64,000 nucleotides of DNA, from the NCBI GenBank assembly GCA_022402445.1, contig JAKRSF010000006.1, positions 137,243-201,242 on the forward strand, read 5' to 3'. Of the stretch, positions 1 through 64,000 are shown one piece after another. The position numbers and the translations under genes were made by a program. The stretch is from Cyanobacteriota bacterium. GTDB taxonomy: Bacteria > Cyanobacteriota > Cyanobacteriia > CACIAM-69d. How positions within the stretch are numbered: the stretch's first letter is position 1; the number at the start of each line of letters is the position of its first letter. A model generated the notes under the pieces. It made no database searches, was not told where the DNA came from, and was given only the letters and a program-made list of their open reading frames with translations.

Positions 1-302
1 CCTCTAGACGATGGGGGCCTGCTTTCCGGACGCCCTTTAACTTATCGAAAGTCTTAGGATAGGTCAACCCCTGGTTGTGTCTCTTAATCTTTCGTAATGT
101 TTGCTGGGGTACCTTTTGGGTGGGATTGTCACGGGGGGCGATCGCGCCGCTCGTATGGGTAGGGCAGGCTAGAGTGGTGGAGGGGGAGCGGCGGCGGCGG
201 GGTCGGGGGGACGGTGATGGTCCTCCGGCGGGATGGGTGCGGTTAGGCTAGTAGCATTTTTGACCATTGGTTCGGTGACGCGCGAAGGCAGGGGACAGGG
301 AT
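1..302. other. intergenic region, no gene recognised
   Basis: No reading frame here resembles a known family, and no RNA gene signature is visible. The first 120 bases are less GC-rich than the rest and may hold promoter elements for the secreted protein at 303, but no clear -35/-10 pair could be assigned. One HIP1-like GCGATCGC site lies near 138. Confidence 0.5.
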
Positions 303-887
303 ATGGTGAAGTTGAGGGGCGCGGCGGCGATCGCGCAGTGGCCCTGGGGGTTGATGGTGGCCCTGGTGGGGGTGGGGGCGGTGATCCCCGCGATCGCGAC
401 GGAGGATTTCAGCGGACTTGAAGACTTCGAGTTTGTGGCCCCGGCGGTGGTGCGCGGCAATTTGACCTATCGGGTGGGGGGCTGCGTCGATAAAGCCTGT
501 GGATCCAAGGGTGGCGATCGCCCATCCGTTGCCCCGCCGGAGGGGAGCGATGTCTATGGGGCATCCCAGGAGGATCCCGCCGCGATCGCGCCGGAGATGG
601 GGGTGCTGAACCTGGTGTTGGAGGGGGGCAGCGGCACCTTGAATTTTGCCTACGAGCGCACCGCCAACTGCTGCTTTGAATTTGACCTGGCCGAAAACCG
701 CGACGGCAATACGATCGACGTGATTGAAACCAGCGGGGGGCTCCTCTGCCGCTGCCTGTGTGATTTCAACCTCACGGGTACGATCCAAAACCTCGCGCCG
801 GGACCGTACCGCGTGCGGCTGTTCCAGGCTCCGCGCCAGGGCGATCGGCAACTGGTGACCACCCGCCAGGTGGACATCAAGCCCTAG
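303..887 (+). CDS. hypothetical secreted cysteine-rich protein
   Basis: This is a 194-residue protein of no recognised family. Residues 1-32 look like a Sec signal peptide: basic start, hydrophobic core at about 16-30, and a likely cut after AIA. The mature part has seven cysteines in three groups: C61/C66, C123/C124 and C149/C151/C153. These suggest disulfides or metal binding outside the cytoplasm. The C-terminal third ends in a strand-like segment (GPYRVRLF), which suggests a beta-sandwich. The ATG is preceded by a purine-rich AGGGGACAGGG stretch that can serve as ribosome-binding site. It is convergent with the rel gene. Function is unknown; the signal peptide is well supported. Confidence 0.7.
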   Translation: MVKLRGAAAIAQWPWGLMVALVGVGAVIPAIATEDFSGLEDFEFVAPAVVRGNLTYRVGGCVDKACGSKGGDRPSVAPPEGSDVYGASQEDPAAIAPEMGVLNLVLEGGSGTLNFAYERTANCCFEFDLAENRDGNTIDVIETSGGLLCRCLCDFNLTGTIQNLAPGPYRVRLFQAPRQGDRQLVTTRQVDIKP

Positions 888-940
888 ACCACACAGCCTA
901 GGGAGTGATCATAAATCGGCAATCGGCCCGGACCTGGTCT

Positions 941-975
941 CAACAAGGGGCTCAACAAGGGGCTCAAGCCCCTTG
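941..975. repeat. tandem 12-mer and hairpin
   Basis: The 12-mer CAACAAGGGGCT occurs twice in tandem (941-952 and 953-964). The second copy forms a perfect palindromic hairpin, CAAGGGGCT / AGCCCCTTG with a 2-base loop (956-975). It lies between two convergent genes. There is no T-run on either side, so it is not a classical intrinsic terminator. A related imperfect palindrome occurs at 22395-22414. Confidence 0.6.
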
Positions 976-1045
976 CCCCCACCGGCGAACGCATGATGCC
1001 ACAAGGGTTGCAGCTTAAGGGACCACAACCCCTAGGCCCAAACCC

Positions 1046-3325
1046 CTAGCCCCCATTCGTCACCCGCCGCAGGGCCATCACATCACCAATTTTGCGGATT
1101 TGCGTGAACACCCGATCCAACTGGGCGCGATCTTGAATGTCGATCCCCAGGGCGATCGTGGCCATCTCCCCCCGCCGGGTCTGGACCTGGGCTCCGTTCA
1201 CATTGATGTTGTAGTCCGCCAGCCGCGTCAAAATGTCCTTGAGCAGCCCCACGCGATCCAGCGCCTCCACGATCACCTCCACCGGATAGGTGGGCGCGCG
1301 GCCCGTCCCCTCATCGGACACATTCCAGCGGACGGGGATCAGGCGATCGCCCGGCACCGACGCCAAATTCGCGCAGTTTTGACGGTGGATGGCAATGCCG
1401 TGGCTGCCCCGGGTCACCACCCCCACGATCGCCTCACCGGGGATCGCCGTACAGCAGCCCGCCATGTGGTGCAGCAGCCCTTCCACCCCTTCAATGGGCG
1501 CGCGGCTCGACTTTTGTGAGTGGCCCGATCGCTCCGGCAACCGGGCAACGGTGGTGACTTCCTGGGCGATCGTCCCTTTGTCCTTCTCCTGATCCGTCCG
1601 GGCCAGTTCCCGGATCCGATTCGCCACCGTCGTCAGCGTGATTTCCCCATAGCCCAGGGCCGCCAACAGATCCTCCACCCCGTGGTAGTTGCAGCGCTCC
1701 GCCACCGACTGCATCACCTCCGAGCGCAGGAAACTCTCAAACCCCTGCTTGCCCATTTCCCGCTCGAGCAGTTCCCGACCCCGCGCCACATTTTCATCCC
1801 GGTGCGATCGCTTGTACCACTGGCGAATGCGGTTACGGGCCGTCGCCGTCACCACAAACTTCAGCCAATCCAAACTGGGGTGGGCATTTTTCTGGGTGAT
1901 GATATCCACAATGTCGCCATTTTGCAGCGGCGTATCGAGGGGCACAATGCGCCGATTGACCATTGCCCCCGCGCAGTGGTTGCCCACCTCCGTATGGATG
2001 CGATAGGCAAAATCCACCGGCGTCGCGCCGCTGGCAAGGGAAATCACATCCCCGGTGGGCGTAAAGGCATAAACCTCCTCATCAAACAGGTTGGTTTTAA
2101 CGTTTTCTAGATATTCCTGGGCATCCTTAAGATCGTTTTGCCACTCCAGCAGTTGCCGCAGCCAAATGAATTTTTCATCATCGTTCCCTACGGCTAGGGC
2201 GCTGGTGCCGCTCTCCTTATATTTCCAGTGGGCGGCGATGCCGTATTCCGCCACCCGGTGCATGTCCTGGGTGCGAATTTGCACCTCCAGGGGCCGACCG
2301 GTCAAGCCAATGACGGAGGTGTGCAGGGACTGGTAGCGGTTGGGTTTGGGCAGGCCAATGTAGTCCTTGAAGCGGCCGGGGATCGGTCGAAATTCATCGT
2401 GGACTACCGCTAGGGCGCGATAGCATTGATCGACGGAATTGAGGATGACGCGGACGGCGGCGATGTCGTAAATTTCCCAAAAACTCTTGTTCTGGCGCTG
2501 CATCTTTTGGTAGATGCCATAGAGATGTTTGGGGCGGCCACTAATTTCGGCGTTGGTGATGCCCAGTTGACCGAGGCGCTCCTGCAAAATTTGGATGACG
2601 CGATCGAGGCGGGCTTCGCGATCGGTGCGTTTTTCGGCCACCAAGCCTTCAATTTCTAGGTAGGCTTCCGGATGCAGGTAGCGGAACGATAAATCCTCCA
2701 GTTCCCATTTCATGCGGCCGATGCCCAATCGGTTGGCGAGGGGGGCAAAAATTTCGAGGGTTTCAAGGGCAATCCGCTGCTGGCGATCGCTCGACAGGTG
2801 TTCGAGGGTGCGCATGTTGTGGAGGCGATCGGCGAGTTTGACGATGATCACGCGGATGTCGCGGGCCATGGCCAGGAACATGCGCCGGAAGCTTTCGGCC
2901 TGCTGTTCCTTTTTGCTAGAAAAGTTGAGCTTCGAGAGTTTGGTGACCCCTTCGACCAGGAAGCGCACTTCAGCGCCGAAGTGGTGTTCGAGGTCTTCGC
3001 CGGTGGTTTGGGTGTCTTCGATGATGTCGTGGAGGAAGCCCGCCGCGATCGTGGCGCTGGTGCCGCCGAGATCCCGCAGGAGTCCGGCCACGGCGATGGG
3101 ATGGGCGATGTAGGGCTCCCCGGAGGCGCGGCACTGGTTTTTGTGGAGGTCATAGGCGAACTGAAAGGCGCGGCACACCAGATCCGTGTCGTCTACGGGG
3201 GCGGGGCTGCCGTTGCCGTCGGGGCTGCCGCTGCGGGAGATCAGACAGGTTTGTAGCCACAGGGGCAGTTGCACGTCGCTGAAGGCGTCGCAGGGGGAAA
3301 TGAGTTCGGAGGTTGTGAGCACCAT
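1046..3325 (-). CDS. spoT: bifunctional (p)ppGpp synthetase/hydrolase (RelA/SpoT family)
   Basis: A long RSH enzyme of about 759 residues that makes and degrades the alarmone (p)ppGpp in the cytoplasm. The HD hydrolase domain carries the HD pair in GFLHDIIEDT near residue 95. The synthetase domain, about 240-360, has RFKDYIGLPKPNRYQSLHTS and EVQIRTQDMHRVAEYG. The RxKD form, rather than ExDD, is the one known from bifunctional enzymes. A TGS domain follows (EVYAFTPTGDVISL, about 410-475), and a C-terminal ACT domain covers about 680-755. The frame is open upstream to 3457, but that 44-residue extension is low in complexity, so the ATG at 3325 (MVLTTSEL) is preferred. It appears monocistronic. 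Both activities are predicted intact. Confidence 0.95.
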   Translation of the reverse strand: MVLTTSELISPCDAFSDVQLPLWLQTCLISRSGSPDGNGSPAPVDDTDLVCRAFQFAYDLHKNQCRASGEPYIAHPIAVAGLLRDLGGTSATIAAGFLHDIIEDTQTTGEDLEHHFGAEVRFLVEGVTKLSKLNFSSKKEQQAESFRRMFLAMARDIRVIIVKLADRLHNMRTLEHLSSDRQQRIALETLEIFAPLANRLGIGRMKWELEDLSFRYLHPEAYLEIEGLVAEKRTDREARLDRVIQILQERLGQLGITNAEISGRPKHLYGIYQKMQRQNKSFWEIYDIAAVRVILNSVDQCYRALAVVHDEFRPIPGRFKDYIGLPKPNRYQSLHTSVIGLTGRPLEVQIRTQDMHRVAEYGIAAHWKYKESGTSALAVGNDDEKFIWLRQLLEWQNDLKDAQEYLENVKTNLFDEEVYAFTPTGDVISLASGATPVDFAYRIHTEVGNHCAGAMVNRRIVPLDTPLQNGDIVDIITQKNAHPSLDWLKFVVTATARNRIRQWYKRSHRDENVARGRELLEREMGKQGFESFLRSEVMQSVAERCNYHGVEDLLAALGYGEITLTTVANRIRELARTDQEKDKGTIAQEVTTVARLPERSGHSQKSSRAPIEGVEGLLHHMAGCCTAIPGEAIVGVVTRGSHGIAIHRQNCANLASVPGDRLIPVRWNVSDEGTGRAPTYPVEVIVEALDRVGLLKDILTRLADYNINVNGAQVQTRRGEMATIALGIDIQDRAQLDRVFTQIRKIGDVMALRRVTNGG

Positions 3326-3835
3326 GGGGATCGCGGTCCGACGGGGGTGGATAGGGAAATGGGGAAATTCGGTGACCGATCGCGGTTGGAATCGGTACCG
3401 TTCGGGGAACTGAGGGGGAAATCTCAAGGTCGCGATCGCGCGGGTGGAGGGTATCAAGGGGCGATCGCCAAGGGGGATCCGTCAGATCAGGTCCAAGGGC
3501 TAGAACGGCGCGGGGACCGCCCTTTGCTGCTGATGGATCGTTGGTTCCGTGATAGCCCTAGCCTAACGCTGATTGCGCGGGGTGGAAATCCCGGTCAAAG
3601 TTCGGTTGTATATGGCAACGGTTCTTAATGGCGTGAACCGTCGAGAACGGTGGGATTGGGGTCAACAATCCGAAACCGTTGGGAAAGTTTATGGGGTGAT
3701 TAATGCAAACTTAATTAAAAGTTGTAGGTATTGTGCTTTAAGAGGCGGTTTTTTGTCTACTTTTGGGTGGCGCTGGTGGCAAATTTAAGGTTCACGTCGG
3801 GTTTGGGGGCGGATCTGGGATCCGGGGCGGCGGCG
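3326..3835. other. intergenic region between divergent rel and PatD-like genes
   Basis: About 510 bases separate the two starts. The segment 3600-3740 is clearly AT-richer than its surroundings (runs such as TTAATGCAAACTTAATTAAAAG near 3700) and is the likely promoter zone. No RNA gene or second reading frame with family resemblance was found. Confidence 0.4.
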
Positions 3836-4240
3836 ATGGGGGGGGGCGATGGGGGGGCGGGGGCGATCGCGCGGCTGCAAGCCCTGGAGCGTTTGATTGA
3901 GGGGGCGATCGCGCGGTTGGAGCCCGGATCGGCGGCGGTTTCTCCGGCGGAGTTGGGGGCGATCGCGGCGGCGGTGGCGGATCTGGGGGCGCAGTTGAAC
4001 CCGGCGACGCTGCAAGCACCGGAGGGGATGGGGGAGGGGCGGTGGCGGGCGATCGCGGTGGAACTGCACCGGCAACTGCGCCTTTTGGAGCTCGATGGGC
4101 AGTTTTTGCGCATGGCAAAGCGGCCGGATACCCTGCGGCTGCGGCTGCAACAGATGGCGGATCGCCTTGATCCCCTGCGGCAATACCTGCAATGGCGCGG
4201 GGCGGACGGGGCGATCGCCGATGATGGGCCTAGGGATTAG
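3836..4240 (+). CDS. small helical protein, possibly PatD-like
   Basis: A protein of about 134 residues if translated from the ATG at 3836; the open frame reaches back to a TTG at 3731. It is alanine-, leucine- and glutamine-rich and predicted all-helical, with no signal peptide in the preferred form. The C-terminal part (HRQLRLLELDGQFLRMAKRP, then an arginine-leucine helix ending LDPLRQYLQ) resembles from memory the C-terminal half of cyanobacterial PatD-type proteins, which affect heterocyst frequency in Anabaena. The assignment is tentative. The gene is convergent with the SPOR-like gene, and the two ends overlap by 11 bases. Confidence 0.5.
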   Translation: MGGGDGGAGAIARLQALERLIEGAIARLEPGSAAVSPAELGAIAAAVADLGAQLNPATLQAPEGMGEGRWRAIAVELHRQLRLLELDGQFLRMAKRPDTLRLRLQQMADRLDPLRQYLQWRGADGAIADDGPRD

Positions 4241-5552
4241 CGAGATCCGTTTCGACCACCCAGCCGTTGGCATAGATCTCAACCGCTTGGCCGGTTTCCT
4301 GCCGCAGATAGTCCCGCCAGCGGGCCGCGATCGCAAAGGAGAGGAACGGGCCAACCTCCAGAACGGTGGTGCCGTTGTCGTTTAAGAGGGCGGTGTTGTC
4401 CTCTGGAATGCCCGCCCGCCGAAGGCTCGCCTGCCATTGGGCAAACTGTTGGGCACTGCCCACTAGGCGGATGGCGTAGGGGATGGCCTCCGAGGGGGCC
4501 GGGGCGATCGCCGGGGGGGTGGAGTTCAGGCGGGCGAGGGGCTGGGGTTGGGGTTGGGCCTCTGGGGTTGCCCAGGTCCAGGTTTCCGTGGGGCCTGCCG
4601 CCGGGGCCGCTGCCGTGGGCAGGGGCGGGGGGGCGGGCAGGGGCAGCGCCTTGTCAGGATCCGCCACCGGGGGGCGACCGGCGCGCTCGGGAATGGGGGC
4701 GGCTTCGCTGGGGGCCGGGTTGAAGTTGGCAAAAAATAGGCTGGGATCAACGAAATCGCTGGAGCCGTTGGCTGAGGTGGGGGCGGTGGCCGCCGCGATC
4801 GCCGGACTCGCCATCGGGGGGACGGGGGCAATTTCCGCCGTCAGGCCCAGTTGGCCCAGCTCCCGCACCCGCGCGATCGCATCCCCCTGGCGCTCAAAAA
4901 CCCCCGCCTGGATGGCCGTGCGGCTGCCATAGGTAGCAAAGGTGGCGTTGGCGCTCAGGCGGCTGACCTGCTCTAGGGTACTGAGGCGATCGTCCATCAC
5001 ATAGACCCCGTAGGGACCGGCCCCCAGGGCGGCGATCGCGGCATCTGTCCCGGTCGAGCCGCCCCCTTGGGGATTCTGGCGGGGGTCGCGCGGGGTTGGG
5101 GCGATCGCCGCCTCCTCTAGCCAACCCCCCACCTGGGACGAATCAGGGCTAGTGGCGGCCTGGGGCTGGGGCTGGGGCTGGCGGGTCGCCCAACCATCGT
5201 CCGGAGCGGTCCGTTGGGAATCCCCCGCGCGGCCCTCCGAGGTGGGTAACCGCAGCTCCACCCGCACCGCCTCATCCACGTCACCGGGCCGCACCTCTAG
5301 GGGCTCAAAGGTGGCCGTCACCGTTTCCGGAGCCGCCGCCTCGACCGTTTCCGTCGGCTGGGTCGGGGGCCGCCCCGGCAGCGGTTGCCCAAAGGGGATC
5401 GGTTCATTGGCTGCCCCTGGTCCGGCCCAACTCCCCAGCAGGATGGCGATCGCGCCCATCCCCCAGCGCATCAACCGCGATCGCGCCCCTGCGGAGAGGC
5501 GATGGGACGGGGGCACGGAACCTAATCCTAGGGAAGTCAACCGGTCAGCCAT
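4230..5552 (-). CDS. proline-rich secreted protein with SPOR-like segments
   Basis: A 440-residue protein with an N-terminal basic stretch and one hydrophobic segment (about 30-46) ending in an Ala-X-Ala-like site, so probably exported or membrane-anchored. Most of the middle is low-complexity proline, alanine and glutamine. Two segments look like SPOR-type modules: one around the motif YVMDDRLSTLEQV with AIQAGVFERQGDAIARVREL, and one at the C-terminus with AIRLVGSAQQFAQWQASLRRAG. Proteins of this layout often bind denuded peptidoglycan, but that role is inferred only. It overlaps the convergent PatD-like gene by 11 bases. Confidence 0.65.
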   Translation of the reverse strand: MADRLTSLGLGSVPPSHRLSAGARSRLMRWGMGAIAILLGSWAGPGAANEPIPFGQPLPGRPPTQPTETVEAAAPETVTATFEPLEVRPGDVDEAVRVELRLPTSEGRAGDSQRTAPDDGWATRQPQPQPQAATSPDSSQVGGWLEEAAIAPTPRDPRQNPQGGGSTGTDAAIAALGAGPYGVYVMDDRLSTLEQVSRLSANATFATYGSRTAIQAGVFERQGDAIARVRELGQLGLTAEIAPVPPMASPAIAAATAPTSANGSSDFVDPSLFFANFNPAPSEAAPIPERAGRPPVADPDKALPLPAPPPLPTAAAPAAGPTETWTWATPEAQPQPQPLARLNSTPPAIAPAPSEAIPYAIRLVGSAQQFAQWQASLRRAGIPEDNTALLNDNGTTVLEVGPFLSFAIAARWRDYLRQETGQAVEIYANGWVVETDLANP

Positions 5553-6349
5553 GGTGGGGGTGGGGGCAGGGGGGCGCAGGACGCGATCGCGCGGAAAGCT
5601 TTAGGGAATCGACAACGCGGGCACCAATTAAGGCGGGTCAAAAACCATGGGCCAGGGCGTTGGGGGATCATTACTCCCCATGGTCAGCGCTGGGGTGAGT
5701 GCCGGTCAAGGGTTTCCCCGGAGGCCATCGCGACCGCTGCGAGGGCACCTGAAAGTTTTAAGGATCCCTGGGGGCCGTTCTAGCCCATCCCTGGGGTCCA
5801 TGTCAGCAGCAACCCCAAGGCCGGGGGGCCATGGACGGGGGCCAAACAGGCTGAAGATGCCGCCAATCCTAGGCCCCCAGCCGCCGCCTGCTCCGATGGG
5901 GTTTCCCCCGGGCCACCCGAGCGTTCGTTAACCTTTCCTTAGAATTCTGGCGATCGCGCCCCTGGGCTCCTTAACCTAAAAGCAACCTAAAGGCCAAGGG
6001 CCTGCACCTAGGGGCCGATCCTAAGCCACCGCCCTAGGGGGACTAGGCCAGCCCCAGGATATCCTGAAGACATTCCCCCAGCCATGGGCATTCCCTTGGT
6101 CCCCTGCGGTCCCTTGGCCGTTGCCCGTGAGCCGCTGCTAGCCCGTGCCCCAGGGCCACCGCGATCGCCGTGGCGTTCCACCCGAGCCCCGATCTTCCCC
6201 CGCAGTCCAAGGGTTTGGGCGGCGCGATCGCCGTAACGGAAGATGCAGTTTCAGGAATGCCACCCCGCTAAGATCCCCCCCATCCATCGGGCCGCGCCCC
6301 CGCTGAAGCCCCGCGCGATCGGCCCCCCATTCCCCCAGTCGAGTCCCCC
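5553..6349. other. 797-base intergenic region
   Basis: No reading frame has family resemblance. A short frame starting near 6084 (about 48 codons) is arginine- and proline-rich and looks like chance. The region holds Pho-box-like repeats (5927-5991, listed separately) and many CCTAGG-containing words. An sRNA or long leader for the peptidase gene at 6350 is possible, but nothing visible proves it. Confidence 0.4.
5927..5991 (+). promoter_or_regulatory. Pho-box-like repeats, tentative
   Basis: GTTAACCT at 5927 and CTTAGAAT at 5938 are 11 bases apart. CTTAACCT at 5970 is followed 11 bases later by AGCAACCT, and AACCTAAA repeats exactly at 5973 and 5984. The CTTAACCT word and 11-base spacing match the known cyanobacterial Pho box. 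The two pairs are 43 bases apart, so they are slightly out of phase. The repeats face the + strand, but the nearest + gene starts about 360 bases downstream. Confidence 0.35.
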
Positions 6350-7627
6350 GTGTTGCTCCCCTCCTACCCCGTCCCTAAGGTCGCCCGTTCCCCCGTCGAG
6401 CGCATCCCCCTGAGCCAGGGGCTGACCCTGGTCCACCACCATTTGCCCGCCAGCGCCGCCGTGGTGATGGACGTGTGGCTCGATGCGGGGGCGCGGGTGG
6501 AGCCGTCGGCCTGGTCCGGCATGGCTCACTTTTTGGAGCACATGATCTTCAAGGGCACCGATCGCATCGCCCCCGGTGAATTTGATCTGGCCGTCGAGGG
6601 GCGCGGCGGCATGACCAATGCGGCCACCAGCCATGACTATGCCCACTATTTTGTGACCTCGGCGGTGCAGGATGCGCGGGTGTCCCTGCCCCTGCTGGCG
6701 GATCTGTTGCAGGGGGCGATCGTGCCGGTGGCGGAGTTTGAGCGGGAACGGTCGGTGGTGCTCGAGGAGCTGCGGCAGGCCCAGGATAATCCCGACTGGG
6801 TGGCGTTCCAAAGTTTGCTCGAAAGTCTGTATCCGGGCCATGCCTACGGGCGATCGGTCCTGGGGACGATCGCGTCGGTGATGGGAATTACGCCGGAGGC
6901 CATGCGCCAATTCCACGGCTGCTACTACCAGCCGGAGCGGGCGGTGGTGGCGATCGCGGGGGGCATTGATCGCCAGGAAGCCTGTGATTTGGTGACTTCG
7001 GCCTTTTCGTCCTTCGTGGCCCCGAGCGCCTGCCCCGCGCCGGAACCGGGCCGCCTCGATGCGATCACCGAGGTGCGCCGCCAAAGACTCCATTTGCCCT
7101 ACCTGGAAACGGCGCGGCTGATGATGGCGTGGCTGCTGCCCGGACCGGTGCCCATTGGCGATACCCACGCCCTAGATTTGCTATCGGTGCTGCTGTCGGA
7201 GGGGCGCACCTCGCGGCTGGTGCGGGAACTGCGGGAGGAGCGGCAACTGGTCCAGTCCATCGGCTGTGACTGCACGACCCAGCGGGAGGCGTCGGTGTTT
7301 TTCTTGACCGCGTGGCTCGATGGGGACCACATGGGGATGGTGGAGGCGATCGCCCTGGACCGGCTAGAGGACGTGCAGGGGGGGGCGGTGTCGGAATTTG
7401 AGCTGGCGCGGGCGAAGCGGCTCCTGTGCAATGACTATGCCTTCTCGACGGAAACCCCCAGCCAGTTGGCGAGCTGCTATGGCTACTACACGCTGATGGG
7501 CCATTTTGATGAGGCCATCCACTACGTGGAGCACGTCAAGGCGGTGACGGTGGCGGATCTGGTGCGGGTGGCGCAGACCTATCTCCCCCGCGATCGCTAC
7601 GCCGTCACGGAACTGCTGCCGATTTAG
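6350..7627 (+). CDS. M16 family zinc metallopeptidase (processing-protease type)
   Basis: A 425-residue peptidase of the pitrilysin/insulinase family. The inverted zinc motif HxxEH is intact (H60-F-L-E63-H64 in GMAHFLEHMIFKGT). The third ligand glutamate sits in VVLEELRQAQ about 76 residues later, as is usual for the family. The second half carries the arginine/tyrosine substrate-binding region typical of M16B proteins. The length fits the one-subunit bacterial processing-protease form. There is no signal peptide, so it is probably cytoplasmic. The start is a GTG. Cyanobacteria often have two neighbouring M16 genes, one inactive; here only the active type is present. Confidence 0.9.
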   Translation: MLLPSYPVPKVARSPVERIPLSQGLTLVHHHLPASAAVVMDVWLDAGARVEPSAWSGMAHFLEHMIFKGTDRIAPGEFDLAVEGRGGMTNAATSHDYAHYFVTSAVQDARVSLPLLADLLQGAIVPVAEFERERSVVLEELRQAQDNPDWVAFQSLLESLYPGHAYGRSVLGTIASVMGITPEAMRQFHGCYYQPERAVVAIAGGIDRQEACDLVTSAFSSFVAPSACPAPEPGRLDAITEVRRQRLHLPYLETARLMMAWLLPGPVPIGDTHALDLLSVLLSEGRTSRLVRELREERQLVQSIGCDCTTQREASVFFLTAWLDGDHMGMVEAIALDRLEDVQGGAVSEFELARAKRLLCNDYAFSTETPSQLASCYGYYTLMGHFDEAIHYVEHVKAVTVADLVRVAQTYLPRDRYAVTELLPI

Positions 7628-7647
7628 ACGGTTCGATCTTCCCATCA

Positions 7648-7757
7648 CCGTAGGGGGTGGATCTCCCAACCCTCGCCCCACCGATCACCCCAAACCCGTT
7701 CAACCTTTGGACGAGCCATATCGGTGGGGGCTGGGCGGAAAAAACCCGCCCCTACGG
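7648..7757. repeat. MITE-like intergenic repeat, full copy
   Basis: A 110-bp element bounded by a perfect 9-bp terminal inverted repeat, CCGTAGGGG (7648-7656) and CCCCTACGG (7749-7757). Inside, the core CCCAAACCCGTTCAACCTT (from about 7688) and a GGGCGG...CCGCCC stem are shared with copies at 41637 and 54302. It lies between the M16 gene and the convergent DUF4230 gene. No clear target-site duplication could be assigned by eye. Confidence 0.65.
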
Positions 7758-7797
7758 ATGATCGGTTGGGGGAGGGAATTTGGAGCGGTTGGATGAT

Positions 7798-8736
7798 CTA
7801 GGGGGTGGCGGGGACGGGGAGGCGATCGCTGGCCGGTGCGGGGACGGGCAGGGGCTGGGGAGCGGTTTGGGCCGTCGGCTGGGGCGCACTGGCGGTCGGC
7901 GCGGCGGGTTCCTGGGGCTGGGGCGCGATCGCGCAGGTAGCCGGATCCGGTGGCGTCACCACCACCTCCAGCCGCTGAATGGGATTGCTATTGGGGGTCG
8001 TGCTCGGGGCCGCCGTCCCCAACAGGCGCGCCATGGTGTCGCGGGCGCGATCATTCGCCTCCGTCAGCAGGCCCCGTTCACAGGCGGCGGCGGTCACCTT
8101 CTGCAGGGCCTCCCGCTGGGCCATGGTCAGCAGTTGGGGGGCCGCATCGGGGCCGAGGCCCAAAAAGCCCCGGTTGTAGTCATAGACCTTTGATCGCTCC
8201 ACGTCGATCTTGCGATCCAAAATCTGCGGGGCCGGAAGCTGGAGTTTCAGGGTGCCGCTGGCCTCATCCCAGGTCACGGCCTCCGGCTGCAACTGCGACA
8301 GGTCAATGCCCGCGCGCACTTCCCCGTAGGCGATGTAGAGCAATTTCGTTGAGCCCACCACCAGGTTGCCCAGCACCGTATCGCTCCCGGTGGGTACGAT
8401 CGCCTCCATGGCAAACACCGTGGTGGTCAGGTCGCTGGCGCTGCGGATTTTGTCAATGGTCAGCGATCGCACATCCACCTTTGGCGGCGTCGTATCCACC
8501 CGAAAAGTCTGGGAAAACCACGCACCAATGCCCTGGCCGAACTGGCTCGCCCCCACCAGCAGCAGGGCTCCCCCGGCGATCGCCCCACCGGCCACAAACG
8601 TCCGGGCATGGGCCAGCAAACTGCGGGGCCGCGACGGTCGAGGCTCAAAAATAATCGGCTCCGGCGAGCTCTCCGGGGGGTGATCGCCGCGGCCAGTGCG
8701 ATCGGTGGAGCGGGGCGGGGGGGAAGTGCGAACCAT
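7798..8736 (-). CDS. DUF4230 family membrane-anchored protein
   Basis: A 312-residue protein with a cytoplasmic proline-rich start, one transmembrane segment at about 46-63 and an outer domain. The outer domain has the pattern of DUF4230: IRSASDLTTTVFAMEAIVP, then GEVRAGIDLSQL, then LQLPAPQILDRKIDVERSKVYDYNRG. The C-terminal 60 residues are a proline/alanine-rich tail. The biochemical role of DUF4230 is not known. It is convergent with the peptidase gene and separated from it by a MITE-like repeat. The start is an ATG with no strong ribosome-binding site. Confidence 0.8.
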   Translation of the reverse strand: MVRTSPPPRSTDRTGRGDHPPESSPEPIIFEPRPSRPRSLLAHARTFVAGGAIAGGALLLVGASQFGQGIGAWFSQTFRVDTTPPKVDVRSLTIDKIRSASDLTTTVFAMEAIVPTGSDTVLGNLVVGSTKLLYIAYGEVRAGIDLSQLQPEAVTWDEASGTLKLQLPAPQILDRKIDVERSKVYDYNRGFLGLGPDAAPQLLTMAQREALQKVTAAACERGLLTEANDRARDTMARLLGTAAPSTTPNSNPIQRLEVVVTPPDPATCAIAPQPQEPAAPTASAPQPTAQTAPQPLPVPAPASDRLPVPATP

Positions 8737-9076
8737 GGCGATGCCTTAGACCTTTGGTGTCCCGACGTTATTGTAACTCGCTGGTTCCAGTGCCCCCACC
8801 CCCTGCCCCGAGAACGGGTGGCCCGTCCGCCGCGATCGCCCCTGATGGGAATTGTCGTAACTGGGGAACCCTAACCAAAATGGCGATTGGGTAAAATTAC
8901 GGATCCCCACCGCCAGCAGGCCGCCCCATTTCCCCAGGATGACCCACCGCTACGGGGGTTTAAGGCCCCTAACCGGGACAAGAACCGCCACGCTAGGATA
9001 AGGGCGACTCTTCAGCACCTCCGCGTGCTGGCTCCGGCTGGGGGGGTGCTCCCCGGACCCAAGCGTTAGGTACAGC
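8737..9076. other. intergenic region between divergent DUF4230 and TPR genes
   Basis: About 340 bases. An AT-richer stretch near 8850-8900 (with TAAAAT at 8892) may be a -10 element, but the matching -35 is unclear. An imperfect palindrome around GGGGGTTTAAGGCCCC lies near 8955. No gene is seen. Confidence 0.4.
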
Positions 9077-10426
9077 ATGGAGATCAAAACGAGTGCCGCA
9101 CCGGTGGATTCCTCCGCCGCTCCCACCATGGATTGGTTGACGAGCCAATGGCTGGCCCTGGGGGTCGATTGCTGCGAGGCGGCCAATTTTGAGGCGGCGA
9201 TCGATGCCTTTGAACAGGCCCTGGCCCTGCTGCCGAACTGCCCCCTGGCCCTCCATGGTCTGGGGATTGCGTTCAATGCGGTGGGTGCCCATGCGGACGC
9301 GATCGCGCCCTTGGAAAAGCTCCTGGATGCCGATCCCCTCAATGGCGACGCCTGGGGCAATTATGGCCATGCCCTGGCGGGCCTCGAACGCTACGGGGAT
9401 GCCCTGGCGGCCTATCGCCACTCCCTGGCCCTGGTGCCCGAGGCCCCCCTGTCTTGGTACAACTGCGCCCGGGTGCTCTTTGAAATGGGGCGCTACGGCG
9501 AGGCGGCGACGGCCTGCGATCGCGCCCGGGAACTGGCACCGGAGGATGCGCTGATCTGGTTCTGGAGCGGCCAGGTGTTTCGCAAGCTGGAGCGGGATGA
9601 GCAGGCGCTGGCGGCCTTTGAGCGATCATTGGCGATCGCGCCGGAGCAGCCCCGGGCCTGGAACCATCGCGGCGTGCTGCTAGAAGCCTTTGGTCGCCAT
9701 GGGGAGGCCCTCGCGTCCTATGACCGCGCGATCGCCCTGGAGCCGGACTACGCCGAAGCCTGGAATAACCGAGGCATCACCCTCGATAACCAGGGCCAGA
9801 GCCTCGAAGCCCTCGAAGCCTTTCAAACCTCCCTGCGCCACGACGATCGCAACCCCGACGCCTGGAATAACTATGGCCTCACCCTTGCGGGCACGGGTCG
9901 CCACGGGGAGGCGGTCACGGCCTACGATCGCGCGATTCTGCTGACCGATCGGCAATATTGGCGGGCTTGGGTGAACCGGGGCTGGGCCTTGCTCGCCTGC
10001 CAGGGGTTGGAGGCGGCCCTGGCGAACTGGGAGGCGGGGCTCCAGAGCTTGGCCCCAGACCATCCCCAGGGGGCGCTGGCGCGGGGACTGCTCAAATATC
10101 ACCAGGGGCGCGCCCACGGGGCAACGGCGGACACGATCGCCCCCGGTGAAGCGGCCCAGGTCCATTGGCAGAAAGCCTGGGGACATTTTTCTGAGGCCCT
10201 GGATGTGCTGACGGCGGAGGCATTTCCCCACTGGCGATTGGAGGTGCTCCAGGACGCGATCGCCGTGTGCCGATCCCTCGGGGAGACCCACCAAATGCGC
10301 TACCTGCTCCAGAGCGCCATGGATCTGCTGCGGCGGCTGGTGCGGGAAACGGCCTCCACGAGCAAAAAGGTGGAATATGCGGCGCGGCTGGCGAGTTTTT
10401 ATCAGCAGGGGGGCAAGATGCCCTAG
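9077..10426 (+). CDS. tetratricopeptide repeat protein
   Basis: A 449-residue soluble protein made almost wholly of TPR helices. At least eight consecutive 34-residue repeats run from about residue 18 to 320. They follow the pattern W..G..L...G....A..A.ddAi.l.P, as in AWNNRGITLDNQGQSLEALE and AWNNYGLTLAGTGRHGEAVT. The repeats are probably a protein-interaction scaffold. The last 100 residues are helical and not TPR-like. There is no signal peptide. The partner cannot be inferred from the neighbours. It is convergent with the glycosyltransferase-like gene. Confidence 0.85.
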   Translation: MEIKTSAAPVDSSAAPTMDWLTSQWLALGVDCCEAANFEAAIDAFEQALALLPNCPLALHGLGIAFNAVGAHADAIAPLEKLLDADPLNGDAWGNYGHALAGLERYGDALAAYRHSLALVPEAPLSWYNCARVLFEMGRYGEAATACDRARELAPEDALIWFWSGQVFRKLERDEQALAAFERSLAIAPEQPRAWNHRGVLLEAFGRHGEALASYDRAIALEPDYAEAWNNRGITLDNQGQSLEALEAFQTSLRHDDRNPDAWNNYGLTLAGTGRHGEAVTAYDRAILLTDRQYWRAWVNRGWALLACQGLEAALANWEAGLQSLAPDHPQGALARGLLKYHQGRAHGATADTIAPGEAAQVHWQKAWGHFSEALDVLTAEAFPHWRLEVLQDAIAVCRSLGETHQMRYLLQSAMDLLRRLVRETASTSKKVEYAARLASFYQQGGKMP

Positions 10427-10482
10427 GGGTCACGGCCCGATGACTCCAACCGCGCGATCGCGTCCCCCTGGCCCGCAGATCC

Positions 10483-11541
10483 CTATCGCTTCAGCTTTTT
10501 GACGGCTTTTTGCACCAGCCGCAGGGCGCGCTCCTTCAGGGGGGGCGGCGTCAGGGTAGCGGGGCGCTGGTCCGGCTCCCGCAGATAGCGATAGTGCAAA
10601 AACACATCCCGGAACGGCACATCCACCGCTTCGCCCGCCGCAAGCCGCGTAAAGGCCGATGACGGAAAATTCATGTAGTGGATGCGGTGGATGGGCTTTT
10701 GACCCTGCTGGTTATAAAGTACGTTGTCAATGCTCACAAAGGGATCCGCGTCGGCGCAGTTGCCCGTGCGATCGCGTCCCTCCGGACTGAGGGTGTAGTT
10801 AAACAGGCGATAGGTGCCGCCGCCCCCCCGCAGGGTCATGTAGCAAAACAAAAAGGCTTCGGACACGCCATTGATCCACTCCACCTCGCGATCGCGCACC
10901 AGCCGCCCCAGCAGTTCATCCATCTCCGTCCGATCCAGCAGCCCCCGCCGGGAGCCAAAGAAACTGGCGCAGTGGAGCTTGGGCCGCACCTGGGCCGCCG
11001 TGAAGGCCCCCGACGCCGCGATTGCGTCCAGCTTCAGGGCCGCCACCGCATCCCCCTTCGCATGTTCCCAATCGTCAAACACAAAATCATAGTGATCTAA
11101 CTTATCAAACAAATCATCCAGCGGCTTCATCGCCAGACAATCGCCGTCATAGACCACAAATTTTTCAAATGGCCCATCAAAGGCCGCATAGCGCCGCTGG
11201 TAGCGCATCCGCACCCGCGCCAACCGGGCATATTTTTTCTGGCCCCCCAGCGGGTGCGCCGCCCACACCTCCCGCGCGAAGGTTTCCCACCGGCGGATGG
11301 GTTCCTCCTCCTCAAAGATCGATAGGTTCGGCCGCCGCGCCACCTCCTGACGGAAGCGATCTAGCCGTTCATCGTAGGGGATCAGGGCAATGGGCAGCTC
11401 TGGGCTCACATTCGCCTCAATGCTATTCACCAGGGCAATCACCTGGTCATAGACCACATCATTGGCCAGGATGTAGACGCCCCTGGGGTGGGGGCTGGGG
11501 CCATGCCCTGAACCGTCGCCTAAATTGTCGCGGGATGCCAT
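10483..11541 (-). CDS. Npun_R2821/R2822-like protein, glycosyltransferase-like
   Basis: A 352-residue soluble protein resembling a cyanobacterial family known by Nostoc locus names. It starts, after a short variable head, with GVYILANDVVYDQVIALVNS and later has IALIPYDERLDRFRQEV. These recall the nucleotide-sugar half of GT-A glycosyltransferases of the GT8 type. A DGD triplet (VVYDGDCLAMKPLDDLF) sits where the DxD metal site would be. Activity is an inference. The gene is 12 bases downstream of the MBL hydrolase gene on the same strand, so the two are probably co-transcribed. Confidence 0.65.
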   Translation of the reverse strand: MASRDNLGDGSGHGPSPHPRGVYILANDVVYDQVIALVNSIEANVSPELPIALIPYDERLDRFRQEVARRPNLSIFEEEEPIRRWETFAREVWAAHPLGGQKKYARLARVRMRYQRRYAAFDGPFEKFVVYDGDCLAMKPLDDLFDKLDHYDFVFDDWEHAKGDAVAALKLDAIAASGAFTAAQVRPKLHCASFFGSRRGLLDRTEMDELLGRLVRDREVEWINGVSEAFLFCYMTLRGGGGTYRLFNYTLSPEGRDRTGNCADADPFVSIDNVLYNQQGQKPIHRIHYMNFPSSAFTRLAAGEAVDVPFRDVFLHYRYLREPDQRPATLTPPPLKERALRLVQKAVKKLKR

Positions 11542-11553
11542 GGCGATCGCTGC

Positions 11554-12408
11554 CTACTGCACGAAGAATTCCATACCTTCCTTCGCCAGGAACGCATGTT
11601 CGTCCGCCGCCTTCACTTGGATTTCCAGATTGTCTAGGAAGTCATCGCTGTGGTTGGGCTCGTGGTGGAAGACGGCAAAATGCTTCACCCCCGCCGCCTT
11701 GGCCACCTTCAGCCCCTCCTGCCAGGTGGAGTGGCCCCAGCCGACCTTGGAAGATTGGGGGCTGTGGTATTCCTCGTCGGTGTACATGGCGTCATAGATC
11801 AGCACGTCCGCCCCCCGGGCCAGGTTCACCACCTGTTCATCGAGGCGATCAGGCAGGTGCTCCGTGTCCGTGGCGTAGACGATGGTTTTGCCATTCCAGG
11901 TGACCCGGTAGCCCATGGCCCCGTTGGGGTGGTTCAGTTGGCCGGTTTCGATGTGGATGTCCCCCGCGATCGTGAACTTATCTCCCGGCGTGAGGTTTTC
12001 AAAGGTTAGGTTGGCCTTGAGGCGCGAGAGGGGGATGGGGGAGTTGTTGTGGAGGATGCGGTGGGAGAAATGGTGCTCGATTTCTTCGCCCGTGTTGGTC
12101 TTGGCTCCGAAGACGGCGATCGTGGCGTCTTCCCGGAATAGGGGTTTGAAGAAGGGCACCCCTTGGATGTGATCCCAGTGGTAGTGGGTGAAAAACATAT
12201 ACCCCTCGAAGGGTTCTCCGGGGGGTAGGGTATTGCTCATCATGCGGAGGCCGGTGCCGCCGTCGAAAATTAGCCGCCGTCCCCCCACGTGCATTTCGAT
12301 GCAGGAGGTGTTGCCACCATAGCGGATGGTGCTTTTTCCCGGTGCTGGAATGCTGCCTCGAACGCCCCAAAAGCGCACGCTGAATTCGGTTGAGGAGGTG
12401 GTTTCCAT
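11554..12408 (-). CDS. MBL-fold metallo-hydrolase
   Basis: A 284-residue protein of the metallo-beta-lactamase fold, in the PhnP/cyclic-phosphodiesterase-like branch. It opens with RFWGVRGSIPAPG and GGNTSCIEMHVGG. The zinc signature HxHxDH is intact in THYHWDHIQGVPFF. Further likely ligands lie in the YATDTEH, IYDAMY and GWGHSTW segments, and the C-terminal HHEPNHSD completes the site. The substrate is unknown; candidates are phosphodiesters or cyclic nucleotides. It is the first gene of a probable two-gene unit with the glycosyltransferase-like gene. Confidence 0.85.
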   Translation of the reverse strand: METTSSTEFSVRFWGVRGSIPAPGKSTIRYGGNTSCIEMHVGGRRLIFDGGTGLRMMSNTLPPGEPFEGYMFFTHYHWDHIQGVPFFKPLFREDATIAVFGAKTNTGEEIEHHFSHRILHNNSPIPLSRLKANLTFENLTPGDKFTIAGDIHIETGQLNHPNGAMGYRVTWNGKTIVYATDTEHLPDRLDEQVVNLARGADVLIYDAMYTDEEYHSPQSSKVGWGHSTWQEGLKVAKAAGVKHFAVFHHEPNHSDDFLDNLEIQVKAADEHAFLAKEGMEFFVQ

Positions 12409-12634
12409 ACTGGTCAGTTAAACGCGGGCCGGTGTGGGCGATCCGGACGGGCGGTGGGTGGTGTGGCTCGGATGGGGCTGGGGGGGCGATCGCGGGGTTG
12501 AGATGGGGCTGCGATCGCGGGGGGTCCATGGCGACTTTCCACAGGATAGCCTGAATCTGCCGGTGCGGGCACCCCACGGTGGGGATGGGCGATCGCGCCG
12601 GTGGGGCCGGGGATTGTGGCGGGGGCTGATCGCC

Positions 12635-13726
12635 CTAGAGGGTATGGCACTGGGCGCGATCGCGCAGGAGATGATCACACAGCACCAGGGCCACCATCGC
12701 TTCCACCATGGGGACGGCCCGGGGCAGGACGCAGGGATCGTGGCGGCCCTTGGCGGCGAGGGTGGTGGCGGTGCCGTCGGCGGTGACGGTGCGCTGTTCC
12801 TTGCGGATGGTGGCGGTGGGTTTGAAGGCGGCGCGGATGATGATCGGTTCGCCGTTGCTGATGCCCCCCTGGATGCCGCCGGAGCGGTTGGTGACGGTGC
12901 GCAGGGTGCCGGTGTCGTCCGTATAGAATTCGTCGTTATGTTCGCTGCCGGTCATGCGGGTGCCCTCGAAGCCGGAGCCGATCTCAAAGCCTTTGGTGGC
13001 GGGTAGGGACATGACGGCCTTGGCGAGGTCCGCTTCGAGTTTGTCGAAAACCGGTTCCCCGAGGCCCTTGGGCACGTTGCGGGCGACGCATTCTAAAACG
13101 CCGCCGAGGGAGTCGCCGCGATCGCGGGCTGCTTCGATCGCTGCGATCGCCGCCTCCACAAAGGCTGGGTCGGGCGATCGCAGAATATTGCTCTCGATCT
13201 GTTCGACGGTGACGGCCAGGGGATTGATGGGGGCCGATTCGAGGGTGTGGATGCGGGTGACGTAGGCGACGATTTCCACATTCGCCACCTGTTTGAGGAT
13301 TTTTTTGGCGATCGCGCCCGCCGCCACCCGACCAATGGTTTCCCGCGCGGAGGACCGGCCGCCCCCCTGCCAGTTCCGAAAACCGTATTTGGCGTCGTAG
13401 GTGGCGTCGGCGTGGGACGGGCGATAGGTGGTGGCCATTTCGCTGTAGTCCTGGGGCCGGGTGTCCTGGTTGCGCACCAGGATCGCGATCGGCGTCCCGA
13501 GGGTTTTGCCCTGGAACACGCCGGAGAGGATTTCGCAGGTGTCCGTTTCCTTGCGCGGCGTGGCGATTTTGCTCTGGCCGGGACGGCGGCGATCTAATTC
13601 GTACTGGATCTCGTCCACGCTCAGCTCAATCTGGGGCGGACAGCCGTCAATGACGACGCCAACGCCGCCGCCGTGGGATTCGCCAAAGGTGGTGATGCGG
13701 AACAGGTGACCGAAGGTGCTGCCCAT
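12635..13726 (-). CDS. aroC: chorismate synthase
   Basis: The last step of the shikimate pathway: it converts 5-enolpyruvylshikimate 3-phosphate to chorismate using reduced FMN. The 363-residue length is normal for the family. The N-terminal signature is present ([20 protein letters not shown], then VVIDGCPP), followed by [10 protein letters not shown], the [10 protein letters not shown] segment and ASARETIGR-like ([18 protein letters not shown]). The C-terminal part has [18 protein letters not shown]. All conserved regions appear intact. It seems to be a single-gene unit. Confidence 0.96.
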
Positions 13727-13886
13727 GGGCTGTGGGGGGGAGTGAAAGGGACGGGGTGATCAGGAGCAGGGGGACAAACAGGTGCGGTTTTGTATGGTAT
13801 CAGCGATCGCGGGGGCGGCTTCGGGGGGCGGCGGCGCGATCGCGCTATCCTCGCAGCAGTTGATCGCCCCGCCGTGAAGCACCCCC

Positions 13887-15497
13887 GTGAATCCCTCCCC
13901 CGGCCCATCCCTTGATCCCCTCGTGGCGGCCCCCCCCAGCGACTTTTCGGGTCTGATGAGCACCCTCATCGCCCTGCTGCTGGTGGCCACCATCTGCGCC
14001 CTCATTGCCCGACGGCTCCGCATTCCCTACGTGGTCGGTTTAGTCCTTGCGGGCCTTGCTATCACGAAACAGGCCCTGCCGGAATCCATCGGCCTCGATC
14101 CGGATGTGGTGCTCAATCTTTTCCTGCCCATTCTGATTTTTGAAGCGGCCATTAATACGGACATTAGCCGCCTCAAAAGCACCCTCAAGCCGATTCTTCT
14201 GCTGGCGGGGCCTGGGGTTTTATTGGCAGCAACGATCACCTCTAGTCTCCTCAAATTTGGCTTGGATCTGGCTTGGATTACCGCCAGCGCCGTTGGGGTG
14301 ATCCTCACCATCACCGACACAGTATCCGTCATTGCCGCCTTCCGCAGTGTGCCCGTCCCCGCCCGTTTGGCCACCATTGTGGAGGGGGAAAGTTTATTTA
14401 ATGACGGGATTGCCCTGGTCCTCTTGGGCATGATTACCACCGTTCACCTGGAGGGAACCTTTACCGTTGCCCAGGGCCTGGAACAACTGGTGATTGCCTT
14501 TGGGGGCGGTACGGTTTTGGGGCTGGGGTTGGGCTATCTTTGCGTGGGCCTGTTTCGCCAAAATGATGATGCCCTCAGTAATTTATTGCTCACCGTTGCC
14601 GTGGCCCTCGGGACGTTCCAAATTGGGCAAAATCTAGGGGTGTCCAGCGCGATCGCGGTCGTGATCGTCGGCCTGGTCATCGGTAACCTGGGCTTTCGGG
14701 AAACGTCCGCTTCCACCCGCGTCACCCTGCTCAACTTTTGGGAATATGCGGGCTTTGGGGCCAATACCTTCATTTTTTTGCTGGTGGGCCTCGAAGTGGA
14801 TCCCCAGGTGCTCTGGGCGACTATTCCCGCCGCGATCGCTGTCATTGGCATGTATCAAATTGGCCGCATTTTTTCCATCTATCCCCTCCTCTTTATCCTG
14901 GGATTTTTTGATCGCAAAATTCCCCTGCGCTGGCAGCATGTGCTGATCATTGGCAATGTCAAGGGCTCCCTATCGATGGCCCTCGCCCTCACCTTGCCCC
15001 TGACGCTGCCCCATCGAGCCCAGGTGATTGCCCTGGTGTTCAGCACCGTTTTTGTTTCCTTCATTGGCCAAGGGTTGAGTTTGCCTTGGCTCGTGAAGCG
15101 CCTAAAACTCACCACCCTTTCCCAGTCGCAGCAGCGCATGGAGTCGCTCCAACTGACCCTCATTGCCGCTAAGGCTGCCCAACAGGAGTTAGATAACCTC
15201 TCCCAGTCCGGCAGTTTGTCTAAATCCCTCTATGAGGAACTGTTTGCCACCTATCAAGCGCGCATTGCGGCGGCGGAGCGGGAGTTGCGGGATTTATATA
15301 ATCAGCGGCTAGCCCAGCGCTTCAATGCGGACCAAAGCAATTCTGGCTACCTGGAGGGGCTGCGGCGGCGACTGTTTCTGGCGGAGAAGGGGGCGATCGG
15401 CGATGCGGTTCGTAAGGGGCTGCTGTCGGACAATGTCAGCCAATCCTATCTCAAGGATCTCGATGAGAAGCTATTGCGTCTGAAGGATGAGACGTAG
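13887..15497 (+). CDS. cation:proton antiporter, CPA1 (NhaP-like)
   Basis: A 536-residue inner-membrane exchanger with about 12 hydrophobic segments in the first 400 residues. A helical cytoplasmic tail (about 420-536) is rich in Q, E and R. The ion-binding region has ITDTVSVIAAFRSV and EGESLFNDGIALVLL. The Asn-Asp pair of the latter is the CPA1 transport motif. The former normally reads TDPVSV, so a proline is replaced by threonine here. The start is a GTG at 13887; an internal ATG would remove the first 22 residues. It is convergent with a TrkA-type gene. Confidence 0.9.
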   Translation: MNPSPGPSLDPLVAAPPSDFSGLMSTLIALLLVATICALIARRLRIPYVVGLVLAGLAITKQALPESIGLDPDVVLNLFLPILIFEAAINTDISRLKSTLKPILLLAGPGVLLAATITSSLLKFGLDLAWITASAVGVILTITDTVSVIAAFRSVPVPARLATIVEGESLFNDGIALVLLGMITTVHLEGTFTVAQGLEQLVIAFGGGTVLGLGLGYLCVGLFRQNDDALSNLLLTVAVALGTFQIGQNLGVSSAIAVVIVGLVIGNLGFRETSASTRVTLLNFWEYAGFGANTFIFLLVGLEVDPQVLWATIPAAIAVIGMYQIGRIFSIYPLLFILGFFDRKIPLRWQHVLIIGNVKGSLSMALALTLPLTLPHRAQVIALVFSTVFVSFIGQGLSLPWLVKRLKLTTLSQSQQRMESLQLTLIAAKAAQQELDNLSQSGSLSKSLYEELFATYQARIAAAERELRDLYNQRLAQRFNADQSNSGYLEGLRRRLFLAEKGAIGDAVRKGLLSDNVSQSYLKDLDEKLLRLKDET

Positions 15498-15537
15498 CAC
15501 TAAATCGCCTTTTGTCGTCAAATCAATCATGAATGGT

Positions 15538-15596
15538 GGGGTGCGTTCGGTGCCGATCAAATCAGCACGATCGCGTCTCCCTCCCGAACGCCCCGG
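15538..15596. repeat. inverted repeat between convergent genes
   Basis: GGGGTGCGTTCGG (15538-15550) and CCGAACGCCCC (about 15585-15595) are complementary apart from one bulged base. The motif CCCTCCCGAA is also repeated in the right arm. There is no T-run. It could act as a two-way transcript end between the antiporter and TrkA-like genes. Confidence 0.35.
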
Positions 15597-15619
15597 CCCT
15601 CCCGAATCAACGCTAAGAT

Positions 15620-16297
15620 TCAGGAACAGAGTCCCATAAAGTCAATGATTTGACGGACAAAGTGGGGTTTGGTGACGGCAAGGATTGTGGAGCCGCTTTC
15701 GAGGATGGTGCTGCCGTTGGGAATGGTTAGATCATCCTGGGGATGGGCCTGGTAGCCGATGATGAGGGTACCGGCGGGGAAGCGCGGATCCTGGGCGATC
15801 GCGGCGACGCTGCGGCCTACGATGTTGCAGTTTTGGGGAATGGACAATTTGAGCACTTCCACCTGGCCCTGCTCGAAGTGCATCATGGCGTCCACCTGGG
15901 GATATTCGATCGCGTTGACGATGCGGGTAATGGCCAGATCAACGGTGCTGATGATGTGGGTGGCTCCGGCGAGGCGATAGGGTTCTGCAAAGTCGCGATC
16001 GTGCATCCGCACAATGATTTGCGGCACCCCGTGGTGCTTAGAAAGGGTGGCCAGGGCCAGATTGAGGGCATCTTCCCGCAGGGCGGCAATGACCGCATCG
16101 GCCTTGCGAATGCCCGCTTCAATCAGCACGGTGGTGTTGACGGCGCTGCCCTCGAAGGCCATGACGCCAATTTTTTCGCGGGCATATTGGCAGGCGACGG
16201 GATCCGTGTCCACCACGGCGACGGTGTGGCCCTCTTCGAGGAGGGTTTTGGCCAGTTCTGAGCCCATGAGACCGGCTCCGCCAAGGAGTAGATACAT
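15620..16297 (-). CDS. TrkA/KTN-domain NAD-binding regulator
   Basis: A cytoplasmic protein of about 225 residues. It has an RCK-N (TrkA-N) Rossmann domain (MYLLLGGAGLMGSELAKTL, acidic VVDTDP after strand 2) and a TrkA-C domain from about residue 145 (VLKLSIPQNCNIVGRSVAAI). Such proteins gate K+ channels or transporters in response to NAD(H), ATP or cyclic di-AMP. The frame is open upstream to 16405, but the extra 36 residues are proline-rich. The ATG at 16297 gives a normal RCK start. Its convergent neighbour is a CPA1 antiporter; a shared role in ion balance is only suggested. Confidence 0.85.
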   Translation of the reverse strand: MYLLLGGAGLMGSELAKTLLEEGHTVAVVDTDPVACQYAREKIGVMAFEGSAVNTTVLIEAGIRKADAVIAALREDALNLALATLSKHHGVPQIIVRMHDRDFAEPYRLAGATHIISTVDLAITRIVNAIEYPQVDAMMHFEQGQVEVLKLSIPQNCNIVGRSVAAIAQDPRFPAGTLIIGYQAHPQDDLTIPNGSTILESGSTILAVTKPHFVRQIIDFMGLCS

Positions 16298-16509
16298 GCT
16301 GGATGGGGGTGGGGGGTAGGGGATTGGAGGGGTTGGGCCTAGGTCTTTGATTTTAGGGGGTGGATTTTGAAGATTTCGTGAGGGGCCGGTGGGGGCGGCT
16401 GCCATGGCCCTTGGGGGGCGGCTACTGTTGGATTAGGGTGGGTGCCCCGAGGACGAAGGCTGGATGGGTGCGGGTTGCGGGTTGATTGTTGTGTTTTGTG
16501 GAATTCCCC

Positions 16510-19452
16510 ATGGGTTTTGAGTCGCTGCCGATGGATCCGATGGCCCCCGCGATCGCGTTGGATGGTTTGCCGGGGGGGAATGCTGCCAACCTCTGGGGGC
16601 TGTCTGGAGATCCTTCTGGGGTGGGGGCGATCGCGGCGGCGGGCCGAACCATTTTGGCGATTGATGAACGGGTGCCGAATTATGATGCCCTGCTGGCGGG
16701 GCTGGATCCGGCGGTGGAGGTGGTGATCCTCGAGGGCGATCGCGATGGCATTGACCAACTGACGGGGCTGCTGCGCGATCGGCGCAATGTGAGCGCCCTG
16801 CATGTGCTGTCCCACGGGGAGGCCAATACGCTCTATCTGGGCAGCGCGGTGGTCACTTCGGCGACGTTGGGGGATTACCGCGATCGCCTCGAACAGTGGC
16901 GCGATGCCTTCACGGCGGACGGCGATATTGTGCTCTATGGCTGCGACGTGGGCGGCGGTGAACCGGGCGGCGGTTTGGCGGATTGGCTGTCGGACTGGAC
17001 CGGGGCGGATGTGGCGGCGTCGGACGATGCCACGGGCGGTTCCCTGGTGGGGGCGAACTGGGATCTAGAAGTGCAGCACGGCCCGGTGGAGGCGCAGGTG
17101 CTCTTTGGCGAGGAGGTCCGCGATCGCTACGACCATACCCTCGGCGTTTTGCGGGTCAACAGCACCGCCGACAACACCACGGAAGATGGTTTTCTCACCC
17201 TGCGGGAAGCGATCGAAATCAGTGAAACCGGCCTAGTAGGAACCCGAAACCCAACTGCCGGAGAAGGAGCCGCCATTAGCGGTGGCTATGGCGTGGGCAT
17301 TGCCGATACGATTGATTTATCTAGCCTCACGGGCCAAATTGATCTGCCGGTCGAACTGCCCACCTTCATTGATGCCGGTGGGGCAACCCTGATTGGACCA
17401 GAAGCCGGAGGTCTGACGCTGCAATTTACTGATAACTTGAGCGCCGCGATCGTCAATGCAGGGGGCGATTTATCCATCAGAAACCTCGCCATCCGCAACA
17501 GTAGCTATATCTATAACGCCGTTGAAAACCATTCCAACGGTCGCCTTACCCTTGATCGCGTTTCCATTGAAAATCCGTCCGGCTATGCGGTTTTCAGTGT
17601 CGCCGATGGCCCCGTCAGCATCCTCAATAGCACCATCAGCAATAGTGACTCGGGCTTTCTATTCAATAACAATCCGATTTTAGAAGTCATCAACAGTACC
17701 TTCAGCGGCATCGCCAATGACGCAATTAGCGTACCGGTAGCGGGGGCCACGATCCTTCATTCCACCATTGTTAATGGTAATAGGGGAATTACTAGTGCTG
17801 ACGGCGGGACTGTGACCCTGCGAAATACGATTGTGGCCGGTAATGTGGTGGATGTCACCGGCGGCGGCTTTGTCACCGGCGGCGGCAATTTAATTCAGAA
17901 TCCTGGTCCTTTGTTGGCGGTCTTTCCGCTGCCCACATCGCCCGGTCCTAATGCCAATGGGGATTATGTGGGGGTGGTGAATCCGCTTTTGGGGCCGTTG
18001 GCGAACAATGGGGGACCGACGCCCACCCACGCACCCCAGCCCGGTTCCCTGGCGATTGATGGGGGGAATAATGCGTCGGTGGCGGTGGCTACGGATCAGC
18101 GGGGGCTGGCGCGGATCGCGGGTTCGGGGATTGATATCGGGGCGGTGGAGGTGCAAGCGCCGATCGCGCCGCCGCCCGTTGTGATTGCGCCGCCACCGGT
18201 AATCAATTTGGATGTGTTTGCCGATGGGACCGCGATCGCGGATGGCACCCCCACCCCCGTGGACCTGGGCGAAACCGTTGTGGGGGTACCGCGCCGGGTG
18301 ATGCTCCAACTGACCAATGCCGGGGCCGTGGCGATCGCCCTCGGATCCGTGACCGTCCCGGCTGGTTTTCAGATCCTGGGGCCAGGACTTCCCAGCACCC
18401 TCGCACCGGGCACCAGCGCCGCGCTCATGGTGGAATTGACCGCAACTGCCCCAGGGGAATTCGGCGGCGTCATCCTGATCAATAACGACACCCCCGACGA
18501 AGCCCCCTACAACTTCACCTTGCGGGGTCGGGTGCGCGATTCCCTGGTGATTGACCTGGCCGTGGATGCTGCCCTGCCGCCACCCCCGGCGATCGCCCTC
18601 GATGCCATCCCCCTTGAGGTCGCCCCGAACCGCACCGCAGCGGTGGGCGGCGGTGGAGCCGATGGCCTCGTGGGGGACGATCGCAACAACATCCTCTACG
18701 GCCTTGGGGGGGGCGATCGCCTCGACGGCAACGGCGGCAACGACATCCTCAGTGGCCAACGGGGGAGCGATCGGCTCAGCGGCGGTGACGGCGACGACAT
18801 CCTCAACGGCGGCGCGGACGACGACGTACTCCTCGGGGACGGCGGCAACGACCTGCTCTTCGGCGGCCTGGGCAATGACTACGCCGACGGCGGCGCGGGC
18901 GATGACCTAATCCTCGGCAACGACGGCAACGACACCCTCGGCGGCGGCGAAGGTAACGATACGCTCCTGGGGGATCTGGGGGATGACCTGATCCTTGGCA
19001 GCGCCGGGGCCAATGTGCTCTGGGGGGGCTCGGGGATCGACACGATCCTTGGGGGCGATGGGGATGACGCGATCGACGGCGGCGACGGGGACGATCGCCT
19101 CAACGGCGGCTCCGGGGCGGACCTGATCCTGGGGGGCGCGGGGGCGGACGTGATCCTCGGCGGCGCGGGCAACGACACCCTCGATGGCGGCGCGGGCAAC
19201 GACAGTCTCCAGGGGGGCGAGGGGAGCGATCTGTTCACCCTGCGGCGGGGCGAGGGGCCTACCTTCCTGGCTGATTTTGATCCCGGTGACGATCGCATTT
19301 TGCTGATTGGCTTCACCCCCGCCGACTTCATCACGGAAATCGATGGGGAGGGACGGCTGATCCTGCGCGATCGCACCACCGGCGAGGCGATCGCCACCCT
19401 CCAACGCCGCGCCGCCCTCGATCCGAGCCAAAGCAGCCTTTGGTTCATCTAG
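16510..19452 (+). CDS. DUF4347 / beta-helix / RTX calcium-binding surface protein
   Basis: A modular protein of about 980 residues. Residues 45-205 are a DUF4347 domain (TILAIDERVPNYDALLAGL, LHVLSHGEANTLYLG, DIVLYGCDVGGG). Next come a TLREAIEISE motif and a right-handed parallel beta-helix to about 555. A choice-of-anchor-D-like beta-sandwich covers about 565-680. From about 713 to 912 there are some twenty GGxGxD nonapeptide repeats that bind calcium, followed by a short C-terminal domain (FTLRRGEGPTFLADFDPGDDRI). RTX proteins usually leave by type I secretion; there is no Sec signal. The open frame begins at a TTG at 16486, but the ATG at 16510 is preferred. The likely role is cell-surface or matrix protein. 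Confidence 0.88.
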   Translation: MGFESLPMDPMAPAIALDGLPGGNAANLWGLSGDPSGVGAIAAAGRTILAIDERVPNYDALLAGLDPAVEVVILEGDRDGIDQLTGLLRDRRNVSALHVLSHGEANTLYLGSAVVTSATLGDYRDRLEQWRDAFTADGDIVLYGCDVGGGEPGGGLADWLSDWTGADVAASDDATGGSLVGANWDLEVQHGPVEAQVLFGEEVRDRYDHTLGVLRVNSTADNTTEDGFLTLREAIEISETGLVGTRNPTAGEGAAISGGYGVGIADTIDLSSLTGQIDLPVELPTFIDAGGATLIGPEAGGLTLQFTDNLSAAIVNAGGDLSIRNLAIRNSSYIYNAVENHSNGRLTLDRVSIENPSGYAVFSVADGPVSILNSTISNSDSGFLFNNNPILEVINSTFSGIANDAISVPVAGATILHSTIVNGNRGITSADGGTVTLRNTIVAGNVVDVTGGGFVTGGGNLIQNPGPLLAVFPLPTSPGPNANGDYVGVVNPLLGPLANNGGPTPTHAPQPGSLAIDGGNNASVAVATDQRGLARIAGSGIDIGAVEVQAPIAPPPVVIAPPPVINLDVFADGTAIADGTPTPVDLGETVVGVPRRVMLQLTNAGAVAIALGSVTVPAGFQILGPGLPSTLAPGTSAALMVELTATAPGEFGGVILINNDTPDEAPYNFTLRGRVRDSLVIDLAVDAALPPPPAIALDAIPLEVAPNRTAAVGGGGADGLVGDDRNNILYGLGGGDRLDGNGGNDILSGQRGSDRLSGGDGDDILNGGADDDVLLGDGGNDLLFGGLGNDYADGGAGDDLILGNDGNDTLGGGEGNDTLLGDLGDDLILGSAGANVLWGGSGIDTILGGDGDDAIDGGDGDDRLNGGSGADLILGGAGADVILGGAGNDTLDGGAGNDSLQGGEGSDLFTLRRGEGPTFLADFDPGDDRILLIGFTPADFITEIDGEGRLILRDRTTGEAIATLQRRAALDPSQSSLWFI

Positions 19453-19644
19453 GGATTTTCTACAGAAGAGTTCTACAGGCAAAAGGCAAAAATCCGCCTC
19501 CTCCTAGGGCACCGCCAGGGCGATCGCGGCCCCGTAGCCCCCATAGCGATCGCGCCTAGACAGCTACGGTAGGATGGGCACTGGCTTTTCCGAGCGCGCG
19601 CGCTGGAGCCTCCCTGCACTCTGCCTTAAGGACTTGGTGTTTCC

Positions 19645-21072
19645 ATGTACGACAAGATCGCACCCCCCACCGTCGGCGAAACCATCACCTTCGAGAACGG
19701 CCTGCCGATCGTCCCCGATAACCCGATCGTGCCGTTCATCCGGGGCGACGGCACGGGGGTTGATATCTGGCCCGCCTCCCAGCGCGTCCTCGATGCCGCG
19801 ATCGCCAAAGCCTACGGCGGCAAACGGCAAATCTCCTGGTTCAAGGTCTACGCCGGCGACGAAGCCTGCGACCTCTACGGCACCTATCAATACCTGCCCG
19901 AGGACACCCTCACGGCCATCCGCACCTACGGCATCGCCATCAAAGGCCCCCTCACAACCCCCGTGGGCGGCGGCATCCGTTCCCTCAACGTGGCCCTGCG
20001 GCAAATCTTTGACCTGTACGCCTGCGTTCGCCCCTGCAAGTACTATCCCGGCACCCCGTCGCCCCACAAAAGCCCGGAAAAACTCGATGTGCTGGTCTAT
20101 CGGGAAAACACCGAAGACATCTATCTAGGCATTGAATGGAAAGCGGGTGACCCCACGGCCCTGCGGTTGATTGAACTGCTCAATACGGACCTGATTCCCG
20201 GCACGCCGGAGCATGGCAAAAAGCAAATTCGCCTCGATTCCGGCATTGGCATTAAGCCCATCAGTAAAACCGGCTCCCAGCGCCTCGTGCGCCGCGCCAT
20301 CCAAAATGCCCTGCGCCTGCCCAAGGAAAAACAGCAGGTGACCCTGGTCCATAAGGGCAACATCATGAAATATACGGAAGGGGCCTTCCGGGATTGGGGC
20401 TATGAGGTGGCGACGACGGAATTTCGGGCGGAATGTGTGACGGAGCGCGAGTCCTGGATTTTGTCGAATCTGGATGGGAATCCGGATCTTTCCGTGGAGG
20501 ATAATGCGCGGAAGATTGATCCGGGCTATGACAGTTTGACGCCGGAAAAACAGGCGGCCATTTGTCAGGAAGTGGAGGCGGTTTTGGCGGCCATTGGGGA
20601 GAGCCACGGCAACGGCCAATGGAAGGAGAAGGTGATGGTGAATGATCGCATTGCCGACAGCATTTTCCAGCAGATTCAGACCCGCCCGGATGAATATTCG
20701 ATCCTGGCGACGATGAATTTGAATGGGGATTATTTGTCCGATGCGGCCGCCGCGATCGCGGGGGGCTTGGGCATGGCTCCGGGGGCAAATATTGGCGACA
20801 ATTGCGCCATTTTTGAAGCGACCCACGGCACGGCTCCGAAACATGCGGGGCTCGATCGCATTAATCCCGGTTCCGTGATTTTGTCCGGCGTGATGATGTT
20901 GGAATATATGGGCTGGCAGGAGGCGGCGGATTTGATTAAGAAGGGCCTCGGGGCGGCGATCGTTAATCAGGAGGTGACCTACGATCTGGCGCGGTTGATG
21001 GATCCGCCCGTGGATCCGCCGTTGAAATGTTCGGAATTCGCTGAGGCGATCGTGGCCCATTTCGAGGATTAG
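19645..21072 (+). CDS. icd: isocitrate dehydrogenase (NADP+)
   Basis: Oxidatively decarboxylates isocitrate to 2-oxoglutarate, the carbon skeleton for ammonium assimilation in cyanobacteria. The 475-residue length fits the cyanobacterial form. Visible signatures are [10 protein letters not shown]-like ([18 protein letters not shown]) near residue 32, [14 protein letters not shown] in the isocitrate-binding region and [14 protein letters not shown]. Also present are [20 protein letters not shown] and the cofactor loop [10 protein letters not shown]. It is monocistronic. An NtcA site would be expected from what is known of cyanobacterial icd, but no clear GTA-N8-TAC was found upstream. Confidence 0.96.
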
Positions 21073-21236
21073 GCCCCCCGGCGATCGCCCCTTTAGCGAT
21101 CGCACGGCCCCTCGGGGAACGCTCCGGGGGGCGGGGCGGTCCTAGGAAGTATCCAGAAATCCAAAAACTGATACGGTACAACTGGTAAGCGTCAAGGGTT
21201 CGCCCACCACAACGACGCCCGCACCCGAGATTGCAG

Positions 21237-22298
21237 ATGGCAGACTCGTTTCAAGTTGGATTCACCCTATTTCTGAGCCTGCTGGTGGAAGCGTTGCCGT
21301 TTCTGCTGATGGGCGTCCTGTTTTCCAGTGTGCTGCTCATCTTTGTGGATGAGTCGAAGTTGGTGTCGATTCTGCCGCGTAATCCGGCCCTGGGGGCGTT
21401 GGCGGGCAGTGCGCTGGGGTTTTTGTTTCCGGTCTGTGAATGTGGCAATGTGCCGGTGGCGCGGCGGCTGCTGGTGCAGGGGATTCCGGCTCCGGTGGCG
21501 GTTGGCTTCCTGTTGGCGGCCCCGACGATTAATCCGGTGGTGATTTGGGCGACCTGGACGGCGTTCCGCGATCGCCCGGAATTGGTTGTGCTGCGGGTGC
21601 TGTGTTCCCTGGCGATCGCGACGATCGCGGGGTGGACCTTCAGTGCCCAGAAGGATATGCGGCCTCTGCTCAATCCGGCCCTGGCGCGATCGATGCTGCG
21701 GGCGCGGGAGATGAGCGGCATTGAACGGGCGACGCTGGAACGCAAGGGGGGCGGCAGTCCGCTGCTGTCGGGCACCTATTGGCTGGGGCAGGCGAGCGCC
21801 CAGCCGGTGGAAGGATCGTTGCAAACGTTGCAGGCGTTGGCGACGGAGCGACCGGCCCTGGCGACGGGGAAGCGGTCCATTGATTGGGGCCAAAAGCTGC
21901 CCCTGTTTTTGGACAATGTGGTGCGGGAGTTGCGGGAGTTGGGCGGGGTGCTGGTGATCGGCAGTGCGATCGCGGCATTCATCCAAGTGGCGGTGCCCCG
22001 GGAGGCGATCGTCAGCCTGGGTCAGGGGCCGGTCACGTCGATCCTGGCGATGATGCTGCTGGCGGCCACCATTTCCATTTGCTCGACGGTGGATTCATTT
22101 TTTGCCCTGTCGTTTGCGGGCACGTTCACGAGCGGTTCGCTGCTGGCGTTTTTGATCTTTGGGCCGACCATTGACCTGAAGGCCGTGGGGCTGATGCTGT
22201 CGATCTTTAAGCCCCGTACCGTTGCCTATTTGTTCGTGATTGCGGGGCTGCTGTCGTTCCTGTTCGCCCTGATCGTGAATTATCAGGTGGGGTGGTAG
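21237..22298 (+). CDS. permease, COG0701 (YraQ/ArsP-like)
   Basis: A membrane protein of about 353 residues with eight or so hydrophobic segments in two halves. The first half has the family signature FPVCECGNVPVARRLLVQG followed by AAPTINPVVIWATW. The second half has a matching ISICSTVDSFFALSFAGTF and IFGPTIDLKA. The conserved cysteines and Asn-Pro are those of the COG0701 permeases, some of which move arsenicals or metal ions. The substrate here is unknown. The frame is open from a TTG six bases upstream; the ATG at 21237 is preferred. It overlaps the start of the next frame. Confidence 0.85.
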   Translation: MADSFQVGFTLFLSLLVEALPFLLMGVLFSSVLLIFVDESKLVSILPRNPALGALAGSALGFLFPVCECGNVPVARRLLVQGIPAPVAVGFLLAAPTINPVVIWATWTAFRDRPELVVLRVLCSLAIATIAGWTFSAQKDMRPLLNPALARSMLRAREMSGIERATLERKGGGSPLLSGTYWLGQASAQPVEGSLQTLQALATERPALATGKRSIDWGQKLPLFLDNVVRELRELGGVLVIGSAIAAFIQVAVPREAIVSLGQGPVTSILAMMLLAATISICSTVDSFFALSFAGTFTSGSLLAFLIFGPTIDLKAVGLMLSIFKPRTVAYLFVIAGLLSFLFALIVNYQVGW

Positions 22299-22312
22299 GG
22301 CCGGTGGCGCAG

Positions 22313-23272
22313 ATGGGGCGGGCGATCGCGGATAAAAAAACGACTGGCTTAGAACCGGTTGCGGCCAACCCTGGTAACCCAAAAACGGCTGTCGCAAGGG
22401 GCTTAAGTCTCTTGTCCCGAGGTGCGTGGGTGGCCTTGGTGTTGATCGGTGCGCTGGTTCTGGGGATGCCCGCCGCGATCGCGGGGCCGTTGGGCGATCG
22501 CGTCGCCGCCTTTCCCCAATGGCTGAATAAACCCCCCGTCCGCCGCGCCGTCGGAGATTTGACCTATCCCGACTGGATGGCGGGCACCTGGAGCGTTGAA
22601 AGCACCCTGATCGAAATGGTCGCCCCCCTGGCCCCCAAGGTGATGTCACCGGGCTACGACAGCAATCGCCAATTTTTAGATCATCCCCTCACCTTCACCG
22701 TGCGCTTCGGCCCCCAGGCGATCGCCCCCGCCGCCAGCCCCATTCCCGTCCAGGCCCGCCCCAGCGCCCCGCCGATCGTGGCCGATCGCGCCTTCAACGG
22801 CCAAAATATCAGCCGCGCCTACCTCGGAGAAGATACAAAAATCCGCGTCAGCGTAGACAGCGCCAACCCCAACCGCCAAATCACCACCCTCAGCGGCGAT
22901 CGCCAACTGCTCTCGGAAGTGATTGGCCGCGCTGTCGAACCGTCCGACCCCGACACCTTCATCACCACGGAACTGAGCCAGCAAGCCTTCCGCCGCCTCG
23001 ATAATCCCCCCGAAGTGCGGCCCAGCGACAGCGCGATCGCGTACCTCAACCTCGTCGAAACCACAACGGTCTACCGCCACCGGCCCGACGCCCCCGAAGG
23101 CGAGCCCCCCATCCTCGGGGACCAGATGACCGCCATCTTCCTCAACGCTCGCGACAACGACTATCCCCGCGTGCGCGATCGCCCCGTCGCCCTCTACCGC
23201 TATCATCTAGAATTCCAGCCAGTCCCGCCCGACGCGATCGCCTCACCCGAGGCCCCCGCCGAAGCGAGATAG
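22313..23272 (+). CDS. DUF6816-like exported protein
   Basis: The mature part begins about LGDRVAAFPQWLNKPP and has YPDWMAGTWSVESTLIEMVAPLAPKVMSPGYDSNRQFL. From memory this fits the DUF6816 family of cyanobacteria and plastids, whose function is unknown. A hydrophobic stretch WVALVLIGALVLGMPAAIA just before it is a good signal peptide. The start is uncertain: the frame is open from a GTG at 22292 overlapping the permease gene. The ATG at 22313 leaves an odd 32-residue head encoded partly by a palindromic repeat, and a TTG at 22412 would give a clean signal peptide. Confidence 0.6.
   Translation: MGRAIADKKTTGLEPVAANPGNPKTAVARGLSLLSRGAWVALVLIGALVLGMPAAIAGPLGDRVAAFPQWLNKPPVRRAVGDLTYPDWMAGTWSVESTLIEMVAPLAPKVMSPGYDSNRQFLDHPLTFTVRFGPQAIAPAASPIPVQARPSAPPIVADRAFNGQNISRAYLGEDTKIRVSVDSANPNRQITTLSGDRQLLSEVIGRAVEPSDPDTFITTELSQQAFRRLDNPPEVRPSDSAIAYLNLVETTTVYRHRPDAPEGEPPILGDQMTAIFLNARDNDYPRVRDRPVALYRYHLEFQPVPPDAIASPEAPAEAR
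22395..22414. repeat. imperfect palindrome
   Basis: CAAGGGGCTTAAGTCTCTTG is an imperfect palindrome closely related to the hairpin at 956-975. Its position inside the open frame before the signal peptide of the DUF6816-like gene suggests that this stretch is really untranslated leader. Confidence 0.4.
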
Positions 23273-23409
23273 AATGAACGCAACGAAATGCAACGAACGG
23301 ACCGCGCGCGATTCAGGGAGCCATTTTATTAAAGTCGCCCCGCGATCGCCCGCCCCACCCGTAGCATCAACACCGACCACTTGAGGGATGCGAGGAGAGA
23401 CCCCAGCGC

Positions 23410-25797
23410 ATGGGCAAAGTCGTTGGAATTGATTTGGGAACTACGAACTCCGTCGTTTCCGTTCTCGAAGGCGGCAAACCCGTGGTCATTGCCAATGCCG
23501 AAGGCACCCGCACAACGCCGTCGGTGGTGGCCTTTAGTAAAGATGGGGAGCGGCTCGTGGGGCAACTGGCCCGACGGCAATCGATCCTCAACCCCCAAAA
23601 CACGTTTTTTGGCGTCAAACGCTTCATCGGTCGCCAATACACGGAACTGTCGCCGGAATCGAAGCAGGTGCCCTATACGATCCGCCGCAACGATGACGGC
23701 AATGTGCGGATCCGCTGCCCGCGCCTGAAGCGGGAATTTGCGCCGGAGGAGGTGTCCGCCATGGTGCTCCGAAAACTGGCGGACGAGGCGGAGCGCTACC
23801 TGGGGCAGCCGGTGACCGGGGCCGTGATCACGGTGCCCGCCTATTTCAACGATTCCCAGCGGCAGGCGACTCGGGATGCGGGGCGCATTGCGGGCCTCGA
23901 CGTAAAACGCATTATTAATGAACCGACGGCGGCGGCGTTGGCCTATGGGCTCGATCGCCTGGACAATCGCCGGGTGTTGGTGTTTGACCTGGGGGGCGGC
24001 ACGTTCGATGTGTCGATCCTGGAGGTGGGGGATGGGGTCTTTGAGGTGAAGTCCACCAGCGGCGATACCCAGTTGGGGGGCAATGATTTTGATAAGAAAA
24101 TTGTCGATTGGCTCGCCGATGAATTTTTAGAGCGGGAGGGGGTGGATCTGCGGCGCGATCGCCAGTCCCTGCAACGGCTGTTGGAAACGGCGGAAAAGGC
24201 CAAGATTGAACTGTCGGGCGTGGGGGTGACGGAGATTAATTTGCCGTTCATTACCGCGACGGAGGATGGGCCAAAGCATATTGAAACGCGCCTCACCCGG
24301 GCGGATTTTGAAGGGCTATGTGGTGACCTGCTCGAACGGCTGCGATCGCCCCTGAAGCGGGCGTTTATGGATGCGAATTTGCGCCCCAATCAAATCGATG
24401 AGGTGGTGCTGGTGGGCGGTTCGAGCCGGATCCCCATGGTGCAAACGGTGGTGCGATCGCTGGTGGGCCTAGAACCGAGCCAGACGGTCAATCCAGACGA
24501 GGCCGTGGCGATCGGGGCGGCGATCCAGGCGGGCATCCTCGATGGGGAAGTCAAAGATATTCTGCTGCTGGATGTGACGCCCCTGTCGTTGGGCCTCGAA
24601 ACCATTGGCGGCGTCATGAAGAAATTGATTCCGCGCAATACGACGATTCCCGTGCGGCGATCGGACATTTTTTCCACCTCGGAAAATAACCAAACCCTCG
24701 TGGAGGTCCATGTGGTCCAGGGGGAGCGGGAAATGGCGGCGGACAATAAATCCCTGGGCCGGTTCAAACTGACGGGAATTCCCCCCGCGCCGCGCGGTGT
24801 GCCCCAAGTCCAAGTCGCGTTTGATATTGATGCCAACGGGATTTTGCAGGTGACGGCGGTGGATCGCACCACGGGCCGCGAGCAGAGCATTATTGTCCAA
24901 AATGCGTCCACCTTGAGTGATGTGGAGGTGGAGACGGCGATCCGTGAGGCCCAACAGTTTGCGGATGCGGATCGGCAGCAGCGCGATCGCGTGGAGAAGC
25001 GCAACCGGGCGGAGGCGTTGGCCCTCCAGGCGGAACGGCAGTTGCGGGAGGCGACCCTGGATTTTGGGATGCAGTTTGTCGAAGGCCATCGCCGGTTGAT
25101 TGAGGCCAGTAGTCGCCTGCTGCGGGATGCGATCGCGCGGGATGACGACATGGCGATCGACCGGGCCCAGGTGGAATTGCAAGACGCCCTCTATAACCTC
25201 AAGCGGGATGTGCGCCTGCGCTACGAGGAGGAGGACGGGGATGATTTCTTTGGCTCGATCCGCCGGACCTTCCAAGAAGGGCGCGATGCGGCGGCCAGTG
25301 CCTGGAACCAAGATGATCTGGGCTACGGGCGCGATCGCTCCGGCGGTGGATTTAGCGGTGGCCTCGGCGGCGGCTTTGGGGGCCTCGGCAGCGGTGGCGG
25401 CTATGGGGGCGATCGCTACGACGGACGGCCCGCCGCCCCCCGCAATGACCGTTGGCCCGAGGGGCGCAGTGACGGGCGCGGTGAAAGCTGGGGTGATGGG
25501 CGCAGTGACGGGCGCAATGGCGAACCCCGCCGCGAGTCCCGCCGCCCCGCCTATGGGGACACGGGCAACGGTTGGGGTGATCGCGGCGATCGACCCGCCC
25601 CCCGCCCTGCCCCCGACGATCGCAATGGCCAATCCCGCCGCAGTCGCCCCGATGACTATGGCCCCCCCCGCGATCGCCGGGAACCCAGCCGTGACGTGGG
25701 CCGAGAACCCAGCCGCGATCGCCGCCCCCAAGCCAACGCCCCCTACAGCAGCGCCCCCTACAATGACGACTGGGATGACGACGACGACTGGCTCTAG
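23410..25797 (+). CDS. dnaK: DnaK/Hsp70 chaperone with long disordered tail
   Basis: A 795-residue Hsp70, about 160 longer than a standard DnaK. The ATPase domain (1-380) has [60 protein letters not shown] and [12 protein letters not shown]. The substrate domain has the linker [16 protein letters not shown] and [17 protein letters not shown]. From about residue 620 the tail is low complexity, rich in G, R, D, S and P, and it ends in an acidic patch ([10 protein letters not shown]). Cyanobacteria have several DnaKs, and a tail of this kind recalls the DnaK1 type. The dnaJ gene follows 137 bases downstream. Repeated GCAACGAA words lie upstream, near 23280-23300; no CIRCE element is seen. Confidence 0.95.
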
Positions 25798-25854
25798 GGC
25801 CCATCGCCAAAATAGCCGCCAACCCCAATGATCCCAACTCCCCCAATCGATCCA

Positions 25855-25879
25855 CCGTAGGGGCGGGGTCTCCCCGCCC
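25855..25879. repeat. short form of the MITE-like repeat
   Basis: Begins CCGTAGGGG like the longer copies and continues as a strong hairpin, GGGCGGGG / CCCCGCCC with a short loop. It lies between dnaK and dnaJ. It may be a relic of the element or a shared structural end, and could also affect dnaJ read-through. Confidence 0.45.
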
Positions 25880-25934
25880 TGCCCCCCGCAGCCCCCGCCC
25901 TGCCCCCACCCGAGACCCCGCCCTCCCCTGCCCC

Positions 25935-26969
25935 ATGCAGAATTTCCGTAACTACTACGCCACCCTCGGGGTCACCCAAGACGCCACCGGCGAGGACATC
26001 AAACGGGCCTTCCGGCGACTCGCCCGCCAATATCACCCGGACCTCAACCCCGACAACAAAGCCGCCGAGGAACGCTTCAAGGCCCTCGGGGAAGCCTATG
26101 AGGTGCTCTCGGATCCAGTGCGGCGCGCCCAATATGACGAATTCAGCCATTTTTGGAAGCAGAAGGGATTTCAGGCCAAGGGCCGCCGCCGCACCCCTAG
26201 CGCCCCCTGGCCCACCGCCGGACGCACCGCCACCACCAGCCGCGCCGCCACCCGCACCGCACCGCCGCCGAGCGATCGCGCCCCCGAGCCGACGCCCGAC
26301 CAGATGGACTACAGCGAGTTCGCGGACTTTAATAGCTTTGTCGATCGCCTCCTTGATCGCCGCAATGGCCGCCCGAGCCCCCCGCCGGAACCGGGCTCTC
26401 GGGATTATTTCCGCCCCGGCACCACCCGCACGGCCTATACGGTCAAACCCAAGGCCCCGCGCAATGCGGAAGCGCGCCTGACCATTCCCCTCGAAACGGC
26501 CTATGCGGGGGGGCGTGAACGGATTCGCCTGGAGGATGGGCGATCGCTGGAAGTCAACATGCCCCCCGGTTTGGTGTCCGGCCAGCGGATCCGCCTGCGG
26601 GAACAGGGGGTGGACGGGGGCGATTTGTATATCCGCATTACCGTCGCGCCCCATGCCCTGTTCCAGTTGGATGGGGTGGATGTGCTGTGCCCCGTGCCCG
26701 TGACCCCGGCGGAGGCGGTTCTGGGCAGTGCGATCGAGGTGCCCACCCTCGATGGTTGGGTGAAGATGAATTTGCCCCAGGGGGTGCGCCACGGGACGCG
26801 GCTGCGGCTGTCGGGCAAGGGGTATCCCATCAACCGCGATCGCCGGGGGGACCAAATTGTTGAAATCCAAATCGCCCTGCCGACCCAACTGAGTGACGAG
26901 GAAACGTTGCTTTATCAGCAGCTCCGCGATCGCGAAACCTTCAAGCCTCGCGCCAATTTGCCCATCTAG
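25935..26969 (+). CDS. dnaJ: DnaJ-class co-chaperone without zinc finger
   Basis: A 344-residue Hsp40 of the CbpA-like (type II) kind. The J domain covers residues 1-72 with the HPD triplet at 34-36 (RQYHPDLNPDN). Next comes a proline/threonine-rich linker (about 80-170), then two C-terminal beta domains with substrate-binding segments (LTIPLETAYAGGRERI, VDVLCPVPVTPAEAVLGS). No cysteine-rich CxxCxGxG repeats are present, which rules out classical DnaJ. It stimulates the ATPase of DnaK and follows dnaK on the same strand. Its 3' end overlaps the longest open frame of the next gene, but not that gene's likely start. Confidence 0.92.
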   Translation: MQNFRNYYATLGVTQDATGEDIKRAFRRLARQYHPDLNPDNKAAEERFKALGEAYEVLSDPVRRAQYDEFSHFWKQKGFQAKGRRRTPSAPWPTAGRTATTSRAATRTAPPPSDRAPEPTPDQMDYSEFADFNSFVDRLLDRRNGRPSPPPEPGSRDYFRPGTTRTAYTVKPKAPRNAEARLTIPLETAYAGGRERIRLEDGRSLEVNMPPGLVSGQRIRLREQGVDGGDLYIRITVAPHALFQLDGVDVLCPVPVTPAEAVLGSAIEVPTLDGWVKMNLPQGVRHGTRLRLSGKGYPINRDRRGDQIVEIQIALPTQLSDEETLLYQQLRDRETFKPRANLPI

Positions 26970-27060
26970 GCCCGATTCCGTCCCCCCCCCGCTCCCCGGT
27001 GGTGGCCCGTACAATCGTGGGCGGACCCTTGCACGGTCGGACAGCCGATCGCGATCGCCC

Positions 27061-27732
27061 ATGACCCAGATTTCCGCTGATGTGACTGAGGTGAGCCATA
27101 GCCCCGCCGATGCCCCGGACGCCGATGCCGCCACCCGCCGCCGCCTCGAACAGGTCAAAGCCGCCAAGGCGCGATCGCGCGAAGCCCGCCAGGGTAATGA
27201 AAAGGGGCTCTATGTGCTATTCACCGGCCTCGGCAAGGGCAAAACCAGCAGCGCCATGAACCTGGTCTATCGCCACCTGGCCCACGATCGCCCCGTGGCG
27301 GTGGTGCAGTTCGTCAAAAATGCCGAAGCCTACCCCGATGGCGATCGCCTCATGCTCTCGAAATTGAAGGAACTGGGGCTACCCGTCGAGGTCCACACCC
27401 TCGGGGGCGGCTTCACCTGGGAAACCCAAAACCCCCAGCAGGACCGCAAAATGGCCCTCGAAGCCTGGAACCAGGCCGCCACCTACATCAACGATCCCGC
27501 GATCGCCCTGGTGGTCCTCGATGAACTGCACATTGCCCTGAAAAATCAGCAGCTCGAACTCGAACCGGTTATGGCCGCCATCCGCGATCGCCCCCCCCAG
27601 AAACACGTCGCCAGCACGGGCCGCTACGCCCCCGACGCCCTCATCGAATTGGCGGATCTGGCCACGGAAATGACCAAACTCAAGCACCCCATCACCCAGG
27701 GCATCCCCGCCCAGATGGGCATCGAATTCTAG
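27061..27732 (+). CDS. cobO: cob(I)yrinic acid a,c-diamide adenosyltransferase
   Basis: Transfers the adenosyl group of ATP to the cobalt of corrinoids in cobalamin synthesis (CobO/BtuR/CobA type). About 223 residues from the ATG at 27061; the longer frame from 26893 overlaps dnaJ and is unlikely. The P-loop is FTGLGKGKTSSAMN near residue 56. VVQFVKNAEAYPDGD, LGGGFTWETQNPQQD and the Walker B-like LVVLDELHIAL follow, with HVASTGRYAPDALIELADLATEM near the end. All are intact. No cobalamin riboswitch is visible upstream. Confidence 0.93.
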   Translation: MTQISADVTEVSHSPADAPDADAATRRRLEQVKAAKARSREARQGNEKGLYVLFTGLGKGKTSSAMNLVYRHLAHDRPVAVVQFVKNAEAYPDGDRLMLSKLKELGLPVEVHTLGGGFTWETQNPQQDRKMALEAWNQAATYINDPAIALVVLDELHIALKNQQLELEPVMAAIRDRPPQKHVASTGRYAPDALIELADLATEMTKLKHPITQGIPAQMGIEF

Positions 27733-27879
27733 CTTGGCGCTCGATTGGCCGGGGCTGACCGAGGCGATCGCGCCCATCGGCCGCCCAGAAACCGTCAATT
27801 TGCCGACATTTTTCGCGTCACCCTTTGCTGACAATCGAGGGTGCCCCCGTTGCCCCTGCCCCTTCGTGACCCGATCGCC

Positions 27880-29310
27880 ATGGACCAGTACAATCCCGGA
27901 GACTTCTACGACGAACTCTTCGCCAACCCCGGCCAGCCCCGCCCCGAGGCAAAACTGCTGGTGGAAAAGCTCGCCACCTTGCCCATTGAAGAGTTGCACC
28001 ATCGGCAGGCGGCGGCCCAGGCGGCCCTCTTCAAGCTGGGGGTCACCTTCAATGTCTATGGCGCGGCGGAGGGCACCGAGCGCACCTTCCCGTTTGACAT
28101 CATTCCCCGCATCATCGCCGCGCGGGAATGGCTCCGGCTCGAAGCGGGCCTCAAGCAGCGCATCCACGCCCTCAATCTTTTCCTGTCGGATATCTATGGC
28201 GATCGCAAAATCATCCGCGATCGCATCATCCCCCTCGAACTGATCGAATCCGCCACGGGCTACCTCAAACCCTGCCTGGGCCTCAAGCCCCCCAAGGACA
28301 TTTGGTGCCACATCACCGGCACGGACCTGGTGCGGGACGTGGACGGCCAGTTTTATGTGCTTGAGGACAATTTGCGCTGCCCCTCCGGCATTTCCTACGT
28401 GCTGGAAAATCGGCGGGTGATGAAAAGCACGTTTCCGGCCCTGTTCCAAACCCTCGCGATCGAGCCGGTGGACGAATATCCCTCTCACCTGTTGGAAACG
28501 CTACTAAACCTGCTGCCGGAGCGGCTGATGGATCCCACCGTGGTGGTCCTGACGCCGGGGATTTATAATTCTGCCTATTTTGAACACTCCTTCCTGGCGC
28601 AACAGATGGGGGTGGAATTGGTGGAGGGGCGCGATTTGGTGGTGGAAGACGGCTACCTGCAAATGCAGACCACCAAAGGGCTCCAGCGGGTAGACGCGAT
28701 CTATCGCCGCATTGACGATGATTTTATTGATCCCTTGGCCTTCCGCCCCGATTCCCTCCTGGGGGTGCCCGGATTGATGGACGTGTACCGGGCCGGCCGC
28801 GTCGCGATCGCCAATGCCCTCGGCACGGGGGTAGCGGACGATAAGGCGGTCTATGCCTATGTACCCAAAATGATTCGCTATTACCTAGATGAGGATCCAA
28901 TCATTCCCAATGTGCCCACCTATCTGTGCTGGGAGCCCAAGGAATTGGAATATGTGCTAGAAAATCTCGATAAATTAGTCGTCAAGGCGGCCAATGAGGC
29001 GGGGGGCTACGGCATGTTGGTGGGCACCCAATCCACGGCGGAAGAGCGGGCGGCCTTTGGCGATCGCATCCGCGCCAACCCCCGCAACTACATCGCCCAG
29101 CCCACCCTGTGCCTGTCGCGGGTACCCACCCTGATCGACGGGCAGTTTGAAGGGTGCCATGTGGATCTACGGCCCTATGTGCTCTATGGCGAAGACATTT
29201 ATGTACACCCTGGCGGCCTGACCCGCGTAGCCCTCAAGCGCGGCTCCCTGGTGGTGAACTCGTCCCAGGGGGGCGGCTCGAAGGATACCTGGGTGCTGGT
29301 GGACGCCTAG
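27880..29310 (+). CDS. circularly permuted ATP-grasp type 2 protein
   Basis: A 476-residue cytoplasmic protein of the DUF404/DUF407 group. Diagnostic stretches are [20 protein letters not shown] at the start, [20 protein letters not shown] and [20 protein letters not shown]. Later come [20 protein letters not shown] and [14 protein letters not shown]. It is predicted to form an amide or peptide-like bond with ATP; the substrate is unknown. In many bacteria it sits beside an alpha-E-domain gene and a transglutaminase-like gene, and neither is in this window. The ATG at 27880 is preferred over the upstream GTG at 27841. Confidence 0.9.
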
Positions 29311-29483
29311 GGGGGCCAGGGAACACCCTCGACAGCCCCCGATGGCATCAAGGGCGATCGGGCAATTCCGGGCAGGACGGATCCGGTGACGTGGTATGTT
29401 GATACGCTGAAAAGCGCCCCGGCCTAGGTTGTTCGTTTGACCTGGGCACCTGCTTTCCCCACCGATCTATCACCGATCAACCC

Positions 29484-30614
29484 ATGCCTACCTATCAAGA
29501 TTTGCTTCGGGATGTGAGCCAACTGGCGGAACGGTTCCCCGGCCTAGGAACTCGTCTATCGTTGGCGGCGGGTGAGCTAAAAAGTCTGGGGACGCCGCCC
29601 ATGGCTACTTTAATTGAGGAGTTGAAGGGCTACCAATCGGAGTTTGTGGACCTATGTCACCGGGCGCTGGCCCTGGCGAAGGAGGCGGGGCTCCCGGCGG
29701 CGGCGATGCCGGTGAAGCTGGTGTCGGTGCGGGAGTTGGAGGCGTTTATTCAATCCCTGGCTCCGAAGGACCCTGCGATCGCGGCCTCCGGCACCCCCCA
29801 GGACCGGGCGATCGCGGTGATCGATCATCTGCTGCGGCTCACCTATACGGGGGACGATCAACCCTTTGCGCCCCTGGTGACCTGCCAGCAGGAGGCGGCG
29901 AAGCTCCAAAAGGTGCTGCAAACCGCCACGGGGCCGCTGTCACCGTCGGTTAACCAGGCGGTTGAGGCGTTGGCCCAGGGGAACCATCCGGTGGTCCACC
30001 TGCTGCAACTGATCGAGGGGGCGGGCAATCTGGATGACGATCGCTGGCTGGCGTTGCAGGAATCGGTTACGGCATCCCTGGGGCGGGCCATGACGGCGGC
30101 GGCCCTGCGGGGGCGGTTGGTGGCCTCTGGGCAGACCGCGATCGCGCCGACGACCGCAACGGCACCGACCCCAGGAGCCACCTCGACCCCGGCGCTCCTG
30201 TCCGTGCCCCTGGAAATCATGGTCCATGTGTCGGGCATTGGCGATCTGCGCTTCAGAAGCGGTGACTATGCCGGAACCAAAGGGGAGTCGCGATCGCTCG
30301 AAGGGTTTCAGGTCACCTTTGCCAGCCGCGTCCCCGGCCTGGGCATCCGCTACATGGGCCATGTCCAAAACCAGGGCGATACCCCCTGGGTGGGCGAGGG
30401 GGAATATGTGGGCACCCGGGGCCAAAACCTGCGCCTTGAGGGCTTCGCCCTGGAACTGACCGGCCCGGAAGCCCACAAATACAACCTCAACTACCTCGGT
30501 CACTTTGCCCGCTTTGGCGACTCCAGCGTGGTGAGCAACGGGGAATTCTGCGGCATTCGCGGTCAGGCCATGGTGGTCGAGGCCATGCGCGTGTGGATTG
30601 AACCGAAGCGCTAG
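29484..30614 (+). CDS. protein with three C-terminal ChW-like repeats
   Basis: A 376-residue protein. Residues 1-225 are helical and of no known family. Residues 245-376 are three repeats of the clostridial hydrophobic (ChW) type, each ending in a G-x-x-x-G-T/I-x-G-x-x-x-x-x-E core. Examples are AGTKGESRSLEGFQVTF, VGTRGQNLRLEGFALEL and CGIRGQAMVVEAMRVWI. The usual tryptophan of the first strand is mostly replaced. ChW proteins are normally extracellular, but no signal peptide is visible here, so the location is uncertain. A hairpin and then a strong intrinsic terminator follow. Confidence 0.7.
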   Translation: MPTYQDLLRDVSQLAERFPGLGTRLSLAAGELKSLGTPPMATLIEELKGYQSEFVDLCHRALALAKEAGLPAAAMPVKLVSVRELEAFIQSLAPKDPAIAASGTPQDRAIAVIDHLLRLTYTGDDQPFAPLVTCQQEAAKLQKVLQTATGPLSPSVNQAVEALAQGNHPVVHLLQLIEGAGNLDDDRWLALQESVTASLGRAMTAAALRGRLVASGQTAIAPTTATAPTPGATSTPALLSVPLEIMVHVSGIGDLRFRSGDYAGTKGESRSLEGFQVTFASRVPGLGIRYMGHVQNQGDTPWVGEGEYVGTRGQNLRLEGFALELTGPEAHKYNLNYLGHFARFGDSSVVSNGEFCGIRGQAMVVEAMRVWIEPKR

Positions 30615-30619
30615 GGATA

Positions 30620-30660
30620 GGGGTGCGATCGCGGCCTTCCAGCCGTACCCATCGCACCCC
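30620..30660. other. 10-bp perfect inverted repeat after the ChW gene
   Basis: GGGGTGCGAT (30620-30629) pairs with ATCGCACCCC (30651-30660), leaving a 21-base loop. It has no T-run, so it probably protects or shapes the 3' end rather than terminating transcription itself. Confidence 0.5.
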
Positions 30661-30684
30661 ACCCGCACTGAATGAACCGAAGAA

Positions 30685-30722
30685 GCCCCCGCGATCACCA
30701 CTGGATCGCGGGGGCCTTTTGG
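30685..30722 (+). terminator. intrinsic terminator
   Basis: A perfect 12-bp stem, GCCCCCGCGATC / GATCGCGGGGGC (30685-30696 and 30704-30715), with a 7-base loop, is followed by CTTTT. It ends the ChW-repeat gene. On the opposite strand the stem is followed only by a weak TTCTTC, so it may also help to stop pilQ transcription. Confidence 0.85.
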
Positions 30723-30779
30723 GGGAGTTTTCGCTGCTGGAGCGATTTCAACTCCCCATCCCAAGGGCGTTAACCCCTT

Positions 30780-32969
30780 CTAGAAACCGCCATTGCGCTC
30801 CCGCAGCAGTTCCTGCACCTCACGGCTCGGGGTGTAGTTATAGCCCCCCGTCGCCGCATTGGAATCATCCAACACCTGCGGCGTCACCAGCACCACCAAC
30901 TCGCGCCGTTCAGTGGAGCGCTCCGTGCGGCGGAACAGCGCCCCCAGCAGCGGCAGATCCCCCAGAATCGGCACCTTGCGGACATCCGAGCGATCGCTAT
31001 CTTGAATAATTCCCGCCAGCACCAGGGTTTGGCTATCGCGCACCCGCACCGTCCCGGACGACAGCTTCCGCTCCGCCAACAGGGTCACGAATGCCTCACT
31101 ATTGGGCACCGAGAACGCTTCAATCGGCGTGCGAATCGACGGGGACACCGACAGGGTAATAAAACCGTTGTCATCGATGCGATCGACGGAAATGCCGAGA
31201 ATTAACCCCGCCTTTTCCTTCGTAATCGTCAGCGTGGTGCTGATGCCCACATCCGTCACATCCCGCTCAATCTCGACGTTCCCCGGCACCTCCTCGGTCA
31301 GCTCCACCTGGGACACCTGGCCCTCCTGGACAATGAGGGTGGGATCCGTCAGGATTTTGGCATTGCCGTTGATAATCGTCGCCTGAAGCTGGGCCAGAAA
31401 ATCACTGGCGAAATTGAAGGGGCCGTTGGCACCTTCGCCGATGGAAATGGGCGACTCCCCTAGGTTATCCACGCTGATGGTGGGCGACGAGAAGGGCGAG
31501 CCGCGATCGCTCCAGTTGATAATGCCAATGCCGCCGGTATTCACAATGCGGCCCCCATTGACCCCAAACGAGAAACTCGTCCCCAGGCGATCCTCCTGGT
31601 TGAGGTTAATGTCCACCACCCGCACATTCACGGCCACCTGCCGCAGGCGGCTATCAATACGCAAAAGCTGTTCCGCCGCCAGGGCCACCAAATCCTGCTG
31701 CCCCACCAGGGTCATGGAGTTGGTGCGAGCGTCGGGGGCCACCTGAAGACCGCGCAGAATGGGGATCGAATCCTGGGGGTCGTAGCGCAATTCATTGATG
31801 GTGGTGCGCTCGGTGGTGGTGGTTTGGGTCAGGGGGGCGGCGGTCACCTGTCCGGTCGTGGCCTGCTGGGTTCCCCCACCGGCCTGCACCTGAATGACCT
31901 CCGTGCGGCGCTCCGTGGCGGGGGAGGCGCTCTCGGCCCCTAGGGTTACCAAAAAGGCCGCCGCGCGATCGGCGGTCACCTGGTTGAGGCGAATCGAGCG
32001 CATGACCACGTTGCGGGCCGTGTTGGGCAGGCGCTGGCCCACAAAGACCGTGTTGCCAATGCGGTTGGCCTGGAGTCCGGAAATCCGCAGAACGTAGTTA
32101 AACACGTCCTCCGCCGGTTCATTTTCCACGTCTAGGCTGATCAACGGCCCCCCGCCAGAGGTGGCCCCGGCACCCCCGTCGGCACCCCCTTCAGCGCCGC
32201 CGCCCGCATCTTCTGCAAAGGCGATGCTCACGCCGCCCGCCCGCGCTAGGAGGGACAGGGCTTCACGGACGGGGGCTTCCCGCAGGACGAGGCGGGGGAT
32301 GAGGGGGTTGGCTTGCAGTTGGACCCGGTTGAAGCGGATGGGAATGTCTGAGGTGGCAATGTCGCCCACCGGGGGCGCGATCGCGCGGGGCAGCCGCGGC
32401 GGCACGGCGGCTTGGCGGGGCTGAACCGGCTGCCCATCCACGGTAATCGTCGGATTCGGCACCATCACCTGGCCCGGTGTCGGGTCAAAGCTCGGGGTCG
32501 CGCTCGGTGGGGGGGCCTGGGGCGTGGGCTGGGCCTGGGGGGCGCGGGCTGTCGTCGTGCCGCCGCCGGTGCCCATATAGCTCAGCACCACATTATTAGA
32601 ACTCGACGGGCGAATGCGCCCCGCCGGCCGACTTCCGGCCCCGCGCACGGTCACCTGCACCGTCGTCGCATCAAGCTGGATCACTTCAATCGCGTCAATC
32701 CCCGCCGCTGGCGATCGCCGATCAATGCGCTGACCGGGCACCATCAGGCGCGAGTTGGCAATGTGGGCCACCAGATCATTACCGCTGGGGGGCAGCAAAA
32801 AGACCTGGGGCCGCGCCCCGCCCGACGTCACCAGCTCCACATCCACCCCCCCCTCCATGGGATTGATGCGGACATCCATAATATCGGCGGCCCAGGCGGG
32901 CTGCACCAGGGCCACAGCGGCACCGCTACCCAACAGCAGGCTTCCAATGACGCGATCGTATTTCACCAC
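30780..32969 (-). CDS. pilQ: type IV pilus secretin PilQ
   Basis: The outer-membrane pore of the type IV pilus; 729 residues. It has a Sec signal peptide (cut after PAWA, about residue 28) and an AMIN domain at about 30-125 that binds peptidoglycan (IMDVRINPMEGGVDVELVTS). A proline/alanine linker follows, then a short secretin N domain (VREALSLLARAGGVSIAFAED) and NolW-like modules. The secretin core runs from about 400 (QLQATIINGNAKILTDPT, VGISTTLTITKEKAGLIL, TLVLAGIIQDSDRSDVRKVPILGDLP). It is the last gene of pilM-N-O-Q. No pilP gene is seen, as is usual in cyanobacteria. Confidence 0.95.
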   Translation of the reverse strand: MVKYDRVIGSLLLGSGAAVALVQPAWAADIMDVRINPMEGGVDVELVTSGGARPQVFLLPPSGNDLVAHIANSRLMVPGQRIDRRSPAAGIDAIEVIQLDATTVQVTVRGAGSRPAGRIRPSSSNNVVLSYMGTGGGTTTARAPQAQPTPQAPPPSATPSFDPTPGQVMVPNPTITVDGQPVQPRQAAVPPRLPRAIAPPVGDIATSDIPIRFNRVQLQANPLIPRLVLREAPVREALSLLARAGGVSIAFAEDAGGGAEGGADGGAGATSGGGPLISLDVENEPAEDVFNYVLRISGLQANRIGNTVFVGQRLPNTARNVVMRSIRLNQVTADRAAAFLVTLGAESASPATERRTEVIQVQAGGGTQQATTGQVTAAPLTQTTTTERTTINELRYDPQDSIPILRGLQVAPDARTNSMTLVGQQDLVALAAEQLLRIDSRLRQVAVNVRVVDINLNQEDRLGTSFSFGVNGGRIVNTGGIGIINWSDRGSPFSSPTISVDNLGESPISIGEGANGPFNFASDFLAQLQATIINGNAKILTDPTLIVQEGQVSQVELTEEVPGNVEIERDVTDVGISTTLTITKEKAGLILGISVDRIDDNGFITLSVSPSIRTPIEAFSVPNSEAFVTLLAERKLSSGTVRVRDSQTLVLAGIIQDSDRSDVRKVPILGDLPLLGALFRRTERSTERRELVVLVTPQVLDDSNAATGGYNYTPSREVQELLRERNGGF

Positions 32970-33112
32970 TCATCTCCTCAGTTTCCGAATCCAACGCTTG
33001 CTCGAAAGTTTGCCTGACCAGGTTGCCTAACTGTTATAGATCACGATCGCCGATCGCCGACATGGCCCCAAAGAGCCGCACCCCACCCCGCCACGGCCCC
33101 CCGCGATCGCCC

Positions 33113-33901
33113 CTAGGGAGACGGGGAAGGAGTCGCCGCCGGAGCCGTCCCATCCGCCGGTGCCCCCTCCGCCGCCGCCTCGCTCGCCTCCGCCTGGGCC
33201 GCCAACTCCTCAGCGGACACCGGCGTGAGCACCTTGAGGGTAAACCCCGTACTCAACCGCACCTTCGGAGCCCCCTGGGGTTCAATCTGACCATTGGCGG
33301 GATTGAACCGCACCGGCTGATTCGACATCAGCAGCTCTGACGACAGGTTATCGATCGCCAGCATGGACTGATAGCGCTCGATCTTACGGAGAATATTGCC
33401 CGTTTGGTCAAAATCCCCCTCAAAGGCCACATTCACCGTCTGCTGCTTGATCTTGCCATTGACCGCCGCCCCCCAGGAACTATCGTTCACCAGGATCGGC
33501 CCCTCCGCCGAAGGCTCAAACCTCGTCAGGCGGCCATATTGCTCAGAAATCATACGGTTCAGGTCAATGGGCAGCACCGCCACCGTCTCCTGTTTGGGGA
33601 ACAGGGCCAGCACCCGCTCCTGGACAGCCTTCGCATCCTCAAGCCGCTGGAGAATATCGGCCACCCGTTTGCGCTCCTCCTCGACCCGAGCCAACTGCTC
33701 CTGCTTCTCCTGGAGCTGGGTCTTCAGGGCCACATACTCCTCATTCTTGGGCAAAACAAGCTGCACGGTCAGCGCGATCGCCCCCGCCAAACCCGCCACC
33801 GCAATAATCCCCCCAATCACCCCGGGGGTCACCGTCAGGCCGAACAGGACCATCTCGTCCCCACCGCCGCCCGCCGCACCTTGAGTCTGACTGTAGGCCA
33901 T
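33113..33901 (-). CDS. pilO: type IV pilus inner-membrane protein PilO
   Basis: A 262-residue bitopic protein: a short cytoplasmic start, one transmembrane helix at about 27-48 (VIGGIIAVAGLAGAIAL), a coiled coil (LKTQLQEKQEQLARVEEERK, about 58-95), and a periplasmic ferredoxin-like domain from about 100 to 215. The last 35 residues are an alanine/proline/glutamate tail. PilO pairs with PilN to align the pilus machinery. The pilN stop is 2 bases before its ATG, so the two are probably translationally coupled. Confidence 0.88.
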   Translation of the reverse strand: MAYSQTQGAAGGGGDEMVLFGLTVTPGVIGGIIAVAGLAGAIALTVQLVLPKNEEYVALKTQLQEKQEQLARVEEERKRVADILQRLEDAKAVQERVLALFPKQETVAVLPIDLNRMISEQYGRLTRFEPSAEGPILVNDSSWGAAVNGKIKQQTVNVAFEGDFDQTGNILRKIERYQSMLAIDNLSSELLMSNQPVRFNPANGQIEPQGAPKVRLSTGFTLKVLTPVSAEELAAQAEASEAAAEGAPADGTAPAATPSPSP

Positions 33902-33903
33902 GG

Positions 33904-34863
33904 TTAAGGAGCCTCCTGTTGCACATTACCGTCTGAACCTGCGGGCACCGGATCCGCCGCCGCCGGTGCCCCCTCCGCCGCCGCCCGGATATTGCGAATC
34001 GCCTCCAGGCGCACCACCAGCCCCGTCGCACTGCTGCGATCTAGGGCCTGGATCAACTCCTCCGCCGGTTTGCTGGTGTAGGTGGTGGTGATGGTGTACT
34101 CCAGCAACTGGGGCAGTTGACCCACCTGGGCCGCCGCCGCCTCCAGAGCCTCCGGATTAACCACCGTATAGGACGACCCCTCCTGGGGTTCCTGGGGGGC
34201 ACCCCCCGCCGGGGCGCTCTCCACCTGGGCGGGATTACTCACCATCTCCGCCCCCACCAGGACCGTAGAGTCCGGATCCAGGTATGGGGATGATCGCAAC
34301 AGCAGCAGAAACTCACCGATACTTTCCACGGAACTGGCATAGCCCCGGATCGTAATCACGCTGCGGGGGGGCGGGGGCACGGCGGCCCCCTCCGCTGGCG
34401 GCGTCGCGCTGGAACTGGCGGCGGCGGGGGCACTGGAGCTGGCCTGGGGCGGCACCTCCGTCACGGACTGGAGCTGAACCCCCTGGGGTAGGCGATCGCG
34501 AATATCCTCCAGCGCCGCCGCCCAGGACTTCACCTGATTAAACACCCCCGTCAGGGCATCCGTCTGCTCCCGGATCACCTGGGTCGTCCGCTCCGCCTTC
34601 GCCGCGCGATCCAGATCCTGCTGTAGATCACTCAAATTCTGATCCAGCGCCAGAATATTCCGATTCAAATTCCCCATATCCCAAATCAAATAGCCATAGG
34701 CCCCCAACGCCGCCGCCGGCAGCGCCAGCCCCACGATCGCCCCGAGCACCAGCGGCAACTGGCTCCCCTGGGCAGAGCCCCCGCCCTTCTTCTTCTCAGC
34801 GGCCTGCTTACCGGTTTGGAACTCCGGCCGATCCTTTAGAAAATTGATGTTTAAGCTATACAT
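33904..34863 (-). CDS. pilN: type IV pilus inner-membrane protein PilN
   Basis: A 319-residue bitopic protein. It starts MYSLNINFLKDRPEF, the short conserved peptide of PilN that docks into the groove of PilM. Next come a basic loop and one transmembrane helix at about 40-62, then a coiled coil (about 65-115) and a periplasmic domain. The periplasmic part contains a fimbrial-assembly-like segment (VITIRGYASSVESIGEFLLLL), interrupted by alanine/proline insertions. It lies between pilM (100-base gap) and pilO (2-base gap). Confidence 0.9.
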   Translation of the reverse strand: MYSLNINFLKDRPEFQTGKQAAEKKKGGGSAQGSQLPLVLGAIVGLALPAAALGAYGYLIWDMGNLNRNILALDQNLSDLQQDLDRAAKAERTTQVIREQTDALTGVFNQVKSWAAALEDIRDRLPQGVQLQSVTEVPPQASSSAPAAASSSATPPAEGAAVPPPPRSVITIRGYASSVESIGEFLLLLRSSPYLDPDSTVLVGAEMVSNPAQVESAPAGGAPQEPQEGSSYTVVNPEALEAAAAQVGQLPQLLEYTITTTYTSKPAEELIQALDRSSATGLVVRLEAIRNIRAAAEGAPAAADPVPAGSDGNVQQEAP

Positions 34864-34963
34864 GGTCCGGATGCGGGGATGGAGCGTTGACGAATCGAGC
34901 AGTGGCGAAATCGGGGGCCAAACCCTGGCGGCACAGGCGTCACCCCCCTAGGACAGGACATCC

Positions 34964-36121
34964 CTACGAAGCCTGGGCCCGTTCATCGAGGGTTTCACGC
35001 ATACCCAACCCGAGGATAACCCCCAACCCTGGCCGTTGGATGGTGGAAATGTTGCTGCTGCCCTCTAGGCTCAAGGCATCGAAGGGATCCACCAGCGTAA
35101 CGGGGACATTCAAGCGCTGGTTAAAAAACTCATCCAGATCGCCGATCGCGGCCCCCGGCCCCGCCAGCAGCAGTTGGGCAATTTCCAGATCCTCGCTCTG
35201 GTTGAGATAAAAATCGATGGAGCGCCGCAGCTCATCGGACAGTTCCCCCACCATCTTCACCAGGGCATTGGTGCCGGGATTCGTTTCGCTGATGCCCGTA
35301 CTGTCCACCGAGTCAATGGGGGTCAAGGGGACACTCATCTCCAGCAGCAGATCCGTATCCCGGCTGGGGGCCATGTTCATGGCCCGTTGCAGGGCCTCTT
35401 GGATTTGGTAGGTGCCGATGTTGACGGTGCGGGAAAACTGGGGGACACCGTTGACGATGATGGCGATTTCGGTGCTGTCAAATTCAATATCAATCAAGAC
35501 GGCGGCCTGTTCGGGGCTAAAGGCCCTCAGTTGGTCGCGGATGGTGCGCAGCAGGGCAAAGCTGCCAATTTCGAGGGTTTTAATCTCGATGCCCGCCTGC
35601 TCGAAGGTGGCCAGGTAGGTGTCGGTGACTTCGCGGCGGGTGGCCACGAGGAGCACCTGGACTTTTTCGATGCCGTCCTCGTCGGTGAAGTAGCCCAATT
35701 TTTGATAGTCCACGTCCGCCTCTTCCCTCGGAAAGGGGAGATAGAGGCCCGCTTCCTGGTTCATGTATTCCTGGAGCTCGGCGTCGTTGAGCTCGGCGGG
35801 GACGGGGATGATGCGGATGACGGATTCGCCGCCGGGGATGGCGGTGGCTACCTGTTTGACCTTGAGGCGGCTGTCTTGGATGACGGCTTGGATCAGTTCG
35901 GCGGCGGCGGGGGGGTCAATGATGCTGCCCTCTTCGATGATGCCTTCGGGGACGGTGACGGAGGAGAGGACGTTGAGTTTGTAGCGCTGGCCGACCCGCT
36001 GCACTTGGGCGAGGTTGATGCGGTCGGGGCAAATTTCGATGCCGGTTCCTTTTTTTCCGCCGCCGAGGAGGCCGCCGATGGCACCGCTGATGGGGGAAAT
36101 CAAGTTGCTGATGCTGTCCAT
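34964..36121 (-). CDS. pilM: type IV pilus assembly ATPase-like protein PilM
   Basis: A 385-residue actin-fold cytoplasmic protein. Family stretches are GTGIEICPDRINLAQVQRVG near the start, VATAIPGGESVIRIIPVPAE and YMNQEAGLYLPFPREEADVDYQ. VLIDIEFDSTEIAIIVNGVP, at about 225, is the second nucleotide-binding strand pair. LLAGPGAAIGDLDEFFNQRL and the C-terminal VILGLGMRE complete it. It binds PilN on the inner face of the membrane. It is the first gene of the pilMNOQ unit and has about 30 extra N-terminal residues, glycine- and lysine-rich, compared with the shortest relatives. Confidence 0.93.
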   Translation of the reverse strand: MDSISNLISPISGAIGGLLGGGKKGTGIEICPDRINLAQVQRVGQRYKLNVLSSVTVPEGIIEEGSIIDPPAAAELIQAVIQDSRLKVKQVATAIPGGESVIRIIPVPAELNDAELQEYMNQEAGLYLPFPREEADVDYQKLGYFTDEDGIEKVQVLLVATRREVTDTYLATFEQAGIEIKTLEIGSFALLRTIRDQLRAFSPEQAAVLIDIEFDSTEIAIIVNGVPQFSRTVNIGTYQIQEALQRAMNMAPSRDTDLLLEMSVPLTPIDSVDSTGISETNPGTNALVKMVGELSDELRRSIDFYLNQSEDLEIAQLLLAGPGAAIGDLDEFFNQRLNVPVTLVDPFDALSLEGSSNISTIQRPGLGVILGLGMRETLDERAQAS

Positions 36122-36428
36122 GTCCGGGGGGGCCTCGCGATCGCAGGGGCGGTGGGTGGATGGGGGCTGAGGCGGGGGGATTTGGGTGCGCAGATCCCGA
36201 GGGGGATGGTCCGGTGGTTGATCGCCTCAAACCCTCTATGGTTAAGCTATTGGCGCGGTGGCGGCGGGCTACGACGCATGGTAACCAATTTAAATTAAGA
36301 TCGCCATACTTCCAATGGGACGGTGGTTTCGGATTTCGGTTGGCTGACGGCTGGGGCGGTGGGTCAGGGGGGTGGGCGGGTGCGGGCTGGGTTCTGGGAC
36401 AGGTGAGACGGTGCCAAAGTTGACTGGG
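36122..36428. other. divergent intergenic region, pilM and binding-protein genes
   Basis: About 307 bases. An AT-rich island at 36278-36312 (around ACCAATTTAAATTAAGATCG) is the likely promoter area for one or both divergent genes. No operator-like repeat is obvious. Confidence 0.4.
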
Positions 36429-37748
36429 ATGGGGATGGGACGCGGGGGCCGCCTGGCGATCGCGGGGCTGCTGTTGCTGGCGATCGCGGTGGGGGGCTGT
36501 GGCAATGGGGGCCGGGGGGGCGAGGGGTGGGGGCTTCGCTCTGATCGCGGTGGGGCGATCGAGCTGGAATTTTGGACAATGCAGCTTCAGCCGAAATTTA
36601 CGCCCTATTTTGAGCGGCTGATCGGGGAATTTGAGCAGCAAAATCCGTCCGTGGCGGTGCGCTGGATTGATGTGCCCTGGGCGGCGATGGAGCGCAAGAT
36701 GCTGACGGCGGTGCTGGGGGGGACGGCTCCGGATGTGGCAAATCTAAATCCCAATTTTGCGGCGCGGTTGGCGGCTCGGGGGGCGTGGCTGAATCTGGCG
36801 GCGGTGGTGCCGGAGGCGACGCGATCGCGCTACCTGGACAAGATTTGGCGCGCCAGTGACCTGGAGGGGGAAACCTTTGCGGTGCCCTGGTACCTGACGA
36901 CGCGGGTGACGATCTATAACCAAGGGATTCTGGCGGCGGCGGGCCTGACGGCTCCTCCGGCCACCTATGGGGAGTTGGCGATCGCGGCGCGGACCATCCG
37001 TGAAAGGACGGGCAAGTATGCGATTTTTGCCACCTTTGTGCCGGGGGATTCGGCGGAGGTGCTCGAATCGATGGTGCAGATGGGCATGGTCCTGGTGGAT
37101 GATCGCGGGCGGGCGGCGTTTAATACCCCGGCGGGGCGGGCGGCCTTTGCCTATTGGGTGGATCTATATAAGGAAGGATTGTTGCCGCCGGAGGTGCTGA
37201 CCCAGGGCCATCGCCGCGCGATCGAGCTCTATCAGGCGGGGGAGTTGGCCCTGGTGGCGTCGAGTCCGGAGTTTATCAATGCGATCGCCACCAATGCACC
37301 GACGGTGGCGGCCCAATCCCAGGCGGCTCCGCAGATCGTGGGGGAAACGGGCCAAAGATCCGTGGCGGTGATGAATTTGACGGTGCCCAAGGGGACGGAC
37401 CACCCGGAGGCGGCGGTGAAGTTTGCCCTGTTTGTGACCAATAACGATAACCAGTTGGCCTTTGCCCGAGAGGCGAATGTGTTGCCTTCGACGGGGGCGG
37501 CTTTGGCGGAGTTGTCGGCGGAACTGGGGCGATCGCGCGCGGCGGGCCAGGGGGTGGAGGCGACCCTGTTGCGATCGCGGCAAATCGCGGCGGAACAACT
37601 GACCGAGGCGCGCCCCCTGCTGCCCCCGATCCGAGGCATCCAAAATCTACAAAAAATCCTCTACGAAAATTTGCAGGCGGCGATGCTGGGGGAGAAGACC
37701 ATCGATCAGGCCCTGGCAGACGCTGAGGCGGACTGGAATGAACGCTAG
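36429..37748 (+). CDS. ABC-type sugar-binding lipoprotein (family 1 extracellular SBP)
   Basis: About 439 residues from the ATG at 36429. The first 24 residues form a lipoprotein signal: MGMGRGGRLAIAG, a leucine-rich core, then lipobox VGGC with cysteine 24. The mature protein has the MalE/UgpB-like layout: LEFWTMQLQPKFTPYFERLI, then VRWIDVPWAAMERKMLTAVL, GTAPDVANLNPNFAARLAARG and VPWYLTTRVTIYN. The C-terminal part has TDHPEAAVKFALFVTN. It should bind a sugar or polyol in the periplasm. The matching permease and ATPase genes are not in this window. The longer frame from 36372 is unlikely because it would bury the signal. Confidence 0.88.
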   Translation: MGMGRGGRLAIAGLLLLAIAVGGCGNGGRGGEGWGLRSDRGGAIELEFWTMQLQPKFTPYFERLIGEFEQQNPSVAVRWIDVPWAAMERKMLTAVLGGTAPDVANLNPNFAARLAARGAWLNLAAVVPEATRSRYLDKIWRASDLEGETFAVPWYLTTRVTIYNQGILAAAGLTAPPATYGELAIAARTIRERTGKYAIFATFVPGDSAEVLESMVQMGMVLVDDRGRAAFNTPAGRAAFAYWVDLYKEGLLPPEVLTQGHRRAIELYQAGELALVASSPEFINAIATNAPTVAAQSQAAPQIVGETGQRSVAVMNLTVPKGTDHPEAAVKFALFVTNNDNQLAFAREANVLPSTGAALAELSAELGRSRAAGQGVEATLLRSRQIAAEQLTEARPLLPPIRGIQNLQKILYENLQAAMLGEKTIDQALADAEADWNER

Positions 37749-37810
37749 CAACGGATACTCTTTCAGCTTTCTAAACTAGAACTTCCCGCTAAAAATCAAC
37801 TCAAATTATC

Positions 37811-38086
37811 ATGCGTGAATTGCTGGAACGACTCAAGCTCAACGCCCATTTCCTAACTGATGCCAATGGTCGGCCCACTGCGATCGTTTTAGATTTGAGC
37901 GTCTGGCAACAGCTTTTAGCCCTGCTTGAACGCTTCATTGAATCCCAGGCTGCACCTCCAATTAGTCAGACTCGCCCCAGCGCCCTCAGCCTCATTGGTC
38001 TCGCCAAAACCGATCAAATGCCCCCAAGCGATCATGAAGTTGCTCTGATGCTGGAGGATTATCGGCAGAAAAAATATGATGGGTAG
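37811..38086 (+). CDS. antitoxin-like protein
   Basis: A 91-residue protein. The start FLTDANGRPTAIVLDLSVWQQLLALLERF has the shape of Phd/YefM- or RelB-type antitoxins, which begin with a conserved TD-x-x-G-x-x-x-A-V-V-L strand and a leucine-rich helix. The C-terminal SLIGLAKTDQMPPSDHEVAL...LEDYRQKKY resembles a toxin-neutralising tail. The stretch 37750-38100 is AT-richer than its surroundings and has no HIP1-rich pattern, so it may be transferred DNA. A truncated PIN toxin frame begins 12 bases downstream. No strong ribosome-binding site is seen. Confidence 0.7.
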   Translation: MRELLERLKLNAHFLTDANGRPTAIVLDLSVWQQLLALLERFIESQAAPPISQTRPSALSLIGLAKTDQMPPSDHEVALMLEDYRQKKYDG

Positions 38087-38097
38087 AATCTATAAAA

Positions 38098-38178
38098 GTG
38101 TCGATTAAGCTTTTGCTAGATGCCAATATCCCGCTAGACCTTCTTCTGGAGAGAGCCGTTTCTAGATCATTGGGGTAG
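38098..38178 (+). pseudogene. truncated PIN-domain toxin remnant
   Basis: From a GTG at 38098 the frame reads 26 residues and stops. The sequence KLLLDANIPLDLLLERA closely matches the first strand and helix of VapC-type PIN ribonucleases, which start LLLDTNVLLDLLLERAP; the first metal-binding aspartate is kept. The remaining ~110 residues are missing, because the 3' end runs into the opposite-strand cobQ gene, whose stop lies at 38167. It is therefore a remnant, not an active toxin. Confidence 0.7.
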
Positions 38179-39636
38179 ATCAAGGTACTGGCGGATGGGC
38201 TCAAGGTTGAGGTGAGCTTCGAGCAGGTCGGCCATGGCATCGTACTGTTGGCGCTGCTGCTCCTGCCAGGGGAGGGGATTGGCGAGGTGGCTGTCGATCG
38301 CGGCGGCGATCGCGAGGGCCTGACGCACCGCCGGGGACTCGAACAGGCCGTGGAGATAGGTGCCCCAGACGTTGCTTTGCCGGTGGCCTTCGGGGCGATC
38401 GCGATCGGATTCGTTGACCCACAGGAGCGGATCGAGGGGCTCCGTAGCGATCGTCTGGCCCATGTGGATTTCGTAGGCTTGCCAGGGGGCGCGATCGCCC
38501 GAGGGCCAGCGGGCTTCCACCTGGCGGATGGTTTTGTGAGTTTGAAAAGTAGTGGTGACGGGTAGTAAACCTAGGCCCGGTTGGTCGCCGCGATCGCCCG
38601 CTGCCCCGTCCCCATCGATGAGGCGATCGCCCAGCATCTGGTAACCGCCGCAGATGCCCACCACAGGTACCCCTGCCGCCGCTGCCCGCTGGATCGCCGC
38701 CGCAAGGCCCGTCTCCCGCAACCATTGCAGGTCCCGCAACGTGTTCTTGCTGCCGGGGATGACGATCGCCCGCGTCCCGGTCAGGTCCGCTGCCCGCTCC
38801 ACCCACTGGATCCGCACGCCGCGATCGCCCAGCCAGGGCTGCACATCCTGGGAGTTGGACAAAAAGGGCAGGCGGATCCAGGCGATCGCGGGTCCATCAC
38901 CCCCCGTTTCCGCCAATTGACAGAGGCTATCCTCACTTTCCGGCTGTAGATCGTCCCGATGGGGCAAGGTGCCAAGGTAGGGCAGATCCGGCAGATGTTC
39001 CCTAAAGTGAATGTCCGCCGTTGAAAAGAGGGACAAATCCCCCCGGAATTTATTGACAATGAGCCCCAATCCCCGCGATCGCGCCGCCGGAGGCATTAAC
39101 GTCGCGGTGCCGACCGCCTGGGCAAAGATCCCCCCCCGCTCGATGTCCCCCACCAAAAGCCAGCGGCCGTCGAGGTGCAGCATCGGGCGCAAGTTCACTA
39201 AATCCCGGTGCATCAAATTTAATTCCACCGGACTGCCCGCCCCCTCCAGCAGCAGGACATCGCAGCGATCGCGCCAGCCTTCTAGGGTATCCGCCACAAT
39301 CTCCCATAGGTATTCAATTTTTTGGTAATAGTCCCGCGCCGCAATCACCTCACCGGGCTCCCCGAGGATTACCAGTTGCGATCGCCCATTGCCGCAGGGT
39401 TTGAGCAAAATCGGGTTCATCGCCGCCACGGGCCGCAACCCACAGGCGATCGCCTGAACCGCCTGGGCACGGCCTATCTCCCCCCCCTCTAGCGTCGCGA
39501 AGGAATTATTCGACATATTTTGGGCCTTGAAGGGGGCCACCTTCACCCCCTGCCGCCGCAGCCACGCCCCCAGGGCCGTCGTCAGCCAACTTTTACCCGC
39601 ATTCGATGACGTGCCCAGAATCGAAATGGCCCGCAT
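38167..39636 (-). CDS. cobQ: cobyric acid synthase
   Basis: Amidates four side chains of adenosylcobyrinic acid a,c-diamide using glutamine and ATP. The 489-residue length is normal. The N-terminal ATP domain has [20 protein letters not shown] (P-loop), KAQNMSNNS and [14 protein letters not shown]. The C-terminal glutaminase domain has the catalytic cysteine in [13 protein letters not shown] and the histidine in YLHGLFE. Its ATG is 4 bases downstream of the dctM stop, so it is probably co-transcribed with the TRAP transporter genes. Its 3' end overlaps a toxin remnant. Confidence 0.96.
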
Positions 39637-39640
39637 GGCG

Positions 39641-40984
39641 CTACTGAACCTTGCTCAAGGACGGCAAAAAACTAACTAGGTCAGGGAAAATAATCACCGC
39701 CAGAAGGACCACTAACTGGAGGCCAATGAAGGGAATTACGCCCCGATAAATGGTTTCCGTTTTGATTTCCGGTGGCGTTACCCCGCGCAAATAAAACAGG
39801 GCAAACCCAAAGGGCGGCGTTAGGAATGAGGTCTGGAGATTGGCCCCCAAAATCACGCCATACCAAATCATATCCATGCCAAGGGTTTGGGCGACGGGGG
39901 CAAAGAGGGGCACCACGATAAAGGCAATTTCAAAGAAGTCGATGAAAAAGCCTAGGATAAAAATCGTCAGCATATTGACGAATAAAAAGCCGACTTGACC
40001 CCCCGGTAAATTCGCCAGCAGATCGAACATGAAGCGATCGCCATGGACCCCGCGAAACACCAAACTAAAGGCCGTCGAGCCGATCAAAATGAAGATCACC
40101 ATGCTCGAAATCCGCAGGGTGTTGTCGCAGGCTTGCCGCAGCGATCGCCAATCCAACCGGTTATTCAATTTCGCGAGGCCCATGGCCCCCAACGCACCGA
40201 TCGCGCCCGCCTCCGTGGGGGTAGCAATGCCAAAGAAAATGCTGCCCAACACCAGCAAAATCAGGACCAGCGGCGGCACCATCACGGTCATCACCCGGCG
40301 CAGCAGCAGGCGGCGGCCCCCCACGTCCCGCACCGATTCCGGCAGGGCGGGGGCGAGATCGGGCTTTAGGAACGCGATCAGGGCCACATAGGCCGCAAAT
40401 GCGCCGGTCATCATTAATCCCGGCACAATCGACCCCACGAACAGGCTCCCGACGGATACCCCCAGTTGATCCCCCAGGACCACCAAAACCACGCTGGGGG
40501 GAATGATTTGCCCGAGGGTGCCGGAGGCGGCGATCACCCCCGTGGCGAGGCCGCGATCGTAGCCGTAGCGCAGCATGATCGGCAGGGAAATGAGGCCCAT
40601 GGCGACGACGGTGGCGGCGACGACGCCGGTGGTTGCGGCCAGCAGCGCTCCCACCAGGACCACCGCCAGGGCGAGGCCCCCCCGCAGGCGACCGAACAGA
40701 ATGCCCATGGTTTCGAGCAACTGTTCAGCGATGCCGGATTTTTCGAGAATCACCCCCAGAAAGATGAAGTAGGGGATCGCCAGGAGGGTGTAGTTCTGCA
40801 TGATCCCGAAGATGCGACCGGGCAGGGCGGTCATGAAGATCGGGTCAAAGGCTCCGACGGCCCACCCCACGAGGCCAAAGGCGATCGCGGTGCCGCCCAG
40901 GGAAAAGGCGACGGGGTAGCCCAGGGCCAAAATCAGCAGGGCTCCGGCGAACATCAGTGGCCCTAGCCAGTCATAGCCCGCCAT
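39641..40984 (-). CDS. dctM: TRAP transporter large permease, DctM type
   Basis: A 447-residue polytopic membrane protein with about 12 hydrophobic segments. It has the DctM stretches [23 protein letters not shown] and [23 protein letters not shown], and the C-terminal [23 protein letters not shown]. It imports small acids or related solutes using an ion gradient, together with a small permease and a periplasmic binding protein. It overlaps the dctQ gene by 14 bases, so the two are translationally linked. No binding-protein (DctP) gene is in this window, so the substrate cannot be inferred. Confidence 0.92.
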
Positions 40985-41525
40985 GGTGATCCTCCTGGGG
41001 TTGGGCGATCGCGCCCCGCAGCAGGGCGACCTGTTTAATGGCTTCAGAAATGCCTTGAATAATGAGCAAAATGAAACTCAAAATGACGGCGGTTTTGATG
41101 GGATAGCGCGGCAGGCCACCAGGATCAGAGGACATTTCAAAGATTTTCCAGGAATTGAAGGTCCAGGTCCAGGAAAAGTAAATGCCCAGGAGACAAAAGG
41201 GAATTAAAAATAGGCTGATGCCGATGAGATTGGCGATCGCTTTGCGGCGGATGGGCCAGCCTTTATAGAACACATCCACGCGCACATGTTCATCGTGCTT
41301 GAGGGCGTAGGCGGCTCCGAAGAGAAAGACCAGATCAAATAAATACCACTGGGCTTCCACGAGGGTATTGGTGGTGAGGTTAACGCCGATCGCGCGGCCC
41401 AGGTAGCGCCCCACCACGTTCCATGCGCCGATCGCCACCATCGCCAGGACGAGCCAATAGGTGAGGCGGCCAAGTTGTTCTATGGCGCGATCAATCAGCC
41501 GAGATAGGCGCAGCAGTTTTTGCAT
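40971..41525 (-). CDS. dctQ: TRAP transporter small permease, DctQ type
   Basis: A 184-residue protein with four hydrophobic segments, as normal for DctQ. It has GAWNVVGRYLGRA and the conserved AQWYLFDLVFLFGAAYALKHDEHVRVDVFY, the best family marker. It is the partner of DctM in the inner membrane. First gene of a dctQ-dctM-cobQ unit. Confidence 0.92.
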   Translation of the reverse strand: MQKLLRLSRLIDRAIEQLGRLTYWLVLAMVAIGAWNVVGRYLGRAIGVNLTTNTLVEAQWYLFDLVFLFGAAYALKHDEHVRVDVFYKGWPIRRKAIANLIGISLFLIPFCLLGIYFSWTWTFNSWKIFEMSSDPGGLPRYPIKTAVILSFILLIIQGISEAIKQVALLRGAIAQPQEDHHGGL

Positions 41526-41636
41526 GGGGGCCGTTCTGGATTCTCCGTACCCAAGAGAATAGCGCTGACCTTGGCCCCTGGCGCGATCGCGGTGGAAAAA
41601 AACAGGAAAACCTAGGAAATGTCGCCAATTCCGTCC

Positions 41637-41698
41637 CCGTAGGGGTTGGGTCTCCCAACCCGGCCCTACGCGATCACCCCAAACCCGTTCAACCTTCT
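41637..41698. repeat. MITE-like intergenic repeat, truncated copy
   Basis: Begins with CCGTAGGGG (41637-41645) and shares the TTGGGTCTCCCAACC stretch and the core CCCAAACCCGTTCAACCTT with the copies at 7648 and 54302. The right half with the GGGCGG stem and CCCCTACGG end is missing. It lies between dctQ and the anti-sigma kinase gene. Confidence 0.55.
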
Positions 41699-41768
41699 TG
41701 GAAACGCGATCGCAAGGGCAGGATAGGGAACCGGGGCGGAGAACTAGGCGGGGGCAGGGCGGGGATTT

Positions 41769-42434
41769 TCAACCGGGACGCGATCGCGACGTCGCCGACG
41801 CCGGGGGCACCGAAGGCATCAAGGATTTGGACAGCAGCAGACAGTTGCGATCGCCCACCCGCTGATAGTCCATCGAATCCACCATGCGATGGATGAACAG
41901 CAATCCGCGCCCCGATTCCTTTTCGAGGGGATCACCACCCGCAAATTTTTCCAGCGTCGTCGCCAACTGCCCCAGCAAATCGTAGGGCTGGCCCCGATCC
42001 CAAATCTGCAAATCCACCTGCTCCCGCCGCTGGATCACATGCAGCTCAATCGGCGTCCGTTCATCAAGCCCCCGGTGGGCATGGCGCACCGCATTCGTAA
42101 ACGCCTCCGCGATCGCCAGTTGCAAACTCGCCATTTGCTCCCCCGTCAGACCCGACACACAGTCGCTAAACCACGCCTGCACTGTCGGCAACTCCTCCAG
42201 GCGAGACGGACTGCGCAGACAGCCCTGCTGAAATTCGGGAAACTGGCCCGTCGCCGCCGCCGAAGACGCGCCCCCCGACGACTCCCCATGATGCTGGGCC
42301 ACCGAAGCGCCGCGATCGCGCGATCGCCCCATCCCCAAAGGCGCACCCACCGCCTTCACCATGGCCTTAAGGGTGGCTTTGAGCGCACGGACCAGCCGCC
42401 GCCACAGGGACCGCCAATTGAACCGGGAGACCAC
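41769..42434 (-). CDS. anti-sigma-factor-type serine kinase (HATPase_c_2)
   Basis: A 221-residue protein. The first 60 residues are basic and low complexity. The GHKL ATPase domain of the RsbW/SpoIIAB kind runs from about 75: N box LAIAEAFTNAVRHAHRG, then LQIWDRGQPYD in the place of the G1 box and ESGRGLLFIHRMVD as the G2 box. Proteins of this kind bind or phosphorylate STAS-domain antagonists. Its GTG start is 2 bases after the stop of the STAS-sugar transferase gene, so the two are likely translated together. No cognate sigma factor or phosphatase is in the window. Confidence 0.82.
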   Translation of the reverse strand: MVSRFNWRSLWRRLVRALKATLKAMVKAVGAPLGMGRSRDRGASVAQHHGESSGGASSAAATGQFPEFQQGCLRSPSRLEELPTVQAWFSDCVSGLTGEQMASLQLAIAEAFTNAVRHAHRGLDERTPIELHVIQRREQVDLQIWDRGQPYDLLGQLATTLEKFAGGDPLEKESGRGLLFIHRMVDSMDYQRVGDRNCLLLSKSLMPSVPPASATSRSRPG

Positions 42435-42436
42435 AA

Positions 42437-43450
42437 CTACATCGCCCCACTGTTCTTGTTGAACACCACCGCGATCGTCCTGAAAATGAGCTGAAGGTCG
42501 TAGCGCAAACTCCAGCTATTTTGATACTTCAAATCCATCTGGATGATGTCTTCAAAATTCTTCACCGTTGAACGGCCATTCACCTGCCACTCCCCCGTCA
42601 TCCCAGGGCGCACGTCCAGCCGCTGCCACGACGGCACCTCATAGCGATCGACCTCATCTTGAGTCGGCGGGCGCGTCCCCACCAGGCTCATTTCCCCCTT
42701 CAACACATTCCAAAATTGGGGCAGTTCATCCAAACTCGTGCGCCGCAAAAAACGCCCAACGCTGGTGATGCGCGGATCGTTGGAATTTTTGAAAATGGCC
42801 CCTTCCGCCTCGTTTTTTACTTCATGGCGACGCGCTTCGGCATCCACCACCATCGAGCGGAATTTCCATAGGCGAAACCGCCGCCCCATCCAGCCGCAGC
42901 GGGTTTGGCTAAATAAAATCGGGCCGGGGCTGTCGATGCGAATGGCGATCGCAATGGGCACAAACAAAATCGCCGTAATCCCCAACCCCACCAGCGACCC
43001 AGCAATATCCATCGCCCGCTTCACCCAGGACCGCACGGAGGGGTGAGTTTCCGGCGGGCGGTTCTGGTCGCGGCGGCTGGGGCGGCCCTGGTCGCGGGTT
43101 TCGGGGGCTTCGGGGGCTAGCTCCACCGTCAGGACGCGATCGAGACTCGTCAGGGCCAGCACCGACATCACCGGCGGCCGCACATTTTGCAGCACCAGTT
43201 CCACCTCCTGGCCCGACACCAGCTTATAGACCCCCACCAGCGCCCCGACGCCGCTGCTGTCCATAAAAACCGTGCGGTCAAAGTCCAGCAGGAGCCGTTT
43301 GGGGCGCGGGTTGGCCCCGAGAATCGATTGACAAGCTTCCTTGAAGGCCACCGCCTCGAGCACGCAGAGGCGCTCGGTGATGCGGACAATGGAATCGGTG
43401 CCGGAATATGCGATGGGAAAGTTCACGGGGGAGGACGACTGGGTAGCCAT
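42437..43450 (-). CDS. STAS domain fused to a sugar transferase (WbaP/EpsE type)
   Basis: About 337 residues from the ATG at 43450. Residues 10-115 are a STAS domain with the phosphorylatable serine in FMDSSGVGALVG. From about 140 it is a bacterial sugar transferase that loads the first sugar phosphate onto undecaprenyl phosphate. This part has one membrane segment (AGSLVGLGITAILFVPIAIA) and a catalytic domain with GRRFRLWKFRSM, SVGRFLRRTSLDELPQFWNV and MSLVGTRPP. The usual end VRPGMTGEWQVNGRS follows. STAS domains are common in signalling but rarely attached to this enzyme. It should act in exopolysaccharide initiation at the inner membrane. The kinase gene follows directly. Confidence 0.88.
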   Translation of the reverse strand: MATQSSSPVNFPIAYSGTDSIVRITERLCVLEAVAFKEACQSILGANPRPKRLLLDFDRTVFMDSSGVGALVGVYKLVSGQEVELVLQNVRPPVMSVLALTSLDRVLTVELAPEAPETRDQGRPSRRDQNRPPETHPSVRSWVKRAMDIAGSLVGLGITAILFVPIAIAIRIDSPGPILFSQTRCGWMGRRFRLWKFRSMVVDAEARRHEVKNEAEGAIFKNSNDPRITSVGRFLRRTSLDELPQFWNVLKGEMSLVGTRPPTQDEVDRYEVPSWQRLDVRPGMTGEWQVNGRSTVKNFEDIIQMDLKYQNSWSLRYDLQLIFRTIAVVFNKNSGAM

Positions 43451-43781
43451 GGACGATGCTCTTGGGGGGATAGGCCGCGATCGCGGGGGCTTAGGGGTCA
43501 GGGACCAGTCAAAATGGACAGATCGGACCTGGGGCCGTAGCCGCACGAAACCGATGGATGCACCCCAGTGATTGGGTACCGATTGACGGGTGACAACACC
43601 TCATTAGGTATAGCCGACTCCCCCATATATATCCGAATCCTTCTATAAATTTCGAGGGATCGGAAACACCGTCATAATTTTTCTCGGTTCCCGGTTCTTC
43701 GCGCCGTTTCCCTGGCCGTTGGGCCTGCCCATTGCGCCCCTGGATGGCGATTGTTTTGAAGGTGATTTTGTGGATGCTGTG
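43451..43781. promoter_or_regulatory. divergent AT-rich promoter region
   Basis: The segment 43600-43690 is strongly AT-rich for this genome, with TATAGC (near 43610), TATATAT (near 43625) and TATAAA (near 43645) as candidate -10 elements on either strand. It serves the STAS fusion gene to the left and the M20 gene to the right. Exact -35 elements could not be fixed. Confidence 0.4.
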
Positions 43782-45029
43782 ATGAACGCCGCGATCGCGC
43801 CCCCGGTGGCCCCCGACCTGATCAAATCCATCACCGAAGCCCTCCTGCCGCGCCTGCGGGATATCCGACGGCACCTCCATGCCCATCCGGAACTGAGCGG
43901 CCAGGAAACCGAAACGGCGGCCTATGTGGCGGGGGTGATGTCGTCGATCGGCTGCCCGGTGCGCGAGGGGGTGGGCCGCACGGGCCTGGTGGCGGAACTG
44001 GCGGGAACGGGGGCCGATCCCCGGCGGCTGGCGATCCGGGCGGATATGGACGCCCTGCCCATCCAGGAGGAAACCCTCTTGGCCTATAGCTCCCTGCGGC
44101 CCGGAGTGTGCCACGCCTGCGGCCACGATATCCACACCACCGTGGCCCTGGGGACGGCGATGGTCCTGGCGGAGGTAAGAAAAACCCTGCCGGGAGAAGC
44201 CCTGCCGGGGGATGTGCGGTTTCTGTTTCAGCCCGCCGAGGAGGTGGCCCAAGGGGCGCGGTGGATGGTGGCGGACGGGGCCATGGAGGGGGTCAGCGCC
44301 ATTCTGGGGCTCCATGTGTTCCCGACGATCGCGGGGGGCTCGGTGGGGGTGCGCTATGGGGCCTTGACGGCGGCGGCGGATGATTTGGAACTGATCATCC
44401 GGGGGGAATCCGGCCACGGGGCGCGGCCCCACGAGGCGGTGGATGCCATTTGGCTGGCGGCCCAGGTGGTGACGACGCTGCAACAGGCGATCGCCCGGAC
44501 CCATAACCCCCTGCGGCCCGTGGTGCTGACCATTGGCCAAATCCAGGGGGGCCGTGCGCCCAATGTCATCGCCGATCGCGTGCGGCTGGTGGGCACCGTG
44601 CGATCGCTCCACCCGGACACCACGGCGGATCTGCCCCAATGGATCGACAACATCGTCGGGGGCATCTGTCGGTCCCACGGGGCGCGCTATGAGTTGAACT
44701 ACCGCCCAGGGGTGCCCTCGGTCCATAACCATGACGCCCTCACCCGCCTGTTGGAAACCAGCGCCCGGACGGCCCTGGGCGATGGCGCCGTGGAGGTGCT
44801 GGCGGAACCGTCATTGGGGGCCGAAGATTTTTCCATTTATTTAAAGGAATGCCCCGGCAGCATGTTCCGCCTTGGGGTGGGCTGGAGCGATCGCCCCAAC
44901 TATCCCCTCCACCATCCTAAATTTGAGGCCAACGAGGCCGCGATCGCCGCCGGTGTCATCACCCTCGCCAGCGCCGCCGTACGCTACTGGCACACCCCAG
45001 AACTTAAACCGCCACTGGCTGAGGCTTAA
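43782..45029 (+). CDS. M20 family amidohydrolase (N-acyl amino acid hydrolase type)
   Basis: About 415 residues from the ATG at 43782 (the open frame starts at a TTG at 43719). Metal-site motifs are intact: IRADMDALPIQEET, HACGHDIHTTVALGTA and FQPAEEVAQGARWMVADGAM. The dimerisation domain contains LIIRGESGHGARPHEAVDAI, and the C-terminal GAEDFSIYLKECPGSMFRLG supplies the last ligand. Relatives deacylate N-acetyl amino acids, auxin conjugates or similar; the natural substrate is unknown. The Pho-box-like array of the pst genes overlaps its 3' end. Confidence 0.92.
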   Translation: MNAAIAPPVAPDLIKSITEALLPRLRDIRRHLHAHPELSGQETETAAYVAGVMSSIGCPVREGVGRTGLVAELAGTGADPRRLAIRADMDALPIQEETLLAYSSLRPGVCHACGHDIHTTVALGTAMVLAEVRKTLPGEALPGDVRFLFQPAEEVAQGARWMVADGAMEGVSAILGLHVFPTIAGGSVGVRYGALTAAADDLELIIRGESGHGARPHEAVDAIWLAAQVVTTLQQAIARTHNPLRPVVLTIGQIQGGRAPNVIADRVRLVGTVRSLHPDTTADLPQWIDNIVGGICRSHGARYELNYRPGVPSVHNHDALTRLLETSARTALGDGAVEVLAEPSLGAEDFSIYLKECPGSMFRLGVGWSDRPNYPLHHPKFEANEAAIAAGVITLASAAVRYWHTPELKPPLAEA

Positions 45030-45043
45030 CCTGCTCTTAAATC
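45003..45043 (+). promoter_or_regulatory. Pho-box-like array upstream of pstS
   Basis: CTTAAACC at 45003, CTTAACCT at 45025 and CTTAAATC at 45036 lie on an 11-base grid; the slot at 45014 is degenerate. This matches the cyanobacterial Pho box, tandem YTTAAYYW octamers every 11 bp bound by the SphR/PhoB regulator. It sits about 260 bases before pstS and overlaps the stop codon of the M20 gene. Confidence 0.7.
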
Positions 45044-45301
45044 ACGACGGTCGAGCATCCCTTATTCTGGCTCTGTCGCCAGCGCTGGATCCGTCATTTC
45101 TGGCCCGCGCGGCTGCGTTTAGCGCCAACAGACCCAAGACTTTGGCCCGTCCGTCCGGTTGCCGCGATCGCTACCCAAGCGTCAACGGAGCCCGTCTCCG
45201 TCCATGGATGGCCACGCATCACCGACCCAACGCAACCGCCGCCGACGCACCCTTCCCGATCTTAAAGAACGACCATTCAAGCACTTCAAACGAGCGACCC
45301 C

Positions 45302-46357
45302 ATGAAACGCAGCGCCATTCGTAATCTCCTGTTGGCCGCCACCGCCGTCTCGGCCACCGCGATCGCCGCCTGTGGCGGAGCCACCAACCAAGCCACCACC
45401 GAAGGGGGCAGCGCCACGGAAACCGCCGCCGCAGGTGGTAGCGGCGTCAGCGGAGCCGTCATGATCGATGGATCCAGCACCGTCTTCCCCATCTCCGAAG
45501 GCATGGCCGAAGAATTCATGAAGGCCAACCCCGACACCCGCGTCACCGTCGGCGTCTCCGGCACCGGCGGCGGCTTCAAAAAGTTCTGCGCGGGCGAAAC
45601 GGACATGTCCAACGCCTCGCGCCCCATCAAACAGTCGGAAATCGAACTGTGCGAGCAGAACGGCATTGAATATGTCGAAGTGCCCGTGGCCTTTGATGGC
45701 CTTTCGGTGGTGGTCAACAAGGAAAACACCTGGGCCGCCTGCCTGAAGCCGGACGAACTCAAAAAGATGTGGGAAACCGCCGCAGAAGGTAAGATCACCC
45801 GCTGGAACCAGATTCGCTCCGACTTCCCCGATCAGCCCCTGGGCCTCTACGGCGCAGGGACCGACTCCGGCACCTATGACTACTTCACCGATGCCATCAC
45901 CGGCACCGAGGGCGAAAGCCGTGGGGATTACACCGCCAGCGAAGACGACAACGTGATCGTCCAAGGGGTTGAGGCGGATCCCAACGGCCTGGGCTTCTTT
46001 GGCTTCGCCTACTATGAGGAGAATGCCGAGCGCCTGAAGCTGGTGGAAATCGAGAACGCTGCTGGCGAGTGCGTCGCGCCGAACGCCACCACGATCGCGG
46101 ACGGGACCTATAACCCCCTGTCCCGGGCCATCTTTGTGTACTTCAGCAAGAAGGCCCTGGAAGAGAAGCCCGCCGTGAAGGCATTTGCGGAATTTCACCT
46201 GAATCCGGCCAATGCCAACCTGGTGACCGAGACGGGCTATGTGCCCATGCCGATGGACATCAAGGCTAAGGCCCAGGCGCGTATCCAAAACCTGACGGTG
46301 GGCAGCATCTTCGGTGGCGAGTCCTCCGTGGGCGTGAAGCTGGTGGACAAGCTCTAG
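45302..46357 (+). CDS. pstS: phosphate-binding lipoprotein PstS
   Basis: A 351-residue periplasmic phosphate receptor. A lipoprotein signal ([16 protein letters not shown]...AIAAC) puts the lipid on cysteine 24. Typical PstS stretches follow: [49 protein letters not shown] and VVVNKENTW. The phosphate-binding [12 protein letters not shown], and [13 protein letters not shown] near the end, complete it. First gene of pstSCAB; a hairpin over its stop codon and 334 bases separate it from pstC, as fits the higher expression of binding proteins. Confidence 0.96.
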
Positions 46358-46375
46358 GGATCCGCTGAATCCCTA
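46353..46375 (+). other. hairpin spanning the pstS stop codon
   Basis: CTAGGGAT (46353-46360) and ATCCCTAG (46368-46375) form a perfect 8-bp stem with a 7-base loop. There is no T-run. It could stabilise the pstS part of the mRNA or attenuate transcription into pstC. Confidence 0.55.
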
Positions 46376-46691
46376 GGGGGCGGGTGCTAGGGTCATGGGA
46401 CCAGGAGCAGGGGCGCGATCACGGTGCCGTCGATGGTGTCCCCGCAAGGGATGCGGCGCGATCGCCCTTCTCCCCCCAGAGCGCCCTAGGCTCGCCCCCA
46501 CCGGCCGATGGTTCAACCCCAGCCGCATGTCACCGTCCATTCTTCCAAGCAGTCGCCAGTAATCCTTCCTGCGGATTTCACAGGCGGCTGCTTTGGCGTA
46601 GGTTACGGGGCCATCTCGTCCTATCCTGCTTGGTGATGCGTGCGATGTTCAGCTCTCCCATCTCCATTACCGTTCATTTCCCCACAAGCCC
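46376..46691. other. pstS-pstC intergenic region
   Basis: About 316 bases after the hairpin. No gene-like frame and no Pho-box repeat were found. A second promoter for pstC is possible but cannot be pinned down. Confidence 0.4.
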
Positions 46692-47630
46692 ATGACTGCC
46701 GGATTTTCCACCGATGATGATCCCCAGGGTCTCTGGCGACCCCAGCGGCAACTGAATCAGCGGGTGGAGTGGATCGTCAAGGCCATCTTTGCCCTGTTTG
46801 CCTTTGTTTCCGTCGCCACGACGGCGGGCATTGTCCTGACGCTGATCTACGAAACCTTTGAATTTTTCCAGGAAGTTTCTGTACTTAAGTTTTTGACGGA
46901 TGGTCGCTGGACGCCCCTGTTTCGCAGTGCGGAGTTCGGGATTTTTGTATTGATCAGCGCGACGGTGATGACCTCCGCGATCGCCATCGTTGTTGCCCTG
47001 CCCCTGGGGCTGCTGTCGGCCATCTGCCTGAGTGAATACGCCAGCCCCAAGGCCCGCGCCATCCTCAAGCCCCTGCTGGAGGTGTTGGCGGGGGTGCCGT
47101 CGGTGGTCTATGGCTACTTCGCCCTGCTGCTGGTGACCCCGTTTTTACAGTCCTTTGTCCCCGGTCTCCAGGGCTTTAACTCCCTCTCGGCGGGGGTGGT
47201 GCTGGGGGTGTCGATTACGCCCCTGGTGGCGTCCTTGAGTGAAGATGCCATCTCGGCGGTGCCCCAAAGTCTGCGGGATGGGGCCTATGCCCTGGGTACT
47301 ACCAAGCGCGAGGCGATCGTGTCCGTGGTGCTGCCGGCGGCCCTGTCGGGGATTGTGTCGTCGGTGATTTTGGCGATTTCCCGCGCGATCGGCGAAACGA
47401 TGATCGTAACCCTGGCCGCCGGTCAGAATCCCACCTTGGGCCTCAATCCCTTTGTGCCGGTGATGACCATGACGGCCTTCATTGTGCAGGTGAGCCTGGG
47501 GGATACCCCCGCCGGTTCCCTGGCCTACAAGACCATTTACGCCGTGGGCATGACCCTGTTTTTACTGACCCTGGTGCTGAACGTTTTCAGCTTCTGGTTT
47601 GTCCGCCGTTTCCGCGAGAAGTACGACTAA
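46692..47630 (+). CDS. pstC: phosphate ABC transporter permease PstC
   Basis: A 312-residue inner-membrane permease with six hydrophobic segments. The binding-protein-dependent transport signature is in the EAA loop, ALGTTKREAIVSVVLPAALSGIVSS. Other PstC stretches are LEVLAGVPSVVYGYFALLLV and AISRAIGETMIVTLAAG. It pairs with PstA to form the channel for phosphate. The pstA ATG follows 6 bases after its stop. Confidence 0.95.
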   Translation: MTAGFSTDDDPQGLWRPQRQLNQRVEWIVKAIFALFAFVSVATTAGIVLTLIYETFEFFQEVSVLKFLTDGRWTPLFRSAEFGIFVLISATVMTSAIAIVVALPLGLLSAICLSEYASPKARAILKPLLEVLAGVPSVVYGYFALLLVTPFLQSFVPGLQGFNSLSAGVVLGVSITPLVASLSEDAISAVPQSLRDGAYALGTTKREAIVSVVLPAALSGIVSSVILAISRAIGETMIVTLAAGQNPTLGLNPFVPVMTMTAFIVQVSLGDTPAGSLAYKTIYAVGMTLFLLTLVLNVFSFWFVRRFREKYD

Positions 47631-47636
47631 GGCCCC

Positions 47637-48545
47637 ATGACGACTCAACAGTTTTCCAATGGCGATCGCGCGGTGGAACCATTCCAGCCCAAGCTCGAAA
47701 GCCGCTACCGCTGGGATACGGTATTTCAATCCCTGACCTGGACCGCCGTGGCCCTCTCGATCGCGGTGCTGGCGGTGCTCCTGGCCGATGTGTTGATCGA
47801 TGGTTTGCCCACCCTCAACTGGAATTTCCTGAGCAGTTTCCCGTCCCGCCGCGCCGAGGATGCGGGGCTGCTGTCGGCCCTGGTGGGGACCATTTGGGTG
47901 ATGGTGATTGTGGCGGTGGTGTCGTTCCCCATCAGCGTGGGGGCGGGCATTTATCTAGAGGAGTTTGCGACCGATAACTGGCTCACCCGCGCGATCGAGA
48001 TCAATATCAGCAACCTGGCGGGGGTGCCGTCGATTATCTACGGCCTGCTGGGGCTCCAGGTGTTTGTGCGCTGGTTTGAGCCCGTCACGGGGGGCCGCAG
48101 CATCCTGTCCGGGGCGCTGACCTTGGCCCTGCTGATTTTACCGGTGATCATTGTGGCCACCCGGGAGTCCCTGCGGGCGGTGCCGTCGAGCATCCGTCAG
48201 GCGGGGTTTGCGGTGGGGGCCACCCGCTGGCAGGTGGTGCGCGAGCATGTGCTGCCCCTGGCGTTTCCGGGCATCCTGACGGGGACGATTCTGGGCCTGT
48301 CCCGGGCGATCGGCGAGACGGCTCCGCTGATTACCATCGGGGCGCTGACGTTCATTTCATTCCTGCCCGATGGCCTCCAGAGCCCCTTTACGGTGCTGCC
48401 GATCCAGATCTTTAACTGGGTGTCTCGCCCCCAGCGGGAGTTCCACAACCTGTCGGCCTCGGGCATTATTGTCCTGATGGTGGTGCTGTTGCTGATGAAC
48501 ACCACCGCGATCTTGCTGCGTAACCGTTTCCAGCGCCGGATGTAG
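47637..48545 (+). CDS. pstA: phosphate ABC transporter permease PstA
   Basis: A 302-residue partner permease with six hydrophobic segments and the EAA loop [25 protein letters not shown]. Family stretches are [20 protein letters not shown] and [19 protein letters not shown]. It follows pstC by 6 bases. Two short GC-rich hairpins (around 48554-48570 and 48575-48595) lie between it and pstB. Confidence 0.95.
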
Positions 48546-48618
48546 TCCTCCCCTGGGGAATGGCCATCCCCTATCCCCTGGGCTGGGCTCAGGGGGCGGC
48601 GGGTGAAACGCCCAGGGC

Positions 48619-48639
48619 ATTACGGATTACGGATTACGG
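48619..48639. repeat. three tandem ATTACGG heptamers
   Basis: ATTACGG occurs three times in a row in the pstA-pstB gap. It is short and AT-rich, and no function can be assigned. Confidence 0.6.
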
Positions 48640-48717
48640 ACTATTCCAGTTTTTTGGGTCGGCTCCGGCTGGCCCCTGACCCCCTTCAACCTTCACGAAC
48701 TGAGATCAAAATCCATC

Positions 48718-49530
48718 ATGGTGAGCAGCAGCAGTAGCACCCCGGCGACGACGGATCATGCGGCCCTAACCGCTGAGGGCGTCAGCGTTCTCTATGGCTC
48801 GACGCCCGCCGTGCGCGATGTCTATCTCGAAATTCCCCGCAATCAGGTGGTGGCGTTTATTGGCCCGTCCGGCTGCGGTAAGAGTACGATTTTGCGGTGT
48901 TTTAACCGCATGAATGATCTGATCCAGGGGGCGCACATTCGCGGGCGCATCCTCTTCCATGGGCAGGATTTGTATGGGAAGGGGATGGATCCGGTGGAAG
49001 TCCGTCGCCGCATTGGCATGGTGTTCCAAAAGCCGAATCCGTTCCCGAAGTCGATCTACGAAAATATTGCCTTTGGGGCGCGCATCAATGGCTACCAGGG
49101 GGATATGGATGAGCTGGTGGAGCAGTCCCTGAAGAAGGCGGCGATTTGGGAGGAGGTCAAGGATAAGCTCAAGGAGAGTGGCTTGGCCCTGTCGGGGGGT
49201 CAGCAGCAGCGCCTGTGCATTGCGCGGGCGGTGGCGATTCAGCCGGAGATTATTCTGATGGATGAGCCCTGTTCGGCCCTGGACCCGATTTCGACGCTGC
49301 GGGTGGAGGAGTTGATTAAGGAGCTGTCGCAGAATTATACGATTGTGATTGTGACGCACAATATGCAGCAGGCGTCGCGGGTGAGTGATTATACGGCGTT
49401 CTTCAATGCGGAGGCGACGGAGGGCGGCGGTAAGATCGGGTATTTGGTGGAATATGACCATACGGAGAATATTTTCCATAATCCCCGGGAGCAGGCGACC
49501 CAGGAGTATGTGAGTGGTCGATTTGGCTAG
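48718..49530 (+). CDS. pstB: phosphate ABC transporter ATPase PstB
   Basis: A 270-residue ATPase. The Walker A motif is [14 protein letters not shown], the PstB-specific [15 protein letters not shown] follows, the ABC signature is [15 protein letters not shown] and Walker B is [13 protein letters not shown]. The C-terminal [25 protein letters not shown] is the normal end. It is the last gene of pstSCAB and is followed by an intrinsic terminator. No phoU or second pstB is present. Confidence 0.97.
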
Positions 49531-49665
49531 GGGGGCGCGATCGCGGTTTTGCGGCGTTGCTGCCTGGTGCGGTTGACGGGCCTGCTGAATGGATCGACGG
49601 GGCCGGTTCAGGGTTCTGTGCGGTCTTCCCGGTGATTGTTTCGGTGGCCGGGTGCGTTTAAAAGG

Positions 49666-49697
49666 ATCCCTTTCTCCGGTGGGGGAAGGGATTTTTT
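49666..49697 (+). terminator. intrinsic terminator after pst
   Basis: ATCCCTTTCTCC (49666-49677) pairs with GGGGGAAGGGAT (49681-49692, some G-T pairs) around a 3-base loop and is followed by a run of T. It ends the pstSCAB transcript. Confidence 0.75.
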
Positions 49698-49824
49698 AGT
49701 GGGGGGTGCGAAGGGGGTGTTGGGGAGGGGGCGTTTTTGCGTAGCATGATTGCGTTCGTGGGCCTGCTTGCCGGTTTGGGCATGGGGGCGATCGCGGGGT
49801 GAATACCGTTTCGAGGATGGCTCC

Positions 49825-50655
49825 ATGGGTTCGATGGCCGGGTTTTGGGATGAGGTGCTGGCGTTTGCGGCGGCGGTGACGACGACGGTGGGCGATCGCC
49901 TGCTGGCGGATTTTGAGGGGGCGATGGGGGGCCAAAGGACCGAGGAGAAGGCGGATGGCAGCCTGCTGACGCGATCGGATCAGTGGGCGGATCAAACCCT
50001 GGTGGCGGCGATCGCGGCGCGGTTTCCGGACCATGGGATTTTGAGTGAGGAGGGCAGCCACCTTTTCCCGGCGGGGGACTGGTGCTGGGTGATTGATCCG
50101 ATTGACGGGACGACTAATTTTGCGCGGGGCATTCCCCTCTGGGGCATCTCCCTGGGGCTGCTCTATCGCGGCTGGCCGGTCTTTGGCTATCTCTACTTTC
50201 CGCCGACGCGCCAGCGGTTCCATGGCTTCTGGGCGGGGGCGTCGGGGGCTCCGGACCTGCCGCCGGATGGGGCCTTTTGCAATGGCCGCGCGATCGCGGT
50301 GCCCCCGGCGGAGGAACCCAACGGTAACCACACCTTCAGCGTGTGTACCCGCAGCGTCTCACAACTGCCGCCAAAATTCCCCCACAAGGTCCGCATGTTG
50401 GGGGTTTCGACCTATAACCTGCTGACGGTGGCCATGGGCGCAACCCTCGGAGCCCTAGAGGCCAACCCCAAGGTCTGGGATCTCAGCGCCATCTGGGCGA
50501 TCGCCCACGGGGCCGGGGTGACCTGGGTGCCCCTCGAAAACTATGCCCCCTTCCCCCTGGTGGCTGGCCAGGACTACGGCAGCCGCCCCAACCGCTGTCT
50601 GGTGGTGCCTCGGGTGGAATTGGGGGACTATTTCCACGACCTGCTGCCCCTCTAA
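49825..50655 (+). CDS. inositol monophosphatase family protein
   Basis: About 276 residues. The lithium-sensitive phosphatase motifs are present: the acidic pair in GILSEEGSHL, and WVIDPIDGTTNFARGIPLWG, which holds the metal-binding aspartates. WDLSAIWAIAHGAGVTWVPL near the end carries the last aspartate. Family members hydrolyse inositol phosphates or, in bacteria, fructose-1,6-bisphosphate, histidinol phosphate or 3'-phosphoadenosine 5'-phosphate; the substrate here is unknown. The ATG at 49825 has a GAGGA ribosome-binding site 8 bases upstream, so it is preferred over the longer frame from 49750. Confidence 0.9.
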   Translation: MGSMAGFWDEVLAFAAAVTTTVGDRLLADFEGAMGGQRTEEKADGSLLTRSDQWADQTLVAAIAARFPDHGILSEEGSHLFPAGDWCWVIDPIDGTTNFARGIPLWGISLGLLYRGWPVFGYLYFPPTRQRFHGFWAGASGAPDLPPDGAFCNGRAIAVPPAEEPNGNHTFSVCTRSVSQLPPKFPHKVRMLGVSTYNLLTVAMGATLGALEANPKVWDLSAIWAIAHGAGVTWVPLENYAPFPLVAGQDYGSRPNRCLVVPRVELGDYFHDLLPL

Positions 50656-50712
50656 AAGTCAGCCTAAATCCAGGGGAAGGCTTGTAAGCTCAGGAGCCAA
50701 GCGCCCCATTTC

Positions 50713-51216
50713 CTAGGACTTGAGCCCATCCTTTTCCCTCAGCCGCGCGATCGCGGCCAGCACCCGCCTGCGATTTTTCGCCAGGATCATCCACCTCGGC
50801 AGGCGATTCACCAGGCCCCCATTGCTCCACCCCGCCGGATTTCCCCGCTGATGGAGCCGCAACGTTGCCCGCACGTGGCGCTCGATCAAACTCAAATGGT
50901 CGAGATTATAGGCCCAGAGCACCTGTCCACCGCAGGCATCCACCAGGTACAGGGGACACTGGAAATAGGCATCCCTGGGCGGCCCCGACCCGCCGTGTAG
51001 CCGAACGGTATGGCCCTGCCAGTCGCGAGTGAAGCCACAGGATTGGCAAATCAAGCGGCGGGGTGAGAAGAGCGGGGGATTGAGCGCCGCCTCCGGGATC
51101 GCATCGCCCCTGGGGATCACCTCCGCCCGGTGGCCGCAGCGGGGACAAACGACCAAAATATGCCCAAGAAAATCCTCAAGACGCTCGCCGCCATCCTGAT
51201 GACGTTCCCTTCCCAT
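50713..51216 (-). CDS. zinc-ribbon protein of unknown function
   Basis: A 167-residue soluble protein. The first 70 residues hold two cysteine pairs, CPRCGHRAEV and CQSCGFTRDW, as in a TFIIB-like zinc ribbon. The second half is helical, with a basic end (LAKNRRRVLAAIARLREKDG), and contains FQCPLYLVDACGGQVLWAYNL and LIERHVRATLR. The function is unknown, though a nucleic-acid or regulatory role is plausible. It starts 10 bases after the ABA4-like gene, so the two form a unit. A GGAAG ribosome-binding site precedes the ATG. Confidence 0.7.
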   Translation of the reverse strand: MGRERHQDGGERLEDFLGHILVVCPRCGHRAEVIPRGDAIPEAALNPPLFSPRRLICQSCGFTRDWQGHTVRLHGGSGPPRDAYFQCPLYLVDACGGQVLWAYNLDHLSLIERHVRATLRLHQRGNPAGWSNGGLVNRLPRWMILAKNRRRVLAAIARLREKDGLKS

Positions 51217-51226
51217 GGCTTCCGGC

Positions 51227-51691
51227 TTACTGGACGGGGGCTTCCGTGGCTTTCTTGGGCCAGCGGGCCGCGATCGCGTCCGTCAGCAGGTGAGACAGCA
51301 GCCCCAACGGCCCCGCAAAGAGACAAATGACTAGGGAATGGACCGTCCAAACCCCGGATTTTTGTCCCTCCCAATAGATCCAGCGGCCCACAAACAAATC
51401 CATCACCAAATAATGCACCCAGCCCGTGGCCATCACCGGCTCCTGGGAAAACAAATGGGCCAGATTCTCCAGGGTCGGATTCGCAAATTCCTCAGCGCTC
51501 GATGGGTCCAGACTGGCCACAAAGAGATAGCCATAGACCAGGGCCAGGGCCACAAAGGGCAGGGTTGACCCAATGATTTTGCGGGTAATGCCCCAGTTGG
51601 GCAGCAGCACCATCAGCGCCCAGAAGGGCAGCACAAACACATTGGCACCGTCGAACAAAACCCGGACAGACTCTAGGGAAAAAAGGGTCAT
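51227..51691 (-). CDS. ABA4-like membrane protein (DUF4281)
   Basis: A protein of about 154 residues with four hydrophobic segments. VLPFWALMVLLPNWGITRKI, HLFSQEPVMATGWVHYLVMDLFVGRWIYW and VICLFAGPLGLLSHLLTD match the family of the plant protein ABA4, which is needed for neoxanthin synthesis. The cyanobacterial role is not settled. The open frame begins four codons earlier at a TTG; the ATG at 51691 is preferred. It is divergent from the integrin-like gene. Confidence 0.8.
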   Translation of the reverse strand: MTLFSLESVRVLFDGANVFVLPFWALMVLLPNWGITRKIIGSTLPFVALALVYGYLFVASLDPSSAEEFANPTLENLAHLFSQEPVMATGWVHYLVMDLFVGRWIYWEGQKSGVWTVHSLVICLFAGPLGLLSHLLTDAIAARWPKKATEAPVQ

Positions 51692-51780
51692 GGCTAACCG
51701 CAACCATCAGGAACGATAGAACGTCAAACGGAACGGGAAAGGGGGATCAAGGGCCGGAGATGATCTCAAAAAAAGCTCAA

Positions 51781-51846
51781 CTTTATCAGCACTTAATGGC
51801 AGCTTTATAGAAACTTGATGGCCCCTTGATGGAATCTTCATGGGAC
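51781..51846 (+). promoter_or_regulatory. six-copy 11-bp-period direct repeat array
   Basis: Octamers CTTTATCA (51781), CTTAATGG (51792), CTTTATAG (51803), CTTGATGG (51814), CTTGATGG (51825) and CTTCATGG (51836) start exactly every 11 bases, each followed by a 3-base spacer. Consensus is CTT-N-AT-G-G. The arrangement copies that of a Pho box, but the core sequence is different. It ends 83 bases before the GTG of the integrin-like gene and lies in the divergent gap with the ABA4-like gene. Confidence 0.75.
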
Positions 51847-51915
51847 GCGGTGCTGGATGGGGGGCGTCCGATTCGGGTCAATGATAGCGTGAAACTAGCG
51901 AATGCCTGAGCTGAT

Positions 51916-51921
51916 AAGGAG
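51916..51921 (+). promoter_or_regulatory. ribosome-binding site deciding the start at 51930
   Basis: AAGGAG lies 8 bases before the GTG at 51930. It supports this start over the ATG codons at 52023 and 52026. Confidence 0.7.
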
Positions 51922-51929
51922 TTGAGATT

Positions 51930-53417
51930 GTGGTTGCTTTCCTGGCCTCCCGTGGTGTTCCGTGTTCCGGTGGGGCGTTGAACCCTCGGGCGATCGCGCG
52001 GAGCCGGACACTGCGACGGTGGATGATGACCAGTACGGCCACCGCGATCGCCACGGCGACCTCCTTCATGGGAGGCGGCAGCGCCCAGGCCGGCAGCTTC
52101 ATCTCCGGCAGCAGCCCCGGTGAGTTTGTGACCCCCTCCGTTGTGGAGGCGTTTCTAGAGCCGGATGATCCCGTCAACTTCACCGTCGAAGTGGCCGTGG
52201 GCAATCCCCAGGCGATCGACCTGTTCCTGCTCAATGACCTGTCCGCCTCCTTTGATGACGACCTGCCCAATGTGCGCACGGCGGCGGGGCAACTGGTGGA
52301 TGTGCTGGAAACGTTGGCCCCGGAGGTGCGCGTGGGGGTGGGATCCTTCACCGATAAGCCGATCTATCCCTTTGGGGGCCTCTATCGCCACACGGATGGC
52401 CTCCTCTATGCCTTTGATGACTATGGCTACCAAACCAATCTGGCCCTGACGGACGATCGCGCTGCCCTGCAAACGGCGGTGGATGGCCTGCAAACCGGCT
52501 GGGGGCTTGATGCGCCGGAATCGCAACTGGAGGCGCTGTTGCAGGTGGCGGTGCGTAGCCGCACGGAGTTGGGCTTTAGGCAGGAGGCATTCAAGGCGGT
52601 GGTGCTCCAGACGGATGCCTGCTTCCATGTGGCCCAGGGGGAGACGGCCTTCCGCCTGCCGGATAGCTGCTATGGCGGGGGCGATCGCCTGGATCCCTAT
52701 GGCATTGGGCCGGATGCGACGCCCTTTGGGGTTTTGGACTATGAGCGGCTGGCCCTGTCCTGGGTGTCGGGCCTGACGGCCAATAATGGCGACGCGGTGC
52801 TCGATACCCAGGAGGATTACCCCGCGATCGCGATGGTGCGCCAGACGTTGCTGGAGGCGGGCATTGTGCCGATTTTTGCCGTCACCAACGCCGTCGGGTC
52901 CATCTATCAGGGGCTGGTGGATATCCTGGGGTTTGGGCAGGTGGTGGAACTGAGCGCCGACAGTTCTAACCTGGTGAGCGCCGTGCAGCAGGGGCTCCGG
53001 GCGGCCCTCAATGATGTGAAATTATTCGTCGAGGATGATGACTACGACTATGTGCGGCGGGTGGGCAGTGATCTGAGCGGCGAAAAGGAAGGGACCGATC
53101 TGGGGGTGGCCTCCGGCGATCGCGCCCGGTTCGAGATCACCCTGGAGGATCGCTCCGGCGATCGCCTGACGGGGGACGACACCCTCTATCTCACGGCCAC
53201 GGGCTATGGCCGCACGACGGTGAATGTGACGGTGCCGCGCCCCGCCCCGACGCCGACGCCGGCTCCAGAACCGGAGCCGGAACCGGAGCCAACCCCTGGG
53301 ACGCCGCCGGTCGATCCGGGCGATCGCGTTTCAGTGCCGGAACCGTCGGCCGTGGTGGGTCTCGGGGCGATCGCCCTGCTGCTGCGCGGCCCCCTGAAGC
53401 GGCGATCGCGCCCCTGA
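51930..53417 (+). CDS. secreted integrin-beta-I-like (VWA) protein with PEP-CTERM anchor
   Basis: A 495-residue exported protein. The signal peptide is unusually long and ends about SAQA, residue 54. Residues 95-355 align by eye with the I-like domain of animal integrin beta subunits. The MIDAS motif is D103-L-S-A-S107, followed by DDD (109-111) at the ADMIDAS place. DAPE (194-197), TDACFH (228-233), DYPAIA, IFAVTN (315-320) and LSADSSN follow in the same order. A calcium-type acidic region, a proline/glutamate linker and a C-terminal VPEPSAVVGLG + hydrophobic + KRRSR signal follow. The last is the PEP-CTERM sorting tag for exosortase. It should be surface-attached and bind metal-dependent ligands. 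No exosortase gene is in the window. Confidence 0.85.
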   Translation: MVAFLASRGVPCSGGALNPRAIARSRTLRRWMMTSTATAIATATSFMGGGSAQAGSFISGSSPGEFVTPSVVEAFLEPDDPVNFTVEVAVGNPQAIDLFLLNDLSASFDDDLPNVRTAAGQLVDVLETLAPEVRVGVGSFTDKPIYPFGGLYRHTDGLLYAFDDYGYQTNLALTDDRAALQTAVDGLQTGWGLDAPESQLEALLQVAVRSRTELGFRQEAFKAVVLQTDACFHVAQGETAFRLPDSCYGGGDRLDPYGIGPDATPFGVLDYERLALSWVSGLTANNGDAVLDTQEDYPAIAMVRQTLLEAGIVPIFAVTNAVGSIYQGLVDILGFGQVVELSADSSNLVSAVQQGLRAALNDVKLFVEDDDYDYVRRVGSDLSGEKEGTDLGVASGDRARFEITLEDRSGDRLTGDDTLYLTATGYGRTTVNVTVPRPAPTPTPAPEPEPEPEPTPGTPPVDPGDRVSVPEPSAVVGLGAIALLLRGPLKRRSRP

Positions 53418-53440
53418 GGCGAAAAGCCATCACTAAACCC

Positions 53441-53500
53441 TTGACAGGACCGCCGCCCCAAGTACAGGATTTAAACTGAGAAATTCTTTACAACTTGTAA
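53441..53500 (+). promoter_or_regulatory. candidate promoter with 13-bp palindrome before dedA
   Basis: TTGACA at 53441 is a good -35 element; the spacing to TACAGGAT at 53463 is about 16, giving a weak -10. The palindrome TTACAACTTGTAA (53488-53500) is perfect and would sit near or just after the start of transcription, as an operator would. The gene at 53618 would be the target. Confidence 0.4.
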
Positions 53501-53617
53501 CCGCCCCGGCCTCCGTCCCCCGCGATCGCGCCCCACCTTCGCCCCCGACGGGCCTAGGCTTGCGCTAGGTTGAGGCCGCCCCTGGCCGCCGTCCGTCTTC
53601 AAAGATGCAGGACTCCG

Positions 53618-54241
53618 ATGCTACCCGAACTGATCACCCTAGAAACCCTCCATGAAATTGCGCGCGAGTATGGCTACTGGGCAGTTTTTTCGGGCATTGC
53701 CCTAGAGAATGCGGGCATTCCCCTGCCGGGGGAGACGATCACGCTGATCGGGGGATTTCTGTCGGGCAGTGGTGAGTTGGAGTACTGGGGCGTCTGGGGG
53801 GCTGCGACGGCGGGGGCGATCCTGGGGGATAACTTTGGCTATTGGCTCGGGCGTTGGGGGGGCTGGCCGCTGCTGCTGCGGTTGGGGCGCTTCTTTCGCC
53901 TGGGGGAAGAGAAATTGATCGAGGCCCGCGATCGCTTCGGGGCCAATGCGGGGAAGGCCGTCTTCCTGGGGCGTTTCGTGGCCCTGCTGCGGATTTTTGC
54001 AGGGCCGATGGCGGGCATTGCCCAGATGCCCTACTGGCGCTTTGTGCTCTATAACGCCGCCGGGGCAGCGGTTTGGGCCTCCGCGACCGTGAGTTTGTCC
54101 TTCTTTGCCGGTCGGCTGGTGCCCCTGGAAACCCTCATGGAATGGGTGGGGCAGTTGGGGCTGGCGCTGCTGCTGGTGATTGCCCTGTGGTTGGCGGTGC
54201 CCCTGTGGCTCGAAAGCCGCAAGTCCGACACGATTATCTAA
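53618..54241 (+). CDS. DedA family membrane protein
   Basis: About 207 residues with five or so hydrophobic segments, including a re-entrant loop. Family stretches are GYWAVFSGIALENAGIPLPG, GDNFGYWLGRWGGW, FLGRFVALLRIFAGPMAGIA and YNAAGAAVWASATVSLSFFAG. The conserved E/PGE and R residues of the substrate site are present. DedA proteins move undecaprenyl phosphate or phospholipids across the membrane. An AGGA site lies 5 bases before the ATG. The frame is open upstream to 53570. Confidence 0.92.
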   Translation: MLPELITLETLHEIAREYGYWAVFSGIALENAGIPLPGETITLIGGFLSGSGELEYWGVWGAATAGAILGDNFGYWLGRWGGWPLLLRLGRFFRLGEEKLIEARDRFGANAGKAVFLGRFVALLRIFAGPMAGIAQMPYWRFVLYNAAGAAVWASATVSLSFFAGRLVPLETLMEWVGQLGLALLLVIALWLAVPLWLESRKSDTII

Positions 54242-54589
54242 ATTTCATAGGATTTCATAGGGGTTTTTGAAGGGGAGCAGGGCACGTCATCTGGTCCGTC
54301 GCCGTGGGGGTTGGGTCTCCCAGGCCGAACCCGACCGATCATCACCAACCCGTTCAACTTCGGGATAGGAATCGCGGGGGCTGGGCGGGGAAACCCCGCC
54401 CCTACGGTGGTCCTGGGGCGATCGCGCCGTGGGTTTTCCTGCCCCCCGCGAAATTGCGCCGACCCGTCAGCCTTTACGCTAGGCTTGAGGGAATCGTAAT
54501 TTTTGTTAACAGTCTTGCGGCCCCCGTGCTCCCGTGGGGGCACAGGATTTTCTGCCGCCATTTCTACGTCAAGGAATCGCGCCGCTGCC
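54242..54589. other. intergenic region with MITE-like copy
   Basis: About 348 bases between dedA and the adaptor gene. Holds the MITE-like copy at 54302-54407 and a tandem ATTTCATAGG at 54242-54261. No gene-like frame was found. Confidence 0.5.
54302..54407. repeat. MITE-like intergenic repeat, nearly full copy
   Basis: A 106-bp element starting CCGTGGGGG (one mismatch to the left end elsewhere) and ending with CCCCTACGG (54399-54407). Internally it shares TTGGGTCTCCCA, AACCCGTTCAAC and the GGGCGGGG...CCCCGCCC stem with the copy at 7648. It lies between the dedA and adaptor genes. Confidence 0.6.
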
Positions 54590-56089
54590 ATGGCCCCTAA
54601 CTCTGCCGACTGCCCCACCGAGTCTACGGACGTTCCCCCCACCCCTCCGACGGTTTCCGGTGCCGAAGCGTCCCGCCCCGGATCCCTCGATCAGCCGACG
54701 GCGGCGACTCCCCCGCGATCGCTCCCTGCCTGGTTGATGGGGCCGCGTGGGTTGCTGGTGGGCCTTGGCCTGGGCGTGTTGATGACCTTCGTGGGCGGGC
54801 AACTCCTCGGACGCACCCCCACCGATGGCCCCGCCCCCGCGATCGCGGCAGCCCAGGCGGATCCAAGCGGCGCAGAAGCCCCCAGTGGCAACCGATCCGC
54901 CGTCACCGTTGCCACAGTCCAGACCGCCCAGGTGCCCGATCTGCTCACCGCCACCGGCACCGTCGAAGCGCGGGAACTGGTGCCCGTCCGCTCCACCGCC
55001 ACGGGCTTGCAGGTGATGCGGCTCCTGGTGGACGAGGGGCAGCCGGTGCAGGCCAATCAGCCCATGGCCCTGCTGGACAATTCCATCCTGCGGACCCAAT
55101 TAATTCAAGCTCGGGCGGACCTGATGGAGGCGGAGGCGGCCTTGGCGGCGGCCCTGGCCGGGAGTCGTCCCCAGGAAATTGCCCAGGCCCGGGAGGCGGT
55201 GGCCCAGGCGGGGGCGGCGGCTGATCGCGCCCAGGCGGGGTTAGTGCTGGCCCAGCAGCGGGTGGAGCGCAACCAGCTTTTGTTTGAGGAGGGGGCCATT
55301 TCCGAAGATCGGCTGATGGAAGTGATGGCGTCGGCGCGGCAGTTCCAGGCGGATCTCGACAGCGCCCGGGCAAGCCTGCGGGAGGCCCAGCAGCGGCTGC
55401 AACTGCTGCAAGCGGGCACGCGATCGGAGGAAATCACCCAGGCGGAGGCGCGGAAACTACGGGCCCAGGGGCGCGAGCGCGAATTGATGGAACGCCTGCG
55501 GGATACCCAGGTGGTGGCGTCGGCGTCGGGTATTGTGGCCCAGCGGAATTTGAAGGTGGGGGATACGATCGGCCAGGATGGGCCGCCCCCATTCACGATC
55601 GTGGAGGCGGGGGTGCTGGAGTTGCACCTGAAGGTCCCGGCGACGGCGGTGCAGATGGTGCGGCCGGGGCAGCCGGTGCAGGTGACGGCGGATGGCCAGA
55701 CGGATTTTCGGTTGATGGGCCAGGTGCGTGAGGTGGAGCCTACGGTGGATGCCCAGTCCCGGCAGGCGACGGTGAAGGTGGCGCTGCAAAGTCCTCGGGG
55801 CCTCAAGCCGGGGATGTTCCTGCGGGGGGCGATCGCGACGGGGCTCCGGGAGGGGCTGGCGATTCCTTCGGGGGCGGTGCTGCCCCAGGCGGATGGGACG
55901 GCGGTGGTCTATCGCCTGGATGGGGATAACCGGGTGGCGTCGGTGACGGTGGAGACGGGTTCGCTGCTGCCGGGGGATCTGGTGGCGGTGCGCGGCCCCC
56001 TCGATGCGGGGCAAGGGGTGATCGTGAAGGGGGCGGCCTATCTCAAGGATGGCGATCGCGTGCGGGTGGTGCCGGATGCGGGCCAGTAG
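54590..56089 (+). CDS. RND efflux periplasmic adaptor (MFP/HlyD-like)
   Basis: A protein of about 499 residues. After a proline/threonine-rich start comes one transmembrane segment (about 46-66, RGLLVGLGLGVLMTFVGGQL) anchoring it. A lipoyl/barrel region follows (RSTATGLQVMRLLVDEGQPVQANQPM), then a long coiled-coil hairpin at about 165-300 (many ARADLMEAE / REAQQRLQLLQ-type heptads). The beta-barrel segment has RLMGQVREVEPTVDAQSRQATVKV and a GLKPGMFLRGAIATG end. It links the pump to an outer-membrane channel that is not in this window. An AAGGAA site lies upstream of the ATG at 54590. Confidence 0.9.
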   Translation: MAPNSADCPTESTDVPPTPPTVSGAEASRPGSLDQPTAATPPRSLPAWLMGPRGLLVGLGLGVLMTFVGGQLLGRTPTDGPAPAIAAAQADPSGAEAPSGNRSAVTVATVQTAQVPDLLTATGTVEARELVPVRSTATGLQVMRLLVDEGQPVQANQPMALLDNSILRTQLIQARADLMEAEAALAAALAGSRPQEIAQAREAVAQAGAAADRAQAGLVLAQQRVERNQLLFEEGAISEDRLMEVMASARQFQADLDSARASLREAQQRLQLLQAGTRSEEITQAEARKLRAQGRERELMERLRDTQVVASASGIVAQRNLKVGDTIGQDGPPPFTIVEAGVLELHLKVPATAVQMVRPGQPVQVTADGQTDFRLMGQVREVEPTVDAQSRQATVKVALQSPRGLKPGMFLRGAIATGLREGLAIPSGAVLPQADGTAVVYRLDGDNRVASVTVETGSLLPGDLVAVRGPLDAGQGVIVKGAAYLKDGDRVRVVPDAGQ

Positions 56090-56227
56090 GGCGATCGTCT
56101 GGGGTGTTGCGTTGGCCCTTGGCGTCGGCCATGACTCCAGTTGTTTCAGCGAATTCAGCGTTTAGCTTGCAGCCGTCTAGCTTGTAGCCATTAATGCGAT
56201 CGCCTTGGGGGGCGCGCTCAACCGTCT

Positions 56228-59200
56228 ATGAATGAGGGATTTCACGTTTCCGCCTGGTCGATCCGCCGCCCCGTGCCCGTGGTGGTGCTGTTCATTGTCC
56301 TGATGTTTTCGGGGATGCTGTCCTTTACGCGGCTGGGCATTGATGACACGCCGAATATCGATGTGCCAGCGGTGTCGATTACGGTGGTGCAGCCCGGAGC
56401 GGGGCCGTCGGAGCTGGAATCCCAGGTGACCCGCAAGATTGAGGACGCGGTGGCGGGTCTTGGGCGCATTGATCAGTTGCAGTCCACGGTGACCGATGGG
56501 CGATCGCTGACGATTATCAATTTTGAACTGGGGACCAATAGCGATCGCGCCACCAACGAGGTGCGTAATGCCGTGGCCCAGGTGCGCATGGATCTGCCCC
56601 AGGGGATCCAAGAGCCGGTGGTGGAACGGCTGAATTTTAGCGATGGGGCGGTGGCGATCTATTCCGTGGTGTCGGATCGGCGATCGCCCACGGAATTGAG
56701 TAACTGGGTCGATCGCACCATTGCCCGAGAGGTGCTGTCGGTGCGGGGGGCGGGCCGGGTCGAGCGGCTCGGGGGCGTGGATCGGGCCATTCGCATTGAT
56801 CTTGATCCCGCGCGGCTCGATGCCTATGGCCTCACCGCCAGTGAGGTGAACGATCGCGTGCGGGCCTTGAACATTGACCTGCCGGGGGGACGGGCGGACC
56901 TGGGCGATCGCGAGCAAAATATCCGCACCCTGGGCAGCGCCAAAACCGTCAGCGAACTGCGGGCCTACCGCCTGCCTTTGCCCGATGGCAGCACCGTCGC
57001 CCTGGGGGATTTGGGGATCGTTGAAGATGCCTACTCGGAACCGCGCCAGGTGGCCTTTTTTGACGATCAGGCGGTGGTGGGTTTTTCCGTCCTGCGCAGC
57101 ACCGGCAGCAACCTAGTTCAGGTGGAGGAGGGCACCGATCGCGCCCTAGAGCGCCTGCGGGAAACCCTGCCGGAGGACATCAAAATTGAAAAAATCTTCA
57201 CCCTGGCGGACTCCGTGCGGGGCAGCTACCGCTCCACCTTCGAGGCCCTGATCGCCGGATCGATCCTGACGGTGTTCGTGGTGGGGGCGTTTCTGCGGGA
57301 CTGGCGACCGACGCTGATCACGGCGCTGGCGTTGCCCCTGTCGATCATTCCCACGTTTGTGCTGATGGAATCGCTGGGCTACACCCTCAATGGCATGACC
57401 ATGCTGGCCCTGACCCTGGCGATCGGCAACCTGGTGGATGACGCCATTTGCATGATCGAGAATATCGATCGCCACCGCAATATGGGCAAAGCGCCATTCC
57501 GGGCGGCCCTGGATGCGGCGCGGGAGATCGGGCTGGCGGTGGTGGCGACCACGGCGACGATCGTGGCGGTGTTTTTGCCCGTGGCGTTCATGGGGGGCAT
57601 TCCGGGCCAGTTCTTCCAACCCTTTGGGGTGACCTTTGCCGCTTCGACCATGGTTTCAACCCTGGTGGCGGTGACCATGACACCGATGCTGGCGGCGCGG
57701 CTGCTGCGGCGGTCGGAGCGGCCCGTGCTGGCGGACATGGTGATCGAGGCGGGGGATACGCGATCGCAGTTCGAGCGGGAGACGGCCCTGACCGGTTCCC
57801 CCAATGGCCCCTACCGGCGGGTGCTGCGCTGGGCGTTGCGCCATCGGTTGATCGTGGTGGTGACGGCGGTGGTGGTGTTCATCGCCAGTTTGCAGTTGGT
57901 GCCCCTGCTGCCGAAGGGGTTGTTTTCGTCGGGCGATCGCGGCACGGCCATTGTGAATGTGGAACTGCCCCCCGGCTCGACCCTGGCGGAAACGGTGCAG
58001 GTGAGCCAGCAGGTGGCGATCGCGGCGCGATCGCAGCCCGGACTGCGCAATACATTCATCCATGTGAGTGATCCGATCACGGCCAAGGTCTATATCAACC
58101 TGGTGCCCAAGGGGGAGCGGGACTATACCCTGGCGGAATTTGAGGAGACCCTGCGCGATCGCTTCAGCGCCATTCCCGGTGCCCGCGTGGCGTTCCAGAG
58201 CAGCGGCGCGGGGGGCAGCAGCAAGGATGTGACCCTGGTGCTGAAGGGGGAAAATCCCCAACTGCTCAAGGAAACCGCCGATGCGATCGAACGGGGCATG
58301 GGGGGAATTTCTGGCCTGGTGGACATTGCATCGAGCGCCAGTCTGGTGCAGCCGGAGTTGGCGATTATTCCCGACCTGCAACGGGCGGCGGATTTGGGGG
58401 TGTCGGTCCAGGCGATCGCGCGGACCGCCTCCCTAGCGACGATTGGGGAGATTGAAGCGAACCAGGCGAAATTCAACCTGCCCGATCGCCAAATTCCCAT
58501 CGAAGTGAAGCTCGCCCCCGCCGCCCGCCGGAACATCGCCACCTTGGAAAATCTCAAGGTGCCCGGTCGCAACAACACCCTGGTGCCCCTGAGTTCCGTG
58601 GCATCGATCCGCCTCGTGAGCGGCCCCGCGCGGGTGGATCGCTTTGATCGGGCGCGGCAGATCACCCTAGAGGCCAATTTGGCGGGCATTGCCCTGGGGG
58701 AGGCCCTCGATCAAATCCGGGCGCTGCCGGAGATGAATCCGCTCCCGGCGGGCATTGTGGAGGAACCGGCGGGGGATGCGGAAATTATGCGGGATATTTT
58801 CTCGCGATTCCTGGCGGCGTTGAGTTTGGCGATCCTGTCGATTTTCTCGATTTTGGTGTTGCTCTATAACAATTTCCTCTATCCCTTGAGCATTCTGGCG
58901 GCCCTGCCCTTTTCCATTGGGGGGGCGCTGCTGGGGCTTTTGGTGACCCAGAAGGAGCTGGGGCTGTTTGCCTTGATTGGCATTGTGCTGCTGATGGGGC
59001 TGGTGACCAAAAATGCGATTTTGCTGGTGGATTTTGCCCTCGAAGGTCAGCGCCACGGCATGTCCCAGCGCAATGCGATCGTGGAGGCGGGGGCGTCGCG
59101 CCTGCGGCCGATCTTGATGACGTCCCTCTCGACGATCGCGGGGATGTTGCCGATCGCCCTGGAGTTGGGGGAGGGGGCCGAGGAACGGAGTCCCATGGGC

Positions 59201-59386
59201 ATCGCGGTGATCGGGGGCTTCCTGACGGCGACGGTGCTGACGCTGGTGGTGGTGCCGGTGCTGTTCTCCTATGTGGATAATTTCAACCACTGGCTGATGC
59301 GATCGCTCCGCCCCGAAACGGAGGAGGTGCCCAGTGGCTTTGCGGCGCAGTTGCCCCAGGGCGATCGCGATCGCGTGGAGGTGTAG
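56228..59386 (+). CDS. RND family efflux pump, AcrB-like
   Basis: A 1052-residue inner-membrane pump with 12 membrane segments and two large periplasmic loops, the normal HAE-1 size. Membrane segment 4 has the proton-relay aspartate pair in AIGNLVDDAICMIENI, and segment 10 has the essential lysine in GIVLLMGLVTKNAILLVDFA. TPMLAARLLRR and SRLRPILMTSLSTIAGMLP are further RND marks. Substrates could be drugs, lipids or metals; the heavy-metal motif is not seen. The adaptor gene lies just upstream. Start ATG at 56228. Confidence 0.95.
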   Translation: MNEGFHVSAWSIRRPVPVVVLFIVLMFSGMLSFTRLGIDDTPNIDVPAVSITVVQPGAGPSELESQVTRKIEDAVAGLGRIDQLQSTVTDGRSLTIINFELGTNSDRATNEVRNAVAQVRMDLPQGIQEPVVERLNFSDGAVAIYSVVSDRRSPTELSNWVDRTIAREVLSVRGAGRVERLGGVDRAIRIDLDPARLDAYGLTASEVNDRVRALNIDLPGGRADLGDREQNIRTLGSAKTVSELRAYRLPLPDGSTVALGDLGIVEDAYSEPRQVAFFDDQAVVGFSVLRSTGSNLVQVEEGTDRALERLRETLPEDIKIEKIFTLADSVRGSYRSTFEALIAGSILTVFVVGAFLRDWRPTLITALALPLSIIPTFVLMESLGYTLNGMTMLALTLAIGNLVDDAICMIENIDRHRNMGKAPFRAALDAAREIGLAVVATTATIVAVFLPVAFMGGIPGQFFQPFGVTFAASTMVSTLVAVTMTPMLAARLLRRSERPVLADMVIEAGDTRSQFERETALTGSPNGPYRRVLRWALRHRLIVVVTAVVVFIASLQLVPLLPKGLFSSGDRGTAIVNVELPPGSTLAETVQVSQQVAIAARSQPGLRNTFIHVSDPITAKVYINLVPKGERDYTLAEFEETLRDRFSAIPGARVAFQSSGAGGSSKDVTLVLKGENPQLLKETADAIERGMGGISGLVDIASSASLVQPELAIIPDLQRAADLGVSVQAIARTASLATIGEIEANQAKFNLPDRQIPIEVKLAPAARRNIATLENLKVPGRNNTLVPLSSVASIRLVSGPARVDRFDRARQITLEANLAGIALGEALDQIRALPEMNPLPAGIVEEPAGDAEIMRDIFSRFLAALSLAILSIFSILVLLYNNFLYPLSILAALPFSIGGALLGLLVTQKELGLFALIGIVLLMGLVTKNAILLVDFALEGQRHGMSQRNAIVEAGASRLRPILMTSLSTIAGMLPIALELGEGAEERSPMGIAVIGGFLTATVLTLVVVPVLFSYVDNFNHWLMRSLRPETEEVPSGFAAQLPQGDRDRVEV

Positions 59387-59396
59387 GGCCTTGGCC

Positions 59397-60014
59397 ATGG
59401 GGACGGGGGCGGATCCCAGGGTCTTGGGGGAGGAAAAACGGAAACTGCGCCGTCAATTTCTGGCCCAGCGGCTGGCCCTCGATCCCCAGGTGTGGCGCGA
59501 TCGCAGTGGTGCAATTTGCGATCGCCTCATGGGACTGGATTCGCTGCAACAAGCGACGACCATCCTCGCCTATGTTAGCCATCGCCAGGAGCCGGATCCG
59601 CTGCCCCTGATGGCGTCCCCCTGGGGCCAGAGCAAAATCTGGGGCCTGCCCCGCTGCGAGGGGACGCGCTTGATTTGGCACCAATGGGGAACTGGGGAGC
59701 CGTTGATCTCGGGGGCCTTTGGGATTCGGGAGCCGCTGCCGGATGCGCCGTTGATTGACCGCGATCGCGTGGATGCGATCCTCGTGCCCCTGGTGGCGGG
59801 CGATCGCGCCGGGTATCGCCTGGGCTATGGGGGCGGTTTTTACGATCGCCTCCTCGCGGATCCCAACTGGCGACGGCCCCCCGCGATCGGCCTTGCCTTT
59901 GACTTTGCCCTGGTGGATCACCTGCCTCGGGAATCCTGGGATCAGCCGCTCCAGGGGATCGTCACCGAAACCCAAGCCCTGTGGTTTGGGGCGATCGCTG
60001 GGGCCGACAGTTAA
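59397..60014 (+). CDS. 5-formyltetrahydrofolate cyclo-ligase
   Basis: Converts 5-formyl-THF to 5,10-methenyl-THF using ATP (FthC/MTHFS). About 205 residues. The family marks are EKRKLRRQFLAQRLAL near the start, ILVPLVAGDRAGYRLGYGGG, and the catalytic end GGGFYDRLL. Start chosen as the ATG at 59397, 10 bases after the pump stop; a TTG at 59391 is possible. It may be co-transcribed with the RND genes, but the function is unrelated. Confidence 0.93.
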   Translation: MGTGADPRVLGEEKRKLRRQFLAQRLALDPQVWRDRSGAICDRLMGLDSLQQATTILAYVSHRQEPDPLPLMASPWGQSKIWGLPRCEGTRLIWHQWGTGEPLISGAFGIREPLPDAPLIDRDRVDAILVPLVAGDRAGYRLGYGGGFYDRLLADPNWRRPPAIGLAFDFALVDHLPRESWDQPLQGIVTETQALWFGAIAGADS

Positions 60015-60107
60015 TCCACAATCCCCGCCCCCGCCGATCGCGATCGCGCTAGGATGCCAATGGCAACGGCCCATCATCAATTTTTGTAAAAGATTTGTCA
60101 TAAACCT

Positions 60108-60974
60108 ATGGGGGCGATCAGCGGGACGATCAGGGAGGTGAGGCGGAGCCTGCGGGGGCTGTGGATTTGGGTGCTGGCGCTGGCCCTGGTGCTGGGGGTG
60201 GCGGCCCCGGCGATCGCGCTGCCCTCCCCGGAGAAGACGGCCCCCACGGAGCTTTCGGGACCGGAGGCGGAGGCGGAAACCACGGCCACCTGGGTAGATC
60301 GGGCCTTTGAGGCGACGAATGCCGGAGATTTTGCCACGGCGGAGCGCTATTGGACCAAAATCCTCGAACGCTACCCCGATCGCGCCGAAATCTGGAGCAA
60401 TCGCGGCAATGCCCGCACCAGCCAAAATAAATTGGACCTGGCGATCGCGGACTATAACCGCGCCATTGAACTGGCCCCCGATGCGCCGGATCCCTACCTC
60501 AATCGCGGCGCGGCCCTGGAAAATCGCGGGGACTATGGGGCGGCGATCGCGGACTACGATCGCGTGCTGGCCCTAGATCCCTATGATGCCGCCGCCCACA
60601 ACAATCGCGGCAATGCCCTGGGGGGCCTCGGGCGCTGGCAGGAGGCGATCGAGTATTTTCTGAAGGCCGCTGAACTGGTACCCGACTTCGCGATCGCGCG
60701 GGAGAATTACGCCCTAGCCCTCTATGAGGTGGGCGATCGCCAGGAGGCCCTGCGCCACCTGCGGAACCTCGTCCGTAAATATCCCGGCTTTGCCGATGCC
60801 CGCGCCGCCCTGACGGCCCTGTTATGGATCAACGGCAGCCAGGGGGAGGCGGAAAGCCAGTGGGTGTCCGTGGTGGGCCTTGATCGCCGCTACCGGGACA
60901 TTGACTGGGTGCGGCAGGTGCGCCGCTGGCCCCCCACGGTTACCGCCGCCCTCGAAAAATTCCTCAAGCTCTAG
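60108..60974 (+). CDS. secreted or lumenal TPR protein
   Basis: A 288-residue protein. A basic start and hydrophobic core (LRGLWIWVLALALVLGVAAPAIALP) form a signal peptide cut near residue 42. The mature part has about four TPRs (AEIWSNRGNARTSQNKLDLA, PYLNRGAALENRGDYGAAIAD, AHNNRGNALGGLGRWQEAIE, AIARENYALALYEVGDRQEA), followed by a short helical end. Cyanobacterial relatives of this type act in the periplasm or thylakoid lumen, some in photosystem assembly; that role is not shown here. Its stop overlaps the stop of the convergent gcvT gene. Confidence 0.85.
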   Translation: MGAISGTIREVRRSLRGLWIWVLALALVLGVAAPAIALPSPEKTAPTELSGPEAEAETTATWVDRAFEATNAGDFATAERYWTKILERYPDRAEIWSNRGNARTSQNKLDLAIADYNRAIELAPDAPDPYLNRGAALENRGDYGAAIADYDRVLALDPYDAAAHNNRGNALGGLGRWQEAIEYFLKAAELVPDFAIARENYALALYEVGDRQEALRHLRNLVRKYPGFADARAALTALLWINGSQGEAESQWVSVVGLDRRYRDIDWVRQVRRWPPTVTAALEKFLKL

Positions 60975-62077
60975 GGTTTGGGGCGTTTATAGAACGGGCG
61001 CGGCACCACCTGGGCGGGATGCCGTTGCCCGCGAATTTCTACATCTAGAACTTGGCCGATCTGGGCCTGGGCGGTGGCCACCTGGGCGATCGCGATGGGG
61101 ACGCCGAGGGTGGGGGACAGGGTGCCGCTGGTGACGGTGCCGACGCGATCGCCCCCCACAAAAACCCCATAGCCCGATCGCGCGATGTGACGCCCCTCCA
61201 GTTGCAGGGCCACCAGTTGCCGATCGCACCCCTCGGCCTGCTGCCGTTCGAGGATCGCGCGCCCCATGAAATCCCCCTTGCGATCGCAGTGGACCAGCCA
61301 CCCGAGCCCCGCCTCGATGGGGGTGGTGTCCTCCGTCACATCCTGGCCGTAGAGGGCCATGGCCGCCTCCAGCCGCAACGTGTCGCGCGCCCCCAGGCCA
61401 CAGGGCTGCGCCCCCGCCTCCAAGAGCGATCGCCACAGGGCCAGACCCGCGTCCGGATCGACCATGATCTCAAAACCATCCTCCCCCGTATAGCCCGTGC
61501 GGGCCACGAAGGCCGGAGCCCCCAGCAGATCCGTTTCCACAAAGCCGTAGCGCTTCACGGCCCCCAGATCCGCCGCCGCCCAGGGTTGCAGCATCGCCGC
61601 CGCGTTCGGCCCCTGCACCGCCAGCAGGACGCGATCGCGCGACAAATCCACCAACGCCGTCCCGCTACCGGCCAACTGCTGCTCCAGCCAGGTCCGATCT
61701 TTCGCCGTCGTGGCCGCATTCACGATCGCCACCAGCCGCTCCGGCCCCGCCCCATAGAGGATCAAATCGTCAATAATGCCGCCGCGATTGTTCAGCAGCA
61801 CCGTATATTTCCCGCGCCCCGGCGTCAGGACCGACAAATCACTCGGCACCAGGGGATCCATCGCCGCGATCGGATCGCCCCCCACCAGCTCAAACTTGCC
61901 CATGTGGGAAATGTCAAACACCCCCACCCGCGATCGCACCGCCCCGTGTTCCACCTTCAGGCCCGCAAACTGGACCGGCATCGCCCAGCCCCCAAAGGCC
62001 GTCATCTTTGCCCCCTGGGCCACAATGGCGTCGTAGAGCGGGGTTTGTAACAGGGACGCATCCACCGAATCAGTCAT
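60971..62077 (-). CDS. gcvT: aminomethyltransferase (glycine cleavage T protein)
   Basis: Transfers the methylene group from glycine to tetrahydrofolate, a step of photorespiratory glycine breakdown. The 368-residue length is normal. Marks include QTPLYDAIVAQGAKMTAFGG, VFDISHMGKFELVGGD, VQGPNAAAMLQPW, RTGYTGEDGFEIMVD, LGARDTLRLEAAMALYGQDV and the C-terminal domain SGTLSPTLGVPIAIAQV. No gcvH or gcvP is adjacent, and no glycine riboswitch is seen in the short upstream gap. Its 3' end overlaps the TPR gene by 4 bases. Confidence 0.95.
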   Translation of the reverse strand: MTDSVDASLLQTPLYDAIVAQGAKMTAFGGWAMPVQFAGLKVEHGAVRSRVGVFDISHMGKFELVGGDPIAAMDPLVPSDLSVLTPGRGKYTVLLNNRGGIIDDLILYGAGPERLVAIVNAATTAKDRTWLEQQLAGSGTALVDLSRDRVLLAVQGPNAAAMLQPWAAADLGAVKRYGFVETDLLGAPAFVARTGYTGEDGFEIMVDPDAGLALWRSLLEAGAQPCGLGARDTLRLEAAMALYGQDVTEDTTPIEAGLGWLVHCDRKGDFMGRAILERQQAEGCDRQLVALQLEGRHIARSGYGVFVGGDRVGTVTSGTLSPTLGVPIAIAQVATAQAQIGQVLDVEIRGQRHPAQVVPRPFYKRPKP

Positions 62078-62142
62078 GGCAACACCAGAAAACCCCAGGG
62101 GAACGGCAACCGCAAAACAGACCTATTTTGCCATTTCCCCCG

Positions 62143-62745
62143 TCAATCCTCCTCCGGTGCGGGCGATCGCGATGGCCGCCGCGATCGCGGCCCCCCCGCC
62201 TGCCGGTGGTAGCTCAAATACCACTCCTTAGAACTGCGAATCGCCAGCCACAGCAGCATCAGGGCAATCAAGCCCCCATGGGTCGGCGCATCAAACGCAA
62301 ACAGCACCAGGAAAATGCACAGCGCATCCTGGGCAAAAATCGCCCACAGGGGCAGCCCCCGCAGCCGAAAAAACCACCCCACCTGCACCAATTGCAGCAC
62401 CAGGGCCAACAACCCCCCAATAATCCCCAGCAGCATCAGCATCCACGGGGCAATCTCCATCGCCGTCGCGATCGCCATCCCCATCACCGCCCCCGCCACC
62501 GGACTAAAGGCCAACTGCACCACCTGCAAAATCCGCAGCCCCAGCAGCCGCTTCGACGCAAACAGCTCAAACAGCGACCAGCTCACCAGCACCCCCAGCA
62601 CCACCTGGGGCGACAGGGCCGACAGCAGCGGCACCTGGGACCACAAACTCGCCCCCTGCAACAGCCCAATCAACAGCAGCGGCAGGGCAATCCGCAGCCC
62701 CCCCGCCGCCGAAGCCGCCAAGGCCGCCAAGAGTTCGATCGTCAC
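62143..62745 (-). CDS. DUF4126 family membrane protein
   Basis: About 200 residues from a GTG at 62745 (the frame is open much further, but the added part is glycine-rich chance sequence). It has five to six hydrophobic segments: LLAALAASAAGGLRIALPLL, VVLGVLVSWSLFELFASKRL, FSPVAGAVMGMAIAT and IGGLLALVLQLVQVGWFFRL. The start and the conserved SWSLFEL region fit DUF4126. The function is unknown. The C-terminal 25 residues are basic and soluble. Confidence 0.8.
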   Translation of the reverse strand: MTIELLAALAASAAGGLRIALPLLLIGLLQGASLWSQVPLLSALSPQVVLGVLVSWSLFELFASKRLLGLRILQVVQLAFSPVAGAVMGMAIATAMEIAPWMLMLLGIIGGLLALVLQLVQVGWFFRLRGLPLWAIFAQDALCIFLVLFAFDAPTHGGLIALMLLWLAIRSSKEWYLSYHRQAGGPRSRRPSRSPAPEED

Positions 62746-63457
62746 ACCCGTATCCCCACGCCCATGTACAAAATCCCGTTCCCAATGCCGTCCGCCCCCG
62801 CCGCCCCCGCTGCCCCCTGCGCAAAATCCCCAGCCCGCGCCAGGATCAAAGCATAGGACGCCCCCTCCAATCACCCCACCGCCCCTTGCCCCACCCGGCC
62901 AACCACGGGGGTATCGGCCCTTGGGACCATGCTTCAGCGGCAACCCCCAGGTTTATCTCGCCTTCCATTCTAAAAAGTTTCCCGAACGACGGTCGGGCCA
63001 CGGGCCGTTGCTCCCTCTCCTTTGCCCGTGTAAACATTTGTGTCTAGCCTTCTCAGGAAAAAACTCCCCCTAGCCCAAAGGGGTACACTCAAAATTAAGG
63101 TGGTGGCTAGATCTTTGGGGATTAAAAGCTCAAGTTTTACCGAGATCTTTGATTCATTAAAACTTGAAGTTTTTGCCTAGAAAGCATCGCCATCGGTAAG
63201 GGTGCGGTTGCCCAACCATTGATCCAATCTGCCAATCCAAGGGTCGATCCTATCGATTAAAACATCGCTGTCCGTTGCGATCGCCCCAAACCCCCAAGCC
63301 ACCACGATGATTTCATGAACTGATCGAGTTTTGGCATGGGCTCAATGACCCAAAAAACTCAAAATAGCCCTAGAAAGATTGATCAATTCATTGATTGTTT
63401 CCCGGAAATGTAGTTAGACCGATCGCTCGCTTCCCCTCAACCGTGAAGGATACTGCC
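62746..63457. other. 712-base intergenic region before gdhA
   Basis: No gene-like frame. The left 250 bases are C-rich; from about 63040 onwards the DNA becomes AT-rich and holds repeated and palindromic elements (see 63109-63173). Near 63380, GATTGATCAATTCATTGATTG has internal symmetry. No NtcA site (GTA-N8-TAC) was found by eye. Confidence 0.5.
63109..63173. repeat. two ~30-bp direct repeats with an internal inverted repeat
   Basis: Unit 1 (63109-63138) and unit 2 (63143-63173) both begin AGATCTTTG, continue with ATTAAAA and end in AAGTTTT, matching at most positions. In addition, CAAGTTTTA (63131-63139) and TAAAACTTG (63158-63166) are perfect inverted repeats, so the RNA could fold into a hairpin followed by T-rich sequence. 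It lies about 285 bases before the gdhA start. Confidence 0.6.
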
Positions 63458-64000
63458 ATGGGCGCTTCCCTTTTTGATGATGCCAGTCTCCGCCTTGAAC
63501 GGGCGCTAAAGTATGTCACCCTTGCGGAAGACACGATTGAGCATTTGAAATATCCCAAAGCCTGCCTTCAGGTGTCGATTCCCGTGCGGATGGACAATGG
63601 GGCGCTCCGCATTTTCCAGGGCTATCGGGTGCGTTATGACGACACGCGCGGACCGGCGAAGGGGGGGGTTCGCTACCATCCGGGGGTGTCGCTGGATGAG
63701 GTGACGTCCTTGGCCTTTTGGATGACCTTTAAATGCGCGGCGTTAGATCTGCCCTTTGGGGGAGGGAAGGGGGGCATTACGGTTGATCCCAAGCAGCTTT
63801 CTAAGATGGAGCTAGAGCGGCTGACCCGGGGCTATATTGACGCGATCGCGGATTTTATTGGCCCGGATGTGGATATTTTGGCCCCCGATGTCTATACGAA
63901 TGCCACGATCATGGGTTGGATGATGGACCAGTACGGCATCATCCAGCGGCGCATTGTCCCGGCGGTGGTGACCGGCAAACCCTTGGCATTGGGGGGCAGC
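63458..64000 (+). CDS. gdhA: Glu/Leu/Phe/Val dehydrogenase, 5' part (probable glutamate dehydrogenase)
   Basis: The first 181 residues are present; the gene runs off the window. The N-terminal domain has LQVSIPVRMDNGALRIFQGYRV, RGPAKGGVRYHPGVSLDEV and PFGGGKGGITVDP, with the substrate lysines in KGG and GGGKGG. IGPDVDILAPDVYTN and VVTGKPLALGGS follow. The overall order fits glutamate or leucine dehydrogenases; glutamate is likeliest in a cyanobacterium. An AAGGA site lies 7 bases before the ATG. Confidence 0.92.
   Translation, partial: MGASLFDDASLRLERALKYVTLAEDTIEHLKYPKACLQVSIPVRMDNGALRIFQGYRVRYDDTRGPAKGGVRYHPGVSLDEVTSLAFWMTFKCAALDLPFGGGKGGITVDPKQLSKMELERLTRGYIDAIADFIGPDVDILAPDVYTNATIMGWMMDQYGIIQRRIVPAVVTGKPLALGGS

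Follow-up and report, generated by a model that had tools for sequence, protein, structure and literature searches.

An integrin beta headpiece homolog with a PEP-CTERM-type sorting tag in a cyanobacterium

A 495-aa protein of a cyanobacterium is a true homolog of the integrin beta headpiece and represents a putatively PEP-CTERM/exosortase-sorted variant of a bacterial kind that is already known. Its gene (table 1) lies in a 64-kb stretch of DNA, hereafter the window, in which the HIP1 sequence GCGATCGC occurs 223 times, against about 2 copies expected, a cyanobacterial signature. Integrins, which anchor animal cells to what lies around them, are thought of as heterodimeric receptors of animals and protists. 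On balance, we favor a reading in which the protein is exported by Sec, processed by an exosortase, and functions as a single-chain, metal-dependent adhesin with an integrin beta headpiece. Cyanobacterial integrin-beta-like proteins themselves are known; what is new is a putatively PEP-CTERM-sorted form with hybrid and I-like domains, as well as the wide spread of the family.

Table 1. Features of the gene and its product, with positions in the window.
Feature	Position	Strand	Basis or remark
Integrin-beta-headpiece-like PEP-CTERM protein, whole gene including stop	51930..53417	+	495 aa, GTG start
Shine-Dalgarno-like AAGGAG	51916..51921	+	Sequence; 8 nt 5' of GTG
Putative N-terminal export signal region, aa 1-55	51930..52094	+	Inferred from sequence
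Hybrid domain, first segment, aa 56-95	52095..52214	+	PDB profile alignment start, model strands, segment HMM
Beta I-like (VWA-type) domain, aa 96-361	52215..53012	+	PF00362, PDB matches
MIDAS D103-L-S105-A-S107	52236..52250	+	Aligned with integrin DLSYS motif
ADMIDAS D110-D111	52257..52262	+	Alignment
D142, counterpart of SyMBS Asp (beta3 D158)	52353..52355	+	Alignment
G192-L-D194-A-P196-E197, MIDAS Glu and SyMBS loop	52503..52520	+	Gly192 in place of SyMBS Asn
T228-D229-A-C-F-H233, strand end with MIDAS Asp (beta3 D251)	52611..52628	+	Alignment
I-like domain insert, aa 237-283	52638..52778	+	Alignment; low model confidence, pLDDT about 43-67
Hybrid domain, second segment, aa 363-437	53016..53240	+	Segment HMM, model strands
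Pro/Glu-rich linker, aa 438-468	53241..53333	+	Sequence
PEP-CTERM-type sorting tag (VPEPS, hydrophobic stretch, KRRSRP)	53334..53414	+	Layout; score below cut-off

Profile searches place the protein in the integrin beta family. The Pfam model Integrin_beta (PF00362) matches with 130.7 bits (E 9.8e-38; cut-off 24.8), whereas VWA_2 gives 14.0 bits on the 495-aa protein, below its own cut-off, and the SIBA-E vWA model (PF24909) gives 31.8 bits against a cut-off of 27, far below the Integrin_beta score. The sequences that phmmer lists from the PDB are chains of integrin beta, with beta-7 the best (E 3.8e-26). A profile built from relatives, with the window protein left out, scores 242.7 bits on it, and 500 shuffled sequences score at most 4.5. 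With Integrin_beta rather than an ordinary VWA family as the best profile match, the domain is integrin beta I-like and not a generic VWA domain, as an earlier note on this DNA had proposed from seven motifs. All seven are present in the ORF and in the order given there: DLSAS (103-107), DDD (109-111), DAPE (194-197), TDACFH (228-233), DYPAIA (296-301), IFAVTN (315-320), and LSADSSN (341-347).

The likeness is wider than the I-like domain to which the earlier note had confined it, because a hybrid domain is also present. As judged from profiles and a structure model, the I-like domain is inserted in the hybrid domain, as in the integrin headpiece. The phmmer alignments to PDB chains start at aa 61-75, which lies ahead of the I-like domain and in the first integrin hybrid segment. 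When a headpiece profile of six sequences (the window protein and five relatives gathered from cyanobacterial genomes) is compared with integrin beta-2, there is one unbroken match that spans hybrid, I-like, and hybrid parts (residues 73-413, E 3.8e-52). HMMs of the two hybrid segments, made with the window protein left out, score 27.1 bits (first; best shuffle 7.8) and 66.8 bits (second; best shuffle 12.1) on it. Searched alone, the second segment has no significant match by sequence to a solved structure (integrin beta-2, 5e6v, ranks second with E 1.4), so the claim of a hybrid domain rests on the fold and the continuous profile.

The core (aa 56-443) was modeled with AlphaFold2 from an alignment of 22 sequences. 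In the model (pLDDT 83.6, pTM 0.84), strands of a hybrid sandwich are predicted to flank the I-like domain on both sides. Foldseek was run against the PDB, and each of the 50 matches that it listed is an integrin beta chain (4neh_B, E 5.6e-33); structure prediction, a check that the earlier note had suggested, thus returns an integrin beta headpiece. The TM-score is 0.84 when normalized by the beta-8 hybrid plus I chain 8vs6_B, and 0.84 of 349 residues amounts to ∼293 equivalents, a number that an I-like domain by itself could not reach; the predicted hybrid part must therefore superpose too. The insert in the I-like domain, of about 47 aa, holds Cys247, and Cys231 is just ahead of it. Two relatives (L040 and L041) have an insert at the same position but with a different sequence.

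Metal-site residues were compared in an alignment of human beta-1, beta-2, and beta-7 with 81 bacterial members of the family. Residues D103, S105, S107, E197, and D229 align with the integrin MIDAS and are counterparts of beta-3 D119, S121, S123, E220, and D251. These columns, which include the four residues singled out in the earlier note (D103, S105, S107, and E197), are invariant or nearly so across the bacterial members. In the DLSAS motif, the Asp and second Ser are present in 81 of 81, and the first is Ser or Thr; the Thr, found in 13 members lacking a hybrid domain, is the only notable variation. The ADMIDAS aspartates D110 and D111 (beta3 D126 and D127) are kept. For SyMBS (beta3 D158, N215, D217, and P219), D142 (Asp in 81 of 81), D194, and P196 are present, but Gly192 replaces N215, as Gly does in 79 of 81 bacterial members; a complete SyMBS is a feature of animal integrins and no requirement for membership in PF00362. 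Of the three metal sites named in the earlier note, the MIDAS and ADMIDAS are complete in the alignment and the SyMBS is incomplete. Judging from these ligands, the MIDAS is predicted to bind a metal ion.

The ends of the protein are consistent with export and sorting. The putative export signal region has a basic n-region, an Ala/Thr-rich core, and SAQAG at its end, and the conserved part of relatives likewise begins at about aa 56. The C-terminus, VPEPSAVVGLGAIALLLRGPLKRRSRP, has the layout of a PEP-CTERM tag (VPEP, a hydrophobic stretch, and RRSR), though a degenerate one that scores 11.8 bits against the TIGR02595 cut-off of 16. Five of seven relatives (L027, L023, L030, L043, and L044) pass the model with 18.1-21.4 bits. 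A search of the window genome for an exosortase, as the earlier note had advised, found cyanoexosortase B (362 bits; cut-off 300), and five further PEP-CTERM matches are located elsewhere in this genome. Among seven other hybrid-bearing cyanobacterial genomes tested (G033, G387, G388, G213, G380, G318, and G118), six encode an exosortase and the lone exception is G388 (93% complete), in which the search found none. At the level of the genome, the enzyme and the further PEP-CTERM matches in the window genome support exosortase sorting of the integrin-like protein, which would be exported and have its tag processed.

The family extends far beyond the few cyanobacteria to which it had earlier been assigned. 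Among 84,980 species genomes scanned, at least 128 bacterial loci with the domain were recovered, in several phyla. The 80 of these 128 that were kept are mostly from Cyanobacteria and Alphaproteobacteria, with some from Beta- and Gammaproteobacteria and Myxococcota, and include single bins of Chlorobiaceae and Hydrogenedens. Within the phylum of the window, presence is patchy: 16 of 386 sampled genomes match, a count that includes three weak VWA controls (L035-L037) and one chance match (L038). In the window's own family, four of six genomes match. HMMs of the hybrid segments split the bacterial proteins sharply, with the second segment in 22 sequences (14 cyanobacterial, including the window's, and 8 proteobacterial) and no signal in nearly all others. 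In the family as a whole, the companions of the domain are cadherin-like, Calx-beta, RTX, TPS, and CHAT domains; the first three of these occur with hybrid-bearing relatives and are typical of secreted proteins.

The window genome (99.9% complete) has no matches to the FG-GAP (PF01839), FG-GAP_2 (PF13517), and FG-GAP_3 (PF14312) profiles. The integrin-alpha-like propeller that the earlier note had suggested looking for therefore did not turn up, the genome has no recognizable alpha partner, and the protein probably functions by itself, as a single sticky chain that depends on metal. Its headpiece (the hybrid domain with inserted I-like domain), Pro/Glu-rich stalk, and PEP-CTERM tag would be exported by Sec. 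Cyanoexosortase B most likely recognizes the tag and cuts it off after export, and the headpiece would then be displayed on the cell exterior or in extracellular polymer. The MIDAS would hold a Mg2+ or Mn2+ ion that binds a carboxylate of the ligand, which may be an acidic side chain of a protein or an acidic sugar, and the adjacent ADMIDAS ion would tune the MIDAS ion. Such a single-chain mode of adhesion would be nearer to that of an alpha I domain or Dictyostelium SibA than to that of a heterodimeric integrin. Neither a ligand nor a partner gene stands out. In the gene neighborhood, a gene for an ABA4-like membrane protein (PF14108; 51227-51703, minus strand) is divergent to the integrin-like gene and is the sole recurring neighbor, being also located beside the relatives in L040 and L041; it offers no functional lead.

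Two other roles for the headpiece can be weighed against a single-chain adhesin. It could form a prokaryotic heterodimer with a diverged beta-propeller protein, and the genomes of some relatives (G387, G380, G318, and G118) do encode FG-GAP proteins. But the window genome lacks matches to all three profiles, and FG-GAP is missing from the gene-carrying genomes G033, G388, and G213, which shows that a propeller partner is not needed across the group. Moreover, the specificity-determining loop helps integrin beta contact alpha, and most bacterial members have 12-14 residues in the stretch that contains it, versus 28-29 in human integrins, although this stretch is longer in the window protein and a few relatives. 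We consider a heterodimer very unlikely. A structural or scaffold role within the extracellular matrix or a secreted complex, in a metal-stabilized assembly with other PEP-CTERM proteins, is a less favored but serious alternative, to which we give a modest chance. VWA domains can scaffold protein complexes instead of adhering, PEP-CTERM proteins are commonly linked to exopolysaccharide export, and both the additional PEP-CTERM proteins in the window genome and the patchy distribution are consistent with such a role. Retention of a full MIDAS and ADMIDAS, however, fits ligand binding better than a passive scaffold.

Alternative accounts of the protein's identity and origin fare worse. VWA is the superfamily of the I-like domain, and cyanobacterial VWA proteins (L035-L037) also have DxTxS and DAPE, so an ordinary VWA protein with a generic likeness to integrins could be imagined. 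Yet Integrin_beta is ahead of the VWA model by 116 bits, Foldseek lists integrin beta chains only among its best 50, and the VWA controls fall on a separate branch of the tree and have neither the ADMIDAS aspartates nor N285 nor the DY motif. The profile scores and controls lead us to reject a generic VWA protein, to which we assign next to no chance. Cyanobacteria could also have received an integrin beta gene from an animal in recent times. The patchy presence (16 of 386, including the four controls or chance matches) would be in keeping with such a transfer, but the gene's occurrence in most sampled genomes of the window's family, the several bacterial phyla that carry the family, and the absence of PSI, EGF, transmembrane, and cytoplasmic parts speak against it. 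In trees, a long branch leads to the human integrins, which lie outside the bacterial diversity. Distribution and tree together make recent acquisition from animals highly improbable.

The homologous headpiece may instead bear on where the integrin head came from. We tentatively propose, as a scenario that is plausible but for now rather doubtful, that the head (hybrid and I-like domains with MIDAS and ADMIDAS) is an ancient adhesin module of bacteria that functioned without alpha; eukaryotes would have inherited or acquired it and later added a propeller partner, a third metal site, and transmembrane signaling parts. A single clade of hybrid-bearing bacteria and human integrins is neither supported nor rejected (AU p 0.16); these trees represent eukaryotic integrins by human sequences, which leaves the eukaryotic branch weakly placed. 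With the bacterial headpiece, structure and phylogeny can be used to test where the integrin head originated. With MIDAS and ADMIDAS intact and no recognizable alpha, a hybrid-plus-I-like headpiece from a free-living bacterium could also serve as a small soluble model for the beta headpiece alone.

Relative to animal integrin beta, the window protein shares the hybrid, I-like, hybrid order, five MIDAS residues, two ADMIDAS aspartates, the predicted fold, and the TDxxFH, DYP, IFAVT, and LSxDSSN signatures. It differs in that PSI, I-EGF, beta-tail, transmembrane, and NPxY tail regions are not among its Pfam matches, with a PEP-CTERM tag in place of the membrane helix, in the bacterial change of SyMBS Asn to Gly, and in that no alpha partner was found; in most relatives, the short specificity-determining loop also lacks the cysteine pair. 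Proteins resembling integrin beta chains were listed from cyanobacteria, Trichodesmium among them, in 2009 (PMC2651865), and a passage of PMC3192720 cites earlier work on them. They belong to the same bacterial family. The Trichodesmium erythraeum genome in our set (L024/L045) encodes hybrid and I-like domains, but its protein has cadherin-like and PPC domains whereas that of the window has the PEP-CTERM tag. Dictyostelium, which has no canonical integrin receptors, likewise has a single-chain adhesion protein that resembles integrin beta, SibA-E (PF24909), and PEP-CTERM relatives reach up to 63.5 bits with its profile. SibA spans the membrane and has NPxY motifs that bind talin (PMC9453864); neither part is among the Pfam matches of the window protein, which ends in a PEP-CTERM-type tag. 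With exosortase substrates, the window protein shares the VPEP motif, hydrophobic stretch, basic tail, and a cyanoexosortase B in the genome, but its copy of the tag scores under the curated cut-off. Nothing relevant that combines PEP-CTERM with integrin was found in openly licensed literature.

Individual loci also vary in composition. The I-like match has a broken frame in L107 and L110 (19 and 1 internal stops, respectively, in the joined match). In a Candidatus Hydrogenedens bin, L116 is a diverged member (26% identity) located after what appears by eye to be a subtilase-like region of the same protein. Two integrin-beta I-like domains are apparent in one 1328-aa ORF of L072. In a 1630-aa protein encoded by L022 (5859-10751, minus strand), a bare integrin-beta I-like domain is combined with a TPS secretion domain and, at the C-terminus, with a CHAT peptidase domain.
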